NCBI RefSeq assembly: GCF_003003075.1
Contig: NZ_PVTX01000001.1
Coordinates: 558,001 to 622,000, forward strand
Source: Isoptericola halotolerans
GTDB lineage: Bacteria > Actinomycetota > Actinomycetes > Actinomycetales > Cellulomonadaceae
Direction: 5' to 3'
Length of the DNA stretch: 64,000 nucleotides
In this document: positions 1 through 64,000 of the stretch, one piece after another
Layout of the letters: each line of letters starts with the position of its first letter
Position numbering within the stretch: the stretch's first letter is position 1
Notes under the pieces: generated by a model
The model's input: the letters and a program-made list of their open reading frames with translations, nothing else
Databases searched by the model: none
What the model was told of the DNA's origin: nothing
Made by a program: the position numbers and the translations under genes

Positions 1-1
1 C

Positions 2-646
2 GCCGAGCGCGCGCTCGCCGAGGACCTGGGCGTCTCCCGCCCCTCCGTCCGCGAGGCTTTCCGCATCCTCGAGGCCATGGGCATCATCCGCACCGCCGTG
101 GGGTCCGGGCCCGACGCCGGGGCCACCGTCATCGACCGGCCCGCGGCCGGGCTCGGCGCCGCCGTCCGGCTGCACGTCGCCTCGGGCACGCTGCCCGTGC
201 ACGACGTCGTGGCGACGCGCGTGGCGCTGGAGACCTGGGCGGTGCGGGAGGCGGCGCACGCCCCGCGCCCCGAGGGCGCCGCCGCACCGGACGCGGGGCC
301 GGACCCCGCGGCCGAGGCCGACCGGCTCGTGCGCGAGATGTCGGCGCCCGGGCTCGCGGTCGACGCGTTCGTCCGGCTCGACCAGGACTTCCACCTCGCC
401 GTCGCGCGACGAGCGGGCAACCAGCTCGTCGAGGCGATCCTCACCGGGCTGCGCAGCGCCGTCCACGACTACGTGGCCCGGGGGATCGACGGGTTGCCCT
501 CGTGGCCGGACACCGCGCGGCGGCTGTGCGCCGAGCACCGGGAGATCCTGGACGCCGTGACCGCCGGGGACGCGGACCGCGCGGAGCGGGCGACCCGCGA
601 GCACATCGTGGGGTTCTACCGCGAGGCCGGGCTGGCCGCGGGCTGA
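2..646 (+). CDS. GntR/FadR-family transcriptional regulator, 5' end missing
   Basis: The reading frame is already open at the window edge, so the true start lies upstream. The first visible residues are the recognition part of a winged helix-turn-helix (LAEDLGVSRPSVREAFRILE), the classic GntR signature. The rest is a helical FCD ligand-binding domain with the usual Asp/His positions (DQDFHLAV, EHREILDAV, REHI) that bind a metal and an organic-acid effector. About 214 residues are visible; a full member has about 230-250. Its target is unknown. The sugar-acid genes that follow make a sugar-acid effector plausible, but that is inference. Confidence 0.9.
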   Translation, partial: AERALAEDLGVSRPSVREAFRILEAMGIIRTAVGSGPDAGATVIDRPAAGLGAAVRLHVASGTLPVHDVVATRVALETWAVREAAHAPRPEGAAAPDAGPDPAAEADRLVREMSAPGLAVDAFVRLDQDFHLAVARRAGNQLVEAILTGLRSAVHDYVARGIDGLPSWPDTARRLCAEHREILDAVTAGDADRAERATREHIVGFYREAGLAAG

Positions 647-652
647 GCGCCG

Positions 653-1879
653 TCAGATCGTGCCCGGACCCGCTCGTCGCGCCGACTCGGCGAGGGAGCC
701 CGTCAACGGAAGGTCCGGGATGAGCAGCGCCTGGACCGCGTGGTAGATGTCCGGCTTGCCCGCCCAGACCTCACCGGCGGGCTCGTCGGAGGTGTCGAGC
801 TCGTGGTGCCACGAGCCGCGCTCGGGGTCGACGAACCGCTCGCGGATCAGCGCCCACCAGGCCGCCGCCTGCTCGGCGTACCGGGACGCCCCGGTGACGA
901 CGGCGAGCACCTCCGCCGCGGCCACGGCCTCGGCGGCCACCCAGTGGAACCGACGCCGCTCGACGGGGCTGCCCGTCCAGTCGACGGTGTAGACGAACCC
1001 GGTGCCGTCGAAGCCGTCGGCCAGCGCCCGGTCGAAGAGCTGCACGGCCGCGTTCGTGTGGCGGCCCACCTGCTCGGCGGCCACGTCGAGCTGCAGCATC
1101 AGGCGTGCCCACTCGAAGCCGTGCCCGGGCGTGGAGCCGTACGGCTTGAACTGGTCGTGCGGGCGGTCGGCGTTGAACTCGAGGTCGGGCGTCCAGTCCA
1201 CCGTGAAGTGCTCGGGGATCCGCCACCCGTTGCGCTCCGCCCAGGACACGGTCCGGTCCACGACCTGGGCCGCCCGGTCGCGCCACCGGGCCTCGCCGGT
1301 CGCGTCCGCGGCCGCCAGGAGGGCCTCGACGCCGTGCATGTTCGCGTTGATGCCGCGATAGGGCGACAGGGTGGTCCAGGCGCGGTCCCACTCGTCGGCG
1401 AGCAGCCCGGCCCCGGCTTCCCAGAAGCGTTCGTCGAGCACGCCGAGCGCCTCGTCGAGCAGCGTGCCCGCACCCGGCCGGCCGGCCTGGGACGCCGACG
1501 CCGCGGCCAGCACGACGAACGCGTGGGCGTAGGCCGCCTTGGTGCCGTCGACGGCGTCACCCGGGCCGCGCGCGGCGAACCAGCCGCCGTGCTCGTCGTC
1601 GTGCTGGGCGCCGGTGAGGCCGGCGAGGGCGCGGTCGGCGCGCTCGCCGCAGCCGGGGACCCCGAGCAGGTCACCCAGGGCGAAGGTGTGCGCCATGCGC
1701 GACGTGATCCAGGTGTGCACGGGCTGGCTGCGGTCGGGCCGGCCGTCGTCGTCCAGCCAGGCGGCGCCGTCGGACCCGTCGACCGACGGTGCGCCGAACG
1801 CCAGGAGCCGCCGGACCTCCTCGGCGCGCCAGCGCGCGGTCCCCGGTGCGCTCGTGGTGCGTGCCTCGTCGTGGGCCAT
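653..1879 (-). CDS. AGE-family sugar epimerase/isomerase (YihS-like)
   Basis: This 408-residue protein has the length and (alpha/alpha)6-barrel motifs of the N-acylglucosamine 2-epimerase superfamily. Motifs NANMHGVEALLA, PYGSTPGHGFEWARL and PDIYHAVQALLIP carry the conserved histidines used for proton transfer in YihS-type aldose-ketose isomerases, which act on mannose or sulfoquinovose. The substrate cannot be told from sequence. Start ATG is preceded by a purine-rich AAAGGA. It lies downstream of, and on the same strand as, the LacI gene at 1979-2998, with a palindrome (1927-1940) in the gap, so it is probably controlled by that or another LacI-type repressor. The role is likely interconversion of a sugar released from plant polysaccharide (inference). 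Confidence 0.85.
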   Translation of the reverse strand: MAHDEARTTSAPGTARWRAEEVRRLLAFGAPSVDGSDGAAWLDDDGRPDRSQPVHTWITSRMAHTFALGDLLGVPGCGERADRALAGLTGAQHDDEHGGWFAARGPGDAVDGTKAAYAHAFVVLAAASASQAGRPGAGTLLDEALGVLDERFWEAGAGLLADEWDRAWTTLSPYRGINANMHGVEALLAAADATGEARWRDRAAQVVDRTVSWAERNGWRIPEHFTVDWTPDLEFNADRPHDQFKPYGSTPGHGFEWARLMLQLDVAAEQVGRHTNAAVQLFDRALADGFDGTGFVYTVDWTGSPVERRRFHWVAAEAVAAAEVLAVVTGASRYAEQAAAWWALIRERFVDPERGSWHHELDTSDEPAGEVWAGKPDIYHAVQALLIPDLPLTGSLAESARRAGPGTI

Positions 1880-1926
1880 CTGGAGTCCTTTCCCCGGGGC
1901 GTGCGGATCCCCTCGATCGTGCGCTC

Positions 1927-1940
1927 TGACAGCGGTGTCA
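1927..1940. promoter_or_regulatory. Candidate LacI-type operator upstream of the AGE isomerase
   Basis: TGACAGCGGTGTCA is an inverted repeat with TGACA/TGTCA arms and a 4-nt centre. It lies 48 nt upstream of the isomerase start, within the 99-nt gap after the LacI gene. Symmetry, size and place fit a LacI-family operator; the binding protein is inferred. Confidence 0.5.
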
Positions 1941-1978
1941 TACCGAGTGGTGAGAGTCTCATGCCGGGTGACCGGGGT

Positions 1979-2998
1979 TCAAGCGCGGCTGCGGTGCTCG
2001 CCCGAGCCCCGGGCGACGAGCCGGGTGGCGACCGTCCGCAGCCGTGGCGGCAGCGTCGGGTCCGCCGCCCGCTCCAGGGCCAGGGACGCTGCCTGGCGCC
2101 CGATCTCGGCCATGTCGTAGGCCACCACCGTGACGCCCAGCAGATCGGCGAGCTCGAGGTCGTCGAACCCGACGAGCGCCGGGACGTCGCCCCCGGCCGC
2201 GCGCCGGGCGTGGAGCGCGCGGAGGGCGCCGGCGGTGATCCGGTTGTTCGAGGTCAGCAGGGCCGTGGGCGGGGCGGGGGCCTCGAGCAGCTCGGTCACG
2301 AGCCGCTGCGCCGCGGCCGCGTCGTGGGCGCCGTCGCGGATCCACCGGTCCGGGACGAGCAGGTCGTGCTCGGCCATCGCCCGGACGAAGGCGAGGCGGC
2401 GCTCGCGGGCCGTCCAGAGGTGCCCGTGGTCGGTCACCAGCCCGATCTGCCGGTGCCCGTGCGCCACGAGGTGGTCCACCGCCTGACGCACGCCGCCGTC
2501 GTTGTCGATGACCACGGTGTCCGCGTCGATGCCAGCCGCGGGCCGGTCCACCAGGACGAGGGGCGGTCCGTGCCGCACCTCGTGGGCGAGGTAGCGGTGG
2601 TCGTCGCCGGTCGGCGCGACGACCAGCGCGGCGACCCGCCGCTCGAGGAGCGCCTCGGTGAGCCGGCGTTCCCGGGCCGGGTCCTCGTCCGAGCTGGCGG
2701 TGATGAGCTGGTGGCCGCTGCCCCGCAGCGCCCGCTCCATCCCGTCGGCGATCGAGGCGTAGAAGTGGTTGGCGATGTCAGCGGTCACGAAGCCCACCAG
2801 AGGTGCGCTCCCGCCGCGCGCCAGGTCGGCTGCGGCGGCGTTGCGGCGGAAGCCGAGATCGCGCGCGACGGAGCGGACCCGGTCGCGCGTGCGCGGCGCG
2901 ACGTGGGGTTCGTCGTTCATGACCCGCGACGCCGTCTTGAGGCTCACCCCGGCCGCGCGGGCGACGGCGGCCAGCGTGGGGCGGTGGTCGGTCGCCAT
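1979..2998 (-). CDS. LacI-family transcriptional repressor
   Basis: The 339-residue protein starts with a LacI helix-turn-helix (LAAVARAAGVSLKTASRVMN, about residues 9-28) and hinge, followed by a periplasmic-binding-protein-like sensor (GFVTADIANHFYASI, LVDRPAAGIDADTVVIDNDGG, GFDDLELADLLGVTVV). Length is typical. The start has a strong AGGGAGGA site in front of it. It is divergent from the rhamnogalacturonan lyase/esterase gene at 3212 and precedes the AGE isomerase on its own strand, so it probably represses one or both until a pectin-derived sugar binds. The effector is unknown. Confidence 0.93.
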   Translation of the reverse strand: MATDHRPTLAAVARAAGVSLKTASRVMNDEPHVAPRTRDRVRSVARDLGFRRNAAAADLARGGSAPLVGFVTADIANHFYASIADGMERALRGSGHQLITASSDEDPARERRLTEALLERRVAALVVAPTGDDHRYLAHEVRHGPPLVLVDRPAAGIDADTVVIDNDGGVRQAVDHLVAHGHRQIGLVTDHGHLWTARERRLAFVRAMAEHDLLVPDRWIRDGAHDAAAAQRLVTELLEAPAPPTALLTSNNRITAGALRALHARRAAGGDVPALVGFDDLELADLLGVTVVAYDMAEIGRQAASLALERAADPTLPPRLRTVATRLVARGSGEHRSRA

Positions 2999-3116
2999 CC
3001 GGTCCTCCCTGACGTCGCCGCTCTCGGTGGGTCACGCTACCGCCTGTGCCGAGCGGTGCCCGGGCCCGGCCTGGACATCGGCCCGACGACCAGGCATCAT
3101 GACGACGACGCGTGTT

Positions 3117-3128
3117 TGAATCCATTCA
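3117..3128. promoter_or_regulatory. AT-rich palindrome and direct repeats upstream of the lyase/esterase
   Basis: TGAATCCATTCA (TGAAT/ATTCA) lies in a conspicuously AT-rich patch (about 3113-3147) of the divergent LacI / lyase intergenic region. AATCCAT occurs twice, at 3119-3125 and 3132-3138. It is a good candidate regulator site; which protein binds is not shown. Confidence 0.45.
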
Positions 3129-3211
3129 TTAAATCCATACAACAAACCTCACCGACGAGGGGCGCGTCCCCGGCCCAGACCGGACTCAACGACGAGACGA
3201 CGAGGTGAACC

Positions 3212-6200
3212 GTGCAGCAGCCAGACAGGCTTCCGCATGCCGGGCGTGAAAGCGCTTACCGGCACCGTACGACCACACCACCACCCACCCGTGCGCGATC
3301 CCTCGTGGCCGGCGCGGCCGCGGCAGCCCTCGTGCTGCCGTTCGCGCCCGGCGTCGCGGCGGCCGCCGAGGGCGACCCCGCCACCTGGTCCTTCGACTTC
3401 GGCACCCCCAGCAGCCCGGTCGCCGAGGGGTACCAGGGCGTCGACGAGTCGACGGCGTACTCCGAGGAGGCCGGGTTCGGCATCACCTCGGGCAGCCCCG
3501 CCTCCCGCGACCGGTCCACCGACGTGGACCCGATGACCGGCGACTTCGTGCTCGGTGACGCGTGGGAGTTCGCGGTCGACGTGCCGAACGGCACCTACGA
3601 GGTCGAGGTCTGGACCGGCGACACGCTCGCCGGCACCTCCAGCGTGCGCACCACCGTCGCCCCCGAGGGCGGCGAGGGCACGAACATCACCGCGGACGCC
3701 GAGCAGACGAGCAGCGGCACGCTGACGGCCGAGGTGGCCGACGGCCAGCTCAACCTCGGCATCACCGGCAAGGGTTACGGCTACGTCAACGGGCTCGTGA
3801 TCACCGAGGTCCCGGACGACGGTTCCGGTGACGGCGGGGACGACGGCGGGGACGACGGTTCCGGCGACAGCGGGGACGACGGCGGCACCACCACCGGCGC
3901 CGCCGGTCCCGCGAACGTCCGCATCGCCCACGCCACCGGCGACGAGATCGTGGTGCGCTGGAACGAGGTCGCCGGGGCCACCGGGTACGTGCTGACGCGC
4001 AGCGACGCCGTCGACGGCGAGTACACCGAGATCGCCCGCACCGGGTCGCGCGAGGTGTTCTTCGCCGACACCGACGTCGACACCTCCGCGGTGCACTACT
4101 ACCGCGCGCTCGCCGTGACCGACGAGGGCACCACCGAACCCTCCGCACCCGTGGTCAGCACCCTGGCCGCCGAGCCCACCTTCCCCGAGGACGGCACGCT
4201 GCAGATCGACCTCGGCTCGGGTGCCGTCGCCGACGGCGCGGTCGGGGTCGACGCCGACACCGCCTACACCGCCGAGAACCGTCTCGGGTTCGTCGACGCC
4301 TCCGTGGTGACCGCGACCGACAACGGCGGGGCGAACGCGTTGCGCGGCGACTTCGTCACGACCGACGGCGGCCAGCTCGTCGTCGACCTGCCGAACGGCG
4401 ACTACACGGTCGACCTCGTCGCCGGGGACGCCGAGGGCGCCACCGACATCGCGATCACCGCCGAGCAGATGGCCAAGGTCCAGCAGACCGAGCGTGCCGC
4501 CGGCGAGTACCTCGAGATGCAGTTCGACATCGCGCTGGTGGACAGCCAGCTCAACCTGGACGTCACCGGCAGCGCTGCGAACCTCAACGCACTGACCATC
4601 ACCCGCGCGGACGCCCGTGAGGCGGGCGACCAGCCCACCGTGTTCGTCACCGGTGACTCCACCGTGCAGACCTACGACCCGTACTGGGCGCCGCAGGCCG
4701 GCTGGGGCCAGATGATCGAGCGGTACCTGTCCGACGACGTCGTGGTCGACAACCACGCCATCGGCGGCCGGTCCTCGAAGAACTTCATCAGCCAGGGCCG
4801 CCTCGACACCGTGCTCAAGCAGATCAAGCCGGGCGACTACCTCTACGTCCAGTTCGGGCACAACGACAACAGCTACGGCGTCGACGACCGCTGGGCCGCC
4901 CCCGGCGACTACTACTGGTACCTGCACACCTTCGTCGAGGGTGCCGTGCAGCGTGGCGCCCAGCCGATCATCGTCACGCCGGTCTCGCGCCGCTCGTTCG
5001 ACGCGGACACGGGCCAGTTCAACGTGTCGTTCCCGGACTACGTCCAGGCCGCCACCGACGTCGCCGCCGCGACGGGTGCCCCGCTGGTCGACCTGTCGGC
5101 CTCGTCGCGGGCGTACCTGGACGAGATCGGTCCGGAGGCCGCCAAGAGCGTGTTCCTGCACGTCCCGGCCGGTGTCTACCCGAACCGCCCGGACGGCACG
5201 ACGGACGACACGCACTTCCAGGAGTACGGCGCCATCCAGATGGCCCGCCTGGTCGCGCTCGACACCGCCGAGCTCGACGTCCCGCTCGCCGAGCAGGTCG
5301 TCGACGCCGAGCCGCCGGCCGACGTGCCCGCCGCCCCGGCCGGCGTCGTCGCCGGGAGCGTCTCCGCCTCCAGCGCCACGCTGACCTGGACCGAGGTCGA
5401 GGGCGCGGACATCTACAAGGTGTTCGCCAAGGCCTCGGCCGACGGCGACGACGCCTACGAGCTCGTCACCACCTCCACGATCGGCGTCGCGGACGTCACC
5501 GGGCTGGAGGCCGGGACCTCCTACGACCTGCAGGTCGTGGCGGTCAACGGCGCGGGCGACTCCGCACCGTCGGCCACCGTGACGATCGAGACGAAGGCCC
5601 CGCTGTTCAAGTTCGACGTGCAGCTCGCGGGCAACCCGACCAAGGACGGCTACACGGCGTTCGACCAGAACACCCTGTACACCGAGGAGCTGGGCTACGG
5701 CTTCACCTCGGACGCCGGCCCGGGCGGTCGTGACCGCGGCACGGGCGACGGTGCGCTCGACGACCTGCAGCGTGACTTCCTGCTGCCGGGCTCGGGCAAC
5801 CCGATGCGCTTCGACGTGCCGAACGGTACCTACGCGGTCGAGGTCGTCTGGGGCGACCTCATCGGCACCGCTCGCCTCGGCGTGACGATCGAGGGCACCG
5901 ACTACGGCTCCTCGAACGCGGGGCGCGGCAGCACCTCGAGCAAGATCGTCCAGCCCGTGGTGGTCACGGACGGCACGATCGACGTGGTCGCCGAAGGATG
6001 GTTGAACGGCCTGGAGATCACCGCGCTGCTCTACGCCCCGACCGAGCTCGTCGCGGGCGACGTGTCCATCGACGGGTCCGCCGTCGAGGTCCCGCTGAGC
6101 TGGCAGCCGGCCGAGGACGTGGCCGGCTACCGCGTGTACCGCCTCGCCGACGGCGCCGCCGAGCCGACCGCGCTCGGTGACGTCGCGTCCTCGGTGACCG

Positions 6201-8503
6201 AGTTCGTGGACACCACCGCGGACGTCGGCCTGCAGTACACGTACACCGTCGTCGCGCTGGACGACGCCGGCAACGAGTCGGTCGCTTCCAACGCCCTCGA
6301 GCTCACCACGGTGGACCCGGACGTCCCGACGGCTGCGGCGCCGTCGGGCCTCGCCGTGACCGACGTGGCCAAGAACGAGGTCTCCCTCACCTGGGAGGCC
6401 GTGGAGGACGCGCTGTTCTACCACGTGTACCGCGAGGACGAGGCGGGTGACCTGGTCCTGATCGACCGCGCCGCCGAGCCCGCGTACACCGACACCGACG
6501 TGCTCACGACCATCGGGTACACCTACGCCGTGGCGTCGGTGAACGCCGGTGGTGTCTCCGAGCTCTCGGGGACGGTCATCTCCGACGCCGTGACGAACCT
6601 GTCGCGCCAGGCGGAGCGGATCGGCCGGCAGCCGGTGGCGGCGCAGTCCGCCGACGGCGTCTACGTCGGCTGGCGGATGCTGGGCGACGACCCGGAGTCG
6701 ATCGGGTTCCACGTGTACCGCGACGGCAGCCGGATCACGGACGAGCCGATCACCGGCTCGACGAACCTGGTCGACGCCGACGGGTCGGCGGACTCCACCT
6801 ACCGGGTCGCGTCCGTCGTCGACGGCGTCGAGCGGTGGGCCACCGACGAGCTCTCCGTGTGGGACGCCCAGACCCTGGACATCCCGCTGAACAAGCCGGA
6901 GGACGCCTACACCAAGGACGGCCAGCCGTACACCTACTCCGCGAACGACGCCTCCGTGGCGGACCTCGACGGGGACGGGGAGTACGAGTACGTCGTCAAG
7001 TGGTACCCGTCCAACGCGCAGGACAACTCGCGCGGCGGCTACACGGGCAACACCTACCTGGACGCCTACGAGCTCGACGGCACCCAGCTGTGGCGCATCG
7101 ACCTCGGGATCAACATCCGGTCCGGCGCCCACTACACGCAGTTCCAGGTGTTCGACTACGACGGGGACGGGAAGGCCGAGGTGGCGATGAAGACCGCCGA
7201 CGGCACGACCGACGGTGCCGGCACCGTGATCGGCGACGCACGGGCCGACTTCCGGACCTCCGGCGGCTACGTGCTGTCCGGCCCGGAGTACCTCACGGTG
7301 TTCGACGGCGAGTCCGGAGTCGCGCTGGACACGATCGACTACGTGCCGCCGCGCGGCGACGTCGGCTCGTGGGGCGACACCTACGGCAACCGCGTGGACC
7401 GGTTCCTCGCCGGGACCGCCTACCTCGACGGCGAGCAGCCGTCGATGCTGTTCGCCCGGGGCTACTACACGCGCACCGTCGTCGCGGCCTTCGACTGGGA
7501 CGGCACCGAGCTGTCGCAGCGGTGGGTGTTCGACTCCGACGTCGCGGGCGACGAGTACCGCGGGCAGGGGAACCACTCCCTGGCCGTGGCCGACGTCGAC
7601 GGCGACCAGAAGGACGAGATCCTCTACGGGTCGATGACGCTCGACGACGACGGCACCGTGCTGTACAACACCGGGCTCGGCCACGGTGACGCCCAGCACG
7701 TGTCGGACTTCGACCCCTCGCGCGCGGGGCAGGAGGTGTTCTCGGCGCACGAGGACATCGGCCGCTCCGAGGGGCGGGGCGCCACGTTCCGCGACGCCGC
7801 GACGGGAGAGATCATCTGGTCGATCCCGGCCGAGGTCGACACGGGCCGTGCCGCCATGGGCGACATCGACCCGCGGTACGACGGCGCCGAGGGCTGGGCC
7901 GTCGGCGGCGACGCCGCGTGGGACTCCCCGGTGGGCCAGCTGATGTCGTCCTTGGGCGAGCTCATCGCGGAGAGCATCCCGGCGGCGAACTTCCTGACCT
8001 TCTGGGACGGGGACCTGCTGACGGAGATCGGCGACCACGACTGGGACGCCGACACCTCGACCGGGGTGCCGACGATCTCGAAGTGGGACTACGAGAACGT
8101 CGAGGAGGTCGAGATCTACCGCGCCGAGGGCACGCTGTCGAACAACAGCACCAAGGGCACGCCGGCGCTGCAGGCGGACCTCTTCGGTGACTGGCGCGAG
8201 GAGATCGTCACCCGCACCGAGGACTCGACCGCGCTGCGCGTCGCGACCACGGTGATCCCGACCGAGCACCGCCTGCGGACGCTCATGTCGGACTCGCAGT
8301 ACCGCGTGGCCGTGGCCTGGCAGAACACGGGCTACAACCAGCCGCCGCACACCTCGTACTTCATCGGCGAGGGCATGGAGACGCCGGACGCGCCGCGCCT
8401 GGCGTACACCACGGACGCGGACGCGGGCGAGGTCGTGGTCGACGAGGCCCCGGCCCACGTCAAGCTCAAGGTCAAGAAGGCCGGGCCGGGCCGGGCGCGG
8501 TGA
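3212..8503 (+). CDS. Secreted CE12 acetylesterase + PL11 rhamnogalacturonan lyase fusion
   Basis: A 1763-residue secreted enzyme with GTG start and GAGGTGA site 5 nt upstream. In order: signal peptide (about 1-52, ending near GVAAAAE), carbohydrate-binding-like module (55-200), Gly/Asp linker, fibronectin III (232-322), a second such module (325-470), SGNH esterase of CE12 type (475-690; G481-D-S483, F548-G-H-N-D552, D665-x-x-H668), FnIII (707-797), a third module (798-940), two FnIII (941-1128), then a PL11 rhamnogalacturonan lyase (1129-1740) with calcium-type DLDGDG (1251) and YDGDG loops and AHYTQF near 1307. It should deacetylate and cleave rhamnogalacturonan I outside the cell. The frame ends four codons past a CCGGG repeat, and a fitting C-terminal module continues in another frame (8500-8718). 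Confidence 0.92.
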   Translation: MQQPDRLPHAGRESAYRHRTTTPPPTRARSLVAGAAAAALVLPFAPGVAAAAEGDPATWSFDFGTPSSPVAEGYQGVDESTAYSEEAGFGITSGSPASRDRSTDVDPMTGDFVLGDAWEFAVDVPNGTYEVEVWTGDTLAGTSSVRTTVAPEGGEGTNITADAEQTSSGTLTAEVADGQLNLGITGKGYGYVNGLVITEVPDDGSGDGGDDGGDDGSGDSGDDGGTTTGAAGPANVRIAHATGDEIVVRWNEVAGATGYVLTRSDAVDGEYTEIARTGSREVFFADTDVDTSAVHYYRALAVTDEGTTEPSAPVVSTLAAEPTFPEDGTLQIDLGSGAVADGAVGVDADTAYTAENRLGFVDASVVTATDNGGANALRGDFVTTDGGQLVVDLPNGDYTVDLVAGDAEGATDIAITAEQMAKVQQTERAAGEYLEMQFDIALVDSQLNLDVTGSAANLNALTITRADAREAGDQPTVFVTGDSTVQTYDPYWAPQAGWGQMIERYLSDDVVVDNHAIGGRSSKNFISQGRLDTVLKQIKPGDYLYVQFGHNDNSYGVDDRWAAPGDYYWYLHTFVEGAVQRGAQPIIVTPVSRRSFDADTGQFNVSFPDYVQAATDVAAATGAPLVDLSASSRAYLDEIGPEAAKSVFLHVPAGVYPNRPDGTTDDTHFQEYGAIQMARLVALDTAELDVPLAEQVVDAEPPADVPAAPAGVVAGSVSASSATLTWTEVEGADIYKVFAKASADGDDAYELVTTSTIGVADVTGLEAGTSYDLQVVAVNGAGDSAPSATVTIETKAPLFKFDVQLAGNPTKDGYTAFDQNTLYTEELGYGFTSDAGPGGRDRGTGDGALDDLQRDFLLPGSGNPMRFDVPNGTYAVEVVWGDLIGTARLGVTIEGTDYGSSNAGRGSTSSKIVQPVVVTDGTIDVVAEGWLNGLEITALLYAPTELVAGDVSIDGSAVEVPLSWQPAEDVAGYRVYRLADGAAEPTALGDVASSVTEFVDTTADVGLQYTYTVVALDDAGNESVASNALELTTVDPDVPTAAAPSGLAVTDVAKNEVSLTWEAVEDALFYHVYREDEAGDLVLIDRAAEPAYTDTDVLTTIGYTYAVASVNAGGVSELSGTVISDAVTNLSRQAERIGRQPVAAQSADGVYVGWRMLGDDPESIGFHVYRDGSRITDEPITGSTNLVDADGSADSTYRVASVVDGVERWATDELSVWDAQTLDIPLNKPEDAYTKDGQPYTYSANDASVADLDGDGEYEYVVKWYPSNAQDNSRGGYTGNTYLDAYELDGTQLWRIDLGINIRSGAHYTQFQVFDYDGDGKAEVAMKTADGTTDGAGTVIGDARADFRTSGGYVLSGPEYLTVFDGESGVALDTIDYVPPRGDVGSWGDTYGNRVDRFLAGTAYLDGEQPSMLFARGYYTRTVVAAFDWDGTELSQRWVFDSDVAGDEYRGQGNHSLAVADVDGDQKDEILYGSMTLDDDGTVLYNTGLGHGDAQHVSDFDPSRAGQEVFSAHEDIGRSEGRGATFRDAATGEIIWSIPAEVDTGRAAMGDIDPRYDGAEGWAVGGDAAWDSPVGQLMSSLGELIAESIPAANFLTFWDGDLLTEIGDHDWDADTSTGVPTISKWDYENVEEVEIYRAEGTLSNNSTKGTPALQADLFGDWREEIVTRTEDSTALRVATTVIPTEHRLRTLMSDSQYRVAVAWQNTGYNQPPHTSYFIGEGMETPDAPRLAYTTDADAGEVVVDEAPAHVKLKVKKAGPGRAR

Positions 8504-8718
8504 CGGCGACGGCGACGGTCAGGAAGGGCGGACCGGCGACGTCGGCCACGCTGCGCGTCGACGGTGAGACCGTCGCGACGCGCGTGCTGCCCGACGGCGC
8601 CCGGACCGTGGAGGTCGTCGTCGACGGGCTCTCGCCCGGCAAGCACACCTTCGAGATGACCGTGGGCAACGCCCGCGGCGGTGCGACCAGCAAGGAGGTC
8701 ACGGTCAAGGTCAAGTGA
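8500..8718 (+). CDS. Frame-displaced C-terminal module of the lyase/esterase
   Basis: A 72-residue frame opens with GTG overlapping the lyase stop (GTGA). It has no signal peptide and reads as a beta-rich extracellular module (ATLRVDGETVAT, VDGLSPGKHTFEMTVGN, ending TVKVK), echoing the KLKVK end of the upstream protein. Removing one of three CCGGG units at 8481-8495 would join the two frames without a stop. I read it as the split-off tail of the 3212-8503 protein rather than a separate gene, although stop-start overlap could still allow coupled translation. Confidence 0.6.
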   Translation: MTATATVRKGGPATSATLRVDGETVATRVLPDGARTVEVVVDGLSPGKHTFEMTVGNARGGATSKEVTVKVK

Positions 8719-8756
8719 CCGCCGAGGTAGTGCCTCGACCGCCGAGGTAGTGCCGA
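8717..8756. repeat. 20-bp tandem repeat, two copies (upstream of FabH-like gene)
   Basis: Two copies of a 20-bp unit, core CGAGGTAGTGCC at 8723 and 8743. The first carries the small palindrome CGAGG-TAGTG-CCTCG. The same core with the same 20-bp spacing recurs after the next gene (9859-9927). Confidence 0.75.
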
Positions 8757-8759
8757 CTG

Positions 8760-8793
8760 ACGGCCCCGCGTCCGTTCCCGGACGCGGGGCCGT
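8760..8793 (+). terminator. Rho-independent-type hairpin after the lyase gene
   Basis: A perfect 15-bp GC-rich stem (8760-8774 with 8779-8793) closes a TTCC loop. No U-tract follows, which is usual in actinobacteria. It ends the lyase/esterase transcript before the FabH-like gene. Confidence 0.8.
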
Positions 8794-8837
8794 CCTGCTG
8801 CCGCCGTCGCCCGCCGTCGCGTGGAATGATCGGTGAC

Positions 8838-9866
8838 ATGCTCACGCTGCCCGCCGGTGCTGCCGGCTCCCGCATCGTCGGCCTCGGGCACCACCAGCCC
8901 GCCCAGGTCATGACGAACGACGACATCGCCCAGCGCGTCGAGACGAACGACGAGTGGATCCGGTCCCGGACCGGGATCGTCACCCGCCACGTCGCCGCCG
9001 ACGACGTCACGGTCGCGGACATGGCGACCGCGGCGGCCGAGCACGCGCTCGCCGACGCCGGGGTGGCGAGCGACGACGTCGACCTGATCGTCGTCGCCAC
9101 GGCCACGGCTGCCGATCGCTCGCCCAACACGGCCGGGCGGGTGGCGTACGCGCTGCGCACCGGCGTGCAGCCCGGGGCGAGCACGCCGGAGGGCGAGGAG
9201 GAGCCGGACCTGCGCGACGTCGTCGGGCCCGGCGTCGTCGACGTCAACACCGCCTGCTCGGGTTTCGCCTACGCGGTGGGCCTGGCCGACCAGGCGATCC
9301 GTGCGGGGACCTCGCGCACCGCCGTCGTCATCGGCTCGGAGAAGCTCACCGCCGTCACCGACTGGACCGACCGGTCCACCTGCATCCTCACGGCCGACGG
9401 CGCGGGTGCGGTGGTGCTGCAGGCGGCGGACGAGCCCGCCGTCGGCCCCGTGGTGTGGGGCTCGGAGCCCGAGATCACGCCCGCCGTGCGCATCGAGGCG
9501 CCTGACGGGCGGTTCGCGCAGGACGGCCGGGCGGTGTTCAAGTGGGCGATCACGCGGGCGGCGGACCGGGCCCGCCGGGTGGTCGAGGCGTCCGGGCTGG
9601 GCCTGGACGACATCGAGGTGCTGGTGGCGCACCAGGCGAACCTGCGGATCATCGAGCCGCTCGCCAAGTCGCTGGGGCTCGAGGACCGCGTGGTGGTCAC
9701 CGACATCACGGAGTCGGGGAACACCTCGGCGGCGTCGATCCCGCTGGGCATGTCCAAGTGGTGGCACGCCGGGAGGCTGCCGGCGGGCGCGCCCGCGCTG
9801 CTGTTCGGGTTCGGTGGCGGGTTCACGTGGGCCGGCCAGGTGGTGCTCACCCCCGCCGCGAGGTAG
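8838..9866 (+). CDS. FabH-like 3-oxoacyl-ACP synthase III
   Basis: A 342-residue thiolase-fold condensing enzyme with the KAS III triad visible: Cys140 in DVNTACSGF, His265 in VAHQANLRI and Asn295 in SGNTSAAS. Family members join an acyl-CoA primer to malonyl-ACP. About 25 residues rich in Gly and Glu are inserted before the Cys motif, so Cys lies later than the usual position near 112. I chose the second ATG because AATGAT ends 7 nt before it with no Shine-Dalgarno, the leaderless pattern seen elsewhere here; an ATG at 8826 is possible. No other fatty-acid genes are nearby, so a special primer or special lipid role is possible. The stop codon lies inside the first downstream 20-bp repeat. 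Confidence 0.88.
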   Translation: MLTLPAGAAGSRIVGLGHHQPAQVMTNDDIAQRVETNDEWIRSRTGIVTRHVAADDVTVADMATAAAEHALADAGVASDDVDLIVVATATAADRSPNTAGRVAYALRTGVQPGASTPEGEEEPDLRDVVGPGVVDVNTACSGFAYAVGLADQAIRAGTSRTAVVIGSEKLTAVTDWTDRSTCILTADGAGAVVLQAADEPAVGPVVWGSEPEITPAVRIEAPDGRFAQDGRAVFKWAITRAADRARRVVEASGLGLDDIEVLVAHQANLRIIEPLAKSLGLEDRVVVTDITESGNTSAASIPLGMSKWWHAGRLPAGAPALLFGFGGGFTWAGQVVLTPAAR

Positions 9867-9927
9867 TGCCTCGCACGCCGAGGTAGCGCCGCCCTCGCCG
9901 AGGTAGTACCTCGCCCGGCGAGGTAGC
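9859..9927. repeat. 20-bp tandem repeat, four copies (downstream of FabH-like gene)
   Basis: Cores CGAGGTAG start at 9859, 9879, 9899 and 9919, exactly 20 bp apart. Copies 1 and 3 are palindromic (CGAGGTAGTGCCTCG, CGAGGTAGTACCTCG). The TAG in copy 1 is the stop codon of the FabH-like gene. Confidence 0.8.
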
Positions 9928-9953
9928 AAGGGCGGCCCCGGGACCTCGTCGGG

Positions 9954-9977
9954 TAAAGTGTATGGGAAACCGCTTTC
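9954..9977 (+). promoter_or_regulatory. Promoter -10 and LacI-type operator of first Gfo/Idh/MocA gene
   Basis: TAAAGT (9954-9959) is a -10 candidate, followed at 9964-9977 by GGGAAACCGCTTTC, a near-palindrome with GAAA/TTTC arms. The operator would cover the transcription start. It resembles the sites at 11476 and 16236-16285. Confidence 0.6.
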
Positions 9978-10005
9978 TGCCACCGGAAGACACAGGAGTC
10001 CGACG

Positions 10006-11361
10006 TTGCCCTCCACCACCTCCGACCGCCTCCGCTACGCCGTCGTCGGCACCGGGCACCGCGCCGGGATGTACGTCTCGGCCCTCGTCGACGCGCACGC
10101 CGACACCGGCGAGATCGTCGCGTGGGTCGAGCCCAACCCGGTCCGTGCCGCCGTGCACGAGGCCCGGGTCGCCGCCGCGGTGGGCGGTGAGCGTCCCGTC
10201 TACGGCCCGGACGACCTCGAGAAGGCCGTCGCGGAGCAGCAGGTCGACCGCGTCATCGTCACGAGCATCGACAACACCCACGCCGACCTGGTCTCCCGCG
10301 CGCTGCGGGCGGGCGCCGACGTCGTCGTCGAGAAGCCGATCGCCGCCACCGCCGAGGAGGCGCGCCGGATCACCGACGCCGTCGCCGAGACCGGCCGGGA
10401 CCTGACGATGACGTTCAACTACCGGTACTCGCCCCGCAACTCCGCGCTGCGCGAGGTCATCGCCTCGGGCGAGATCGGCACCGTCCTGTCCGTCCACTTC
10501 GACTGGGCGCTGGACACCGTGCACGGCGCGGACTACTTCCGCCGGTGGCACCGCGAGAAGGTCAACAACGGCGGGCTGCTGGTGCACAAGTCGAGCCACC
10601 ACTTCGACCTGGTCAACTGGTGGATCGACGACGTCCCGACCCGTGTCTTCGCGAGCGGCGGACGCCGGTTCTACGGCGACGACGCCGCGCACTCGCGCGG
10701 GTACGAGCCCACCGCCGGTGAGAAGACGCTCAACGACCGGGGCGTCGACCCGTGGGCCCTGGACCTGGAGAAGGACCCGTACCTGAGCGAGCTGTACGGC
10801 CCGGAGGCGCAGGCGCACGACGGCTACGTGCGCAACAGGTCGGTGTTCGACGCCGGCATCACCACCGAGGACACCCTCGGCCTGGTCGTGGAGTACGCGG
10901 GCGGGGCGATGCTCACGTACTCGCTCACCGCGGCGGCGCCGTGGGAGGGGTACCGCGTGGTGGTGAACGGCTCGCGCGGGCGTGCCGAGCTGGAGGTCGT
11001 CGAGCGCGGCTCCGTGGTCTTCGGCGAGGACGGCAGGGCGGTCCTCGACCCGAGCTTCACGGACGCGTTCGCGGCCGACGAGGTGCGGCCGGCCGGCGAG
11101 CGCCTGCTGGTGCAGAAGCACTGGGAGCGTGCGGAGGAGCGCGAGATCGTGGCGCTCGGCGCCGGCGGGCACGGCGGGGGCGACGCGCTCCTGCTCAGCG
11201 ACGTCTTCGTGGGCCGTGACGACGCCGACCCGCTGGGCCGGGCCGCAGGGTTCCTCGACGGACTGCGGGCGTCCGGGGTCGGCTACGCGGGCAACCGGTC
11301 GCTGGAGTCCGGAGAGCCGGTGCGCCTGGCCGACCTGGGCCTCGGCGTCGACCTCGGCTGA
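10006..11361 (+). CDS. Gfo/Idh/MocA-family NAD(P)-dependent sugar oxidoreductase (copy 1)
   Basis: A 451-residue oxidoreductase with N-terminal Rossmann fold (VVGTGHRAG), the family EKP motif at E109-K110-P111, and H194-K195-S-S-H-H-F-D in the catalytic domain. Such enzymes oxidise or reduce a hydroxyl of a sugar, cyclitol or glycoside with NAD(P). I chose a TTG start because CAGGAG lies 7 nt before it and the upstream in-frame GTG (9958) falls in the promoter/operator. The next gene is a clear paralogue sharing HGADYFRRWHR and HHFDLVNWW. Neighbouring LacI-type sites and transporter genes suggest a sugar or uronate glycoside substrate (inference). Confidence 0.9.
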   Translation: MPSTTSDRLRYAVVGTGHRAGMYVSALVDAHADTGEIVAWVEPNPVRAAVHEARVAAAVGGERPVYGPDDLEKAVAEQQVDRVIVTSIDNTHADLVSRALRAGADVVVEKPIAATAEEARRITDAVAETGRDLTMTFNYRYSPRNSALREVIASGEIGTVLSVHFDWALDTVHGADYFRRWHREKVNNGGLLVHKSSHHFDLVNWWIDDVPTRVFASGGRRFYGDDAAHSRGYEPTAGEKTLNDRGVDPWALDLEKDPYLSELYGPEAQAHDGYVRNRSVFDAGITTEDTLGLVVEYAGGAMLTYSLTAAAPWEGYRVVVNGSRGRAELEVVERGSVVFGEDGRAVLDPSFTDAFAADEVRPAGERLLVQKHWERAEEREIVALGAGGHGGGDALLLSDVFVGRDDADPLGRAAGFLDGLRASGVGYAGNRSLESGEPVRLADLGLGVDLG

Positions 11362-11388
11362 CCGACCGCGAGCGCCGGCCTGCGAGCG

Positions 11389-11470
11389 CCGTACCCCGGC
11401 TGCCCGGAGGAGATCGACGGCTGTCCACCGATCGAGAGCCGTGGATCTCCTGCCCGCGGTGGGGGTACGG
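11389..11470. terminator. Nested inverted repeat between the two oxidoreductase genes
   Basis: Two nested arms: CCGTACCCC (11389-11397) with GGGGTACGG (11462-11470), and inside it AGGAGATCGACGGCT (11408-11422) with a near-perfect complement at 11437-11451, one mismatch. It can fold into a long hairpin that would separate the two paralogous genes into distinct transcripts. The outer right arm overlaps the -10-like TACGGT at 11466. Confidence 0.5.
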
Positions 11471-11475
11471 TAGGA

Positions 11476-11490
11476 GGGAAAGCGCTTCCC
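11476..11490 (+). promoter_or_regulatory. LacI-type operator before second Gfo/Idh/MocA gene
   Basis: GGGAAAGCGCTTCCC is palindromic around AAGCGCTT, typical of LacI/CcpA-type operators. TACGGT at 11466-11471 could be the -10, placing the operator over the transcription start. Confidence 0.65.
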
Positions 11491-11514
11491 GCGTATCGAA
11501 CCAGGAGATCGACG

Positions 11515-12891
11515 ATGACGTCCGCCACCTTCGCCGCCACCGCCGGACCGGGCCCGGCCGCCGGAACTGCCGCGCCGCCGGACGAGTCACCGACGGCCCG
11601 GCGACGCTACGCCGTCATCGGCACCGGACACCGCGCGCGGCTCTACGTCGACGCGATGACGGACGCGCACGCCGACGTCGCCGAGCTCGTCGCGCTGTGC
11701 GACACCAACCCGCACCGGCTCGCCTTCCACACCGACCGGGCGCGTGCCGGTGGTGCCGCACCGGCCCGCTACGCCGCGCAGGACGTCGACCGCATGCTCG
11801 ACGACGTGCGTCCCGACGTCGTCGTGGTCACCTCGCCCGACCGGACGCACGCCGCCCACGTGGCCGCGGCGCTGCACCACGGCGCCGACGTCGTCGTCGA
11901 GAAGCCGCTGACCATCGACGCCGAGGGGATGTACACCATCCTCGACGCCGCGCGCAGCAGCGGCCGCGAGGTCACCGTGGCGCACAACTACCGGTACGCG
12001 CCGCAGAACGCCGCGCTGCGCCAGGTCGTGGCGGAGGGCCGGGTCGGCGACGTCGTCTCGGTGCACTTCGAGTGGCTGGTCGACACGGCGCACGGCGCCG
12101 ACTACTTCCGCCGGTGGCACCGGGACAAGTCGGCCTCCGGCGGCCTGCTCGTGCACAAGGCCAGCCACCACTTCGACCTGGTCAACTGGTGGACGCAGGA
12201 CGTCCCCGAGTCCGTGTACGTCCGCGGTGGTCTGTGCTTCTACGGCGAGGCGGCCGGCGACGGCGGGTCGCGCTACGCGCTCGACCTCACCACCGACCCG
12301 GAGCTGCGTGCGCTCTACCACGACGCCGCGCACGCCGACGGCTACCGGCGCGACCAGGACCCGTTCGGGCCGGGCGCCACGATCGAGGACACCCTCAGCG
12401 TGCTCGTCGGCTACCGCTCCGGCGCGTCGATGACGTACGCGCTCACGGCGCACAGCCCGTGGGAGGGCTATCGCGTCGCGATCAACGGCACGCGGGGCCG
12501 GGCGGAGCTCGACGTGGTCGAGCGGTGCCACACCACGGCGGGCCTGCCGGGTACCCGGCACGACGACGGCACACCCGCCGACGACGGCACGTCACCGTGC
12601 TGCGCGGCGCGCCGGGCCGGGGGACGGCTCGTCGTCCAGCAGCACTGGGGGCGCGCCGTGGAGGTGCCGCTGGCCGGTTCGGCGGGTCACGTCGAGGGCG
12701 ACGAGGCGATGCTGCGCGACGTGCTGCGCGGCCACCTGCCGCCGTCGGCCGGTGGTCCCGCGGACGATCCGCTGGAGCGGCGTGCCGGGGTGCGCGACGG
12801 CCTGCGCTCGGTCGCCGTGGGCGTGGCGGGCAACCGGTCGTTGGCCACCGGCCAGGTGGTGCCAATGGCCAGCCTCGGCATCTCGCTGTAG
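11515..12891 (+). CDS. Gfo/Idh/MocA-family NAD(P)-dependent sugar oxidoreductase (copy 2)
   Basis: A 458-residue paralogue of the gene before it: Rossmann motif VIGTGHRARLY, E129-K130-P131, and a catalytic HKASHHFD stretch near residue 215. The two share long blocks such as HGADYFRRWHR and LVHK(A/S)SHHFDLVNWW but differ in the loop regions, so they probably handle related substrates or catalyse opposite half-reactions (oxidation and later re-reduction). An Ala/Pro-rich N-terminal tail precedes the fold. ATG follows CAGGAG. It has its own operator (11476-11490) and ends at a strong hairpin shared with the convergent third oxidoreductase. Confidence 0.9.
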   Translation: MTSATFAATAGPGPAAGTAAPPDESPTARRRYAVIGTGHRARLYVDAMTDAHADVAELVALCDTNPHRLAFHTDRARAGGAAPARYAAQDVDRMLDDVRPDVVVVTSPDRTHAAHVAAALHHGADVVVEKPLTIDAEGMYTILDAARSSGREVTVAHNYRYAPQNAALRQVVAEGRVGDVVSVHFEWLVDTAHGADYFRRWHRDKSASGGLLVHKASHHFDLVNWWTQDVPESVYVRGGLCFYGEAAGDGGSRYALDLTTDPELRALYHDAAHADGYRRDQDPFGPGATIEDTLSVLVGYRSGASMTYALTAHSPWEGYRVAINGTRGRAELDVVERCHTTAGLPGTRHDDGTPADDGTSPCCAARRAGGRLVVQQHWGRAVEVPLAGSAGHVEGDEAMLRDVLRGHLPPSAGGPADDPLERRAGVRDGLRSVAVGVAGNRSLATGQVVPMASLGISL

Positions 12892-12894
12892 CCC

Positions 12895-12953
12895 CCGAAC
12901 GTCCAGGTTCGGACCGGTATGCGCCTCATACCGGTCCGAACCTGGACGTTCGG
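12895..12953. terminator. Bidirectional terminator, perfect 27-bp stem
   Basis: Positions 12895-12921 pair without mismatch with 12927-12953 around a 5-nt loop. It sits between convergent genes (stop 12891 on +, stop 12990 on -) and would end transcription from both sides. Confidence 0.85.
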
Positions 12954-12978
12954 CGTGCTCGGCGTGCTCGGCGTGCTC
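12952..12978. repeat. 9-bp tandem repeat, three copies
   Basis: GGCGTGCTC occurs three times head to tail directly after the terminator stem. Function unknown; such tracts are prone to slippage. Confidence 0.7.
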
Positions 12979-12989
12979 GGGTCGGCGCG

Positions 12990-14135
12990 TCAGGCCCAGG
13001 GTGCGCCGAGCTCGGCGAACGTCTGCTGCGTGCGGGCCACCTGCTCGCACCACGACTCGACGTCGCGGACCACCGGGCGCCGGGCGTCGCCGGTGCCCAC
13101 CCAGGTCACCGCGTCGTCGGGCACGGTGCGCGGGTCGGCTCCGGTGCGCACCGCCTCGAGCACCCGCATGAACGCCCCGGTGTCCCGCACGTCGCAGAGC
13201 AGCCTGCGCTCCGGGTCGCCGGCGGCCCGGACGTCGAGCAGGTCGTCCAGCAGCGGGGTGCGGCCGTACGTCTTGTCCATCGTGACGCGGCCGCTGCGGA
13301 GCACCAGCCGGTCGTGCTCGTACTCGAGCTCGATCTCGCCCTGCGTGCCGAGCACCAGCACGTGGGCCGTGCCCCGCTCGGACGCGCACAGCGTCAGCCC
13401 GAACCCGTACCGGGTCCCGTCGGCCGCCGTCACCCGCACGGCGGAGGTGTCGTCGGACTCGATGGGGTTGGCGCGGTACAGGTCCGTGTCCACCCACGCG
13501 ACGTCCTCGGCCCGCGTCACGCCGCCGATGCGCAGCGTGGTGGCCACCGCGTGCGCCAGCGGGTTCGTCACGACGCCGTCGACGACGTCGCGGCCGTCCA
13601 GCCGTCGTCGACCGGCCCAGGGCGCGCGGTCCCAGTACGCGGCGTCGCGCACCCAGGTCCCCACGGCGCCGTAGCCGACGACGTCGCCGATCTCGCCACG
13701 GGCCACGAGCTCCGCGACGGCGTCCAGCGCGTGCGAGCCGAACGTCTGGAACCCGACCTGGCACAGCCGTCCCGTGCGGTCGCTGATCGCGACGAGCTCG
13801 GTGAGCTCGGCGAGCGACGCCGTCGTCGGCTTCTCCAGCAGCACGTCCATGCCCGCCTCCATCGCGGCCTTGGCCAGCGGCAGGTGCGTGGGGATGGGGG
13901 TGCAGAGGACCACGACGTCGGGTCGGACGTCCGGGTCGGGGCAGGACAGGAGGTCGCCGAGGGTCGGGAACCAGGCGGTCCCGGTGCCGTGCGCCGTGTG
14001 GCCCGCGGCGGGCTCGCGCGGGTCGACGACGGCGCACAGCCGCGCCCGTCCGGCGCGGCCGAGGTCGAGCGCGTGCTCGACGTGCTTCTCGCCGTGTCCG
14101 TGGATGCCGACGACGGCGATGCGAACGTTCGTCAT
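12990..14135 (-). CDS. Gfo/Idh/MocA-family oxidoreductase (third, divergent type)
   Basis: A 381-residue oxidoreductase with Rossmann start RIAVVGIHGHG and EKPTTASL, but without the HHFDLVNWW signature of the two genes upstream, so it belongs to another subgroup. The catalytic half shows DAAYWDRAPWAG and VVTNPLAHAVATT. The start chosen is the ATG 28 nt before the LacI-fusion stop, giving MTNVRIAVVG with GGAGAG just upstream; the longer frame adds an unlikely Pro/Ser-rich tail. It follows the LacI-DUF6807 gene on the same strand, so the two are probably one operon. Similar enzymes often sit beside DUF6807 proteins (family knowledge); the substrate is unknown. Confidence 0.88.
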   Translation of the reverse strand: MTNVRIAVVGIHGHGEKHVEHALDLGRAGRARLCAVVDPREPAAGHTAHGTGTAWFPTLGDLLSCPDPDVRPDVVVLCTPIPTHLPLAKAAMEAGMDVLLEKPTTASLAELTELVAISDRTGRLCQVGFQTFGSHALDAVAELVARGEIGDVVGYGAVGTWVRDAAYWDRAPWAGRRRLDGRDVVDGVVTNPLAHAVATTLRIGGVTRAEDVAWVDTDLYRANPIESDDTSAVRVTAADGTRYGFGLTLCASERGTAHVLVLGTQGEIELEYEHDRLVLRSGRVTMDKTYGRTPLLDDLLDVRAAGDPERRLLCDVRDTGAFMRVLEAVRTGADPRTVPDDAVTWVGTGDARRPVVRDVESWCEQVARTQQTFAELGAPWA

Positions 14136-14163
14136 GGAGCTCTCCGTGGGTGGGTGGTGGTCG

Positions 14164-16131
14164 TCAGCGCAGGCCGGCGGCGAGCGCGGCCGCCTCGCCG
14201 GCGTCGAGCTCACGGTCGACGAGCGCGGCGACGACGCCGGTCTCGACGGTGCCGCCGGCCGGGACGTGGAGCGGCGTGTCCCAGGCCAGGGCCGGGCAGG
14301 CCCCGGGGTACTCCTCCGACCGGAGGAACCAGTGGCGCGCGGGCGAGGTCTGGGTGAGCACCGTCGTCGTGGTGCGCTCGCCGCCGCGCGCGTCCCGGTG
14401 CCGCTGGACGAAGGCCACCCACGGCGACGTCGACCCGTGCGCCCGGTCCTGACCGTCGCCGTCGGCCGACAGCACCCGGGTGGACTCCGCGATCGGCAGC
14501 CGCCAGAACACCCCGCCGTAGCCGGCGCCGGGCCGGCCGTTCGTGGCGGGGGAGCGGATCTCCAGCGGGCCGTGCGCGGCGTGCAGCGTGGAGCGCCACT
14601 CGAGGGCCCAGCCGTCCTGGAGGAGCCGGGCGCCGATGCGACGGCGCTCGTCGAGCTGGGGCTCGCCGTGCTCGTCCGTCCACACGACGCTGTCGAGCAG
14701 CAGGTTCGGCGACAGGGGGTCGATGACGGTGCCGGTCGACGTCTGCCGGCCGTGGTTCGGCAGCAGCGTGGGGCCGACGTCGGTCACGAAGGTGCGGCCG
14801 CCCCAGTGGCTGGTGCCGTTGACGTCGGCGACGGCGAGGCTCACCCCGTAGTGGTGCCGGTGGTCGACCGGCCCCGACTCGGTGAGGGGGACCCCGGCCA
14901 GCGAGTGGACCGGGTGCAGGTAGGGCCGCGGCGAGTGGATCGTGGGGAGCCCCGCGCCCGACTCGTAGCGGGAGAGGGCCACGTGGTCGGCGCTGCGGCG
15001 CAGCACCGGCACCCCGTTCTCCAGGGCCCACGCGGGCGCCTGCTCGGCGTCCCCTGCGGGGGAGTCGTGCGGTGCCGGGGCCGCCGGCGTCTCGGCCGGC
15101 GTCTCGGCGCGGGCGGCGGTGCGCGGGACCGGCCCGGTGCTCGCCCGCACCTCGAGCCGGACGCCGAATCGCGTCGCCTCGGCGACGCTCGCGGTGTTGT
15201 CGATCACGGCGTGCAGTTCCCTCCAGGCATGCCGTCCCAGCTCTTCCTGAGGGACGGCGACGGTGGTCAGTCCCGGCGTGGCGTACCGGGCGAGCTCGAT
15301 GTCGTCGAAACCGGCCACGGAGATGTCCGTGGGCACGGCCACGCCCGCCTCGTTGAGGGCTGCGAGCAGCCCGAACGAGACGAGGTCGTTGAACGCGACG
15401 GCGGCCGTGACGCGGCTGGCCAGCACGGCCGGTGCCGCGGCGTGACCCGCCGCGATGTCGGAGCCCGCCGTGAGCTCGACGACCTCCAGGTCGGGGTGGC
15501 GCTCGCAGCAGAGCGTGAGGCCGCGGCGTCGGGCACCGTCCGAGACGGACGCCGCCGGGCCGGCGAGGTACGCGATGCGGCGGTGCCCCAGCTCGACGAG
15601 GTGCTCGACGACCTGGACGGTCGCGTCGGCGTAGTCCACGACGAGGCTGGGGGCTCCGCCGGCGACCTCCCGGTTGATGACGACGGCGGGGCTCACCTCC
15701 GGCAGCAGCGCGTCCAGCGCGGCGTCGGGCATCCGCGGCGAGACGAGGATGAGCGCGTCGCAGCGGTGGCGGGCCTCGCGGGCGATCGCCGCCTCGGAGC
15801 TCGGGTCCTCGGCCGAGTCCGCGACGAGCACCCGGTAGCCGTCCTCCCCCGCGGCCGACGAGACGCCGCCGAGGATCTGCTGGAACACGGGGTTGCCGAG
15901 GTCGGGGACGACCAGCGCGACCGTCGTCGTCCGCCCCAGCGACAGGCTGCGCGCCACGTTGCTCGGCCGATAGCTCAGCTCGATCGCGGCCTCCTGCACG
16001 CGGGCGGAGATCGTGGGGTCGACCGTGCTGCGGCCGTTCATCACACGCGACACCGTCGCACGGGAGACGCCGGCCGCTCTCGCGACATCGGCGATCGTCA
16101 CCGCGGGACGGCGTGTCTTCGCGCCGGGCAT
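14164..16131 (-). CDS. LacI-family repressor fused to a DUF6807 (PmoA-like) domain
   Basis: At 655 residues this is about twice a normal LacI protein. Residues 1-335 are a complete repressor: helix-turn-helix (IADVARAAGVSRATVSRVMN), hinge, and sugar-sensing core (LVVPDLGNPVFQQIL, GFDDIELARYATPGLTTV). After an Ala/Pro-rich linker, residues about 375-655 form a DUF6807 domain (PYLHPVHSLAGVPLTE, DHRHHYGVSLAVADVNG, FWRLPI, W-FLRSEEYPG). The HRHH cluster suggests a sugar- or metal-binding jelly-roll-type site. Start has a GGAGG site. It is divergent from the sugar importer and upstream of an oxidoreductase. It may sense its ligand twice or carry an enzyme activity. The PmoA name comes from old annotation and does not imply methane oxidation. 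Confidence 0.9.
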   Translation of the reverse strand: MPGAKTRRPAVTIADVARAAGVSRATVSRVMNGRSTVDPTISARVQEAAIELSYRPSNVARSLSLGRTTTVALVVPDLGNPVFQQILGGVSSAAGEDGYRVLVADSAEDPSSEAAIAREARHRCDALILVSPRMPDAALDALLPEVSPAVVINREVAGGAPSLVVDYADATVQVVEHLVELGHRRIAYLAGPAASVSDGARRRGLTLCCERHPDLEVVELTAGSDIAAGHAAAPAVLASRVTAAVAFNDLVSFGLLAALNEAGVAVPTDISVAGFDDIELARYATPGLTTVAVPQEELGRHAWRELHAVIDNTASVAEATRFGVRLEVRASTGPVPRTAARAETPAETPAAPAPHDSPAGDAEQAPAWALENGVPVLRRSADHVALSRYESGAGLPTIHSPRPYLHPVHSLAGVPLTESGPVDHRHHYGVSLAVADVNGTSHWGGRTFVTDVGPTLLPNHGRQTSTGTVIDPLSPNLLLDSVVWTDEHGEPQLDERRRIGARLLQDGWALEWRSTLHAAHGPLEIRSPATNGRPGAGYGGVFWRLPIAESTRVLSADGDGQDRAHGSTSPWVAFVQRHRDARGGERTTTTVLTQTSPARHWFLRSEEYPGACPALAWDTPLHVPAGGTVETGVVAALVDRELDAGEAAALAAGLR

Positions 16132-16149
16132 CTTTGCCTCCGTCCTCGC

Positions 16150-16177
16150 ATCACGCGTGGATCACGCGTGGATCACG
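16150..16177. promoter_or_regulatory. Direct repeats with CACGCGTG palindromes before the LacI-DUF6807 gene
   Basis: ATCACGCGTGG occurs at 16150 and 16161, with a third partial copy (ATCACG) at 16172, 11 bp apart. Each full copy contains the palindrome CACGCGTG. One helical-turn spacing on the leader side of the repressor gene suggests an autoregulatory site. Confidence 0.45.
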
Positions 16178-16235
16178 ATCTGGTTACCGCCGACGCCCTG
16201 ACGCGGGGTCGGTCCAGGAGATGACGGTACACCAT

Positions 16236-16285
16236 GGGAAACCGGTTCCTCCTGTGGTACCTTCCTCAGCAGCAACCGGTTTCCC
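16236..16285 (+). promoter_or_regulatory. Paired LacI operators and promoter of the sugar ABC operon
   Basis: GGGAAACCGGTTCC (16236-16249) and AACCGGTTTCCC (16274-16285) share the core AACCGGTT in opposite orientation, centres 34 bp apart. TACCTT (16258-16263) between them is a -10 candidate. This is an arrangement expected for tight LacI-family repression, probably by the divergent LacI-DUF6807 protein. Confidence 0.65.
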
Positions 16286-16343
16286 GGTCTGGAGCAGCCG
16301 CTCCGGCCGGCGACCGCGATCGACGACGATCAGGAGGACGACG

Positions 16344-16391
16344 ATGGTGTCCACCACGGCACAGCACGGGGAGGTGCGACCGTGTCCGTGA
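16344..16391 (+). CDS. Possible 15-residue leader peptide before the permease
   Basis: ATG at 16344 has an AGGAGG site 6 nt upstream and opens a short frame, MVSTTAQHGEVRPCP, stopping at 16391. It overlaps the GTG start of the permease (16382) by 10 nt in another frame. It could couple translation of the permease or may be chance; no codon enrichment points to a sensing role. Confidence 0.3.
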   Translation: MVSTTAQHGEVRPCP

Positions 16392-17305
16392 TTCAAGAGG
16401 TCGCCAAGACCCGTGGTGCGAGCCGCGAGCTGCGGAAGGGCGACGGCAAGGCTGCCGCGATCTTCCTCGCTCCCTGGTTCCTGGGACTCGGGCTGATCAC
16501 GGCCTTTCCTCTGCTCGCCTCGCTGTACCTGTCGTTCACCGACTACAGCCTGCTCGAGGCGCCGAGCTGGATCGGGCTCGAGAACTACCAGCGGATGTTC
16601 GAGGACCCCCGCTGGCTCCAGTCGCTGAGCGTGACGCTGCGCTACGTGCTGATCTCCGTGCCGCTGCAGCTCATGGCGGCCCTCGCGCTGGCGATGGTGC
16701 TGGACCGCGGCCTGCGCGGCCTGGCCATCTACCGGTCGGTCTACTACCTGCCCTCGCTGCTCGGCAGCTCGGTCGCCATCGCGCTGCTGTGGCGCCAGGT
16801 GTTCGGCGCGGACGGCCTGGTGAACCAGGTCCTGGGGTACTTCGGCATCCAGGGCTACGGCTGGGTCTCGCACCCGGACTACGCGCTGGGGACGCTGATG
16901 ATCCTCAACGTGTGGACGTTCGGCGCGCCGATGATCATCTTCCTCGCCGGCCTGCGGCAGATCCCGGCCATGTACTACGAGGCCGCGTCGATCGACGGCG
17001 CGTCCAAGGTGCGGCAGTTCTTCAACATCACGATCCCGCTGCTGAGCCCGATCATCTTCTTCAACCTGGTGCTCCAGCTCATCGGGGCGTTCCAGTCGTT
17101 CACCCAGGCGTTCATCGTCTCGGGCGGCACCGGCGGACCGGTCGACTCGACGCTCTTCTACACGCTGTACCTGTACCAGAACGGCTTCAAGTCGTTCGAC
17201 ATGGGGTACGCCTCGGCGATGGCCTGGTTCCTGCTCCTCATCGTCGCCGGCATGACCGCCGTCAACTTCCTCGCCTCCAAGTACTGGGTCTTCTACGATG
17301 ACTGA
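16382..17305 (+). CDS. CUT1 sugar ABC transporter permease (MalF/UgpA-like)
   Basis: A 307-residue inner-membrane permease with six predicted hydrophobic spans and the cytoplasmic EAA loop (YYEAASIDGASKVRQFFNIT) that docks the ATPase. It would import oligosaccharides or uronate-containing sugars with the permease and binding protein downstream. GTG start, GGGGAGGTG site 5 nt upstream. It overlaps the next permease by 8 nt. No ATPase gene is nearby, so a shared MsmK/MsiK-type ATPase encoded elsewhere is expected, as is common for CUT1 systems in actinobacteria. Operators upstream (16236-16285) indicate LacI control. Confidence 0.93.
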   Translation: MSVIQEVAKTRGASRELRKGDGKAAAIFLAPWFLGLGLITAFPLLASLYLSFTDYSLLEAPSWIGLENYQRMFEDPRWLQSLSVTLRYVLISVPLQLMAALALAMVLDRGLRGLAIYRSVYYLPSLLGSSVAIALLWRQVFGADGLVNQVLGYFGIQGYGWVSHPDYALGTLMILNVWTFGAPMIIFLAGLRQIPAMYYEAASIDGASKVRQFFNITIPLLSPIIFFNLVLQLIGAFQSFTQAFIVSGGTGGPVDSTLFYTLYLYQNGFKSFDMGYASAMAWFLLLIVAGMTAVNFLASKYWVFYDD

Positions 17306-18251
17306 CACGCCCGTGCGCCCCGACGCACCCACCCAGACGACGACGAAGCCGCCCGTGCGGGAACGCCGGTCGCTGTCCGAGGTCGCCGCCCAGGTCCCCG
17401 ACGCCCCGCGCCGACGCACGGTCGGTCCGCAGGTCCGCAGGGTCCTCAAGCACGTGCTGCTGATCGGCTTCGGGCTGATCATGCTCTACCCGCTGCTGTG
17501 GATGCTCTCCAGCTCGTTCAAGCCCAACGAGATCATCTTCCGGGACCCGAGCCTCATCCCCAGCGCCATCGACCTCTCCAACTACGGCGAGGGCTGGAAC
17601 GCGCTGCTGCACCCGTTCCACCACTACCTGCTCAACTCGGCGATCATCGTGCTGGGCTCCGTGGTGGGAAACCTGGTCTCGTGCTCGATGGCGGCCTACG
17701 CGTTCGCCCGGCTGAAGTTCCGCGGCCGGCCGATCTGGTTCGCCATCATGCTGATGACGATCATGCTGCCGATCCACGTGATCATCGTGCCGCAGTACAT
17801 CCTGTTCTCCGAGCTGCAGTGGATCAACACGTTCCTGCCGCTGATCGTCCCGAAGCTGCTGGCCACGGACGCGTTCTTCATCTTCCTCATGGTGCAGTTC
17901 TTCCGCGGGCTGCCGAAGGAGCTGGACGAGGCCGCGCGTCTGGACGGCTGCGGGCACGGCCGCATCTTCCTGCAGATCATGCTGCCGCTCTCGCTGCCGG
18001 CGCTGGCCACGACGGCGATCTTCACCTTCATCTGGACGTGGAACGACTTCTTCAGCCAGCTGATCTTCCTGACCCGGCCCGACATGTACACGGTGCCCAT
18101 CGCGCTGCGGACGTTCATCGACGCCACGAGCAACAGCTCGTGGGGCCCGCTCTTCGCGATGTCGATCGTGTCCCTGATCCCGGTCTTCATCGTCTTCCTC
18201 TTCGGCCAGAAGTACCTGGTCAAGGGGATCGCCACGACAGGCATCAAGTAA
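17298..18251 (+). CDS. CUT1 sugar ABC transporter permease (MalG/UgpE-like)
   Basis: A 317-residue permease with a polar N-terminal tail (about 55 residues) and six membrane spans. The EAA motif reads DEAARLDGCGHGRIFLQIML, followed by the characteristic FIWTWNDFFSQLIF near the C-terminus. It overlaps the first permease by 8 nt, so the pair is translationally coupled and forms the membrane heterodimer. A hairpin at 18262-18283 separates it from the binding-protein gene. Confidence 0.94.
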   Translation: MTDTPVRPDAPTQTTTKPPVRERRSLSEVAAQVPDAPRRRTVGPQVRRVLKHVLLIGFGLIMLYPLLWMLSSSFKPNEIIFRDPSLIPSAIDLSNYGEGWNALLHPFHHYLLNSAIIVLGSVVGNLVSCSMAAYAFARLKFRGRPIWFAIMLMTIMLPIHVIIVPQYILFSELQWINTFLPLIVPKLLATDAFFIFLMVQFFRGLPKELDEAARLDGCGHGRIFLQIMLPLSLPALATTAIFTFIWTWNDFFSQLIFLTRPDMYTVPIALRTFIDATSNSSWGPLFAMSIVSLIPVFIVFLFGQKYLVKGIATTGIK

Positions 18252-18261
18252 CCGCTCCGAC

Positions 18262-18283
18262 GAGGTCCCGACGGCGGGACCTC
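18262..18283 (+). terminator. Intercistronic hairpin between permease and binding protein genes
   Basis: GAGGTCCCG pairs perfectly with CGGGACCTC around a 4-nt loop. Inside the operon it may act as a partial terminator or protect mRNA, letting the binding protein be made at a different level from the permeases. Confidence 0.55.
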
Positions 18284-18332
18284 CTGCTAGATGACAACGA
18301 CGACGTTTCGTCACGCACACCCAAGGAGAATC

Positions 18333-19673
18333 ATGCGAGCAACGACCACTCGACGTGGACGGACCCGCGCCGCCTTCATCGCCATGACGGCGGCCGGTGC
18401 CATGGCGCTCGGCGCCTGCGGCAGCGGCTCGAGCGGCGGTCCCGGATCCGACAGCACCCAGGCCGAGGAGGGCGGCGAGGGCGACGGCGTCGAGATCCGC
18501 TTCTCGTGGTGGGGCTCGGACGACCGCCACCAGACCACGCAGGAGATCATCGACCTGTTCGAGGAGAAGAACCCGGGCATCACGGTGGTCCCGGACTACA
18601 CCGACTGGGGCGGCTACTGGGACAAGCTGGCCACGTCGACGGCCGGCGGCGACACCCCGGACGTCATCACCCACGAGGAGCGCTTCATCGCCGACTACGC
18701 CAACCGCGGCGTGCTCGCGGACCTCGAGTCCCTCGACATCGACACCTCCGAGATGCAGGACACCGTGATCGACGGCGGGCGCGTCGACGGCACGCTCTAC
18801 GGCCTGGCCACCGGCGTCAACGCCTACGCGATGATGGCCGACCCGCAGATCTTCGCCGACGCCGGCGTCGAGGTGCCGGACGACACGACCTGGACGTGGG
18901 AGGACTTCGTCGCCGTCTCGGGCGAGCTCTCGAAGGCGGCCGGCGACGGCGTCTACGGCACCCAGGACATCGGCTTCAACGAGGCCGGCCTGAGCATCCT
19001 CGCGCGGCAGAAGGGCCAGAACCTCTACAACGAGGACGGCTCGCTCGGCGTCGACGCCGAGACCGTGTCGCAGTTCTTCCAGATCGGGCTCGACCTGCAG
19101 GAGAACGGCGGCGCCCCGGACGGCAGCCGCACCGTGGAGATCCAGAACGCCGGGCCGGAGGGCTCGCTGCTGGGCACCAACGCCGGCGGCATGGGCGTGT
19201 GGTGGTCCAACCAGCTCGGCGCGCTGAGCTCGGCGTCGGGCCACGAGCTCGAGCTGCTGCGCATGCCGGGCGAGACGGAGTACGAGCGGACCGGCATGTA
19301 CTTCAAGCCGGCCATGTTCTACTCGGTCTCCGCGACCACCGAGCACCCGGAGGAGTCGGCGATGTTCGTCGACTTCCTGCTCAACGACCCGGAGGTGGCC
19401 GCGCTGCAGCTCACCGACCGCGGTCTGCCGTCGAACCTGTCGGTGCGTGAGTCCATCCTCGGCGACCTCGAGGCCGCGGACGCCAAGGTCGCCGACTTCA
19501 TGGCCGACCTCGAGGACGAGATCGTCGACGGCCCCCCGGTGCCGCCGAACGGTGCCGGCGACGTCCAGGACATCATGATCCGACTCAACTCCGAGGTGCT
19601 CTTCGGCTCCATGACCCCGGACGAGGCCGCCGAGGCGTTCCTCTCCGAGGTCGAGGCAGCGACATCGAACTGA
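18333..19673 (+). CDS. Sugar-binding lipoprotein of the CUT1 ABC importer
   Basis: A 446-residue lipoprotein: Arg-rich n-region, hydrophobic stretch and lipobox LGAC with the lipidated Cys at residue 29, then a Gly/Ser linker. The mature part has the cluster B/family 1 binding fold (IRFSWWGSDDRHQTTQEII, TDWGGYWDKLATSTAGGDTPDVI, YGLATGVNAYAM, MFVDFLLNDPEVA). ATG at 18333 is set by AAGGAG 4 nt upstream; the upstream in-frame start lacks a site. It captures the sugar on the cell surface for the two permeases. Unusually the binding protein comes last rather than first. Confidence 0.95.
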   Translation: MRATTTRRGRTRAAFIAMTAAGAMALGACGSGSSGGPGSDSTQAEEGGEGDGVEIRFSWWGSDDRHQTTQEIIDLFEEKNPGITVVPDYTDWGGYWDKLATSTAGGDTPDVITHEERFIADYANRGVLADLESLDIDTSEMQDTVIDGGRVDGTLYGLATGVNAYAMMADPQIFADAGVEVPDDTTWTWEDFVAVSGELSKAAGDGVYGTQDIGFNEAGLSILARQKGQNLYNEDGSLGVDAETVSQFFQIGLDLQENGGAPDGSRTVEIQNAGPEGSLLGTNAGGMGVWWSNQLGALSSASGHELELLRMPGETEYERTGMYFKPAMFYSVSATTEHPEESAMFVDFLLNDPEVAALQLTDRGLPSNLSVRESILGDLEAADAKVADFMADLEDEIVDGPPVPPNGAGDVQDIMIRLNSEVLFGSMTPDEAAEAFLSEVEAATSN

Positions 19674-19717
19674 GCCACCTCGGTCCCGAGCTGATGCCTC
19701 AGCTCACCTGACCCGAA

Positions 19718-19760
19718 GGGCACGGGGCCGCCGACCGGAACCTCCGGCGGCCCCGTGCCC
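19718..19760 (+). terminator. Terminator of the sugar ABC operon
   Basis: A perfect 15-bp GC stem (19718-19732 with 19746-19760) and 13-nt loop lies 44 nt after the binding-protein stop. It separates the ABC operon from the dehydratase gene. Confidence 0.8.
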
Positions 19761-19818
19761 GACGGACCCAGCCCTGCCGGCCGGCGGGGCTGTCGCCGTG
19801 TCGAGGACGGAAGACCCG

Positions 19819-21417
19819 ATGAACGACCTGCTCGTGCTCCGCCAGGGCGACGACGTCGCCGTCGCCACCCGCGACCTCACGCCCGACGACCGCGCCGTCG
19901 CACCCGACGGGAGCGCCGTCGTCGTCCGCGGTGCCGTGCCGCGCGGCCACAAGGTCGCGCTGCGGGCCGTCGCCGCCGGGGCGCCGGTGCACAAGTACGG
20001 CCAGGTCATCGGGGTCGCGACGGCGGACATCGCCGTGGGCGACCACGTGCACGCGCACAACCTGGGGTTCGACCCGGGCGAGCGCGAGGCGCCGCTCGGC
20101 GGCACCCACACCGAGCTCACGGTGCCCGACGGCGTCCCGCGGCCGACCTTCCGCGGCTACCGGCGCGCGGACGGCCGGGTGGGGACCCGCAACTACCTGG
20201 CGATCCTCACGAGCGTGAACTGCTCGGCGACGACGGCGAAGATGATCGCGGAGCAGTTCCGCGGCGCCGCCCTCGACGAGTTCGAGCACGTGGACGGCGT
20301 CATCGCCCTGACCCACACGTCCGGGTGCGGGCTCGTGCCCGACTCCGAGGGCGGTCAGATGCTGCTGCGGACCCTGCGCGGGTACGCCGCGAACCCCAAC
20401 GTCGCGGGCGTGCTGGTCCTCGGCCTGGGCTGCGAGATGGTGCCCGGGGCGGCGCTGTCCGCGCGCTCCGGCTCCGTCGCCGACCTCGGCATGCCGGGCG
20501 TCGGTGCCCCGGACGACGCCGCCGGCTCGGGGTTGCTGGCCGCGATCCCGGAGGACACCGTGGTGCGGTCGATGACCATCCAGGAGACCGGGGGAGTGCG
20601 CGCCTCGGTGCGGGCCGGCGTCGAGGCGGTGCGAGCGATGCTGCCCGCGGTGAACGCCCGCCGGCGCACCGAGTGCGACGTCTCCGAGCTGGTCCTGGGG
20701 TTGGAGTGCGGCGGCTCCGACGGCTACTCCGGGATCACCGCGAACCCGGCGCTCGGCTGGGCCTCGGACCGGATCGTCGCCTACGGGGGGACGTCCGTGC
20801 TCGCCGAGACGCCCGAGGTCTACGGGGCCGAGCACCTCCTCACCGCGCGGGCGACCTCCCCGGGCGTCGCGAAGAAGCTGCTGGACCGGATCGACTGGTG
20901 GCGCGACTACGTGGCGGCGGGCCAGGGCACCCTGGACAACAACCCCTCGCCGGGCAACAAGGCGGGCGGTCTGACGACGATCCTCGAGAAGTCGCTCGGC
21001 GCCGTGGCCAAGGGCGGCACGGCCGACCTGACGGCCGTGTACGAGTACGCGGAGCAGATCACCGACCGCGGCTTCACCTTCATGGACACCCCGGGCTACG
21101 ACCCGGTGTCCGTGACGGGGATGGTGGCGGGCGGCGCGAACGTCGTCGTGTTCACCACCGGGCGCGGCTCGGTGTTCGGCTGCCAGCCGACACCCTCGAT
21201 CAAGGTCGCCACGAACACCCCGATGTACGACCGGATGGCCGAGGACATGGACGTCAACGCCGGGCGCATCGTGGACGGCACCGCGACGGTGGAGGAGGTC
21301 GGCGAGGAGATCCTGGCGAAGATCCTCGCGGTCGCGTCCGGCGAGCAGTCGGTGAGCGAGGAGCTGGGCATCGGCGCGGAGGAGTTCATCCCCTGGCACG
21401 TCGGCGCGGTGACCTGA
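19819..21417 (+). CDS. UxaA-family altronate / galactarate dehydratase
   Basis: A 532-residue sugar-acid dehydratase. Residues 1-90 form the SAF domain (KVALRAVAAGAPVHKYGQVIG), followed by the UxaA/GarD core with FRGYRRADGRVGTRNYLAIL, SVNCS, HTSGCGL, LECGGSDGYSGITANPALG and GCQPTPSIK. Conserved Cys and His bind the metal. Such enzymes make 2-keto-3-deoxy sugar acids from altronate (from galacturonate) or galactarate. In a locus with a rhamnogalacturonan lyase, altronate from galacturonate is the likely substrate (inference). The start is the ATG with GGAAG 6 nt upstream; a GTG at 19798 is in frame but less well placed. The isomerase and reductase of this route are not in the window. Confidence 0.9.
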   Translation: MNDLLVLRQGDDVAVATRDLTPDDRAVAPDGSAVVVRGAVPRGHKVALRAVAAGAPVHKYGQVIGVATADIAVGDHVHAHNLGFDPGEREAPLGGTHTELTVPDGVPRPTFRGYRRADGRVGTRNYLAILTSVNCSATTAKMIAEQFRGAALDEFEHVDGVIALTHTSGCGLVPDSEGGQMLLRTLRGYAANPNVAGVLVLGLGCEMVPGAALSARSGSVADLGMPGVGAPDDAAGSGLLAAIPEDTVVRSMTIQETGGVRASVRAGVEAVRAMLPAVNARRRTECDVSELVLGLECGGSDGYSGITANPALGWASDRIVAYGGTSVLAETPEVYGAEHLLTARATSPGVAKKLLDRIDWWRDYVAAGQGTLDNNPSPGNKAGGLTTILEKSLGAVAKGGTADLTAVYEYAEQITDRGFTFMDTPGYDPVSVTGMVAGGANVVVFTTGRGSVFGCQPTPSIKVATNTPMYDRMAEDMDVNAGRIVDGTATVEEVGEEILAKILAVASGEQSVSEELGIGAEEFIPWHVGAVT

Positions 21418-21430
21418 CCGTCGGCGCGCT

Positions 21431-22237
21431 TCAGGCGCGGGTCACCGGCTGCTGGAGCTCGGTCACCCAGTCGCTCTGGTCGTGGTCCGGCTCCGCGCGC
21501 ACGTACAGCTCCCGGCACGGCCCGGACGGCACGTAGCCCCGCTCGGTCATCTCGGTGTGCAGCGCCTGCCACGACCCGGCGATCCCGTCCACCGGCCCGT
21601 GGTGCACCGCGCACATGGCGGTGCCGACCGCCGGCAGGTCGACGATCTCGAAGCCCGGTCGGGCGTCGCCGCCGTAGGCGTACCCCACGACGACACGCAG
21701 GCCGTCCTCCCCGGTGTCGTACTGGGCGATCGGCGTCTCGAGCAGCCCCTGGTTCGGTGCGAGCGCCCGGGCGACGGCGTCGAAGGAGGGGCCCACGACG
21801 CCGGGCACCTCGGGCTGGGCGCCGACGACGGTGACGCGCGCGGCGAGCCGGACGGCGGGCAGGGACTTCTGGACGATCTCGATGCTGGTCATGACCTTCT
21901 CCTTCGCGATGAGCCGGAGCCTGCGCTCGACGTCGACGAGCCGGGCCGTCGCCTGCTCGTGCTCCTGTGCCACCTCTGCCCGCCGGACCTGCAGCAGGCC
22001 GGTGAGCCGACCGACGTCCACGCCGTCGGCCAGGATCAGCGCGATGTCGTCGAGGCCGAACCCGAGCTGGCGCAGGGCGACGATGCGATGGAGCCGATCG
22101 AGCTGGGACGGGTCGTAGGAGCGGTATCCGGTGAACCGGTCGACGTGGGCGGGGACGAGCAGCCCGGCGGTGTCCCAGTGCCGCAGCATGCGGTGGGTCA
22201 CCTGACCGATCTGCGCGAACGCCCCGATGGACAACAT
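21431..22237 (-). CDS. MerR-family regulator with GyrI-like effector domain
   Basis: A 268-residue regulator: N-terminal MerR winged helix (IGAFAQIGQVTHRMLRHWDTAGLL, RFTGYRSYDPSQLDRL), coiled dimerisation helix (about 75-110) and a C-terminal AraC-effector/GyrI-like domain (VQKSLPAVRLAARVTV) of the kind that binds hydrophobic drugs in BltR/BmrR. No separate efflux gene adjoins it. It lies 63 nt downstream of a MarR gene on the same strand and converges on the dehydratase with only 13 nt between stops. Confidence 0.9.
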   Translation of the reverse strand: MLSIGAFAQIGQVTHRMLRHWDTAGLLVPAHVDRFTGYRSYDPSQLDRLHRIVALRQLGFGLDDIALILADGVDVGRLTGLLQVRRAEVAQEHEQATARLVDVERRLRLIAKEKVMTSIEIVQKSLPAVRLAARVTVVGAQPEVPGVVGPSFDAVARALAPNQGLLETPIAQYDTGEDGLRVVVGYAYGGDARPGFEIVDLPAVGTAMCAVHHGPVDGIAGSWQALHTEMTERGYVPSGPCRELYVRAEPDHDQSDWVTELQQPVTRA

Positions 22238-22300
22238 GACACCGTTCTCCCGTCTGTCACCGTGTCAGGGTCAAGCGCGGCGGGGGGTGGGTGCCGCCGG

Positions 22301-22780
22301 TCAGGGCGCGGGTGCGATGGTGCCGCCGACGACGGCGCACCGGTCGTCGTGCGGTGCGGCCCCGCTGGCTGCCCGCTCGAGCAGGGTGCGCAGCGTCGCG
22401 CGCTCGTCGGGGTCGAGGGTCGACAACAGCTCGTCCTCGGCACGGGCGACCGTGGCGTCGAGCCCGGTGACGACCTCGCGTCCGCGCGCGGTGGCCACGA
22501 TGCGTCGCGCCCGCCGGTCGCTGGGGTCGGGCTGCCGCCGGGCGAGGCCTGCCGCGTCGAGCTCGTCGAGCAGGTAGGTCATGACCGTGCGGTCGATCCC
22601 GAGTCGGGCGGCGAGCGCTGCCTGGGTGGGGGGCTCGTCGTGCACGACGGCGGAGAGCACCTCGTAGCCGCGGGACCCCTGCGGCAGCTCGCTGCACGTC
22701 GCGGCCACCCGCTGCTTCCACTCGCGCAGGAGCGCGGCGAGGGACCAGCCGAGAGGCGAGGGCGCGTCGGGTGAGGGCAT
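22301..22780 (-). CDS. MarR-family transcriptional regulator
   Basis: A 159-residue winged helix protein with the MarR core (TQAALAARLGIDRTVMTYLLDELDAAGLARRQPDPSDRRARRIV). It is divergent from the LLM/BBE fusion oxidoreductase, with two palindromes in the 95-nt gap (22810-22830 and 22836-22848), so it probably represses that gene and itself until a phenolic or oxidant ligand binds. ATG start at the gene edge; no other candidate fits better. Confidence 0.92.
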   Translation of the reverse strand: MPSPDAPSPLGWSLAALLREWKQRVAATCSELPQGSRGYEVLSAVVHDEPPTQAALAARLGIDRTVMTYLLDELDAAGLARRQPDPSDRRARRIVATARGREVVTGLDATVARAEDELLSTLDPDERATLRTLLERAASGAAPHDDRCAVVGGTIAPAP

Positions 22781-22809
22781 GCGGCGATCCTACCGCGGAA
22801 TGCGATGTC

Positions 22810-22848
22810 GTCGAGATGAGTTGTCTCGACTATCGTCTGCTCAGCAGA
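22810..22848. promoter_or_regulatory. Two palindromes between MarR and the fusion oxidoreductase
   Basis: GTCGAGA (22810-22816) and TCTCGAC (22824-22830) form a 21-bp palindrome with a 7-nt centre. TCTGCTCAGCAGA (22836-22848) is a second one. Size and position fit MarR-family operators covering a divergent promoter; an AT-rich patch follows at 22849-22857. Confidence 0.65.
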
Positions 22849-22875
22849 TTAAATATCGTCCTCAGGAGGCGCTCC

Positions 22876-25140
22876 ATGTCCGACTACGGCCACGAACTGG
22901 TCTTCGGTACGTTCGTCACCCCGTCAAACCGTGACCCTCAGCAGCCCGTCCGGCTCGCGCAGGCCACCGAGGCCGCGGGACTCGACCTGGTGACCTTCCA
23001 GGACCACCCGTACCAGCCCGGGTTCCTCGACACCTGGACGCTGATCTCCTACGTGGCTGCCGCCACCGAACGCGTGCACCTGGCCGGCAACGTCCTCAAC
23101 CTGCCGCTGCGACAGCCGGCCGTGCTGGCGCGGTCGGTCGCCAGCCTCGACCTGCTCAGCGGCGGGCGCGTCGACCTGGGGCTCGGCGCTGGTGTGTTCT
23201 GGGACGCGATCGAGTCCATGGGTGGCGGTCGGCTGACCCCTGGTGAGTCCGTGACCGCGCTCGACGAGGCGATCGAGATCATCCGAGGGATCTGGAACGC
23301 GGGCGAACGCCGCGTGCTGCGCACCGACGGAGAGCACCACCGGGTTTCCGGCGCCAAGCGCGGGCCCGCGCCCGCGCACGACGTCCCGATCTGGCTCGGC
23401 GCCCTGAAGCCGCGCATGCTGCGGCTCGTCGGGACGAAGGCAGACGGCTGGCTGCCCTCGCTCGCCTACCTCAAGGACGGCGACCTCGAGCGGGGCAACA
23501 CCGTCATCGACGCGGCGGCCGAGGAGGCCGGGCGCCACCCCGCCGAGATCCGCCGCCTGCTGAACGTGCAGGGCGCCATCACCGCGCGCCCGCAGGGATT
23601 CCTGCAGGGCCCCGCCGAGCAGTGGGTCGACGAGCTTGCCGCACTGGCGCTGCAGGACGGCATCGGCACCTTCATCCTGCCGACCGACGATCCCCGGCAG
23701 ATGGCGGTCTTCGGCCAGGAGATCGCCCCGGCCGTCCGCGAGCTGGTCGACCACGAGCGTGCCTCGGCCGGGACCGCACCCGCCTCCACCCAGCGGGGTC
23801 GGGCGGCACTCGCGCTGCGCCGGGACGGGATCGACTACGGCGCCGTGCCGGCCGCGCTGGCGAGCACCGCCGTCGAACCGGGCGACCGCGCCTACGACAC
23901 CGTGCGCCACAACTATCTGCGCTCCGGCGCGCCGGGCCTCGTGCTCCGTCCCCGCGACGCCACCGAGGTCGCCGAAGCCGTCGCCTACGCCCGGGCGCAG
24001 GACGTCCCGCTGGGCATCCGCTCCGGCGGGCACGGCATCAGCGGGCGGTCCACGAACGACGGCGGGATCGTCGTCGACCTCGGGGCGCTCGACGCCATCG
24101 AGGTGGTCGACGACGCCACCCGCCGTGTGCGGATCGGCGCAGGGGCGACCTGGAGTCAGGTCGCCGAAGCGCTTGCACCGCGCGGCTGGGCGATCAGCTC
24201 GGGCGACTACGGCGGCGTCGGTGTCGGCGGGCTCGCCACCGCCGGCGGGGTCGGGTACCTCGGGCGCACGTACGGACTGACCATCGACCACCTCGTGGCG
24301 GCGGAGGTCGTGACGGCGGACGGGCGCGTCGTGCGAGCCTCCGCCACGGAGCACCCCGACCTGTTCTGGGGGCTGCGCGGTGCCGGCGGGAACCTGGGTG
24401 CCGTCACCTGGGTCGAGATCGAGGCGCAGGAGGTCGGCGACGTCGTCTTCTCCCAGATGACCCTCGACGCCACCGACACCGCCGGGCTGCTCGAGCGCTG
24501 GGGGAAGGCGGTCGAGACCGCTCCCCGCGAGCTCACGAGCTTCCTCATCCTGTCGCCAGGCCGGCGTGGGAACGGGCCGGTCGCCCAGCTCATGACTGTC
24601 TACGCCGGTGACGACACCGTCGCGGCCGTCACCCAGCTCGAGCGGTTGGCCGACGCCGGACCGCTCCTGGGGCACGAGGCGTACCTGCTGCCCTACTCCG
24701 GCGTCGTGCAGGCGGCAACGAAGCAGCACCAGGGCGGCGGCGACCCGGCGGTCCGTTCCGCTCTGGTGACCCACCTCGACACGGCGACCGCCCGCGCCTT
24801 CGAACGGGTGGCGGCGTCGGACGCCGCCTACTTCCTGCAGGTCCGCGCGACCGGTGGGGCGGCCCACGACGTCCCGGTGGAGGCCACGGCCTACGCTCAC
24901 CGGCGGCAGAACTTCCTGCTCTCGGCGATGTCCTCCTCGCAGGCCGCGCTCGACGACGTGTGGGACACCGAGGTGATGCCGCACGCGGACGGGCTCTACC
25001 TGTCCTTCGACACCGACACGCGACCCGAGCGGCTCAACGACGCGTTCCCCGAGCCGACCCTGTCACGGCTGCGCCAGGTCAAGCGGGACTGGGACCCGAC
25101 GAACCTCTTCCGCGCCAACTTTCCCGTGCCGCCCGCGTAG
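22876..25140 (+). CDS. Fusion of LLM flavin monooxygenase and berberine-bridge FAD oxidase
   Basis: A 754-residue two-enzyme protein. Residues 1-300 are a luciferase-like (LLM) FMN/F420 oxidoreductase (FVTPSNRDPQQPVRLAQATEA, VASLDLLSGGRVDLGLGAG, PIWLGALKPRMLRL). Residues about 315-754 are a berberine-bridge-type FAD oxidase: PCMH fold with His386 in RSGGHG as the covalent FAD site, GVGVGGLATAGGVGYLGR, and the C-terminal BBE signature DWDPTNLFRANF. The second covalent Cys of bicovalent members is not seen (SSGDYGG there). ATG has AGGAGG 6 nt upstream. Two flavin centres in one chain suggest sequential oxidation of one substrate, or a flavin donor and acceptor. The MarR gene next door suggests an aromatic or electrophile inducer. 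Confidence 0.88.
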   Translation: MSDYGHELVFGTFVTPSNRDPQQPVRLAQATEAAGLDLVTFQDHPYQPGFLDTWTLISYVAAATERVHLAGNVLNLPLRQPAVLARSVASLDLLSGGRVDLGLGAGVFWDAIESMGGGRLTPGESVTALDEAIEIIRGIWNAGERRVLRTDGEHHRVSGAKRGPAPAHDVPIWLGALKPRMLRLVGTKADGWLPSLAYLKDGDLERGNTVIDAAAEEAGRHPAEIRRLLNVQGAITARPQGFLQGPAEQWVDELAALALQDGIGTFILPTDDPRQMAVFGQEIAPAVRELVDHERASAGTAPASTQRGRAALALRRDGIDYGAVPAALASTAVEPGDRAYDTVRHNYLRSGAPGLVLRPRDATEVAEAVAYARAQDVPLGIRSGGHGISGRSTNDGGIVVDLGALDAIEVVDDATRRVRIGAGATWSQVAEALAPRGWAISSGDYGGVGVGGLATAGGVGYLGRTYGLTIDHLVAAEVVTADGRVVRASATEHPDLFWGLRGAGGNLGAVTWVEIEAQEVGDVVFSQMTLDATDTAGLLERWGKAVETAPRELTSFLILSPGRRGNGPVAQLMTVYAGDDTVAAVTQLERLADAGPLLGHEAYLLPYSGVVQAATKQHQGGGDPAVRSALVTHLDTATARAFERVAASDAAYFLQVRATGGAAHDVPVEATAYAHRRQNFLLSAMSSSQAALDDVWDTEVMPHADGLYLSFDTDTRPERLNDAFPEPTLSRLRQVKRDWDPTNLFRANFPVPPA

Positions 25141-25165
25141 CACGCTCGGTCGTGGACCGCGAGCC

Positions 25166-25450
25166 TCAGCCGCCGTGCCCCCACCCGGCAGCCAGCGAGA
25201 ACAGCACGACGCCGAGCGCCACCACACCGGTCATCGCGCCGACCAGGCCGCGAGCGGTACCGGGCCTCCCGTCGCGCTCGGCGACGTGGATGGCGAACGA
25301 GCCGAGCGCGACCGACGCGACGGCCAGCGGGGCCGCCACCCATTCGCCGATGACGGGGACGACGGCGCAGGCCAGCCCGGCCAGCCCGAGCGCCAGTGAC
25401 CACTCCGCCGACCGCGGCGTGCCGGGTCGCGTCGTGCCGCCGTCGTCCAT
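25166..25450 (-). CDS. Small DUF4190-like membrane protein
   Basis: A 94-residue protein with a polar N-terminus, then hydrophobic spans (SLALGLAGLACAVVPVIGEW, VASVALGSFAI and a C-terminal span near VVALGVVLFSLAAG), resembling the DUF4190-type small membrane proteins of actinobacteria. The start is the internal ATG at MDDGG; a longer frame adds a charged, unlikely tail. Function unknown. It converges on the fusion oxidoreductase and is divergent from the P450. Confidence 0.7.
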   Translation of the reverse strand: MDDGGTTRPGTPRSAEWSLALGLAGLACAVVPVIGEWVAAPLAVASVALGSFAIHVAERDGRPGTARGLVGAMTGVVALGVVLFSLAAGWGHGG

Positions 25451-25653
25451 GCCGCGCCCTCCGCCTCGTCCCGTCGGTGCTGTCGGCACCGTGCCCACCT
25501 CGGCCCGCCTCAGCCGACGTGCCGGCGCGGGACACGGCGATCGTACCCAGGCGGGCCCGGTCACCGTGTTGCGTGCTCACGGCTTCCTGGCAGCGTCGGT
25601 CCCGGGTCCAGCAACGGCCCAGCTGCGCTCGGCCGTGTCGGGAAGGGGTGCTC

Positions 25654-26967
25654 GTGAGCGGAGAACCGGTGGACCTGTCGGTGGCGGAGACCGCCTCCGT
25701 GCTGCGGTCGGTGATCGCGCCGTTCGTCGCGCAGGGCGCGATCGTCCGTCGACCCCGGGCGACCGCCTGGGCGGAGCGGCACCAGACGGACCGCGGGGCG
25801 CGCGAGATGCTCGCCGCGCTCCGCGACCGGTACGACGGCGCGCCGCTCTCGATGCGCCTCGGCCCGCGCCGCATGGTGGTCGTCACGCGTCCCGACCAGG
25901 TGCAGCGGCTCCTGCAGGGATCGCCCGACCCCTACTCGCCGGCCTCGCTGGAGAAGCGCGGGGCGTTGAAGCACTTCCAGCCCGACGGCGTCCTCGTCTC
26001 CGGGCACGACGAGCGCCGCGTGCGCCGACCCCTCAACGAGGCCGCCCTCGACGCCGACCAGGCGGTCCACCGCAGCGGGCGGACCGTCGTCGACACGGTG
26101 GAGCGGGGGGCCCGCGAGCTGGAGAACCAGGTCCGTGCCACCGGCGGTCTCGACGCCCAGCAGTTCGCCCGCACCTGGTGGTCGATGGTGCTGGAGATCG
26201 TGTTCGGCGAGCGTGCGCGGGACGACCTCGGGCTCGTCGAGCTGCTGGACCGGCTCAAGCGCGACGCGAACTGGTCGGGGCTGCACCCCCGCCGGACCCG
26301 GCGACGGGCAGAGCTCGAGCAGCGGATCGCGACGCACGTGCGGGAGGCCGCACCCGACTCGCTTGCCGGCGTCGGCCGGGAGGTCGACGCCGGAGCGGTG
26401 GCCGGCCAGGTGCCGCACTGGCTGTTCGCCTTCGACGCCGCGGCCGCGACCACGCTGCGCGCCCTGGCGGTCGCCACGGCCCGCCAGGAGGTCCGCGAGC
26501 GCCTCCGGGACGAGCTGGCCTCCGCGGATCCCGAGGGCCCGCCGGCCGTGCTGCCCTACGCCCGTGCGTGCGTGCTGGAGGCGGTGCGGCTGTGGCCGAC
26601 CACGTTCGCCGTCCTGCGCGACTCGGTGCGGGACACCGACTGGGACGGGCGGACGCTGCCGGCGGGGACGGGCTTCGTGGTGGTGAGCTCGTTCTTCCAC
26701 CGTGACCCCCAGCGGCTCGACGTCGCGGACCGCTTCGCTCCCGAGGTGTGGCTCGACGGCCGCGCGGACGAGGACTGGGGGCTGGTGCCGTTCAGCGGCG
26801 GCCCGGCCTCGTGCCCCGGGCGCAACCTGGTGCTGCTGGTGGCTTCCCACCTGCTCGTGCGGCTGGCCGGGCTCGACCTGCGGGTGCAGCGGGCGCGGTA
26901 CCTGGCGGACGACCCGGTGCCCGCGACGGTCGATCACCTCGGCCTGGTCTTCAGGAGCCGACGATGA
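25654..26967 (+). CDS. Cytochrome P450
   Basis: A 437-residue P450. The heme ligand is Cys387 in FSGGPASCPGRN, and the ExxR pair is E309/R312 in EAVRLWP. The I-helix reads FDAAAATTL, in place of the usual AGxxT. It would activate O2, or peroxide, for a hydroxylation; no ferredoxin or reductase gene adjoins. GTG start with GAAGGGG upstream; the longer in-frame extension is not conserved-looking. Its stop overlaps the start of the DUF6098 gene (ATGA), so the two are co-translated. Substrate unknown. Confidence 0.9.
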   Translation: MSGEPVDLSVAETASVLRSVIAPFVAQGAIVRRPRATAWAERHQTDRGAREMLAALRDRYDGAPLSMRLGPRRMVVVTRPDQVQRLLQGSPDPYSPASLEKRGALKHFQPDGVLVSGHDERRVRRPLNEAALDADQAVHRSGRTVVDTVERGARELENQVRATGGLDAQQFARTWWSMVLEIVFGERARDDLGLVELLDRLKRDANWSGLHPRRTRRRAELEQRIATHVREAAPDSLAGVGREVDAGAVAGQVPHWLFAFDAAAATTLRALAVATARQEVRERLRDELASADPEGPPAVLPYARACVLEAVRLWPTTFAVLRDSVRDTDWDGRTLPAGTGFVVVSSFFHRDPQRLDVADRFAPEVWLDGRADEDWGLVPFSGGPASCPGRNLVLLVASHLLVRLAGLDLRVQRARYLADDPVPATVDHLGLVFRSRR

Positions 26968-27401
26968 CCGTCGAGGTACCCCGGGCGCTCGCCGACGTCC
27001 CCCGCCTGCGGACGCTGGCCGAGGTGGTCGAGCTGGTGGGCACGGTGTCCCCGGTCTACGTCCGGTTCAGCGCGGGACCGGAGGTGGACGCCACGTCGGT
27101 GAGCCGCGACCACGAGAGCGGCTGCCTGCTGCCGGGGCTGAGCACCAACCCGCTGGACCCGGAGCCGTGGTGGGACCGGCCGCTCGAGCACTGGGTGGCG
27201 CGCCAGCTGTCCCAGTACGCCCATCACATGACGCAGGACCGCTTCCCGTGGGTGCTCACCGGGGAGGTCACCGGACGCGGACCGGACTGCGAGCCGCTCC
27301 TGGTCGACACCGTCCCCGTGGCCTCGATCGCCCCCGCGGCGATCCACGAGGCCCGGGACGTGTACCGGCGCGTGTTCGACGTCGGCGACGACGGCACGTG
27401 A
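26964..27401 (+). CDS. DUF6098-family protein coupled to the P450
   Basis: A 145-residue soluble protein beginning 4 nt inside the P450 stop. Conserved-looking parts are LAEVVELVGTVSPVYVRFSAGPE, ESGCLLPGLSTNPLDPEPWW, and a middle helix RQLSQYAHHM, followed by WVLTGEVTGRGPDCEPL. I recognise it as DUF6098 from this pattern. No catalytic motif is visible. The tight coupling suggests it helps the P450 (folding, partner or substrate handling), which is inference. Confidence 0.75.
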   Translation: MTVEVPRALADVPRLRTLAEVVELVGTVSPVYVRFSAGPEVDATSVSRDHESGCLLPGLSTNPLDPEPWWDRPLEHWVARQLSQYAHHMTQDRFPWVLTGEVTGRGPDCEPLLVDTVPVASIAPAAIHEARDVYRRVFDVGDDGT

Positions 27402-27443
27402 GGCAGGCGTCCGCCGTGCCGTCCGGCGTGCCAGGATGACGGC

Positions 27444-28505
27444 ATGCCTCTCGCACCTCGCTACCTGGCCGACGACGCACGTTACGACGCGATGACCTAT
27501 CGGCGCACCGGTCGCTCCGGGCTCGACCTGCCGGCGCTGTCGCTCGGCCTGTGGCACAACTTCGGCCACGTCAACCCGCTGGAGACGCAGCGCGCCATCC
27601 TGTGCCGCGCGTTCGACCTCGGCGTGACGCACTTCGACCTGGCGAACAACTACGGCCCGCCGTACGGCTCGGCGGAGGAGAACTTCGGGCGGCACCTCGC
27701 CACGGACCTGCGCCCGTACCGCGACGAGCTGGTCATCTCCACCAAGGCGGGCTACGACATGTGGCCCGGCCCGTACGGCGACCACGGCTCGCGCAAGTAC
27801 CTGCTGTCCTCGCTGGACCAGTCGCTGACGCGGATGGGGCTCGACTACGTCGACATCTTCTACCACCACCGCCCCGACCCCTCCACGCCGCTCGAGGAGA
27901 CGATGGGCGCGCTCGCCTCCGCCGTCGCGCAGGGCAAAGCGCTGTACGTCGGCGTGTCCAACTACTCGCCGGCGCGCACGCGGGAGGCGGCCCGGATCCT
28001 GGCGGACCTCGGCACCCCGATGCTCATCCACCAGCCCAGCTACTCGATGTTCAACCGGCACATCGAAGACCCCGAGCGTGAGGACCCCTACGACGGCCGG
28101 CAGAGCGAGTCGTTGCTCGACGCCGTGGGGGACCTGGGCGTGGGCACCATCGTGTTCTCCCCGTTGCAGCAGGGCCTGCTGACCGGGCGTTACCTGTCGG
28201 GCGAGGCGCCGGCCGGCTCGCGGGCGGCGCGGTCGGACTCGCCGTTCCTGTCCAGCGACGCCCTGAGCGAGACCTACCTCGAGCGGGCGCGGGCGCTGAA
28301 CGAGATCGCCGCCGGGCGCGGGCAGAGCCTCGCGCAGCTCGCGCTCTCCTGGGTACTGCGCGACGCGCGCGTGACCTCGGCGCTGATCGGCGCCTCGTCG
28401 GTGGCGCAGCTCGAGGACAACCTCGCGGCGCTCGACGCCGGGCCGCTCACCGAGGACGAGATCGCAGCGATCGAGCCGCACGCCGTCGACGGCACCGGCC
28501 GCTGA
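27444..28505 (+). CDS. Aldo/keto reductase (YghZ-like)
   Basis: A 353-residue TIM-barrel NADPH reductase. Catalytic Asp/Tyr are in HFDLANNYGPPYGSAEENFG, Lys in ISTKAGYDMWPGPYG and His in IFYHHRPD; the coenzyme loop is ALIGASSVAQLEDNLAAL. It matches the YghZ/GpR subgroup, which reduces L-glyceraldehyde 3-phosphate and other toxic aldehydes. No Shine-Dalgarno is seen; CAGGAT ends 6 nt before the ATG, a leaderless pattern. Confidence 0.92.
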   Translation: MPLAPRYLADDARYDAMTYRRTGRSGLDLPALSLGLWHNFGHVNPLETQRAILCRAFDLGVTHFDLANNYGPPYGSAEENFGRHLATDLRPYRDELVISTKAGYDMWPGPYGDHGSRKYLLSSLDQSLTRMGLDYVDIFYHHRPDPSTPLEETMGALASAVAQGKALYVGVSNYSPARTREAARILADLGTPMLIHQPSYSMFNRHIEDPEREDPYDGRQSESLLDAVGDLGVGTIVFSPLQQGLLTGRYLSGEAPAGSRAARSDSPFLSSDALSETYLERARALNEIAAGRGQSLAQLALSWVLRDARVTSALIGASSVAQLEDNLAALDAGPLTEDEIAAIEPHAVDGTGR

Positions 28506-28525
28506 CGGCCCCGACCACTGACATC

Positions 28526-28603
28526 AGCGTTGTGGGCGTGATTTATGGCCCGTTCTGCCCGCTACGTCCGGGTTGGAACACCAGAAATCGCGCCCACAAC
28601 GCT
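28526..28603. repeat. 19-bp inverted repeat with 40-nt spacer
   Basis: Arms 28526-28544 and 28585-28603 (AGCGTTGTGGGCGTGATTT and its complement, one mismatch) flank 40 nt. It fills the gap before the PfkB gene, ending just before its Shine-Dalgarno. It could be a terminator of the reductase gene, a leader structure, or a small mobile repeat. Confidence 0.65.
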
Positions 28604-28617
28604 CTGGAGGGGGAGAG

Positions 28618-29478
28618 ATGCACACCTGCTGGTTCGTCGGCCTGACGACGCTCGACGTCGTGCACCGTGCCGACGCGCGTCCGGGGCGGGACGAGAAGGT
28701 GACGGCCGTGCGTCAGGACGTCGCCGCGGGTGGCCCCGCCGCCAACGCCGCCGTGACCGCCGCCGCGCTGGGGATGCGCGCCGTCCTGGTCACCGCGCTC
28801 GGCGACGGCCCGGTCGCGATGGCCGCCCGCAGCGACCTGGCCGCGCACGGCGTCGAGGTGCACGACGTCGTCGGCGGCCAGGCCTTCCCGCTCGCCGTCT
28901 CGGCGGTCCTGGTCGACGACGCCACGGGGGAGCGGTCCGTCGTCTCGGCGGACGCCGCGCTCGCCGACGCCCCCGCACCGGTGAACCTGCCGCAGCTCCC
29001 CACGCCCGACGTCGTCCTGCTCGACGGGCACCACCCGGCGATCGCGCGCGCCGTCGTCGACCACCTCGACGGAGCCACCTCGCGCCCGCCGGTGGTCCTG
29101 GACGCCGGACGGTGGCGAGACGTCTTCGCCGACCTCCTCCCGGCCGCGGACGTCGCCGCGCTGTCCGCGGACTTCACCGTCCCCGGGCACGACGACGGCG
29201 CGTCGGGCGCGCGGACGCTCGGCGCGGGCGCCGTCGTGGTCACCCACGGTGGGGGCCCGGTCGAGTGGGTCGACCGTTCCGGCTCCGGCATGGTGGACGT
29301 CCCCGGGGTCGAGGTGCGCGACACGCTCGGCGCGGGCGACGCGTTCCACGGGGCGCTGGTCGCGGCGCTCGCCGCCGGCGAGTCCCTGCCGGAGGCCTGC
29401 ACCACGGCCGCCCGGGTGGCGACCACGCGGGTGCAGCACGTGGGCCCGCGCGCCTGGCTCGCGGAGCTGTCCCGGTGA
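28618..29478 (+). CDS. PfkB-family sugar/nucleoside kinase
   Basis: A 286-residue ribokinase-fold kinase. PfkB signature 1 is VAAGGPAANAAVTAAALG near residue 40; signature 2 is DTLGAGDAFHGALVAAL with the catalytic Asp of GAGD. It phosphorylates a sugar or nucleoside with ATP. ATG follows GGAGGGGGAG; an upstream ATG lies in the inverted repeat and is unlikely. It overlaps the following kinase-like gene by 4 nt (GTGA), so the two probably work in one pathway. Confidence 0.9.
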   Translation: MHTCWFVGLTTLDVVHRADARPGRDEKVTAVRQDVAAGGPAANAAVTAAALGMRAVLVTALGDGPVAMAARSDLAAHGVEVHDVVGGQAFPLAVSAVLVDDATGERSVVSADAALADAPAPVNLPQLPTPDVVLLDGHHPAIARAVVDHLDGATSRPPVVLDAGRWRDVFADLLPAADVAALSADFTVPGHDDGASGARTLGAGAVVVTHGGGPVEWVDRSGSGMVDVPGVEVRDTLGAGDAFHGALVAALAAGESLPEACTTAARVATTRVQHVGPRAWLAELSR

Positions 29479-30107
29479 GCACGACGGCGGAGCTCGTCGC
29501 GCGCGCCCGGCGTCTGGCCGTGCCCGGGCGGCGGGCCGTCCTCGGGATCGTCGGGGCGCCCGGCTCGGGCAAGTCGACGCTCGCTCTCGCGGTGGCCGAG
29601 GAGCTCGGGCCGGACCTGGCCGCGTGCGTCGGGATGGACGGGTTCCACCTGTCGAACGCGGTGCTGGCCGCGCACGGGACCCAGCACCGTAAAGGTGCGA
29701 TCGACACGTTCGACGACGCCGGGTACGCGGCGCTCGTCGCGCGGCTCGCCGACGCCCGCCCCGGGGACCCGCCCGTGTACGCGCCCGTGTTCCGGCGCGA
29801 GATCGAGGAGCCGGTCGCCGCGGGCGTCGAGGTGCCCGCCGACGTGCCGCTCGTGGTCACCGAGGGGAACTACCTGCTGGCGCCGTCGGGCGCGTGGCCT
29901 GCCGCGCGAGCCCGCATGGCGGAGGTCTGGTACGTCGACGTGCCCGACGACGTCCGGCTGGCCCGGTTGGAGGCGCGGCACCGGGCGTTCGGCAAGAGCA
30001 CCGAGGAGGCGCGCCGCTGGGCCCGCGGCTCCGACCAGGTCAACGCGGAGCTCATCGCGGGGACGCGCGGCGCGGCGGACCTGGTCGTCCGGCTGCCCAC
30101 GGCGTGA
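29475..30107 (+). CDS. P-loop nucleoside/sugar kinase-like protein
   Basis: A 210-residue P-loop NTPase of the uridine kinase / phosphoribulokinase-like group. Walker A is GAPGSGKST, then MDGFHLSN (the MDGFH signature) and RKGAIDTFD, and a Walker-B-like VVTEGNYLL; the arginine lid is near RLARLEARH. Actinobacterial members are annotated as nucleoside/nucleotide or fructose kinases; the substrate cannot be set here. GTG start overlaps the PfkB stop. Confidence 0.88.
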   Translation: MSTTAELVARARRLAVPGRRAVLGIVGAPGSGKSTLALAVAEELGPDLAACVGMDGFHLSNAVLAAHGTQHRKGAIDTFDDAGYAALVARLADARPGDPPVYAPVFRREIEEPVAAGVEVPADVPLVVTEGNYLLAPSGAWPAARARMAEVWYVDVPDDVRLARLEARHRAFGKSTEEARRWARGSDQVNAELIAGTRGAADLVVRLPTA

Positions 30108-30147
30108 CGGCGCGGCGCGGGACCGGACCCTTCCCGGCGTCGGCGTT

Positions 30148-30573
30148 CTACTCTCTGACGTTCAGCTTGAGCCGCTCGGCCATGCCTTCGCGGTCATACC
30201 GGTTTGCCAGAATCCGCCGGGCGATGACGAACTCGAGCCAGAAGGCCGGCGGCGCTGCCACGAACCAGACCAAGGCATCGGTGAACCACAGCACGACGAG
30301 GCCGATGCCGACGACGAGGGCGAGTGCGCTCATCAACCATCTGAGCTGCCCAGGACGTGCCCGCTCCAGAACCCCAGGGCCCCACCACCGGTCGCAGTAG
30401 TAGACGAGTCCAGGCGTCACACTGACAGCGCTGACCACGAGGAAGATGGCTGTACCGGCAACAGACCCGAAGACCGCTGCCATCGATCCGCTGGCCGGGA
30501 CCAACCAGACCGCCGGCCCGTAGCGTCCCCAGACCGACCGGTGGCGGGACGTGCGGCCGGTACGCGGATGCAT
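30148..30573 (-). CDS. Hypothetical membrane protein
   Basis: A 141-residue protein with a short Arg-rich N-terminus and three or four hydrophobic spans (about 23-55 and 80-120), ending in a charged tail ERLKLNVRE. I recognise no family. ATG follows AGAGGAG. The coding region looks less GC-rich than its neighbours, which may mark recent acquisition. Confidence 0.65.
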   Translation of the reverse strand: MHPRTGRTSRHRSVWGRYGPAVWLVPASGSMAAVFGSVAGTAIFLVVSAVSVTPGLVYYCDRWWGPGVLERARPGQLRWLMSALALVVGIGLVVLWFTDALVWFVAAPPAFWLEFVIARRILANRYDREGMAERLKLNVRE

Positions 30574-30644
30574 GATGCACTCCTCTGTCGCGCGGTCATC
30601 GGTCTGGAGAGGCGAGCTCGTCGGTCGACCAGGGAGCAGGCCCG

Positions 30645-31118
30645 CTACAGCCCGCGGCGGAGCTTCTCGACCAGCGGCTGGATCCGGTAGGGCACCAGCT
30701 CGCCCATCGACAGGGCCGTCTCGGTGCGCTGCACGCCGTCGATGCGCAGGATGGCGGCGTCGATGCGGAACAGGTGGTCGGTGTCGCGGCAGACGACGTG
30801 CACGCGCAGGTCCGCGACGCCGCTGTGGCCGTAAGCCTGGACGACCTCGGGGATCTCGGCGAGCTCGGTGACGATCCGGGCCAGCTCCTGCTGGTGCACG
30901 GTGACCTCGATGAACGCGGTCAGCGGGTGCCCGAGCACGGCCGGGTCGATGCAGCGGTCGAACTCGCGGAACGCGCCGGCCTGCTCCAGGCGGGTCAGCC
31001 GAGCGGCCACGGTGTTGCGGGAGATGCCCAGCCGCTGGGCGAGGGCGACCGTCGTCGCGCGCGGGTCCTGCGAGAGGGCCCTCAGCAGTGCGAGGTCCAC
31101 GGCGTCGATGCTGTGCAC
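30645..31118 (-). CDS. Lrp/AsnC-family transcriptional regulator
   Basis: A 157-residue Lrp-type protein: helix-turn-helix (ATTVALAQRLGISRNTVAARLTRLEQAGAF) then the RAM ligand domain (TAFIEVTV, VQAYGHSGVADLRVHVVCRD). It is divergent from the branched-chain oxoacid dehydrogenase operon, the usual place of the BkdR-type activator that senses branched-chain amino acids. GTG start; TAGGCT ends 6 nt before it with no ribosome site, so it looks leaderless. Confidence 0.92.
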   Translation of the reverse strand: MHSIDAVDLALLRALSQDPRATTVALAQRLGISRNTVAARLTRLEQAGAFREFDRCIDPAVLGHPLTAFIEVTVHQQELARIVTELAEIPEVVQAYGHSGVADLRVHVVCRDTDHLFRIDAAILRIDGVQRTETALSMGELVPYRIQPLVEKLRRGL

Positions 31119-31151
31119 CCGCCCAGCCTATCCGCCGACACGCTCGGTTCT

Positions 31152-31215
31152 CGTTCGGCAGTTCCGGTCTCGTTCGGCAGCTTGAACTGCCGAACGAGAC
31201 CGGAACTGCCGAACG
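31152..31215. repeat. Perfect 29-bp inverted repeat upstream of Lrp gene
   Basis: Positions 31152-31180 pair without mismatch with 31187-31215 around a 6-nt loop. Each arm holds two copies of CGTTCGGCAG. It lies upstream of the Lrp promoter and about 180 nt before the dehydrogenase operon, so it is not a simple 3' terminator. Confidence 0.8.
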
Positions 31216-31244
31216 GCAGCCGGCCCGCACGGACCGCGCCCGGT

Positions 31245-31291
31245 TGAGCACTCTGCGCGATCCGGCACCGTGCGGCAGAGCACATTGCTCA
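31245..31291. promoter_or_regulatory. Candidate Lrp-type binding region of the bkd/liu operon
   Basis: TGAGCACTCTGC (31245-31256) is mirrored by GCAGAG (31275-31280) and TGCTCA (31286-31291). The broken dyad in the divergent promoter region suits an Lrp octamer, but binding is inferred. Confidence 0.4.
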
Positions 31292-31392
31292 GCCCGCCCG
31301 ACGGCGGTGGTGCGGTGTGACCCCGCAGCGTTACGTTCGCCACATCGGCGCTCGACGAGGAGCGTCGTCTCCGATGCGAGGTGAGGCCACCC

Positions 31393-32673
31393 ATGCCCAG
31401 CACCACGGATCCGAGGACGCGGCGCCTGTCACGAGCAGGCCACGACTCCTCGGTGGACAGCGCCCACGGCGGCGCGCGGGACCATGCGCCCGCGCCTGCC
31501 CACCCGGCCCCGGCGCCCGACGGCGCCCAGACGGGAGACGGGACCGTCCGGCTGATCGACGCAGACGGGGTCCGCCACCCCGACGCGGCGTACGACCGCT
31601 GGGTCGAGGACGTCGACCACGCGGCCCTGCGGGAACTGTACGAGGACATGGTCGTCGTGCGCCGCATCGACACCGAGGCCACCGCCCTGCAGCGGCAGGG
31701 CCAGCTCGCGCTGTGGCCCCCGCTGCTCGGCCAGGAGGCCGCCCAGATCGGGTCGGCCCGCGCGCTGGAGACCGACGACTTCGTGTTCTCCAGCTACCGC
31801 GAGCACGGCGTGGCCCACGTGCGCGGCATCGCCGGCGCGGACCTGCTGCGCGTGTGGCGCGGTGTCACCGGGGCCGGGTGGGACCCGCACGAGGCCCGGA
31901 TGGCGCCCATGCAGGTGATCATCGGTGCCCAGGCCCTCCACGCCGTCGGCTACGCGGTGGGCATCCTCGCCGACCAGGAGACCGACGAGCGGGGCGAGGC
32001 CCCGGGCTCCGGAGCCACCGCCGGGGCGGCGCCCACCGAGGCCGTCATCTCGTACTTCGGTGACGGTGCCACGAGCCAGGGCGACGTGGCCGAGGCGTTC
32101 ACGTTCGCCTCGACCTGGACGGCACCCGTGGTCTTCTTCTGCCAGAACAACCAGTGGGCGATCTCCGAGCCCGTGTCCCTGCAGTCCAAGGTGCCCCTGG
32201 TCGAGCGCGCCCGCGGGTACGGCATGCCGGGCGTCCGGGTGGACGGCAACGACGTCCTCGCCGTGCTCGCCGTCACCCGCGAGGCCCTGCACCGCGCGCG
32301 GACGGGCGGCGGCCCCACGTTCATCGAGGCCGTCACCTACCGCCGCGGTCCGCACACCACCGCCGACGACCCGACCCGCTACCGCACGTCCGCCGAGATC
32401 GAGCACTGGGAGGCCCGCGACCCCGTCAGTCGCGTCGCCACCCACCTGCGCTCCGAGGGCGCGCTGGACGACGACGGCGAGGCGCGCGTCCAGGCGGCCG
32501 CCGACGCCGTCGCCGCGGAGCTGCGCGCCGGGGTCACCACCATCGCGGACCCCTCGTGGCAGGACGTCTTCGCCGACGTCTACGCCGAGCCGCACGCCGA
32601 GCTCGAGGCCGAGCGCGACGCCTACGCCCGCTACCTCGACGGGTTCGCGACGACCGAGGGAGGTGGACGATGA
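31393..32673 (+). CDS. bkdA: Branched-chain 2-oxoacid dehydrogenase E1 alpha
   Basis: A 426-residue thiamine-diphosphate E1 alpha subunit. The ThDP motif runs from SYFGDGATSQGDVAEAF to QNNQWAIS; the phosphorylation-loop-like stretch is TYRRGPHTTADDPTRYR. It decarboxylates branched-chain 2-oxoacids (or pyruvate) with E1 beta and E2 next door. Ala/Pro-rich N-terminal tail of about 45 residues. ATG with AGGTGAGG upstream; a GTG at 31381 is in frame. MCC and acyl-CoA dehydrogenase genes downstream argue for branched-chain rather than pyruvate use. Stop overlaps the next start (ATGA). Confidence 0.9.
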   Translation: MPSTTDPRTRRLSRAGHDSSVDSAHGGARDHAPAPAHPAPAPDGAQTGDGTVRLIDADGVRHPDAAYDRWVEDVDHAALRELYEDMVVVRRIDTEATALQRQGQLALWPPLLGQEAAQIGSARALETDDFVFSSYREHGVAHVRGIAGADLLRVWRGVTGAGWDPHEARMAPMQVIIGAQALHAVGYAVGILADQETDERGEAPGSGATAGAAPTEAVISYFGDGATSQGDVAEAFTFASTWTAPVVFFCQNNQWAISEPVSLQSKVPLVERARGYGMPGVRVDGNDVLAVLAVTREALHRARTGGGPTFIEAVTYRRGPHTTADDPTRYRTSAEIEHWEARDPVSRVATHLRSEGALDDDGEARVQAAADAVAAELRAGVTTIADPSWQDVFADVYAEPHAELEAERDAYARYLDGFATTEGGGR

Positions 32674-33710
32674 CGACGCAGACCTTGACCCTGGCGCAGG
32701 GCCTCAACGCCGGCCTGCGCCAGGCGCTCGCCGACGACGACCACGTGGTGCTGCTCGGCGAGGACATCGGCGCGCTCGGCGGGGTCTTCCGCGTGACCGA
32801 CGGGCTGCAGCGCGAGTTCGGGCCGCGGCGCGTGGTGGACACGCCGCTGGCCGAGTCGGGCATCCTCGGCACCGCCATCGGCATGTCGTACCGCGGGTAC
32901 CGGCCGGTGGTGGAGATCCAGTTCGACGGGTTCGTCTACGTGGCGTTCGACCAGATCGTCAGCCAGGTCGCCAAGATGCACGCCCGCACCCGCGGCAAGG
33001 TCCCCATGCCGATCACCATCCGCATCCCGGTGGCCGGCGGCATCGGCGCGGCGGAGCACCACAGCGAGTCGCCCGAGACGTACTTCGTGCACACCGCCGG
33101 CCTGCGTGTGGTGTCGGTGTCGAACCCGCAGGACGCCAGCACCGTCCTGCGCCAGGCCATCGCCTGCGACGACCCCGTCATCTTCTTCGAGCCCAAGCGG
33201 CTCTACCACGTCAAGGGTGAGGTGGACGCCGCCGTCGACCTCGCCGACGCCCCGCCGATGAGCGCGGCCCACGTGGTCCGCCCGGGCCGCGACGTCACGG
33301 TGGTGAGCTGGGGCTCGCACGTCGCCACCGCGATCGACGCCGCCGAGGCGATGGCCGACGACGGCGCGTCCGTCGAGGTGATCGACCTGCGGTCGCTCTC
33401 GCCCTGGGACGCCGACGCCGTCGCGGAGTCCGTGCGCCGCACCGGGCGCCTCGTCGTGGTCCACGAGGGCCCGCGGCAGGTCGGGGTCGGCGCCGAGATC
33501 TGCGCGACCGTCACCGAGCGGTGCTTCGAGCACCTCGAAGCGCCGCCCGTGCGCGTCACCGGTCATGACGTCCCCTACCCGCCCGCCAAGCTCGAGGGCC
33601 ACCACGTGCCGGACCTGGACCGGGTGTGCTTCGGCATCGACCAGGTGCTGGGCCGTGTGCCGCTCGACGTCCCGACGGTCACCCGGACCGCCCAGGAGGT
33701 GGCCGCATGA
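32670..33710 (+). CDS. bkdB: Branched-chain 2-oxoacid dehydrogenase E1 beta
   Basis: A 346-residue transketolase-like E1 beta subunit (LGEDIGALGGVFRVTDGLQREFG, DTPLAESGILGTAIGMSYRG, EIQFDGFVYVAFDQIVSQVAK, HSESPETYFVHTAGLRVV). It pairs with E1 alpha as an alpha2beta2 enzyme and carries the ThDP-activating glutamate. ATGA overlaps on both sides with its neighbours and a GGGAGGTGG site show tight coupling in the operon. Confidence 0.93.
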   Translation: MTTQTLTLAQGLNAGLRQALADDDHVVLLGEDIGALGGVFRVTDGLQREFGPRRVVDTPLAESGILGTAIGMSYRGYRPVVEIQFDGFVYVAFDQIVSQVAKMHARTRGKVPMPITIRIPVAGGIGAAEHHSESPETYFVHTAGLRVVSVSNPQDASTVLRQAIACDDPVIFFEPKRLYHVKGEVDAAVDLADAPPMSAAHVVRPGRDVTVVSWGSHVATAIDAAEAMADDGASVEVIDLRSLSPWDADAVAESVRRTGRLVVVHEGPRQVGVGAEICATVTERCFEHLEAPPVRVTGHDVPYPPAKLEGHHVPDLDRVCFGIDQVLGRVPLDVPTVTRTAQEVAA

Positions 33711-35178
33711 GCACCCAGGAGTTCCTGCTCCCGGACCTCGGCGAGGGGCTGACCGAGTCCGAGGTGGTCGAGTGGCGCGTGGGGCCGGGCGACACCGTGA
33801 CGCTGAACCAGGTGATCGCCGAGGTCGAGACCGCCAAGGCGCTCGTGGAGATCCCCTCGCCGTACGCGGGGGTCGTCGCCCGGCTGCACGCCGAGGAGGG
33901 GCAGATCGTCGAGGTCGGCGAGCCGCTCGTCACCTTCGAGCTCGAGGTGACCGAGGGCGCGAACGGCACGCCGGCCGCCCACGACGGGCCGGCGCCCGCC
34001 ACGGAGGAGCCCGCTGCGGCATCACCCGAGGAGTCCGCCTTCGCGTCGTCGGGGTCCGCGGACTCGTCGGCCTCGTCCGCCTCCGCGGCATCACCCGAGG
34101 AGTCCGCCGCCGAGGAGTCCCGGCCCAACCTGGTCGGCTACGGCGCACGCGCGGCCCGGCGCGGCCGCCCGACCCGCCGCCCGCGCAAGCCCGTCGCCGT
34201 GCCCGGTGTGCCGCCGTCGGACGGCGTGGCCCCGCGCGCCACAGCCACCCGCCGCGCGACCCCGGGGGTACGGGCGATGGCTCGTCGACTCGGCGTCGAC
34301 CTCACGCAGGTCACCGGGTCCGGCCCGGACGGGCGCATCGTGCGCGACGACGTGGAGGCGGCCACCCACCCGGAGGCCGGCACCCACCCCGACCGCTCGG
34401 AGCCCGTCGAGACCCGCGAACCGGTGCGCGGTGTGCGCAAGCACACCGCCGCCGCGATGGTCGCCAGCGCGGCGATCCCGCAGGCCACGGTCCACCTGAC
34501 CTGCGACGTCACCGCGCTCACCGACCTGCTGGCCCGGCTGCGGGAGCACCCGCGCGCGGCCGGCACCCGGCTGACCGTGCTCGCCCTGGTGGCCCGCGCG
34601 GTCTGCGTGCTGCTGCCCGATCACCCGGCGCTCGTCACGCGCTGGGAGGAGTCCGACGACGGTCCGCAGCTCGTGCGCCCGGCGCACGTCCACCTGGGGA
34701 TCGCGGTCGCCACGGACCGTGGCCTCGTGGTGCCGCACGTGCCGCACGCCGACGAGCTGTCCCTGGTCGGGCTGGCGCGGGCGCTCGGCGAGCTCGCGGC
34801 CACGGCCCGCGCCGGGCGCACCCGGCCGGAGCGGCTCACCGGCGGCACCCTGACCCTCACCAACGTGGGGGTGTTCGGGGTCGACGCGGGCAGTCCGCTG
34901 CTCAACCCCGGCGAGTCGGCGATCCTCGGCATCGGGCGCCTCGCGCGCCGGCCGTGGGAGCACGCGGGCGAGATCGCCCTGCGGCAGACGGTGACGCTCA
35001 GCCTCACGTTCGACCACCGGGTGGTCGACGGCGAGCAGGGCGCCCGGTTCCTCGCCGACCTGGGGGCGCTGCTCGCCGACCCCGCGCTCGCGCTGCTGCT
35101 CGGCGGTTCCGACGGTGCGGACGGTGCGGACGGTGCGGATGGTGACGGCACGCCGGCGGCCGGCGCGGGGCGTGGCGC

Positions 35179-35182
<4 letters not shown>
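33707..35182 (+). CDS. bkdC: Branched-chain 2-oxoacid dehydrogenase E2 (acyltransferase)
   Basis: A 491-residue E2. One N-terminal lipoyl domain (about 5-80, lipoyl Lys in ETAKALVE), an Ala/Ser/Glu linker containing a duplicated ASPEESA block, a peripheral-subunit-binding domain ([21 protein letters not shown]), and a catalytic CoA-acyltransferase domain ending in [18 protein letters not shown] with the catalytic His. A C-terminal Gly/Ala/Asp tail comes from a 9-bp repeat. ATGA overlaps on both sides. The E3 lipoamide dehydrogenase is not in the operon and must be shared. Confidence 0.94.
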
Positions 35183-36846
<1,664 letters not shown>

Positions 36847-36851
36847 GGGCT

Positions 36852-39038
36852 GTGCCGACCGAGATGTTCACCACCGTGCTGGTCGCCAACCGCGGCGAGA
36901 TCGCCTGCCGGGTGATCGGCACCCTGCGCCGCCTCGGCATCCGCTCCGTCGCGATCCATGCAGGACCGGCCGAGGGCGCCGACGCCGGCTCCCGCCACGT
37001 GCGCGAGGCCGACGTCGCGGTCTCGCTCGGCGGTGAGGCCGGTGCTCGCGCGTACCTGGACGTCGAGGCCGTCGTGGCGGCCGCCGTCGCGACCGGGGCC
37101 GAGGCGATCCACCCCGGCTACGGCTTCCTGTCGGAGAACCCCGAGCTCGCCCACGCGTGCGAGCGTGCCGGCATCGCCTTCGTCGGCCCGCCGGCCGGCG
37201 CGATCGAGGCCATGGCCGACAAGGTCGCGGGCAAGCGCATCGTGGCCGGCCGCGGCGTGCCCGTGCTGCCGGGCACGCTCGACGACGGGCTCGACGACGA
37301 CGCCCTCGTGGCCGCCGCCGACGACGTCGGCTTCCCCCTGCTGGTCAAGCCCGTCGCCGGCGGCGGTGGCAAGGGCATGGTCGTCGTCAGTTCCGCCGAC
37401 GAGCTGCCCGCGGCGCTGGCGTCCGCACGGCGGGTGGCGACGTCCGCGTTCGGCGACGACGGGCTCCTGCTCGAACGGCTCGTGGAACGCCCGCGGCACG
37501 TCGAGGTCCAGGTGCTGGCGGACGCCCGGGGAAGCGTGGTGCACCTCGGCGAGCGCGAGTGCACCCTGCAGCGCCGACACCAGAAGATCATCGAGGAGGC
37601 GCCGTCGCCCGTGGTCGACGCCGCGACGCGCGACCGGCTCGGCGCGGCGGCCTGCGAGGTCGCCCGCTCGGTCGGGTACGTCGGCGTGGGGACCGTCGAG
37701 TTCCTCGTGCCCGCGGACGCCCCGGACGACTTCGCGTTCATCGAGATGAACACCCGCCTGCAGGTGGAGCACCCGGTCACCGAGATGGTCACCGGCCTGG
37801 ACCTGGTCGAGGCCCAGCTGCGGGTCGCCGCCGGGGAGCCGCTGTGGTTCACCCAGGACGACGTGCGGATCACCGGGCAAGCGATCGAGGCCCGGGTGTA
37901 CGCCGAGTCCCCGGCGCGCGGGTTCCTGCCGTCGGTGGGCCGCGTGGACGTGTTCGACGACGCGGGGGTGGGTGCCGGCCCGGAGGCGTTCCCGCTCCGG
38001 CTCGACGCCGGTGTCGCGAGCGGCGACGAGGTGTCCGGCGACTACGACCCGATGCTCGCCAAGGCCGTCGCCCACGGGGTGGACCGGGACCAGGCCCTCG
38101 CCCGGCTGGACGGGCTGCTCGCCCGGACGGCGGTGCTCGGCGTGGAGACGAACGTCGGGTTCCTGCGTGACCTGCTCGCCGACCCGGACGTCCGCGCGGG
38201 CAAGCTCGACACCGGCCTGGTGGACCGTTTCACGACCGACCTGTCAGAAGGTGGCGCGGGTGGGCAGCCACCAGGTCCTGACAGCTCGTGGGTGGTGGCG
38301 GCGCTGCTGGACCTGGGCGGGCCCACCACCCGGTCGTCCGGCACGGCCGACCCGTGGGTCGCCGACGGGTGGCGGCTCAACGCGCCCCGTGCCCCCCGCC
38401 CGGTCGCACTGCGCGACCCCGCCGGGGACGTCCATGACCTCGCCGTGACCGGCCACCGCGGCGACGCCGTCGTGGTGCGCGACGGCGGTGCACCGGTCCG
38501 CGCCGGGCTGCGGCCCGCCGGAGGTCCGGCGCACCGGTGGTTGCTCACCGAGCTGTCAGGACGTGGCGCGGGTATGCCTCGACCAGGCTCTGACAACTGG
38601 CGCGCTCCAGAGTCGTCAGGACGTGGCGCGGGTATGCCTCGACCAGGCTCTGACAGCTCGCGGGTGGAGACCGTGGCCGCGGTCCGCGTCGGCGACACCG
38701 TCTGGGTGGCCCGCGCCGGCCGGACCACGCGCTTCACCGTCCTGGACCGCGCTGCCCGGGCCGCGCTGCGCCGGAGCGAGCGGGCCACGACCGGCGACCC
38801 GGACGCACCTGCCGCCGGTCCCACCGAGATCCGGGCCCAGATGCCCGGCACGGTCACCGCCACCCACGCCGCAGGTCCCGTCGAGGCCGGCGCCGCCGTC
38901 GTCGTCGTCGAGGCCATGAAGATGGAGCACCCCCTCACCGCACCCGCCGCAGGGACCCTGCGTCTCGTGGTGCACCCGGGCGACCAGGTCCGCCTCGACC
39001 AGGTGGTCGCCGTCGTCGAACCCGAAGGAGCGTCATGA
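36852..39038 (+). CDS. Methylcrotonyl-CoA carboxylase-type alpha (biotin carboxylase + BCCP)
   Basis: A 728-residue alpha subunit. Biotin carboxylase domain (about 5-460) with VANRGEIACRV, HPGYGFLSENPELA, the ATP loop KPVAGGGGKGMVVV, ERECTLQRRHQK and MNTRLQVEHPVTEM; C-terminal biotinyl domain with VEAMKMEHPL. It carboxylates biotin for the beta subunit. It is longer than usual because the connecting region contains three copies of a 44-bp element (residues about 464-478 and 568-602), giving repeats such as GRGAGMPRPGSD. GTG start with GAGG just upstream; ATG at 36864 is the alternative. It overlaps the dehydrogenase start (ATGA). Confidence 0.92.
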   Translation: MPTEMFTTVLVANRGEIACRVIGTLRRLGIRSVAIHAGPAEGADAGSRHVREADVAVSLGGEAGARAYLDVEAVVAAAVATGAEAIHPGYGFLSENPELAHACERAGIAFVGPPAGAIEAMADKVAGKRIVAGRGVPVLPGTLDDGLDDDALVAAADDVGFPLLVKPVAGGGGKGMVVVSSADELPAALASARRVATSAFGDDGLLLERLVERPRHVEVQVLADARGSVVHLGERECTLQRRHQKIIEEAPSPVVDAATRDRLGAAACEVARSVGYVGVGTVEFLVPADAPDDFAFIEMNTRLQVEHPVTEMVTGLDLVEAQLRVAAGEPLWFTQDDVRITGQAIEARVYAESPARGFLPSVGRVDVFDDAGVGAGPEAFPLRLDAGVASGDEVSGDYDPMLAKAVAHGVDRDQALARLDGLLARTAVLGVETNVGFLRDLLADPDVRAGKLDTGLVDRFTTDLSEGGAGGQPPGPDSSWVVAALLDLGGPTTRSSGTADPWVADGWRLNAPRAPRPVALRDPAGDVHDLAVTGHRGDAVVVRDGGAPVRAGLRPAGGPAHRWLLTELSGRGAGMPRPGSDNWRAPESSGRGAGMPRPGSDSSRVETVAAVRVGDTVWVARAGRTTRFTVLDRAARAALRRSERATTGDPDAPAAGPTEIRAQMPGTVTATHAAGPVEAGAAVVVVEAMKMEHPLTAPAAGTLRLVVHPGDQVRLDQVVAVVEPEGAS
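38241..38284. repeat. 44-bp element, copy 1, inside carboxylase alpha gene
   Basis: Ends are inverted repeats CTGTCAG / CTGACAG. The interior (AGGTGGCGCGGGTGGGCAGC) is a variant of copies 2 and 3 and can form its own GGTGGC/GCCACC hairpin. It is read through in frame. Confidence 0.75.
38553..38596. repeat. 44-bp element, copy 2, inside carboxylase alpha gene
   Basis: Begins CTGTCAG and ends CTGACAA. The interior is identical to copy 3. Copies 2 and 3 start 60 bp apart, so the pair keeps the reading frame. Confidence 0.8.
38613..38656. repeat. 44-bp element, copy 3, inside carboxylase alpha gene
   Basis: Begins TCGTCAG and ends CTGACAG. With copy 2 it encodes the duplicated GRGAGMPRPGSD block, between conserved carboxylase sequence and the biotinyl domain. 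Confidence 0.8.
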
Positions 39039-40228
39039 TCGCCGATACCGCCGCCACCGTCCTGACCGACGGGCAGCGCAAGCTCAGCCAGACGGTGCGG
39101 GAGTTCGCCGACGAGGTCGTCGCGCCCGCCGCCTACCAGTACGACACGGAGCGCCGGCTGCCGATGGAGATCATCGCGCAGATGGGCGAGCTCGGGCTGT
39201 TCGGGCTGCCGTTCCCGCGCGAGGTGGGCGGGCAGGACCAGGACTACGTCTCCCTGTGCCTCGCCGTCGAGGCGCTCGCCCGCGTCGACCAGTCCATCGC
39301 CGTGACCCTCGAGGCCGGCGTGGGGCTCGGCATCATGCCGATCTACCGGCACGGCACGCCCGAGCAGAAGGAGCGCTGGCTGCCGGACCTGGTGGCCGGC
39401 CGGGCGCTCGCGGCGTTCGGGCTCACGGAGGCCGGTGCCGGGTCCGACGCCGGGGCGACGCAGACCCGGGCCCGGCTCGAGCGTGGTGCCGCGGGCGACG
39501 AGTGGGTCATCGACGGGACCAAGCAGTTCATCACCAACTCCGGGACCCCGATCACCAGCGTCATCACCATCACCGCCGTGACGGGAGAACGGGTCGGCAG
39601 CGACGGTGCCGTGCGCCCCGAGCTGTCCTCCATCCTGGTACCCGCCGGCACGCCCGGCCTGACGGTCGGGGAGCCGTACGACAAGGTCGGCTGGCACACG
39701 TCCGACACCCACCCGCTGACGCTCGACGGCGTCCGCGTGCCGGCGTCGAACCTGCTCGGCGAGCGGGGCCGCGGGTACGCGAACTTCCTGCGCGTGCTCG
39801 ACGAGGGGCGGATCGCGTTCGCCGCGCTGGCCACCGGCGCCGCCCAGGGCTGCCTCGAGGAGGCGCTGCGGTACGCCCACGAGCGCACGGTGTTCGGCCA
39901 CCCGATCGGCAGCAACCAGCACGTCGCCTTCACGCTCGCGCGGATGCAGGCCCGGGTGCACGCGGCGCGGCTCTGCTGGCTCGACGCGGCGCTGAAGCTC
40001 ACCCACGGCAAGCCGTTCAAGGCCGAGGCGTCCGTCGCGAAGCTCACCGCCGGCGAGGCCGCGATGGCGAACGCCCGTGACGCCTCGCAGATCTTCGGCG
40101 GCTACGGGTTCCTCAACGCCAACCCGGTGGCCCGGCACTACCGCGACTCGAAGATCCTCGAGGTGGGGGAGGGCACCACGGAGGTGCAGCTCATGATCAT
40201 CGCCCGCGACCTGGGGCTCGCCTCATGA
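39035..40228 (+). CDS. Acyl-CoA dehydrogenase (branched-chain type)
   Basis: A 397-residue FAD acyl-CoA dehydrogenase: AFGLTEAGAGSDAGATQT (FAD/substrate loop), DGTKQFITNSG, and the C-terminal signature QIFGGYGFLNANPVARHYRDSKILEVGEGTTEVQ. In this operon it probably oxidises isovaleryl-CoA or another branched acyl-CoA made by the dehydrogenase complex. It starts within the carboxylase stop (ATGA). Confidence 0.93.
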   Translation: MIADTAATVLTDGQRKLSQTVREFADEVVAPAAYQYDTERRLPMEIIAQMGELGLFGLPFPREVGGQDQDYVSLCLAVEALARVDQSIAVTLEAGVGLGIMPIYRHGTPEQKERWLPDLVAGRALAAFGLTEAGAGSDAGATQTRARLERGAAGDEWVIDGTKQFITNSGTPITSVITITAVTGERVGSDGAVRPELSSILVPAGTPGLTVGEPYDKVGWHTSDTHPLTLDGVRVPASNLLGERGRGYANFLRVLDEGRIAFAALATGAAQGCLEEALRYAHERTVFGHPIGSNQHVAFTLARMQARVHAARLCWLDAALKLTHGKPFKAEASVAKLTAGEAAMANARDASQIFGGYGFLNANPVARHYRDSKILEVGEGTTEVQLMIIARDLGLAS

Positions 40229-40707
40229 GGGACGAGATCCAGCGGGGCCTCTACTACGACGAGCTCGACGAGGGCGTGCGGTACGTGCACCGTCCGGGCC
40301 GTACGCTCACCGAGGCCGACAACACGCTGTTCACCTCGGTGACGATGAACCCGCAGGGGCTGCACCTGGACGCGGCGTGGGCGGCGACGCAGCCGTTCGG
40401 CAAGCCGTTGGTGAACTCGATGCTCACGCTCGCCACGCTGGTCGGCCTGAGCGTCGCCCATCTGACCCGCGGCACGATCGTGGCGAACCTGGGCTTCGCG
40501 GAGGTCCGCTTCCCTGCGCCGGTGTTCCACGGCGACACCCTCTACGGGGCGACGACGGTGCGCGACCGCCGGCTCTCGGAGTCCCGCCCCGGCACGGGGA
40601 TCGTCACGCTCGAGCACGTCGGGACCAACCAGGACGACGTCGAGGTCGCCCGGGCGGTGCGCACGGTCATGATGTGGACCCGCCGCGGGCACGAGGAGGA
40701 GCGGTGA
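40225..40707 (+). CDS. MaoC-family hydratase
   Basis: A 160-residue hot-dog-fold hydratase (TEADNTLFTSVTMNPQGLHLD, LVNSMLTLATLVGLSVAHL). The Asp/His of the MaoC catalytic motif are in ADNTLF and HLD. It would hydrate an enoyl-CoA or mesaconyl-type CoA ester in the branched-chain pathway. ATGA overlap upstream, GTGA overlap downstream. Confidence 0.9.
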   Translation: MRDEIQRGLYYDELDEGVRYVHRPGRTLTEADNTLFTSVTMNPQGLHLDAAWAATQPFGKPLVNSMLTLATLVGLSVAHLTRGTIVANLGFAEVRFPAPVFHGDTLYGATTVRDRRLSESRPGTGIVTLEHVGTNQDDVEVARAVRTVMMWTRRGHEEER

Positions 40708-41579
40708 GCCCGGAACCGTTCGTCCTCGGCCCCGCGCTGCTGTTCTGCCCGGCCGACCGCCCCGACCGTTTCGACAAGGCGGCGCAGCGGGCCGACGCCG
40801 TGATCCTCGACCTGGAGGACGGCGTCGACCCGGCGGCACGACCGGCCGCCCGCCGGGCGCTGCAGGAGCACCCGCTCGACCCGGCGCGGACGGTGGTGCG
40901 CGTCAACGCCGTCGGGACGCCCGACCACGAGGCCGACCTGGCGGCGCTCGCGGGCACCGCGTACACCACGGTCATGCTGCCGAAGGCGGACGGCCGGTTC
41001 GTGGGGCCGCTGCTGCGGGCCGACGGCGCTCCCTACGCCGTGGTCGCCCTGTGCGAGACGGCGGCCGGCGTGCTCGCCGCGCCGGCGCTCGCGATGCGTC
41101 CCGACGTGGTGGCCCTCGCATGGGGCGCCGAGGACCTCGTGGCCTCCCTCGGCGGGACGTCCAGCCGCCGTCCCGACGGCACCTACCGCGACGTGGCGCG
41201 GCACGCCCGGTCCACCGTCCTGCTGGCGGCCGGCGCGGTCGGCAAGGCCGCGGTCGACGCCGTGCACGTCGACCTCGACGACCTCGACGGGGTGCGCGCC
41301 GAGGCCGTCGACGCCGCGGCCTGCGGGTTCACCGCCACGATGTGCGTGCACCCGCGCCACGCGGCCGTGGTCCGCGAGGCCTACACCCCGCCGGCCGAGG
41401 AGGTCGAGCGTGCCCGCCGGCTGCTCGAGGGCGCCGGGGTGCCGCCGTCGGGCGGGGCGGCGCGCGTCGAGGGGCAGATGGTCGACGAGCCGCTCCTGCG
41501 GCACGCGCGCACGGTGCTCGACCGGGCGGCGCGCAACGACGCTGCCGTGGCGGCCGACGGCGTCCCCACCGAGCGTTAG
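40704..41579 (+). CDS. HpcH/HpaI / citrate-lyase-beta-like CoA ester lyase
   Basis: A 291-residue TIM-barrel lyase of the CitE-like group: LLFCPADRPDRFDKAA, ADAVILDLEDGVDP (Mg-binding Asp/Glu), VMLPKAD, ALCETAAGVLAAPALA, WGAEDLVASLGG, and CVHPRHAAVV. Such enzymes cleave malyl-, citramalyl- or methylmalyl-type CoA esters. Following MaoC it may act on the hydrated product, as in mesaconyl-CoA and leucine/itaconate routes (inference). GTG start overlaps the MaoC stop; last gene of the operon. Confidence 0.88.
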   Translation: MSPEPFVLGPALLFCPADRPDRFDKAAQRADAVILDLEDGVDPAARPAARRALQEHPLDPARTVVRVNAVGTPDHEADLAALAGTAYTTVMLPKADGRFVGPLLRADGAPYAVVALCETAAGVLAAPALAMRPDVVALAWGAEDLVASLGGTSSRRPDGTYRDVARHARSTVLLAAGAVGKAAVDAVHVDLDDLDGVRAEAVDAAACGFTATMCVHPRHAAVVREAYTPPAEEVERARRLLEGAGVPPSGGAARVEGQMVDEPLLRHARTVLDRAARNDAAVAADGVPTER

Positions 41580-41630
41580 GGTGCTGTGCGGCGGGCGCCC
41601 GGCCCGCCGCGGACGGCAGGGAGGTGCCCG

Positions 41631-42236
41631 GTGGAGCTGTCCCTGGTGCTCGGCCCGATGAAGTCCGGCAAGTCGCTCGACCTCATCGCGCAGGTCGCCC
41701 CGCTGGCGTACTCCCGGCTGAGCTGCGCCGTCGTGCAGTCGGCGCGGCACGTGCGCGACGCCCGGATCGTCTCGCGCACCGGCGCCTCGCTCCCGACGAT
41801 CAAGCTCGAGACGCTCGAGCCGCTGCTGCACACCACCGAGGACGTCGTCGCGATCGACGAGGTGCACATGTTCACCCCCGCGGACGTCCGCGTCGTCGAG
41901 GAGCTGGTGCTGCGCGGCACGCGGGTGCTCGCCTGCGGCATCGACCTGGACCACCGTGGCGAGCTGTTCGCGACGATCCGGGCCCTGCTGGAGCTCGGCC
42001 CCACGGACGTGCGCTACCGCCGCGCCGTGTGCGACCGCTGCCAGGACCTGCACGCGGCGTTCACCCAGGTGCTCAGCGGCGGCGTGCCGTTCCTCGAGCC
42101 GCTCGGCGCGTCGGAGCCGCTGCCCGACGACGGCACGTTCACCTACGAGGCGCTGTGCCGCCGGTGCTTCGTGCTCCCCGAGACGGCGATCGTCACGGGC
42201 TCGCCGGGGGTGCCGCGGGCGTCGGCGCACCCGTAG
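41631..42236 (+). CDS. tdk: Thymidine kinase (type II)
   Basis: A 201-residue thymidine kinase: P-loop GPMKSGKS (8-15), Walker B AIDEVHMF, the CGIDLDHRGELF lasso start, and four zinc-binding cysteines in CDRCQ and CRRCF. It phosphorylates thymidine or deoxyuridine for salvage. GTG start with GGGAGGTG just upstream; a longer frame lacks support. Its last 44 nt overlap the convergent MarR gene. Confidence 0.93.
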   Translation: MELSLVLGPMKSGKSLDLIAQVAPLAYSRLSCAVVQSARHVRDARIVSRTGASLPTIKLETLEPLLHTTEDVVAIDEVHMFTPADVRVVEELVLRGTRVLACGIDLDHRGELFATIRALLELGPTDVRYRRAVCDRCQDLHAAFTQVLSGGVPFLEPLGASEPLPDDGTFTYEALCRRCFVLPETAIVTGSPGVPRASAHP

Positions 42237-42744
42237 CGGGACCAGGGGGTCCGGGGGAGGCGGGCGGCACCCAGCCCCCGTCGCTCCGGATGGCGCGTGC
42301 GATGCGCCGGCTGGCCTCGCGCAGGTGCCGGGTCTGCGGCGCCGTCAGACGGTCGAGCACCAGCCGCCGGACCGTGCGCACGTGTCCCGGGGTCGCCTCC
42401 TCGACCGTGTCCCGTCCCTGGTCGGTGAGGGTCGCCAGCGTGAACCGTCCGTCGGTGGGGTCGGGTGCGCGCCGCATCCATCCCTTGGCCTCGAGGCGCG
42501 TGACGGCGCGCGACAGCCGGGACAGCGAGCTGTTCGCGTAGCTCGACAGGACGCTCATCCGCAGGGTGCGGTCGGATGCCTGCGCGAGCGCGTACAGCAC
42601 CCCGTACTCGAAGTGCGTCAGCTGCGCGTCGCGCTGGAGCTGGGCGTCGAGGGCCGCCGGCAACCACTCCATCACCGTGGCCAGCGCGGCCCAGGTCTCG
42701 AGCTCGTCGCCGGTCAGCGGTGTGGTCGGGTCCGCTTCGGTCAT
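42193..42744 (-). CDS. MarR-family transcriptional regulator
   Basis: A 183-residue MarR protein (LTHFEYGVLYALAQ, LSSYANSSLSRLSRAVTRLEAKGWMRR, DPTDGRFTLATLTDQG) with a Pro/Ala-rich C-terminal tail that lies antisense to the thymidine kinase end. It is divergent from the SDR gene, and a perfect 18-bp palindrome (42809-42826) lies between, so it likely represses that gene and itself. ATG start; the longer upstream frame runs into the promoter region. Confidence 0.92.
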   Translation of the reverse strand: MTEADPTTPLTGDELETWAALATVMEWLPAALDAQLQRDAQLTHFEYGVLYALAQASDRTLRMSVLSSYANSSLSRLSRAVTRLEAKGWMRRAPDPTDGRFTLATLTDQGRDTVEEATPGHVRTVRRLVLDRLTAPQTRHLREASRRIARAIRSDGGWVPPASPGPPGPATGAPTPAAPPASP

Positions 42745-42808
42745 GCGTCCAGCGTAGCGGCCGGCAGGCTCCAGTGACTTGCTCAGGAAACTCAAAGCGT
42801 CTAGTTTT

Positions 42809-42826
42809 CACTTGACTGATCAAGTG
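42809..42826. promoter_or_regulatory. MarR operator palindrome before the SDR gene
   Basis: CACTTGACTGATCAAGTG has perfect 7-bp arms (CACTTGA/TCAAGTG) and a 4-nt centre, lying 35 nt before the SDR start. TTGACT within it can serve as a -35 box, so binding would block the promoter. Confidence 0.75.
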
Positions 42827-42860
42827 ACTGCCTCGATGGTGGTCGCAGAGGGGGGACGTC

Positions 42861-43652
42861 GTGGACCTGGAGCTGGTCGGCAAGAGAGCCTTCGTCAGCG
42901 GTTCGACGCAGGGCATCGGCTTCGCGATCGCCGAGGCGCTGCTGCAGGAGGGCGCGGCGGTGGTCGTCAACGGCCGGGACGAGCACCGGGTGCGGACGGC
43001 GGTCGACCGGCTGACGGAGTCCGTCCCGGAGGCGGACGTCACCGGCATCGCCGCCGACTTCGCCGATCCCGAGCAGGTGCGGGCGCTGCTGACCCGCCTG
43101 GGAGCGGTGGACGTCCTGGTGAACAACGTCGGGGTGTTCGACGTCAAGGACTTCCTCGAGATCTCCGACGAGGAGTGGCAGCACTACTTCGACGTCAACG
43201 TCATGAGCGCCGTCCGGCTCTCCCGCCACGCGCTCGGGCACATGCTCGGGAACGGGTGGGGGCGCATCATCTTCGTGGCCAGCGAGTCGGGCGTGGACGT
43301 CCCGGCCGACATGACCCACTACGGCCTGACCAAGGCGGGCCTCCTCGCGCTGGGCAACGGCCTGGCCAAGACCACGCGGGGCAGCCGCGTCACCGTGAAC
43401 ACCATCGTCGGCGGGCCGACGTACTCCGACGGCGTCGCCCGCGCGGTCGAGCAGCTCGCCCGGGATCAGGGCATGCCCGCCGACGATCTCAAGGAGGCGA
43501 TCGTGGCCGGCAACCGGACGTCGCTCCTCCAGCGCTTCATCGAGCCGGCCGAGATCGCCACCCTGGCGGTCTACCTGGCCAGCCCCCGTTCCGCCGCCAC
43601 GAACGGTGCCGCCCTGCGCGCCGACGGCGGAACGCTGACGACGCTGCTCTGA
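42861..43652 (+). CDS. Short-chain dehydrogenase/reductase
   Basis: A 263-residue SDR: GSTQGIG cofactor motif (14-20), NNVGVFD, catalytic Ser in ASESGVD and Tyr/Lys in HYGLTKAG, and a C-terminal AATNGAALRADGGTL typical of the classical FabG-like group. The substrate is unknown; MarR control suggests a role in handling a reactive carbonyl or aromatic compound. GTG with GAGGGGGG upstream. Confidence 0.92.
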   Translation: MDLELVGKRAFVSGSTQGIGFAIAEALLQEGAAVVVNGRDEHRVRTAVDRLTESVPEADVTGIAADFADPEQVRALLTRLGAVDVLVNNVGVFDVKDFLEISDEEWQHYFDVNVMSAVRLSRHALGHMLGNGWGRIIFVASESGVDVPADMTHYGLTKAGLLALGNGLAKTTRGSRVTVNTIVGGPTYSDGVARAVEQLARDQGMPADDLKEAIVAGNRTSLLQRFIEPAEIATLAVYLASPRSAATNGAALRADGGTLTTLL

Positions 43653-43657
43653 GCCGG

Positions 43658-43674
43658 CCGGCAGGGCCTGCCGG
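43658..43674 (+). terminator. Short hairpin after the SDR gene
   Basis: CCGGCAGG-G-CCTGCCGG, 6 nt after the SDR stop, is a compact GC-rich palindrome likely to end the transcript. Confidence 0.5.
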
Positions 43675-43728
43675 ATCGCCCGTGGACGCACCCGGGCCGG
43701 CATCCCGGGTCCGTGGCACGATCATGCC

Positions 43729-44457
43729 GTGACGACGACGCATCCCGACGAGTCCGGCAACCCGTACCGTGTCCTGGTGCTCACGGGCCGCGGCCGCTAC
43801 GAGGACCCGTGGCACGACCACGCCGCGACCAGCCACCGCCTCGCGCTCGTGCTCGCCGAGCTCGAGCTCGGCGGCCGGGGGACCGACGTCGTCGTCCGCT
43901 CCGTGTTCCCCGACGCCCTGGCCGACCTCGCCGACGTCGACCTGGTCGTCGTCAACGCCGGCACGTCCTGGCCCGGCTTCCTCGAGGCCGGCATCGGGCC
44001 CGACGACGACGCGTGGGCGCCGTTCCACGTGGATCTCGAGGCGTGGGCGCGTGACGGCGGGCGGGTCCTGGCCGTGCACCAGTCGGCGAACACCTTCGGC
44101 GACGCGCCGGGCTGGGAGGAGGTCCTCGGCGGTCGGTGGGTGTCCGGGACGTCGTACCACCCGCCGTTCGGCCCGGCCACGGTGACGCTGGCGACCGGCG
44201 GGCACCCCATCGTGGCCGGGTCCGACGCGACCGTCGAGCTGCTCGACGAGCGGTACTGCGCCCTCCGGGTCGCGAAGTCGACCGAGGTGCTCGGCTGGGT
44301 GCCGGACGACGACGGCACGCCCCAGCCCGTGGTCTGGGCGACCGAGGCCCACGGCGGACGCACCGTGTACTGCGGGCTGGGCCACGACGCGCGCGCCTAC
44401 GACTCGGCGGGCTACGTGCGGCTGCTGCTGCGGGCCGCCACCTGGCTGCTGGCGTAG
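43729..44457 (+). CDS. ThuA-domain protein
   Basis: A 242-residue protein of the ThuA-like glutamine-amidotransferase-fold group (VLVLTGRGRYEDPWHDHAAT, VNAGTSWPGFLEAG, GRVLAVHQSANTF, WATEAHGGRTVYCGLGHD). In family members the domain works on oxidised (keto) sugars, often beside Gfo/Idh/MocA enzymes. Here no such gene adjoins it, though three occur elsewhere in the window. No ribosome site; CACGAT ends 6 nt before the GTG. Confidence 0.85.
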   Translation: MTTTHPDESGNPYRVLVLTGRGRYEDPWHDHAATSHRLALVLAELELGGRGTDVVVRSVFPDALADLADVDLVVVNAGTSWPGFLEAGIGPDDDAWAPFHVDLEAWARDGGRVLAVHQSANTFGDAPGWEEVLGGRWVSGTSYHPPFGPATVTLATGGHPIVAGSDATVELLDERYCALRVAKSTEVLGWVPDDDGTPQPVVWATEAHGGRTVYCGLGHDARAYDSAGYVRLLLRAATWLLA

Positions 44458-44488
44458 GCCGCCCCTCGTCCGGGCCTAGGCTGGTGCC

Positions 44489-45178
44489 ATGCGTTCCGCA
44501 CCGGCCCTCGACGTGCTGCCGGTGCGCGCGCTCCTGGTCGGGAGCACCTCGCTCGCCATGGCCACCGCCGCGCACTCCGCGGCCGGAGGGGGTACGCCCC
44601 GCAGCGCCCTGGCCGTCGCGGTGCTCGTGGGATCGGTCCTGCCCGCCGCCGTGGCGCTGGGCCGCGGCGCGCTGACGCTGCCCCGGCTCCTGCCGGTCCT
44701 CGGCCTCCTCCAGGTGCTGCTGCACGCCGAGCTGTCCGTGCTGGCCTCGCACGTGCCGCACGCGCCGCACCTTGCGTCCCCCGGCCCGTCGGGCCACGCC
44801 GCGCACGGCGCGGCACCGGCACCGGTGGCGGTGCTCGGTGCGGACGCGGTCGGCGTGACGGCGGCCGGTGCCGGGCACGGCGCGGGCGGGGTGCTGATGG
44901 TCGCCGCGCACGTCGTGGCGGTCGTGCTGGTCGCCGCCGTGCTCGCGTCCGGCGACCGCGCCGCCCGCTGGGTCGTGACCTGGATGTCGTCGATGACGCT
45001 GCTCGTGCGCACCGCCACGCTGCCCGTCGCCCGGCGGCGGCCTGCCGCCGTCGTCGTCGACCGGCTCGTGGGGGCCCGCGCCCTGCGGCGGCTGCTCACA
45101 GGAGGCCTGCGGTTCCGCGGCCCGCCGGGAGCGGCCCGTCCCGGTGCCCCGGCGAACCTCGCCCTCGGCGCCGCCTGA
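44489..45178 (+). CDS. His-containing membrane protein of a copper gene cluster
   Basis: A 229-residue protein with about five hydrophobic spans and a central loop with many His (LASHVPHAPHL, GHAAHGAA) that could bind metal. I recognise no named family. It stands directly before YcnI and CopC genes, which points to a role in copper uptake or loading across the membrane (inference). ATG start with TAGGCT ending 6 nt upstream and no ribosome site, so leaderless. Confidence 0.75.
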   Translation: MRSAPALDVLPVRALLVGSTSLAMATAAHSAAGGGTPRSALAVAVLVGSVLPAAVALGRGALTLPRLLPVLGLLQVLLHAELSVLASHVPHAPHLASPGPSGHAAHGAAPAPVAVLGADAVGVTAAGAGHGAGGVLMVAAHVVAVVLVAAVLASGDRAARWVVTWMSSMTLLVRTATLPVARRRPAAVVVDRLVGARALRRLLTGGLRFRGPPGAARPGAPANLALGAA

Positions 45179-45243
45179 CCCGCTCCTCGGCACGGGGTGC
45201 GGGTCCTTGCCGCCGTACCCTCGATCCACAGGAGCAACCTGCC

Positions 45244-45978
45244 ATGCACACCCTTCTTCGCCGCGCCCTGACCTCCGGGGGCGTGGTCCTGCTCGGCCTC
45301 ACCGTCGCCGTCGCCGGGGCCGGTGCGGCCTCCGCGCACGTGACCGTCGACCCGAGCGAGGCCGAGGCCGGCGGCTACACGCTGCTGACCTTCCGCGTGC
45401 CGAACGAGTCCGACACCGCCTCGACCACCGAGCTCGAGGTGGACCTGCCCACCGACACCCCGTTCGCCCACGTCTCCGTCGAGCCCGTCCCCGGCTGGAC
45501 GGCCACGGTGACCACGGCGGAGCTCGACGAGCCGGTCAGCGTCCACGGCGCGGAGATCACCGAGGCCGTCGACACCGTCACCTGGACCGCCGACGACGCC
45601 GACGCCGCGATCGCCCCGGGCGAGTTCCGCCGGTTCACCGTCTCGGCCGGTCCCGTCCCGGAGGTCGAGAGCATCGTCCTGCCCGCTCACCAGACGTACT
45701 CGGACGGCGAGGTCGTCTCCTGGGAGGAGGTCGCCGAGGGCGACGCCGAGCCCTCGCTCCCGGCGCCCGTCCTCGCCGTGACGAGCGCGCAGGCGCCGGC
45801 GCAGGAGTCCGCACAGGCGTCCGCACAGGTGTCCGCACAGACGTCCGCCGAGGGATCGGGCGGTGGCGACGCGACGGGCCTGTGGCTGGGAGCCGCCGGC
45901 CTGGGGCTCGGTCTCGTGGGCGCCGTGACGGGTGCCGTCGCGCTCTCCCGCACCCGCACCGCCGGCACCTCGCGATGA
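45244..45978 (+). CDS. YcnI-family (DUF1775) copper-binding membrane protein
   Basis: A 244-residue exported protein. The signal peptide ends ASA|HVTVDPSEA, so His becomes the mature N-terminus, as in the mono-histidine-brace copper site of YcnI. The DUF1775 beta-sandwich follows (YTLLTFRVPNES, PVPGWTATV, EFRRFTVSAGPVP). A linker of 12-bp repeats (SAQAS, SAQVS, SAQTS) leads to one C-terminal membrane span. It overlaps CopC by 4 nt (ATGA). Confidence 0.93.
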   Translation: MHTLLRRALTSGGVVLLGLTVAVAGAGAASAHVTVDPSEAEAGGYTLLTFRVPNESDTASTTELEVDLPTDTPFAHVSVEPVPGWTATVTTAELDEPVSVHGAEITEAVDTVTWTADDADAAIAPGEFRRFTVSAGPVPEVESIVLPAHQTYSDGEVVSWEEVAEGDAEPSLPAPVLAVTSAQAPAQESAQASAQVSAQTSAEGSGGGDATGLWLGAAGLGLGLVGAVTGAVALSRTRTAGTSR

Positions 45979-46604
45979 GCCGCCGCGGACTGGCACGGTC
46001 CGCGGCCCTCACCGGCGTGGCCGTCACGCTCCTCGTGACGGCCACGCCGCCGGCGTCGGCCCACAACTACGTGGTGGGCACGGACCCGGAGGAGGGTGCG
46101 ACGGTGACCGCCGACCTGGACGAGGTCTCGGTGACCTTCAACGACGTGCTGCTCGACATGGGCGGGCAGTCGACCGTCGTGGACGTCACCGGGCCCGACG
46201 GCGGGCACTACGCCACCGCCTGCCCGCAGATCTCGGGTGCGGAAGTGTCCGCGCCGGTCGAGCTCGGCGGGCCCGGCGAGTACACCGTGGACTGGCGGGT
46301 CGTCTCGGCGGACGGGCACCCCGTCTCGGGCGAGCTCACGTTCGAGTACGCCCCGCCGTCGGGCACGGACCAGGCGCCGGGGGCGGTCGACCCGGCCTGC
46401 GGCGCGACGGGCGACGGCCAGGACGGGGCAGGTGCGCCCGCCGGGACGGCAGGTCCCGGCGAGGCCGAGGCGGCGCCGTCGGCCGGGGTGGTCGTCGCGG
46501 TCGCGCTCGGTGCCGCGCTGCTGGGTGGCGTCGTCGTGCTCGTCGTCGTCCGGGCGGGTCGCCGCAGCCGTGCCGACCAGGACCCGGGAGTCAGCTCTCC
46601 TTGA
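45975..46604 (+). CDS. copC: CopC-domain copper resistance protein
   Basis: A 209-residue exported CopC domain. Signal peptide ends ASA|HNYVVGTDPEEGA, placing the copper-binding His at the mature N-terminus; DGHPVSGELTFEYAPP is the second conserved block. A Gly/Ala linker and a C-terminal membrane span with basic stop-transfer follow. It carries copper outside the membrane with YcnI. Its last 14 nt overlap the convergent AIM24 gene. Confidence 0.93.
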   Translation: MSRRGLARSAALTGVAVTLLVTATPPASAHNYVVGTDPEEGATVTADLDEVSVTFNDVLLDMGGQSTVVDVTGPDGGHYATACPQISGAEVSAPVELGGPGEYTVDWRVVSADGHPVSGELTFEYAPPSGTDQAPGAVDPACGATGDGQDGAGAPAGTAGPGEAEAAPSAGVVVAVALGAALLGGVVVLVVVRAGRRSRADQDPGVSSP

Positions 46605-47262
46605 GCGGCGGGTGACCCTCGGAGGCCTGCACGACGACGAACCCCTGGCCGCTCAGCGCCAGCTGGTAGGCCTCGCCGGAGCCGCGCCCGATGACGGCGC
46701 CCAGCTTGGCCGTCTTGCGGACGGAGCTGGCCAGCGAGGTCGACCAGAGGACGGCGGACTGCATGTCCACGAACGTGGGCTCGTCGACGTTCAGCACGAC
46801 CGGGGTGCCGTAGGCGGTCACCGCGAGCGCCCCGGTGCCGGTGAACGTGGTGTTGAAGAGCCCGCCGGTGAGCATCGACGCGCCCTCGACCCGGTTGATG
46901 TCCCAGGACAGCGTGCTCTCGAAGGCCAGGATGTTGTTCCCGCTGACGGTGACGCTCTCGTTCTCCAGGTACAGGACGAACACCTCGTCGGCGTCCTGGG
47001 CGAGGAACACGTCCCCGCGCCCGGAGACCTTCATCAGCGACATGCCCTCGCCGGTGAAGGCCTTCTTGAACAGCTTGGTCATGGACCCGCTGCCCTCGTA
47101 GGAGAAGTCGACGTCGCCCTGGTAGGCCACCATCGAACCCTGCTTGGCGTAGAAGAACCCGCCGGAGCCCGTCAGGTCGACCTTGAGCATGTCCTTGTTG
47201 GCGAGCTGGAAGCTCCCGGGCTCGCCCTCGGGTTCGGTGTGCTGGAACAGGTGTGAGCGCAT
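46591..47262 (-). CDS. AIM24-family protein
   Basis: A 223-residue beta-rich protein of the AIM24/TerD-like-fold family (MLKVDLTGSGGFFYAKQGSMVAYQG, VFLAQDADEVFVLYLENESVTV, LAFESTLSWDI, GLFNTTFTGTGALAV). Molecular role unknown; related proteins bind membranes or form oligomers. ATG at 47262 with CAAGAT ending 6 nt upstream suggests a leaderless mRNA; upstream in-frame starts are less likely. It is divergent from the MFS gene. Confidence 0.87.
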   Translation of the reverse strand: MRSHLFQHTEPEGEPGSFQLANKDMLKVDLTGSGGFFYAKQGSMVAYQGDVDFSYEGSGSMTKLFKKAFTGEGMSLMKVSGRGDVFLAQDADEVFVLYLENESVTVSGNNILAFESTLSWDINRVEGASMLTGGLFNTTFTGTGALAVTAYGTPVVLNVDEPTFVDMQSAVLWSTSLASSVRKTAKLGAVIGRGSGEAYQLALSGQGFVVVQASEGHPPLKES

Positions 47263-47343
47263 GGCCCCATCTTGCGGCATCGCGGTCAACACCTCGCGGC
47301 GATCGATCAACTTCGCCCGCGCGTGCCGGCACAGCATGGTCGG

Positions 47344-48528
47344 GTGACCACCTCGACAGGTACCCCGACCCCGACCCCGACGCCGAGCCCGAGCCCGAGC
47401 GCGCGAGCGACCTGGACGCCCGTGCTCGCGCTCACCGCCGGCATCACGATGCTGGTCTCCAGCGAGTTCCTGCCCGCCGGCGTGCTGCCCGGGCTGGCCG
47501 CCGACCTGGGCGTCACCGAGGGCACGGCGGGCCTGGCGGTGGCGGCCACCGCCGTCGCGGGGTTCCTCACCGCCCCGACCATCGCCGTCGTCCTGCCGCG
47601 GGCCGACCGCCGCACGGTGCTGGTCGCCCTGCTGGTGATCGGTGCCGTGGCCAACCTGATCGTCGCGGTCGCCCCGGCGTTCGCCGTGCTGCTCGTCGGG
47701 CGGTTGCTGCTGGGCGTGGCCGTCGCCGGCTACTGGGCGTTCGCGTTCGCCGCGGGCATCCGCGCGGTGCCGGGCCGTGCGGCCACCGTCTCGACCACGC
47801 TGGCCCTGGGCGTCAGCATCGCGACCATCGCCGGGGTGCCGCTGGGTTCGCTGCTCGGCGACCTGTTCGGGTGGCGGCTCGTGTTCGGTGTCGCCGCGGC
47901 GCTCACCGCCGCCAGCGCCGCCGCCGTCTGGTTCGCGATGCCGAGCGTGCCCGCGCAGCCGGGCGCCGGCCTGACGATGCTGCGCCAGGCGCTGACGAAC
48001 CGGCGGCTCCTGCTCGGCATCGCCTCCCTCCTGGTCGTGGTGCTGGGCAACTTCGCGGCGTACCCCTTCATCCGCCTCGCGATCGAGCGGGTGGACGCCT
48101 CGGTCGTCCCCCTGCTGCTGCTCCTGTGGGGGGTGGGCGGGCTGGCCGGCAATCTCGTGGCCGGGTCGTTGTCCCGCCGGCTCCGGCTCGCGACGACGCT
48201 CGGGCCGGCGCTGTTCGGGCTGGCCCTGGCGACGCTGGCCGGGGCCGGGTCCCTGTGGGTGGTCGTGCCGGCCGTGATCCTGTGGGGATTCGGGATGAAC
48301 ATGGTCCCCGTGGCCACCCAGCTCTGGGTCACGACGGCGGAGCCGCGGCGCACCGAGTCGGCGCTCGCGCTGCAGGTGACCGCGTTCCAGGCGGCGATCA
48401 CGCTCGGTGCGGTGCTAGGCGGCCGGCTGCTCGACGGCGCCGGTCTGACGCCGGTGCTCCTGACGGGCGCGGTCCTCGCCATCGTCGGGGCCGCCGGGTT
48501 CGCCTGCCTCCGCGGACGACCGGCCTGA
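47344..48528 (+). CDS. MFS exporter (DHA1-like)
   Basis: A 394-residue transporter with 12 predicted spans after a Thr/Pro tail. Motif-like stretches are EFLPAGVLPGLAADLGVTEG, LLVGRLLLGVAVAGYWAFAFA and LGGRLLDGAGLTPVLL. It matches the sugar-efflux / drug-efflux DHA1 group (AraJ/NepI-like), so it probably exports a sugar, purine or drug by proton antiport. The GTG start lacks a ribosome site. Its 3' end overlaps the convergent AraC gene by 114 nt. Confidence 0.9.
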   Translation: MTTSTGTPTPTPTPSPSPSARATWTPVLALTAGITMLVSSEFLPAGVLPGLAADLGVTEGTAGLAVAATAVAGFLTAPTIAVVLPRADRRTVLVALLVIGAVANLIVAVAPAFAVLLVGRLLLGVAVAGYWAFAFAAGIRAVPGRAATVSTTLALGVSIATIAGVPLGSLLGDLFGWRLVFGVAAALTAASAAAVWFAMPSVPAQPGAGLTMLRQALTNRRLLLGIASLLVVVLGNFAAYPFIRLAIERVDASVVPLLLLLWGVGGLAGNLVAGSLSRRLRLATTLGPALFGLALATLAGAGSLWVVVPAVILWGFGMNMVPVATQLWVTTAEPRRTESALALQVTAFQAAITLGAVLGGRLLDGAGLTPVLLTGAVLAIVGAAGFACLRGRPA

Positions 48529-49359
48529 TCCGGCGCGCCAGCCGCGCGGGGTCGTGCCGTGCACGGCGGTGAAGGCGCGGCTGAACGCGGCGACGGACCC
48601 GTAGCCGACGGCGAACGCGACGTGGGTGACCGAGTGGTCGGCGTCGGCGAGGAGCTCGCGTGCCCGGCGCATGCGGGCATCGCGGACGAGCTGCAGGGGT
48701 GTGGTGGCCAGCGCCTCGCGGAACCGTTCCCCGAGGGTGGACCGGCTGAGGTGCGCCAGGCCTGCGAGCTCCTGGAGGGTCCACGGGTGGGCCGGGTCGC
48801 GCGCGACGGCGGCCACGACCCGGTGCAGCTCGGGTGGCAGGTCGGCCGCGACGTCGACCGGTTCGTCGAGGGAGTCGAGCCACTGCTGGCGCATCGCCGC
48901 CGCGAGCAGCTCGCCGTAGCTCGCGGCGAACTGGGTGCCGGCGTGGCACTCCGCGGCCAGGGGGCACAGCTCGACGAGGGCCGCCACCCCGCGGCTCGCG
49001 GTGGCGAAGCCCCGGGCGACGAACCGTTCCGGCACGGGCGGTTCGCCGCCCGCCTGCCGCACGGCCGCGAGCGCGACCCGCGCCGGCCGCGTGGCTCTCG
49101 TGCGGTAGGCGTGCGCCCGGCCGAGGAAGGCCGCGTCGTGGGTGGCGAGCACCTCGGTGGACTGCCACGACTCGACGGCGAGCTCGCCGTCGAGCACCAG
49201 GAGCCACGCGGACGGGCCCGGCAGGTGCACGGCGGCACCGGCAGCCACCGTCTCGATGCGGGACCCGGTGAGCTCCCAGCGGGCGGTCGTGGCGGGTTGC
49301 ACAGCGGCACGGAACGCCTCGGCCCGTGCGGCGGGCGGTGCGGGCTCCAGGGCGACCAT
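48415..49359 (-). CDS. AraC-family transcriptional regulator
   Basis: A 314-residue regulator: cupin-like N-terminal half (SAWLLVLDGELAVESWQ) and a C-terminal pair of helix-turn-helix motifs (WTLQELAGLAHLSRSTLGERFREALA and THVAFAVGYGSVAAFSRAFTAVHGTTPRGW). It ends in a charged tail that is antisense to the MFS gene. It probably controls the convergent MFS exporter, as in many AraC/MFS pairs; the ligand is unknown. Confidence 0.9.
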   Translation of the reverse strand: MVALEPAPPAARAEAFRAAVQPATTARWELTGSRIETVAAGAAVHLPGPSAWLLVLDGELAVESWQSTEVLATHDAAFLGRAHAYRTRATRPARVALAAVRQAGGEPPVPERFVARGFATASRGVAALVELCPLAAECHAGTQFAASYGELLAAAMRQQWLDSLDEPVDVAADLPPELHRVVAAVARDPAHPWTLQELAGLAHLSRSTLGERFREALATTPLQLVRDARMRRARELLADADHSVTHVAFAVGYGSVAAFSRAFTAVHGTTPRGWRAGSGRSSAEAGEPGGPDDGEDRARQEHRRQTGAVEQPAA

Positions 49360-49419
49360 GCCGGGGTCAGCGCCGCCCGGGGCGGGTCTATTCCGGGGGT
49401 CGGGGCCGGGCGGCTGTGC

Positions 49420-49899
49420 TCAGGCCCCGGCGAACCCGGTCTGACGCCACGCCTCGTAGACCGCGATCGAGGCGGCGTTGGTCAGGTTCAGCGAGCGCCG
49501 CCCGGCCAGCATCGGGATCCGCAGCTGGTCGGTGACCCGCGGGTGGGTCAGCACGTCGTCCGGCAGCCCGGTGGGCTCGGGTCCGAAGAGCAGCACGTCG
49601 CCCGGGGCGTACGTGACCGACGTGTACGGCGTCGTCGCCTGCGTGGTGAACGCGAAGACGCGCGCGTCCGGGAGCGTGTCGAGGACGGCGTCGAGGCTCG
49701 GGTGCACGTCCATGACCGCCAGGTCGTGGTAGTCGAGGCCGGCGCGCTTGAGCTTCGTCTCGGACAGGTCGAAGCCGAGCGGTTCGACGAGGTGCAGGCG
49801 CGCGCCGGTCACCGCGGCCAGCCGGATGGCGGACCCGGTGTTGCCGGGGATGCGCGGCTCGAAGTACACGATGTGGGCGAACGGGGACGGCTGGTGCAC
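49420..49899 (-). CDS. trmL: tRNA (cytidine/uridine-34 2'-O)-methyltransferase TrmL
   Basis: A 159-residue SPOUT methyltransferase (E. coli TrmL has about 157). Motifs are IVYFEPRIPGNTGSAIRLAA, LFGPEPTGLP and RIPMLAGRRSLNLTNAASIAVYE, the knotted SAM-binding end. It methylates the wobble ribose of leucine tRNAs. GTG start with GAGAAT 7 nt upstream and no ribosome site. A longer open frame upstream is only antisense to the dehydrogenase gene. Confidence 0.94.
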   Translation of the reverse strand: MHQPSPFAHIVYFEPRIPGNTGSAIRLAAVTGARLHLVEPLGFDLSETKLKRAGLDYHDLAVMDVHPSLDAVLDTLPDARVFAFTTQATTPYTSVTYAPGDVLLFGPEPTGLPDDVLTHPRVTDQLRIPMLAGRRSLNLTNAASIAVYEAWRQTGFAGA

Positions 49900-49974
49900 G
49901 CCGACGATTCTCCCATCCCGGCCCACCCCGGATCTCGCAGAGCGCGTCCTGGCCGCCGCCCCTAGTGTCGAAAG

Positions 49975-51087
49975 ATGGAACCGATACCTGACCTGATGAA
50001 GGCTGTGCAGCTCGTCGGTCACGGCGGGCTCGACCAGCTGGTCTACCGCGACGACGTCCCGACGCCCACGCCGTCGGCGGGCGAGGTCCTGATCGACGTC
50101 CACGCCTGCGGCATGAACAACACGGACGTCTGGGTCCGTGAAGGCGCCTACGGCTCCGAGACCGACGCCGCGGAGGTGTCCACGTGGCGGCGCGGCCGGT
50201 CCACGCTCGAGTTCCCCCGCATCCAGGGCACCGACACCGTCGGGGTGGTCGTCGCCGTCGGTGACGGGGTCCCGGCCGAGCGGGTCGGCGAGCGCGTGAT
50301 GGTGGACTTCTCGATCTACAACCGGCCCGAGGGTGACGACTCGTTGGCCGACATCGACTACATCGGCCACGGCCGCGACGGCGGGTACGCCGAGTACGTG
50401 GCCGTCCCGGCCGAGAACGCCTACGAGATCACGGCCGACATCTCCGACGCCGAGCTGGCGACCTTCTGCTGCGCGTACCTGACGGCCGAGCAGATGCTGG
50501 ACCGGTCCCGGCTGGCCGAGGGCGAACGGGTCCTCGTGACGGGGGCCTCCGGCGGGGTCGGGTCGGCGATCGTCCAGCTCGCCCGGGTCCGGGGAGCGGT
50601 CCCGTACGCGGTGACCAGCGCCGGCAAGGAGGAGGCCCTCCGGAAGATCGGCGCCGAGGACGTGATCCTGCGCGACGCCGACGACCTGGTCGCCGAGACC
50701 GAGCGCGTCGTCGACGGGCCGGTCGACGTCGTGGCCGACCTCGTCGCCGGTCCGATGTTCAACGACCTGCTGCGCATCCTGCGCCCCGAGGGCCGCTACA
50801 GCACCGCCGGCGCGATCGGCGGGCCGGTGGTGCAGCTCGACCTGCGCACCATGTACCTCAAGCAGCTCGAGCTGCACGGGTCGTCCCAGGGCACGCGGAC
50901 GGCGTTCCGCCGGTTGGTGCGCTACATCTCCGACGGCGACATCAAGCCGCTGCTGGACCGTACGTTCCGGCTGTCCGACTTCCACGACGCGCAGCGCACC
51001 TTCCTGAGCAAGACCTACATCGGCAAGCTGGTCGTGGTCCCCGACCGGCACTGGGACACCGTGGGAGCACCGCATGCCGCACCGTGA
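49975..51087 (+). CDS. Medium-chain (quinone-reductase-like) dehydrogenase
   Basis: A 370-residue MDR protein: GroES-like N-terminus with ACGMNNTDVWVREG, Rossmann part VTGASGGVGSAIVQLA. The GHE zinc-ligand motif reads GTDTVG and no structural-zinc cysteine cluster is seen, so it resembles the zinc-free quinone reductase/enoyl reductase subgroup rather than zinc alcohol dehydrogenase. ATG at 49975 has TAGTGT ending 6 nt upstream (leaderless); ATG at 49996 is possible. It overlaps the racemase-family gene by 14 nt. Confidence 0.85.
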   Translation: MEPIPDLMKAVQLVGHGGLDQLVYRDDVPTPTPSAGEVLIDVHACGMNNTDVWVREGAYGSETDAAEVSTWRRGRSTLEFPRIQGTDTVGVVVAVGDGVPAERVGERVMVDFSIYNRPEGDDSLADIDYIGHGRDGGYAEYVAVPAENAYEITADISDAELATFCCAYLTAEQMLDRSRLAEGERVLVTGASGGVGSAIVQLARVRGAVPYAVTSAGKEEALRKIGAEDVILRDADDLVAETERVVDGPVDVVADLVAGPMFNDLLRILRPEGRYSTAGAIGGPVVQLDLRTMYLKQLELHGSSQGTRTAFRRLVRYISDGDIKPLLDRTFRLSDFHDAQRTFLSKTYIGKLVVVPDRHWDTVGAPHAAP

Positions 51088-52126
51088 GCGCACGCTGCAC
51101 CTCATCGACACCCAGTCCGGAGGGGACGTCAGCCGGATCGTCGTCGCCGGCGTCGAGCTCATCCCGGGGACGACCGTGCTGGAGAAGGCGCGCTACCTGG
51201 AACGCGAGGGAGACGGCCTGCGGCGGCTGCTGCTCTCGGAGCCGTACGGCGACCCGGCGATGTCCGTGGACCTGATCGTCGAGCCCAGCCACCCGGAGGC
51301 GCAGGCCGGCTACATCATCATGGAGGCGATGGGCTACCCGCTGTACTCGGGTTCCAACACCATCTGCACCGCCACGGCCCTGCTGTCCAGCGGGGCGATA
51401 CCCATGCGGGAGGACGACGGGCTGCAGAGCGTGGTGCTGGAGTCGCCCGCCGGGCTCGCGCGCATCACGGCACGGATCACGGACGGCCGTGTCGCCTCGA
51501 TCACCACCCAGGGCGAGCCCGCCTACGTCGCCGAGGAAGGGCTGAGCGTCGACGTGCCCCACTACGGCGAGGTGCACTTCGACCTCGTCTGGAGCGGTGC
51601 GTACTACGCGATGATCGACGCCGCCGCCCACGGGTTCACCATCAACGCCGAGGAGCAGATCGCGCTGACGGCCTTCGGTGACGCGTTCGTCCGGGCGGCC
51701 CGGCCGGGGCTGCTGCAGGAGCATCCCGAGCTGGGCGACGTCGGCCCCCTGCCGTTCGCGCACTTCATGGGACCGGTGCGGGGGGCCGGACCCGGCCACC
51801 TGGAGTCGCCGTCCGCGACCTACGTCCACCCCGGTGTGATCTGCCGCAGCCCGACCGGTACCGGCACGTCGGCCCGGCTGGCCCTGATGGCCCAGCGCGG
51901 CGAGATCGCCGAGGGCGACGCGCTGGAGACGATCTCCCCGCGCGGCAGCCGGTTCGTGGGCACCGTCCTGGGAGAGGCGACGGTCGGTGCCTACCGTGCG
52001 CTGCACTCGACCATCACCGGCTCGGCCCGGCTGCTGGCGCACTCGCAGATCACGGTCGACCTGGACGACCCGCTCGTCGACGCCTCCGACCTGGAGCACG
52101 TGCTGGCGGTGCAGGCCGGCGCCTGA
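51074..52126 (+). CDS. Proline racemase / hydroxyproline dehydratase family, Ser/Thr variant
   Basis: A 350-residue member of the proline racemase superfamily (HLIDTQSGGDVSRIVVAG, EPYGDPAMSVDLIVEP, AGYIIMEAMGYPLYSGSNT, VICRSPTGTGTSARLA). The two catalytic positions, Cys in racemases, align with Ser92 and Thr261. Cys/Thr members are trans-3-hydroxyproline dehydratases and Ser/Cys members are bifunctional, so a Ser/Thr pair is unusual and activity is uncertain. It starts inside the dehydrogenase gene (14-nt overlap), which suggests the two act on one substrate. Confidence 0.88.
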   Translation: MPHRERTLHLIDTQSGGDVSRIVVAGVELIPGTTVLEKARYLEREGDGLRRLLLSEPYGDPAMSVDLIVEPSHPEAQAGYIIMEAMGYPLYSGSNTICTATALLSSGAIPMREDDGLQSVVLESPAGLARITARITDGRVASITTQGEPAYVAEEGLSVDVPHYGEVHFDLVWSGAYYAMIDAAAHGFTINAEEQIALTAFGDAFVRAARPGLLQEHPELGDVGPLPFAHFMGPVRGAGPGHLESPSATYVHPGVICRSPTGTGTSARLALMAQRGEIAEGDALETISPRGSRFVGTVLGEATVGAYRALHSTITGSARLLAHSQITVDLDDPLVDASDLEHVLAVQAGA

Positions 52127-52139
52127 GGCCTCGTCAGGT

Positions 52140-52166
52140 GTAGCACGGCGTGCTACGTTCGTTGCC
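52140..52166 (+). promoter_or_regulatory. Toxin-antitoxin promoter with palindromic operator
   Basis: GTAGCACGGCGTGCTAC (52140-52156) has 7-bp arms and a 3-nt centre. TACGTT (52154-52159), overlapping its right end, is a -10 box 7 nt before the antitoxin ATG. The operator covers the promoter, as expected for antitoxin self-repression. Confidence 0.75.
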
Positions 52167-52421
52167 ATGAGCCAGCAGATCAGCCAGCGCGAACTGCGCA
52201 ACGACAGCGGTCGGATCATGCGCGCACTCGACGAGGGCAAGTCGTTCGTCGTGGCCAGTCATGGTCGCGCTGTGGGTGAGCTGCGGCCGCTGCGCAGGCA
52301 GCGGTTCATCCCGGCACAGGCGGCGGTCGAGATGTTCCGCCACGCGCCCGCACTCGACCGTGAAGCGGTGCTCGCTGACCTCGACGCTCACGTCGACCAG
52401 GGAATCGAGCCGCGTGCCTGA
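52167..52421 (+). CDS. Phd/YefM-family antitoxin
   Basis: An 84-residue antitoxin with the Phd-fold N-terminus (QISQRELRNDSGRIMRALDEGKSFVVASHGRAVGELRPL) that binds DNA, and a C-terminal helix (LDREAVLADLDAHVDQ) that would wrap the toxin. It overlaps the PIN toxin by 8 nt. Leaderless-type start. Confidence 0.93.
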   Translation: MSQQISQRELRNDSGRIMRALDEGKSFVVASHGRAVGELRPLRRQRFIPAQAAVEMFRHAPALDREAVLADLDAHVDQGIEPRA

Positions 52422-52818
52422 CGGCGTGGAGCGAGGGCTGCTGGACACGTCCGTCGTCCTCGACCTCGAGACGATTCCCGTGCACACGCTGCCCGGCGAG
52501 CTGGCGATCTGCGCCGTCACGCTCGCCGAGCTGGCTGCGGCCCCGGCGGCGACGACGGACCCGGCCGAACGGGCGCGACGGCAGGATCGCCTCCAACGCG
52601 CCGAGGCAGCCTTCGAGCCGATCCCCTTCGAGCTGGAGGCCGCGCGCGCCTACGGGCAGATCTACGCGGCCGTCGTCGCACGGGGTCGCACGCCCCGACG
52701 CCGGCTCGCCGACCTCTTCATCGCCTCCGTGGCAGTTGCCGAAGGGCTGCCGGTCATCACTCGCAACCCCGACGACTTCGCCGGACTCGACGACCTCGTC
52801 CAGGTCGTCACGGTCTGA
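52414..52818 (+). CDS. PIN-domain toxin (VapC-like)
   Basis: A 134-residue PIN-domain RNase. Acidic active-site residues are visible in GLLDTSVVLDL, VTLAELAAA and RLADLFIASVAV, with ITRNPDDFAGL near the end. It would cleave specific RNAs when freed from the antitoxin. GTG start overlapping the antitoxin. Length and order match Phd-VapC type II modules. Confidence 0.93.
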   Translation: MPDGVERGLLDTSVVLDLETIPVHTLPGELAICAVTLAELAAAPAATTDPAERARRQDRLQRAEAAFEPIPFELEAARAYGQIYAAVVARGRTPRRRLADLFIASVAVAEGLPVITRNPDDFAGLDDLVQVVTV

Positions 52819-52840
52819 ACCGGTCCGCTAGCCTGGCCGC

Positions 52841-52885
52841 ATGACGAGGCGTACCGACTGGTGGTGGCTGCACCTGCAGCCGTGA
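52841..52885 (+). CDS. Trp leader peptide controlling trpS
   Basis: A 14-residue frame, MTRRTDWWWLHLQP, with three consecutive Trp codons (52859-52867). TAGCCT ends 6 nt before the ATG, so it is leaderless and placed at the mRNA 5' end. It lies 112 nt before trpS, with hairpins between. This is the signature of a ribosome-mediated tryptophan attenuator: stalling at the Trp codons when charged tRNA-Trp is scarce changes folding downstream. Confidence 0.88.
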   Translation: MTRRTDWWWLHLQP

Positions 52886-52904
52886 CCTGACGCGCCCCGA
52901 GCCC

Positions 52905-52990
52905 ACGAGTCCCGAGCTGCCCGCCGCAGCCCGGGACTCGTCGCGTTCGTGCCGACGTCGGGCCTCGGTGGGCGGCACCCACCGAAGGAG
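52905..52990 (+). promoter_or_regulatory. Attenuator hairpins of trpS
   Basis: Hairpin 1: 52905-52914 pairs with 52932-52941 (10 bp), with an inner GCTG/CAGC. Hairpin 2: TCGGTGGG (52965-52972) pairs with CCCACCGA (52978-52985) and ends at the trpS ribosome site AAGGAG (52985-52990). GCCCAC (52901-52906) can instead pair with GTGGGC (52968-52973), giving an alternative fold that breaks both. This fits control by transcription or translation attenuation. Confidence 0.7.
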
Positions 52991-52997
52991 CCGACCG

Positions 52998-54107
52998 ATG
53001 ACCAGTACGACCGCACCTGTGCCCGAGGCCGACGGCGAGACCGCCTCCGTCCGCGCCGCCCGCGCCCGCAGCGCCGAGATCGAGCAGCGCATCGCCCGCG
53101 ACCCGAGCATGTTCCGCGTCCTCACCGGGGACCGCCCGACGGGCGCGCTGCACCTGGGCCACTACCTCGGCACCGTCGCCAACCGGGTGCGCCTGCAGGA
53201 CGCCGGCGTCGACGTGATCGTCGTCGTCGCCGACTACCAGGTCATCACCGACCGCGACGAGACGGGCGACCTGCCCGCCAACGTCCGCGAGGTGGTGCTC
53301 GACTACCTCGCGGCGGGCATCGACCCGCGCCGCACCACCGTGTTCGCGCACTCCGCCGTGGCGGCCCTGCACCAGCTCATGCTGCCGTTCCTGTCGCTGG
53401 TGACGGTCGCCGAGCTGGAGCGCAACCCCACCGTGAAGGCCGAGTCCGTCGACGCCGCCACCCGGCAGGGCCGGAGCATGTCGGGGCTCCTGCTCACGTA
53501 CCCGGTCCACCAGGCCGCCGACATCCTCGCGGTGCACGGCAACCTCGTGCCCGTGGGCACCGACCAGCTGCCCCACCTGGAGACGTCCCGCACGGTCGCC
53601 CGGCGCTTCAACCAGCGCTACACCGCCGCGCAGCCGTACTTCGCCGAGCCGGAGGCGCTGCTCGCCGACATGCCGACGGTCCTCGGGAACGACGGCGCGA
53701 AGATGTCGACGTCGCGCGGCAACGCGCTCGAGCTGCGGGCGGACGAGGACGAGACGGCCGCGTACCTGCGGCGAGCGCGGACCGACTCCCACCGGCACAT
53801 CACGTTCGAGCCGGGGTCCCGCCCCGAGGTGGCCAGCCTGCTGCGCCTCGGCGCCCACTTCGCGGGGACGACGCCGGAGGCCCTCGCGGACACGATCGGC
53901 GCGGACGGCGCCGGGCGGCTCAAGGAGGTCGTCACCGAGGCGGTGGTCGAGGGGCTCCGCCCGATCCGTGCCCGACGGCGGGACCTCGCCGCGGACGGTC
54001 GAGCCGTCGTCGGCGAGGTCCTCGCCCGGGGAGCCGCGCGGGCGACCGTGCTCGCCGAGGGCACGCTGGCCGACGTCCGCGAGCTCATGGGCACGGTGTA
54101 CTCGTGA
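52998..54107 (+). CDS. trpS: Tryptophanyl-tRNA synthetase
   Basis: A 369-residue class I synthetase. The HIGH-type motif is TGALHLGHYLG and the KMSKS-type motif is AKMSTSRGNAL; VGTDQLPHLE also fits. It charges tRNA-Trp. ATG at 52998 is fixed by AAGGAG 7 nt upstream; the GTG at 52968 lies in the attenuator stem. The Trp leader peptide upstream implies that its level rises when charged tRNA-Trp falls. Many actinobacteria carry two trpS genes, and the regulated one is often the inducible or drug-resistant copy, so this may be such a copy (inference). Confidence 0.95.
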   Translation: MTSTTAPVPEADGETASVRAARARSAEIEQRIARDPSMFRVLTGDRPTGALHLGHYLGTVANRVRLQDAGVDVIVVVADYQVITDRDETGDLPANVREVVLDYLAAGIDPRRTTVFAHSAVAALHQLMLPFLSLVTVAELERNPTVKAESVDAATRQGRSMSGLLLTYPVHQAADILAVHGNLVPVGTDQLPHLETSRTVARRFNQRYTAAQPYFAEPEALLADMPTVLGNDGAKMSTSRGNALELRADEDETAAYLRRARTDSHRHITFEPGSRPEVASLLRLGAHFAGTTPEALADTIGADGAGRLKEVVTEAVVEGLRPIRARRRDLAADGRAVVGEVLARGAARATVLAEGTLADVRELMGTVYS

Positions 54108-54131
54108 CCGCCTCCGGCACCGAGCGCACCG

Positions 54132-56066
54132 TCAGCGGAGCCGCGCGGTGAGCCCCGCCAGCTGCTCCCGCAGCGCCGCCGGGGTGCGGTCGCCGAAGGT
54201 GTCGAAGAACTCGCCGGTCAGCTCGGCCTCGGCGAGCCATGCCTCCGCGGGCACGTCGAACAGGGCCGCCAGGTCGTCGTCGGACAGGTCGAGCCCGTCG
54301 ACGTCGAGGGCGCCGGGCGCGGGGAGCAGGCCGACGGGGGAGGGGACGGCCCCTGCATCGGTGCGCACGCCGCGGGAGCGGTCGATCTGCTCGGTGATCC
54401 ACTTGACCACGCGGGAGTTCTCGCCGAACCCGGGCCAGATGAACGCCCCGTCGGCGTCCTTGCGGAACCAGTTGACCTGGAAGATCTTCGGGCGGGTGGC
54501 GGAGGCCAGGCCGGCGCCCACCTCGAGCCAGTGCGACCAGTGGTCGGCCATGTTGTAGCCGCAGAACGGGAGCATGGCGAACGGGTCGCGCCGCAGCTCG
54601 CCGACGGCGCCCTCGGCCGCGGCCGTGCGCTCGGAGCTGATGGTGGCTCCCATGAACACGCCGTGCTCCCAGCTCGTGGCCTGGGCGACCAGCGGCACGT
54701 TGCTCGCGCGGCGGCCGCCGAAGACGATCGCGTCGACGGGGACCCCGGCGGGGTCCTCCCAGACGTCCGCGATGGACGGGCACTGCGCCGCCGACACCGT
54801 GAACCGCGAGTTCGGGTGCGCGGCCGGCCGACCGGCCTCCCCGTCGGCCGGCGTCCAGTCGTCGCCCCGCCAGTCCACGAGGTGCTCCGGCGGCTCCGGG
54901 GTGAGGCCCTCCCACCAGACGTCGCCGTCGTCCGTGAGCGCCACGTTCGTGAAGATCACGTCGTGGGTGAGCGTCTCGATCGCCGTCGGGTTGGTCTCGA
55001 CGCCGGTGCCCGGGGCGACGCCGAAGAACCCGGCCTCGGGGTTGATGGCGCGCAGCGTGCCGTCGGGGCCGGGGCGCATCCAGACGATGTCGTCGCCGAT
55101 CGTCTCGACCGTCCAGCCGGGCACGGTGGGCTGGAGCATGGCGAGGTTCGTCTTGCCGCAGGCGCTGGGGAACGCGGCGGCCAGGTGGTACTGGCGCTGC
55201 TCGGGCGAGGTGATGCGGATGAGCAGCATGTGCTCGGCCAGCCAGCCCTCGTCGCGGGCCATCGCGGAGGCGATGCGCAGCGCGAAGCACTTCTTGCCGA
55301 GCAGCGCGTTGCCGCCGTAGCCGGAGCCGTAGGACCAGATCTCCCGCGTCTGCGGGTAGTGGACGATGTACTTGGTCTCGTTGCACGGCCAGGGGACGTC
55401 GGCCGTGCGCTCGCCGTGCTCGTCGACGAGCGGGGCGCCCACCGAGTGGACGGCGGGGACCCACTGCTGACCGCCCTCGATGAGGTCGAGGACCTCGCCG
55501 GAGACCCGCGTCATCACGTGCATGGAGACGACGACGTAGGGCGAGTCGGTGATCTCGATGCCCACCTGGGAGATCGGTCCGCCCACCGGGCCCATCGAGA
55601 AGGGCACCACGTACATCGTGCGGCCCTTCATGGAGCCGGCGAAGACGCCGTCCAGCTCGGAGCGCATCTCGGCCGGGGCGCGCCAGTTGTTCGTGGGGCC
55701 GGCGTCAACCTCGCGCTCGGAGCAGATGAAGGTGCGGGACTCGACGCGCGCGACGTCGGACGGGTCGGAGCGGGCGAGGTAGGAACCGGGACGCTTGGTC
55801 TCGTCGAGCCGGAGCAGGGTGCCTGCCGCCACCATCTGGTCGATCAGCCGCTGCTTCTCCTCGGCGGACCCGTCGCACCACACCACGTCGTCCGGCTGGG
55901 TCAGCTCGGCGATCTCGGCCACCCAGGCGAACGGGTCGCGGTGCGGCGCCGGGGCCGATGCGGCGAGCGGCCGCGGGAAGCCGGCCGCGTCGGTGCGGGC
56001 GAGGGTGTCCGGCGCGAGCTCGGCGACCGCGAGGCGCGTCCTGCGGGGATTGGCGGTAAAGGTCAT
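54132..56066 (-). CDS. pckG: Phosphoenolpyruvate carboxykinase (GTP)
   Basis: A 644-residue PEP carboxykinase of the GTP type: [16 protein letters not shown] (P-loop with the active-site Cys), [41 protein letters not shown] and [24 protein letters not shown]. It makes PEP from oxaloacetate for gluconeogenesis. ATG at 56066 has GGAG upstream. It is divergent from a RamB/ScfR-type regulator. A longer open frame on this strand up to 58466 is only antisense to the regulator genes. Confidence 0.96.
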
Positions 56067-56160
56067 GGTGGCTCCGTCCGTCGTGGTGTCCCGTCGCGGA
56101 GGACGAGCTTCCTGTCTCCAGCCTGTCCCGTGACTCCGGGGACTTTCCAGGTCAACGGCC

Positions 56161-56189
56161 GTGAAGAATCGCTGATCTTCACGTAGCGT
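56161..56189. promoter_or_regulatory. Inverted repeat and promoter between pckG and the RamB-like gene
   Basis: GTGAAGA (56161-56167) and TCTTCAC (56176-56182) form a dyad with an 8-nt centre. TAGCGT (56184-56189) is a -10 box 6 nt before the regulator ATG. A third GTGAAG follows at 56189. Suggests autoregulation and control of pckG. Confidence 0.6.
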
Positions 56190-56195
56190 GAAGCC

Positions 56196-57680
56196 ATGAC
56201 CGCGACGACGCCCTCGGAGACCCCGGACCTCATCACGTTGGGCCGCCGCATCCGGCACGCGCGCACCTCCCGGGGGCTGACCCTGGACGCCCTCGGCCGG
56301 GCCGTGGACTCCGCGCCCAGCCTGCTGTCGCTGGTGGAGAACGGGCGCCGCGAGCCGCGGCTCTCCCTGCTGCGGGCGATCGCCGAGGCGCTCGACGTCG
56401 CGCTCGCCGACCTCCTCGCGGACGAGCCGCCGTCGCGCCGCGCCGAGCTCGAGATCGCGTTGGAGCGCGCGCAGCGCGGGCCCCTGTTCGCGGCGCTCGG
56501 GCTGCCGGGGATCAAGCCGAGCCAGAAGCTGCCCGTGCCCGTGCTCGAGCAGCTCGTGGGACTCCACGGCGAGCTGGCCCGCCGTGAGGAGGAGGCGATC
56601 GCGACGCCGGAGGAGGCGCGCCGCGCCAACACGATGCTGCGCCACGAGCGCCAGGAGCGCGGCAACCACATGCCGCACATCGAGGAGATCGGCGAGGACA
56701 TGGCGCGCCGCGCCGGGTACACGGGTGGCGCGCTGACGCACCGCACCGTGGCGCGGATCGCCGAGGACCTGGGGCTGACGATCCTGCACGTGGACGACCT
56801 GCCGCGTTCGGCCCGCTCGGTCACCGACTGGAGGAACGGCCGGATCTACCTGCCGCCTGCCTCGATCCCGGGCGGGCACGGACTGCGCTCGCTGGCGCTG
56901 CAGGCCGTCGCGCACCGCGTGCTCGGCCACGAACGGCCCCGCTCCTACGCCGAGTTCCTGCGCCAGCGCGTCGAGATCACCTACTTCGCCGCCGCCTGCC
57001 TCATCCCCGAGTCGGCCGCGGTGGAGTTCCTGTCGCAGCGCAAGCGTGACAAGGACCTCGCGGTGGAGGACTTCCGCGACGCGTTCGGCGTCACCCACGA
57101 GGCGGCCGCGATGCGGCTGACCAACCTCGCCACGGTCCACCTCGGCATCCCGCTCCACTTCCTGCGGGTCGGCGACGACGGTGCGCTGTTCCGCGGCTAC
57201 GCCAACGACGGGCTGCCGCTGCCGCAGGACGTCACCGGCGCCATCGAGGGCCAGCTCGTGTGCCGCCGGTGGCCCGCGCGCGAGGCCTTCACCCGGCGCG
57301 ACCGTGCCTCGGAGTCGTATCAGTACACCGACACGCCGGCCGGCACGTTCTGGGACTCCGTGCAGACGGGCACCGCGGCGGACGGGCGCCAGTTCTCCGT
57401 CACCGTGGGCGTGCCGTACGCCCACGCCAAGTGGTTCCGCGGCCGGGACACCCAGGTGCGGCGCAGCTCGACCTGCCCCGATCCCGCCTGCTGCCAGCGA
57501 CCGCCGACCGACCTCACCGAGCGCTGGCAGGCGCACTCGTGGCCGAGCGCGCGCATGCACCAGCAGGTGCTCGCGGCGCTGCCGCGCGGGGTGTTCCCGG
57601 GGGTGGACGACACCGACGTCTACCGTTTCCTCGAGCGGCACGCGCCGGCGTCCGACACGGCACCTGTCGACGCTCCCTAG
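56196..57680 (+). CDS. RamB/ScfR-type XRE regulator (HTH + IrrE-like)
   Basis: A 494-residue regulator: XRE helix-turn-helix ([42 protein letters not shown]; residues about 15-70), an IrrE/M78-like middle part ([30 protein letters not shown]) and a C-terminal domain with a Cys cluster ([12 protein letters not shown]). RamB of corynebacteria and mycobacteria has this layout and controls acetate, glyoxylate and gluconeogenic genes. Standing divergent to pckG fits that role. The classic HExxH metal motif is replaced (HRVLGHE), so protease activity is doubtful. Leaderless-type start. Confidence 0.9.
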
Positions 57681-57689
57681 GATCGAGGC

Positions 57690-58418
57690 GTGACCACGAG
57701 CCCCGCCCCCCACGACGGTGCCCGACCCTCGCTGCGCGAGACGGCGTACGAGTCGCTCAAGTCCCGCATCATCGGGCTCGACCTGCATCCCGGTCAGCGG
57801 CTCGTCGAACGCGACCTGGCGACCGAGACGGGGGTCTCGCGCGTCCCGCTGCGCGAGGCGCTGCACCAGCTGGAGCGGGAGGGGCTGGTCGTGCTCGTCC
57901 CGCGGCAGGGCGCGCTCGTGGCGCCGTTCACCCGTGACGACGTCGAGCACCTGTTCGAGGTGCGCGAGAGCGTCGAGGTGCTGGCCTTCCGGCTGGCCGC
58001 GCTGCGGCGTTCCGCGGCGGACCTCGCCGCGATGTCCGCCGCCGTCGACGCCGCCCGGGACGCCCTCGCCCGCCGGGACGACGCCGCGACGGCGGCGGCG
58101 AACGCCGGGTTCCACGCCGTGGTGGTCCAGGCGTGCGGCAACCCGCTGCTGCAGTCCATGCTGGCGCCGCTCGACGCCCGGGTGCGGTGGTTGTTCCACC
58201 TGACCAAGCGCCGGGACACGCGCGAGCAGTGCGAGGAGCACGCGGCGATGCTCGCGGCGATCGAGGCGCGGGACGCGGACGGCGTGGGCGCGCTCGCGCA
58301 CGCGCACGTCGCCTCGGGACGGGAACCGAGCCTGGCCCTCGCCGAGACGTGGGCGTCCTCGCCGATCGACCCCGTCGCGGTGACGCGCACGCGCAACCGG
58401 GGGCGGCACGGCTCCTGA
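57690..58418 (+). CDS. GntR/FadR-family transcriptional regulator
   Basis: A 242-residue GntR regulator: winged helix ([45 protein letters not shown], in parts) then an FCD domain ([41 protein letters not shown]). It precedes the BMP-type ABC importer; a TGGTATACC-type palindrome at that operon's promoter (58515-58532) is the kind of site FCD regulators bind, so it probably controls the importer. GTG start, with TAGGAT (sharing the previous gene's stop codon) 6 nt upstream. Confidence 0.93.
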
Positions 58419-58514
58419 CCCGGGCGCGCTCCTGACTCGGGCGCCGGCCGGACGGTCACGCAGCATTTACGGCCGCTTGATGCGTCGGAAACACTCGGCC
58501 AGCAGACTCCTCGA

Positions 58515-58532
58515 TTAGTGGTATACCGCTAA
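58515..58532. promoter_or_regulatory. GntR-type operator before the BMP importer operon
   Basis: TTAGTGGTATACCGCTAA is an 18-bp palindrome with one mismatched pair. Its centre GGTATACC is typical of FadR/PdhR-type regulators. It lies 17 nt before the binding-protein start, just before its AGGAGG site. Confidence 0.75.
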
Positions 58533-58549
58533 CTCGACCAGGAGGACAC

Positions 58550-59605
58550 ATGCGCACCAGCCGCCCCACCCCCGTCTCCGGCTCGTCCGACCGCCCCACC
58601 CGTCTCCGTGCCGCCGCCGGCGCCCTGATCGTCGGCGGGCTCCTGGCGGCCTGCAGCACCGGCACGGCCGACGCCGACACCGAGGCCGGCGACGACGCGG
58701 CCGCCACGGAGGAAGCACTGACGGTCGGGGTGTTCCTGCCGGGCTCCACCTCCGACACCGGGTTCATGGAGTCGGCCTACCTCGGCTACGAGCGCCTCGA
58801 GGAAGAGCTCGGTGACGAGGTCGAGCTGTCCTTCGTCGAGGAGGTGGCCTCCGCCGACTACGAGCAGACCCTCGTGCGCTTCGCCAGCTCCTCCGACCTG
58901 GTGATCTCCGTGGGTGGCCAGACGGACGCCGACCTGCGCAAGGTCGCCCCGCAGTTCCCCGACGTGAAGTTCGTCGAGATCGGCGGCCCCGCGGACGCCG
59001 AGCCCCTCGAGAACCTCGCCTACTACGACCCGCAGCAGGCCGAGGCGGAGTACCTGTCCGGAGCCGTCGCCGCGCTCTCCTCGGAGTCCGGCAAGGTCGG
59101 GTTCATCGGCGGCGTCGAGCTGCCCGCCATCGTCAACGCGTCGTCCGCGTTCGCCCGCGGCGCCGAGGCGGCCGTGCCCGGCACCGAGGTCGTCACCCCG
59201 CAGTACCTCGGCGACTTCAACGACCCGGCCAAGGCCAAGCAGGCCGCCGCCGCCAACTACGGCGTGGGGGTCGACGTGATCGGCCAGATCGTCAACCTCG
59301 GCAAGCAGGGCATCGAGCAGGCCGCGCAGGACGCCGGCGCCGCGATGATCGGCGGCCCGATCCCCGGCGAGTGCGCCGAGGGCAGCCCCTACGTCGGCTA
59401 CGTCCGCACCGACATCGGCACCGAGGTCGAGCACGCCGTGCACTCCGTGCTCGACGGCACCTGGGAAGCCGCACAGGTGCCGTTCGGCCTGACGTCCGAC
59501 CTCGGCGGCACCGAGTTCGTGCTGTGCAGCGAGGACCCGGAGACCGTCGCCGCCCTCGACGAGATCACCGCGTCGGTCGCCAGCGGTGAGGTCGCGCCCT
59601 ACTGA
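58550..59605 (+). CDS. BMP-family ABC substrate-binding lipoprotein
   Basis: A 351-residue lipoprotein: signal peptide with lipobox LAAC (Cys35), then a BMP/Med-type binding fold (VGVFLPGSTSDTGFMESAYLGYERL, DLVISVGGQTDADLRKVAPQFPDVKFVEIGG, KVGFIGGVELP, GVDVIGQIVNLGKQGIEQAAQ). Known BMP proteins bind nucleosides, purine derivatives or autoinducer-like molecules; here the ligand is open. ATG follows AGGAGGACAC. First gene of the import operon. Confidence 0.93.
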   Translation: MRTSRPTPVSGSSDRPTRLRAAAGALIVGGLLAACSTGTADADTEAGDDAAATEEALTVGVFLPGSTSDTGFMESAYLGYERLEEELGDEVELSFVEEVASADYEQTLVRFASSSDLVISVGGQTDADLRKVAPQFPDVKFVEIGGPADAEPLENLAYYDPQQAEAEYLSGAVAALSSESGKVGFIGGVELPAIVNASSAFARGAEAAVPGTEVVTPQYLGDFNDPAKAKQAAAANYGVGVDVIGQIVNLGKQGIEQAAQDAGAAMIGGPIPGECAEGSPYVGYVRTDIGTEVEHAVHSVLDGTWEAAQVPFGLTSDLGGTEFVLCSEDPETVAALDEITASVASGEVAPY

Positions 59606-59649
59606 CCGGGGCCGACACCAGCACCCCCACGACACCGAGAGGAGCCCCC

Positions 59650-61353
59650 ATGCCGACGACCCTCCCGCCGGCCCCGGCGGCGCACGACGTGCAGGACGGT
59701 GCGACGGCTGCGCCCGCCCTCGCACTGCGGAACGTGACCCGGGTCTTCGGCGCCCACACGGCGCTCGACGGCGTCGACCTCGAGATCGCCGGCGGGGAGG
59801 TGCACTGCGTGCTCGGCGAGAACGGCGCGGGCAAGTCCACGCTGTGCAACATCGTGTTCGGGTCGATGCCGCCCACGTCCGGGCAGGTGCTCCTGGGCGG
59901 GGAACGGTTCGCACCCGCCTCCCCGGCGGACGCGCTCGCCCGCGGCGTGGCGATGGTGCACCAGCACTTCTCGCTGGTGCCGACGCTCACCGTCGAGGAG
60001 AACATGCTGCTGGGTCGGGGCGTGCGTCGGCTGCGCCCCGACCGGGCAGGGCTGGCCGCGCGGCTCGCCGCGATCGCCGAGACGCTCGGCCTGCGGGTCG
60101 ACCTCGACGCGCGGGCCGAGGACCTCAGCGTCGGGGCGCGCCAACGGGTCGAGATCGTCAAGGCGCTGCTCGACGACCCGAGGATCCTGCTGCTCGACGA
60201 GCCGACGGCGGTCCTCGGTCCCGAGGAGGTCGACAGCCTGCTGGCCACCTGCCGTCGCGTCGCGGCGGCGGGCACCGCCGTCGTGCTCGTCACCCACAAG
60301 CTCGGCGAGGTCATGCGGGTCGGCGACCGCGCCACCGTGCTCCGCGGCGGCCGGGTCGCCGGGAGCGGGCCGCTGGCCCGCGACGACGCTCCGGACCGCC
60401 CGGGCGGGCTCGGCGCCGCGGACCTCGTCGGTCTCATGGTCGGCCGAGACGCCTCGAGCCTCGACCCGGTGCTCGCCGCGAGCGTCGGCGTCGTCGGCCA
60501 GGGACCCGCACCGCAGGGCAGGCAGGAAGCAGCTCGGACCGCCGACCGGACCGTCGCCCAAACCTCCGTGAGGGACACGACCGACGGCCGGGACGCGGGG
60601 ACGCCGCCCGTGCTCGTGGTGTCCGGGCTCTGCGTCGACGACGCCGACGGTGCCCGCCGGGTCGACGACGTCGACCTGGCGGTGCGGCCCGGCGAGATCG
60701 TCGGCATCGCCGGGGTGGAGGGCAACGGCCAGAGCGAGCTCGTGGCCGCGCTGTCCGGCGCGCTGCGACCGTCGCGAGGGACGGTCCGGCTCGGTGGCAC
60801 CGACATCACCGGTGCGGGACCGCGCCGCCGCACCGCGCTCGGGCTCGGCGTCGTCCCCGAGGACCGCCACCACGAAGGGGTGGTGACCGGGCTCAGCGTC
60901 ACCACCAACCTGCTGCTGGGCCGGCTGCGCCGGTTCCGCCGGTTCGGGCTCCTCGACCGCCGGGCGATGCAGGCCTCGGCGGCGGACCTGGCCCGGCGCT
61001 TCGACGTGCGCACCGCGAGCCTCGACGCCCCCGTGTCCTCCCTGTCCGGGGGCAACCAGCAGAAGGCCGTCCTCGCGCGCGAGCTCAGCCTCGACCCGCT
61101 GCGCTGCGTCGTCGCCGCCCAACCGACCCGGGGCCTCGACCTCGGCGCCGTGGACGACGTCGTGGGGCACCTGCGGGCCGCCGCCTCCGCCGGGGTCGGC
61201 GTGCTCGTCGTCTCGAGCGAGCTGTCCGAGCTGCTCGTGCTGTGCGACCGCGTCCACGTCGCCTACCGGGGAGGCCTGCGCGGTCCCGTCCCCACCGATG
61301 CACCCGACGCGCGCGACCGCGTCGCCCACCTCATGACGGGAGCTGCGGCATGA
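59650..61353 (+). CDS. ABC transporter ATPase, double-domain (YufO/RbsA-like)
   Basis: A 567-residue protein with two ATPase halves. First: GENGAGKST, LSVGARQRVEIVKAL, LLLDEPTAV and a switch His in VTHKLGE. Second: a degenerate P-loop GVEGNGQSE, LSGGNQQKAVLARELS, and a Walker B ending in VVAAQPTRGLD, where Gln replaces the catalytic Glu. This asymmetry is normal for the family. A poorly conserved linker (about 275-315) joins them. It powers the two permeases downstream; its stop overlaps the next start (ATGA). Confidence 0.94.
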   Translation: MPTTLPPAPAAHDVQDGATAAPALALRNVTRVFGAHTALDGVDLEIAGGEVHCVLGENGAGKSTLCNIVFGSMPPTSGQVLLGGERFAPASPADALARGVAMVHQHFSLVPTLTVEENMLLGRGVRRLRPDRAGLAARLAAIAETLGLRVDLDARAEDLSVGARQRVEIVKALLDDPRILLLDEPTAVLGPEEVDSLLATCRRVAAAGTAVVLVTHKLGEVMRVGDRATVLRGGRVAGSGPLARDDAPDRPGGLGAADLVGLMVGRDASSLDPVLAASVGVVGQGPAPQGRQEAARTADRTVAQTSVRDTTDGRDAGTPPVLVVSGLCVDDADGARRVDDVDLAVRPGEIVGIAGVEGNGQSELVAALSGALRPSRGTVRLGGTDITGAGPRRRTALGLGVVPEDRHHEGVVTGLSVTTNLLLGRLRRFRRFGLLDRRAMQASAADLARRFDVRTASLDAPVSSLSGGNQQKAVLARELSLDPLRCVVAAQPTRGLDLGAVDDVVGHLRAAASAGVGVLVVSSELSELLVLCDRVHVAYRGGLRGPVPTDAPDARDRVAHLMTGAAA

Positions 61354-62603
61354 CCGCCCCGACCTCCGCACCCGGTGCGGCCGCCGACGTCGTCGCCGGC
61401 TCGCCCGGCCGTGACGCACCAGCCGACACCGGACGCCCGCCGGGCGCGCAACGTTCCGGCGCCCCCACCACCGCGTGGCGCGACCGCCTGCTGGACGCCC
61501 GGCCCGTGCTCGTCCCCGTCGCGGCCGTCCTCGGCGCCCTGGGCGTCAGCACCGGCCTCGCCGCGCTCGCCGGGGCGACCCCCGTCGAGGCCGCGACAGC
61601 CCTGTGGGAGGGCATGGTCGGCACCCCGTACGCCATCGGCTCCTCCCTCAACGTCGCCGCCGTCCTGCTGCTCGTCGCCACCGGATTCCTCGTCGCGCAC
61701 CGGGCCGGCCTGGTGAACGTCGGTGGCGAGGGGCAGATCGCGGTCGGTGCGGTCGCCGCCACCGCCGTCGGCACCACCCTGCCGCCCGCGGTCCCGGCCG
61801 CCGTCGCCCTGCCGCTGCTGCTGCTCGCCGCGGCGTTCGGCGGTGCCGCCTGGGCGTCGATCGCGGCGTGGCTCGCCGTCCGGCGGGGGGTCAGCGAGGT
61901 CATCACGACCCTGCTGCTGAACTTCGTCGGCGTCGCCGTGCTCGTGCTGTCCATCCACGAGGAGGCGCTGCTGCGCCAGCCCGTCACGAGCTCGGAGACG
62001 CTGCCGCAGTCCTCCCCGCTCGTGGACAGCGCCCACCTGCCGTTGCTCGGCCTGCCCGACTCGCCGGCGACGACGGCGGTCGTGCTGGCCCTGGCGGGCG
62101 CCGTCGCCGGCTCGCTCGTCCTGCGCCGCACCGCCACCGGTGTCCGGCTCGCCGCCGTCGGGATGTCGCGGCCCGCCGCGCTGCGCCTCGGGCTCCCGGT
62201 GGACCGGCTGCGCTTCTCCGCCCTCACCACGGCCGGTGCGGCGTCCGGCGTCGCCGGCGGCGTGCTCGTCGCCTCCGTGCCCTACGTGCTCGACGAAGGG
62301 CTCGCCTCCGGCTACGGGTTCTCCGGGCTGGTCGTCGGGCTGCTCGCCCGCGGCTCCTTCACCGCGGCCGTCGGCATCGCCACCGCCCTCGGGTTCCTCG
62401 TCTCGGGCGGGATCAACCTCCAGCTCGCGGCGGGCGTCCCGGCGTCGATCACCCAGATCGCCGAGAGCCTCATCATCCTCGGCGTCGCCGGGACCGCGAT
62501 CTGGACCGTGCGCCGCACGGCCCGCCCCACCCGCACCCGGCCCTGGCGTCCGTGGCGGCGCCCGGCCACCCCCGACCGCACCGGCACGGAGGCCACCTCA
62601 TGA
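61350..62603 (+). CDS. ABC transporter permease (YufP-like)
   Basis: A 417-residue permease with an about 45-residue polar N-terminal tail and about eight to ten membrane spans. The family signature AGLVNVGGEGQIAVGAVAAT and RGVSEVITTLLLNFVG are clear, as in nucleoside-type BMP transporters. Overlaps the ATPase gene and the next permease by 4 nt each. Confidence 0.93.
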   Translation: MTAPTSAPGAAADVVAGSPGRDAPADTGRPPGAQRSGAPTTAWRDRLLDARPVLVPVAAVLGALGVSTGLAALAGATPVEAATALWEGMVGTPYAIGSSLNVAAVLLLVATGFLVAHRAGLVNVGGEGQIAVGAVAATAVGTTLPPAVPAAVALPLLLLAAAFGGAAWASIAAWLAVRRGVSEVITTLLLNFVGVAVLVLSIHEEALLRQPVTSSETLPQSSPLVDSAHLPLLGLPDSPATTAVVLALAGAVAGSLVLRRTATGVRLAAVGMSRPAALRLGLPVDRLRFSALTTAGAASGVAGGVLVASVPYVLDEGLASGYGFSGLVVGLLARGSFTAAVGIATALGFLVSGGINLQLAAGVPASITQIAESLIILGVAGTAIWTVRRTARPTRTRPWRPWRRPATPDRTGTEATS

Positions 62604-63526
62604 TCCCTACCCTCACGGACCTGCTCGTCGCGTCCGTCGCGCTGGCCGTCCCCGTGCTCGTCGCCGCCAGCGGTGAGCTCGTCGGCGAACGCGCCGGTGT
62701 CCTGACCATGAGCGTCGAGGGCATGATGCTCACCGGTGCGTTCGCGTCCGTGGTCGGCGCGACCGCCAGCGGGTCGGCCTTCTACGGGGTCCTGTGCGGC
62801 GCCGTCGCCGGTCTGCTCGTCGGGGTGCTGCAAGCCGTCCTGAGCGTCCTGCTCCGCGCCGACCAGATCGTCACCGGTCTCGCCGCCAACGCGCTGGCGC
62901 TCGCCGGCACCACCTTCGGTGCGCGGCTCCTGCTGGACCGCGGCACCACCGTCCCCGGCTTCGCCCGGATCGAGATCCCGTTGCTGGCGGACATCCCCGT
63001 GCTGGGCCCGGCCCTGTTCCGCCAGACCGGCCTGGCCTACGCGCTCGTCGCCGCCGTCGTCCTGCTGGCGATCGTGACCTCGCGCCGCACCGGCTGGGGC
63101 ATCGCTGTCGACGCCGTCGGGCAGGACGCCGCCAGCGCGGACCGCTCCGGCGTCCCCGTGCTGCGGGTGCGATTCACCGCGGTGCTCGTCGTCGGGCTGC
63201 TGTCCGGCCTGGCCGGGACACAGCTCGCCCTGTCCGAGGTGCACACCTTCACGGACAACATGACGGCCGGGACCGGCTACCTCGCCGTCGTGGCCGTCAT
63301 CGCGGGCAGCTGGCGTCCCGTCGGCGTCGCCGTCGCGGCCGTCGTGTTCGGCCTGGCCCAGGCGCTGCAGTTCACGCTGCCCGCGCTCGGGGTCGACGTG
63401 CCGTTCGCGCTGCTGGTCATGCTCCCGTACGTGCTGGCGCTGCTCGCCGTGGCGGGCTTCGTCAGCCACAGCCGGCCGCCCGCCGGTCTCAACACCGCGT
63501 TCGTGCGGCAGGGGCGGCTGGCGTGA
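62600..63526 (+). CDS. ABC transporter permease (YufQ-like)
   Basis: A 308-residue permease partner: SGELVGERAGVLTMSVEGMMLTGAFAS, RADQIVTGLAANALALAGTT, and GTGYLAVVAVIAGSWRPVGVAVAAVVFG. Forms the membrane channel with the preceding permease. ATGA overlap upstream. Confidence 0.94.
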   Translation: MIPTLTDLLVASVALAVPVLVAASGELVGERAGVLTMSVEGMMLTGAFASVVGATASGSAFYGVLCGAVAGLLVGVLQAVLSVLLRADQIVTGLAANALALAGTTFGARLLLDRGTTVPGFARIEIPLLADIPVLGPALFRQTGLAYALVAAVVLLAIVTSRRTGWGIAVDAVGQDAASADRSGVPVLRVRFTAVLVVGLLSGLAGTQLALSEVHTFTDNMTAGTGYLAVVAVIAGSWRPVGVAVAAVVFGLAQALQFTLPALGVDVPFALLVMLPYVLALLAVAGFVSHSRPPAGLNTAFVRQGRLA

Positions 63527-63574
63527 CGGCGTCCCGCACCGCGTCGCTCGCTGGTCTTCCCGTCACCGCTCGCA

Positions 63575-63600
63575 CCGCCCGCCCCGCCCGCCCCGCCCGC
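63575..63600. repeat. 9-bp tandem repeat before the cyclodeaminase-like gene
   Basis: CCGCCCGCC occurs nearly three times head to tail in the 97-nt gap between the permease and the next gene. No function is evident; the rest of the gap holds only the ribosome site TGGAGGT at 63613. Confidence 0.6.
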
Positions 63601-63623
63601 ACCGTCCGTCTCCTGGAGGTCCC

Positions 63624-64000
63624 GTGCCCCTCGTCCTGACCCGTTCCGACCTGATCGGGCTGGTGCAGCCCGCGGAGGTGGTCGACGCCGTCGAGCGGGC
63701 CTTCGCCGACCTGTCCGACGGCACGGCCGCGCAGGCCCCGCTCGCCGTCGCAGCGCTCGACGACGCCGCGCACTTCCTGCCGATGACGGCCGTCTCGCGG
63801 CGGGCCGGGCTCGCCGGGTCGAAGCTGCTCGCCGACGTCCCGGGCAACCGTGACCGCGGCCTGCCGGCGCAGCGGTCGGTCCTGGTGCTGGTGGACGCCG
63901 ACGACGGCGGACCCGTGGCGGTGCTCGACGGCGGTCTGCCCACCCGGCTGCGCACCGCGGCGGCGAGCGCGGTCGCGACCCGGTGGCTCGCCCCGCCGTC
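63624..64000 (+). CDS. Ornithine cyclodeaminase / mu-crystallin family, 3' end missing
   Basis: The frame runs off the window after about 125 residues. The N-terminus matches the family (VLTRSDLIGLVQPAEVVDAV, AHFLPM, GSKLLADVPGN, LVLVDADDGGPVAVLDGG, PTRLRTAAASAVATRWLA, which is the TALRTAA-type motif). Members are ornithine cyclodeaminases or NAD(P)H imine/ketimine reductases acting on cyclic imino acids. Following the BMP importer with a TGGAGGT site, it probably processes the imported compound. GTG start. Confidence 0.88.
   Translation, partial: MPLVLTRSDLIGLVQPAEVVDAVERAFADLSDGTAAQAPLAVAALDDAAHFLPMTAVSRRAGLAGSKLLADVPGNRDRGLPAQRSVLVLVDADDGGPVAVLDGGLPTRLRTAAASAVATRWLAPP

Follow-up and report, generated by a model that had tools for sequence, protein, structure and literature searches.

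A tryptophan-codon leader with exchangeable hairpin arms, and a predicted helix from hairpin loop to Shine-Dalgarno region, upstream of a second trpS gene in Isoptericola halotolerans

A 64,000-nt stretch of the Isoptericola halotolerans genome (the window) was analysed, in which a trpS gene is preceded by a short frame with Trp codons and by two hairpins. The features of this region are as follows, in coordinates of the window.

52829–52834, + strand: TAGCCT, a −10-like box 6 nt 5′ of the leader ATG
52841–52885, + strand: leader peptide MTRRTDWWWLHLQP, 14 codons, from ATG at 52841 to TGA at 52885, where the RNA is expected to begin
52860–52871, + strand: arm A (segment 1), inside the Trp and Leu codons; partner B
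52876–52887, + strand: arm B (segment 2), codons Q-P-stop onward; partner A or C; a near copy of D
52905–52920, + strand: arm C (segment 3), 5′ arm of hairpin 1
52921–52925, + strand: loop of hairpin 1 (CCGCC); partner E
52926–52941, + strand: arm D (segment 4), 3′ arm of hairpin 1, followed by no clear U-tract
52965–52985, + strand: hairpin 2 (8 bp), 52965–52972 with 52978–52985, adjoining the Shine-Dalgarno sequence (SD)
52967–52976, + strand: segment E (GGTGGGCGGC), predicted to pair with the loop and apex of hairpin 1 (52916–52925) or to fold into hairpin 2
52986–52990, + strand: AGGAG, the SD of trpS, directly 3′ of hairpin 2
52998–54107, + strand: trpS, tryptophanyl-tRNA synthetase (TrpRS), 369 aa, start ATG at 52998; TIGR00233, 216 bits, over the cut-off

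The leader contains three consecutive Trp codons at 52859–52867. The two strands of the window hold 100 ATG frames of 7–21 aa, nested starts included; WW occurs in three of them and WWW solely in MTRRTDWWWLHLQP. An initial annotation of this DNA had described a leaderless 14-residue WWW frame 5′ of trpS, and that frame is indeed present at 52841–52885. Each of the 35 family sequences (defined below) has a TANNNT box 5′ of its leader start, at a distance of 6 nt in 20 loci and 7 nt in 15, against a background of 0.2% of random positions; a box at so fixed a spacing supports a leaderless start. A scan of 52500–53300 for the sigma-70 consensus found no site.

Upstream of trpS genes, a WW frame was found within 450 nt in 65 of 110 loci, a count in which some genomes appear twice, the frame at L021 looks unrelated, and L109 and L112 were not checkable by motif. 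The usual forms of the leader in Promicromonosporaceae and kin are MTRRxDWW(W/R)LxxQP and MxTxxWWWLPxQP, and leaders with WW(W/R)LxxQP are conserved in the relatives' loci. From the 65 leader loci, 35 were picked by hand as window-like and make up the family set, L086 and L089 being dropped as copies of L004 and L005. The folding and swap tests used 34 of these sequences (without L112), and alignment A1 used 30 (without L012, L029, L099, L100 and L112); for L004, L012 and L014 the sequence was trimmed at an ATC and not at a start codon. Alignment of the region upstream of trpS, suggested earlier as a check, showed conservation of the peptide, of hairpin 1 and of the exchange arms in Promicromonosporaceae and kin, which supports the earlier claim that a Trp-codon leader controls the synthetase gene. 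At one locus of the same genus (L112 in G001), the leader and hairpin 1 are kept and the trpS matches just residues 247–368; this gene looks broken or partly deleted.

The folding energy of the region was below that of all 200 dinucleotide shuffles (z −4.46). The 10-bp hairpin of the initial annotation corresponds to hairpin 1, at 52905–52941, which consists of 10 bp, an A.C mismatch, a further 5 bp and a 5-nt loop. The annotation contained neither the covarying loop:E helix described below nor the 2:3 arm, in which the leader end at 52876–52886 pairs with 52909–52920. Arm D is closely matched by this leader end, GCAGCCGTGAC, which can therefore take the place of D on C. Across the 30 sequences of A1, A:B was paired in 97.0% of 330 cells, the nearly invariant B:C in 97.9% of 285 cells, and C:D in 86.3% of 315 cells, the last figure being lowered by a bulge that MAFFT misplaced. 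Slid versions of these three helices dropped to 17–66% paired in the same alignment; none of the three had a fraction of paired cells above that of shuffles. Covariation of C:D was not found on A1. In the group swap test with one sequence per group, C:D passed (median p 0.000, maximum 0.004), and B:C, which is too invariant for testing and gains no covariation support, gave a median p of 0.21. Judged by conservation, the arms stand in the classical 1-2-3-4 order (1:2, 2:3 and 3:4, mutually exclusive), with the stop codon within arm B.

The idea of switchable hairpins survives as this classical exchange of A:B, B:C and C:D, which is conserved, and not as the alternative pairing that the annotation had proposed to exclude hairpin 2. 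The two segments of that pairing, 52901–52906 and 52968–52973 (GCCCAC/GTGGGC), are complementary in the window, yet 65.0% of just 103 cells were paired, with mostly gaps elsewhere. Conservation as high was obtained in 52 of 500 shuffles of A1, and the swap test for this region gave 701/5000 (with one sequence per group, median p 0.04 and maximum 0.24).

No terminator-like site was found in a scan of 52500–53300. The 3:4 hairpin has no clear U-tract in the window lineage, where on average 3.3 of the 10 nt that follow D are T (n = 30 of 34), the T stretch beginning within the arm in some rows. The Promicromonospora rows L006 and L013 have TTTT at this position by eye.

The second hairpin at the SD is present in the window, with 8 bp, and abuts AGGAG as had been annotated, but a stem of this kind, of at least 6 bp and ending at most 4 nt from the SD, occurs in 8 of 34 family sequences. 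An anti-SD 4-mer was found before the SD in 25 of 34 sequences versus 24% when shuffled; the window's own pre-SD stretch has none. Covariation between E and the SD was not found (median p 0.23). Folding with a stalled versus a terminated ribosome moved the opening of the SD up by more than 0.1 in 2 of 34 rows and down by more than 0.1 in 4 of 34, and when B:C was forced instead of C:D, none of the 31 sequences folded (of 34) showed an opening raised by more than 0.1. Equilibrium folding with and without a ribosome over the Trp codons, a check that the initial annotation had called for, thus gives no consistent opening of the SD. In the equilibrium model B:C is much weaker than C:D, which would demand a kinetic switch.

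Pairing between arm C and segment E was conserved above shuffles. C:E was paired in 90.2% of 295 cells of A1 versus 84.0% in shuffled alignments (0/500 as high), and when slid it fell to 35–58%. Its covariation score was 0.233 versus 0.131 shuffled (0/500), with both sides changed in 14 cells versus 3.5 (0/500). On the two measures least prone to distortion by kinship, C:E did not exceed shuffles: 3 versus 2.2 pairs had changes on both sides (190/500), and further pair types numbered 12 versus 10.7 (115/500). In a swap test between species, in which the C of L098 was misplaced, the own combination of C-apex and E had −22.6 kcal/mol versus −18.9 kcal/mol for permuted ones (0/5000). Repeated with one sequence from each of 14 groups and with the C of L098 corrected, the test gave p ≤ 0.002, although the rows of the swap and covariation tests share ancestry and the p values are therefore optimistic. 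When eight upstream segments were tested against E over the 14 groups, the sole covarying one was the loop of hairpin 1, 52921–52925 with 52967–52971 (median p 0.000, maximum 0.002); the other seven had median p values of 0.32–0.88. Only the loop, and not the apex stem, of hairpin 1 covaries with E.

Four further sequences were found later with an RNA model, and in these the own loop paired with E at −15.1 (L163), −14.6 (L164), −7.7 (L167) and −14.4 kcal/mol (L168). The number of foreign loops, out of 34, that paired with E as well as the own loop was 14, 0, 11 and 2, respectively. The own loop thus beats 34 foreign loops in L164 and 32 in L168, which makes two of the four distinctive. When the duplex of the whole hairpin with the pre-SD stretch was compared with shuffled pre-SD stretches, the test was positive (p < 0.05) for Promicromonosporaceae and kin in 20 of 33 cases, for Actinomadura in 3 of 3, for Streptomyces A in 7 of 14 and for Streptomyces B in 1 of 12. 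As judged from these alignments, the conserved feature is a predicted arm exchange plus a long-range helix between the loop and E just before the SD. Among the literature matches listed, most subscription papers being out of reach, no paper describes a pairing of a hairpin loop with the pre-SD region at trpS.

The genome has two TrpRS genes, that of the window and one on contig C4, whose products are 36% identical. The initial annotation did not see that the window trpS is a second copy; it is probably the auxiliary one. A TrpRS of some kind was found in all 58 genomes of the relatives, this genome included. The window type is patchy even inside the genus, and two genomes without it are incomplete. 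A WW leader precedes the window-type trpS in 30 of 36 genomes with at least two TrpRS versus 2 of 18 with one (Fisher p 3.9e-7, the genomes being treated as independent despite shared ancestry). This table was counted by hand and excludes genomes without a full window-type gene as well as G001, which has a fragment; L022 and L102, single-Trp leaders by eye, were entered as without leader, and the search for TrpRS copies covered loci other than L029. Consequently, 16 of the 18 genomes in which the window type is the sole TrpRS found are without a WW leader. These counts tie the leader to the duplicated state of TrpRS. One genome (G593) carries two window-type trpS genes, L162 and L163, each with its own leader and hairpin. 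In the genome studied here, trpE (L113, on contig C12) apparently lies close behind another gene, by eye, and a scan of 700 nt of this locus for a Trp leader found no frame with two Trp codons.

The solved structures closest to the window TrpRS are TrpRS II, PDB 1yi8 and 2a4m, at 210 and 209 bits, the next having 169. Both are presumably from Deinococcus radiodurans, and the likeness to its TrpRS II concerns the enzyme only. In the trees Deinococcus TrpRS II is placed only tentatively, its branch being very long.

We also looked at homologues in Streptomyces and Actinomadura. A window-type TrpRS was found at E < 1e-100 in 24 of 121 genomes of the genus Streptomyces, with a WW leader at 19 of those 24 loci. 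The Streptomyces/Actinomadura set of 31 leader loci was drawn from this 24-genome search, the relatives' loci and L161, and includes some repeats (L119 of L041, and L161 of L124). All 31 have a recognisable hairpin of the kind GGGCCGTTCG..GGACGGCCC, followed by a T-rich tail with a mean of 5.3 T in the next 10 nt (n = 31), L032 and L083 being without a tail.

One Streptomyces group comprises 12 loci with MTSV or MNSV leaders, and all 12 carry an exact complement of arm D, GGGCCGTCC, at a distance of 27–31 nt on the 5′ side of the SD. With linkers of 55–99 nt in this group, the chance of such a placement of the complement is 0.002, the count of the exact 9-mer having been made post hoc, after the listing had been viewed. 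The duplex-energy test was positive in just 1 of the 12. By eye, the TCC after GGGCCGTCC overlaps a possible pairing with the SD. This arrangement would allow a chain of A:B, B:C, C:D, D:E and E:SD, through which a stalled ribosome would both block termination and free the SD.

A tree of 28 rows places a 100/100 branch between the window type and five Streptomyces TrpRS, and the leaders of four of these five end in QWWAA or QWWPA; the tree is without 8 of 15 fetched copies in which the motif was missed, among them the other TrpRS of this genome. At L147, L149, L153 and L157, WW leaders (MTTRAHTTQWWAA and similar) stand before a different Streptomyces TrpRS family. Trp leaders therefore precede two deeply separate families of TrpRS.

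The distribution of the upstream region was also examined with RNA model R1, using stricter filters for both the class and the family searches. R1 matched in 3 of 394 class genomes, and in 12 of 41 family genomes at 14 places. Ten R1 places were viewed; nine lie upstream of trpS (L116 by eye), and the weakest (34.6 bits) lies upstream of a short ThrRS. By coordinates, the matches in G008, G019, G020 and G023 are just upstream of trpS, and the remaining match is the window. The short ThrRS (424 aa in G597) was found at E < 1e-100 in 4 of 42 family genomes (L171, L172, L173 and L174), each of which has another, longer ThrRS, ∼41% identical. All four loci have, by eye, a leader with a run of Thr codons (MHLSARTTTPDPSGAR and similar) as well as a GGCCCCGGAGC..GCTCCGGGGCC hairpin and CGGCTCC before the SD. 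In this by-eye comparison, the layout upstream of the short ThrRS is much like the trpS design.

Attenuation of trpS through Trp codons is already known in Streptomyces, and the leader of trpRS1 is reported to contain Trp codons. According to the citation of their work in PMC4787780, Vecchione and Sello (2010) described ribosome-mediated transcriptional attenuation of the auxiliary, antibiotic-resistant trpRS1 of Streptomyces coelicolor; as far as that citation goes, the likeness to the window is ribosome-mediated attenuation of an auxiliary TrpRS gene. The available text of PMC9437257 states that TrpRS1 of S. coelicolor is indolmycin-resistant. A Trp attenuator before trpS, as in the window, is also given for S. 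lividans trpL2-trpS, where trpL2 is leaderless and there are two hairpins and no uridine-rich stretch (PMC8079986), and, as a predicted candidate, for S. avermitilis trpS2 (PMC1262725); the available portions of these two papers describe no pairing of an attenuator hairpin with the pre-SD region at trpS. The window lineage differs from S. coelicolor trpRS1 in that it is without a clear U-tract and has a covarying pre-SD element. Our guess is that the Streptomyces family with QWWAA leaders is of the trpRS1 type, because its leaders resemble the trpL2 peptide of S. lividans; this clade, named from leader peptides alone, is set apart from the window TrpRS by the long 100/100 branch. T-boxes sense tRNA directly and are not known to use a leader peptide. 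Those of actinobacterial ileS genes, for which SD-sequestering and anti-sequestor hairpins are predicted in the available text of PMC1262725, nevertheless share with our proposal below the control of a synthetase gene via access to the SD. No Rfam family reached its gathering score anywhere in the window, and only chance-level miRNA matches (E 0.44 and 0.85) were obtained.

Upstream of trpS stand the leader, the conserved arms of the mutually exclusive pairings A:B, B:C and C:D, and a hairpin loop whose pairing with E is specific and covaries. We lean, by a little, towards reading them as a ribosome-mediated attenuator placed before a second, probably auxiliary, trpS, with an output that reaches translation initiation. 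Ribosome-mediated attenuation is well supported by the anatomy. Access to the SD is the preferred, if unproven, output, because the loop would be free for E only when hairpin 1 is prevented, and E lies beside the SD. A leaderless mRNA would begin with the AUG of the 14-codon peptide with its three Trp codons. With charged tRNA-Trp plentiful, the ribosome would reach the stop codon, hairpin 1 (C:D) would form, and segment E would stay in local structure beside the SD, leaving trpS off. With charged tRNA-Trp short, the ribosome would stall on the Trp codons and cover A, and B would pair with C; given the footprint of a ribosome, one halted at the first or second of the Trp codons would occupy A but not B. 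B:C would block hairpin 1 and open its former loop to E, and loop:E would then pull E off the SD and let trpS be translated. Premature termination at hairpin 1 could add an extra effect. We infer the stall, the order of events and the exposure of the SD by loop:E from the conserved parts. The C:E and loop:E covariation points to an alternative pairing that may capture the sequestering strand in the window, and of the two outputs offered by the initial annotation, transcription termination or concealment of the ribosome site, we favour an effect on translation in this lineage since a clear U-tract is missing and the pre-SD element covaries.

Three other explanations were weighed. Arms A–D in the classical 1:2, 2:3, 3:4 order, the T-rich tails of the Streptomyces/Actinomadura homologues (mean 5.3 T in 10 nt, n = 31) and the auxiliary trpRS of Vecchione and Sello, as cited in PMC4787780, would all suit transcription attenuation alone, in which hairpin 1 would terminate with no U-tract or through Rho, B:C would serve as antiterminator and loop:E would be of secondary importance. 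We consider this rather unlikely, given that 52500–53300 holds no terminator-like site, that a mean of only 3.3 T follows D in 10 nt (n = 30 of 34), and that the covariation of the loop with E, 40 nt downstream beside the SD, would be left unexplained. Still less probable, in our judgement, is a pseudoknot in which loop:E coexists with an intact hairpin 1 and blocks the ribosome site of trpS; stalling would dissolve it via B:C, the sensor would be the same, and loop:E would act with the opposite sign. Loops of 4–7 nt (by eye) leave little room for full pairing, and the anti-SD 4-mer that 25 of 34 sequences carry at or near E fits an antisequestor better; for the pseudoknot speak the covariation of only the loop, not the apex stem, with E, and the position of E directly before the SD. 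As to whether the Trp-rich frame and the hairpins arose by chance and have no regulatory role, equilibrium folding, which gives no switch, would agree with it, but conservation of the leader, the arms, the −10 spacing and loop:E, together with a fold z of −4.46, makes this extremely improbable.

The attenuator acting through the SD, which we prefer, may belong to a wider class. We put forward, tentatively and as a real possibility, a chained attenuator in Actinobacteria, in which a pre-SD segment would capture part of the attenuator hairpin (the loop in Promicromonosporaceae, the 3′ arm in the Streptomyces group), one stalled ribosome would control both termination and translation, and the device would accompany second copies of synthetases for different amino acids, namely Trp and, in four relatives, Thr. 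If true, the covarying link between the hairpin and the SD region would make the Trp leader a two-output switch, and would explain how attenuation can work in a lineage that lacks terminators with a clear U-tract.

Directly upstream of the leader, window positions 52167–52818 hold a Phd/YefM-like antitoxin frame (22.7 bits, under the Pfam cut-off) and a PIN-domain frame (42.6 bits), which together have the usual look of a putative VapBC-type pair.
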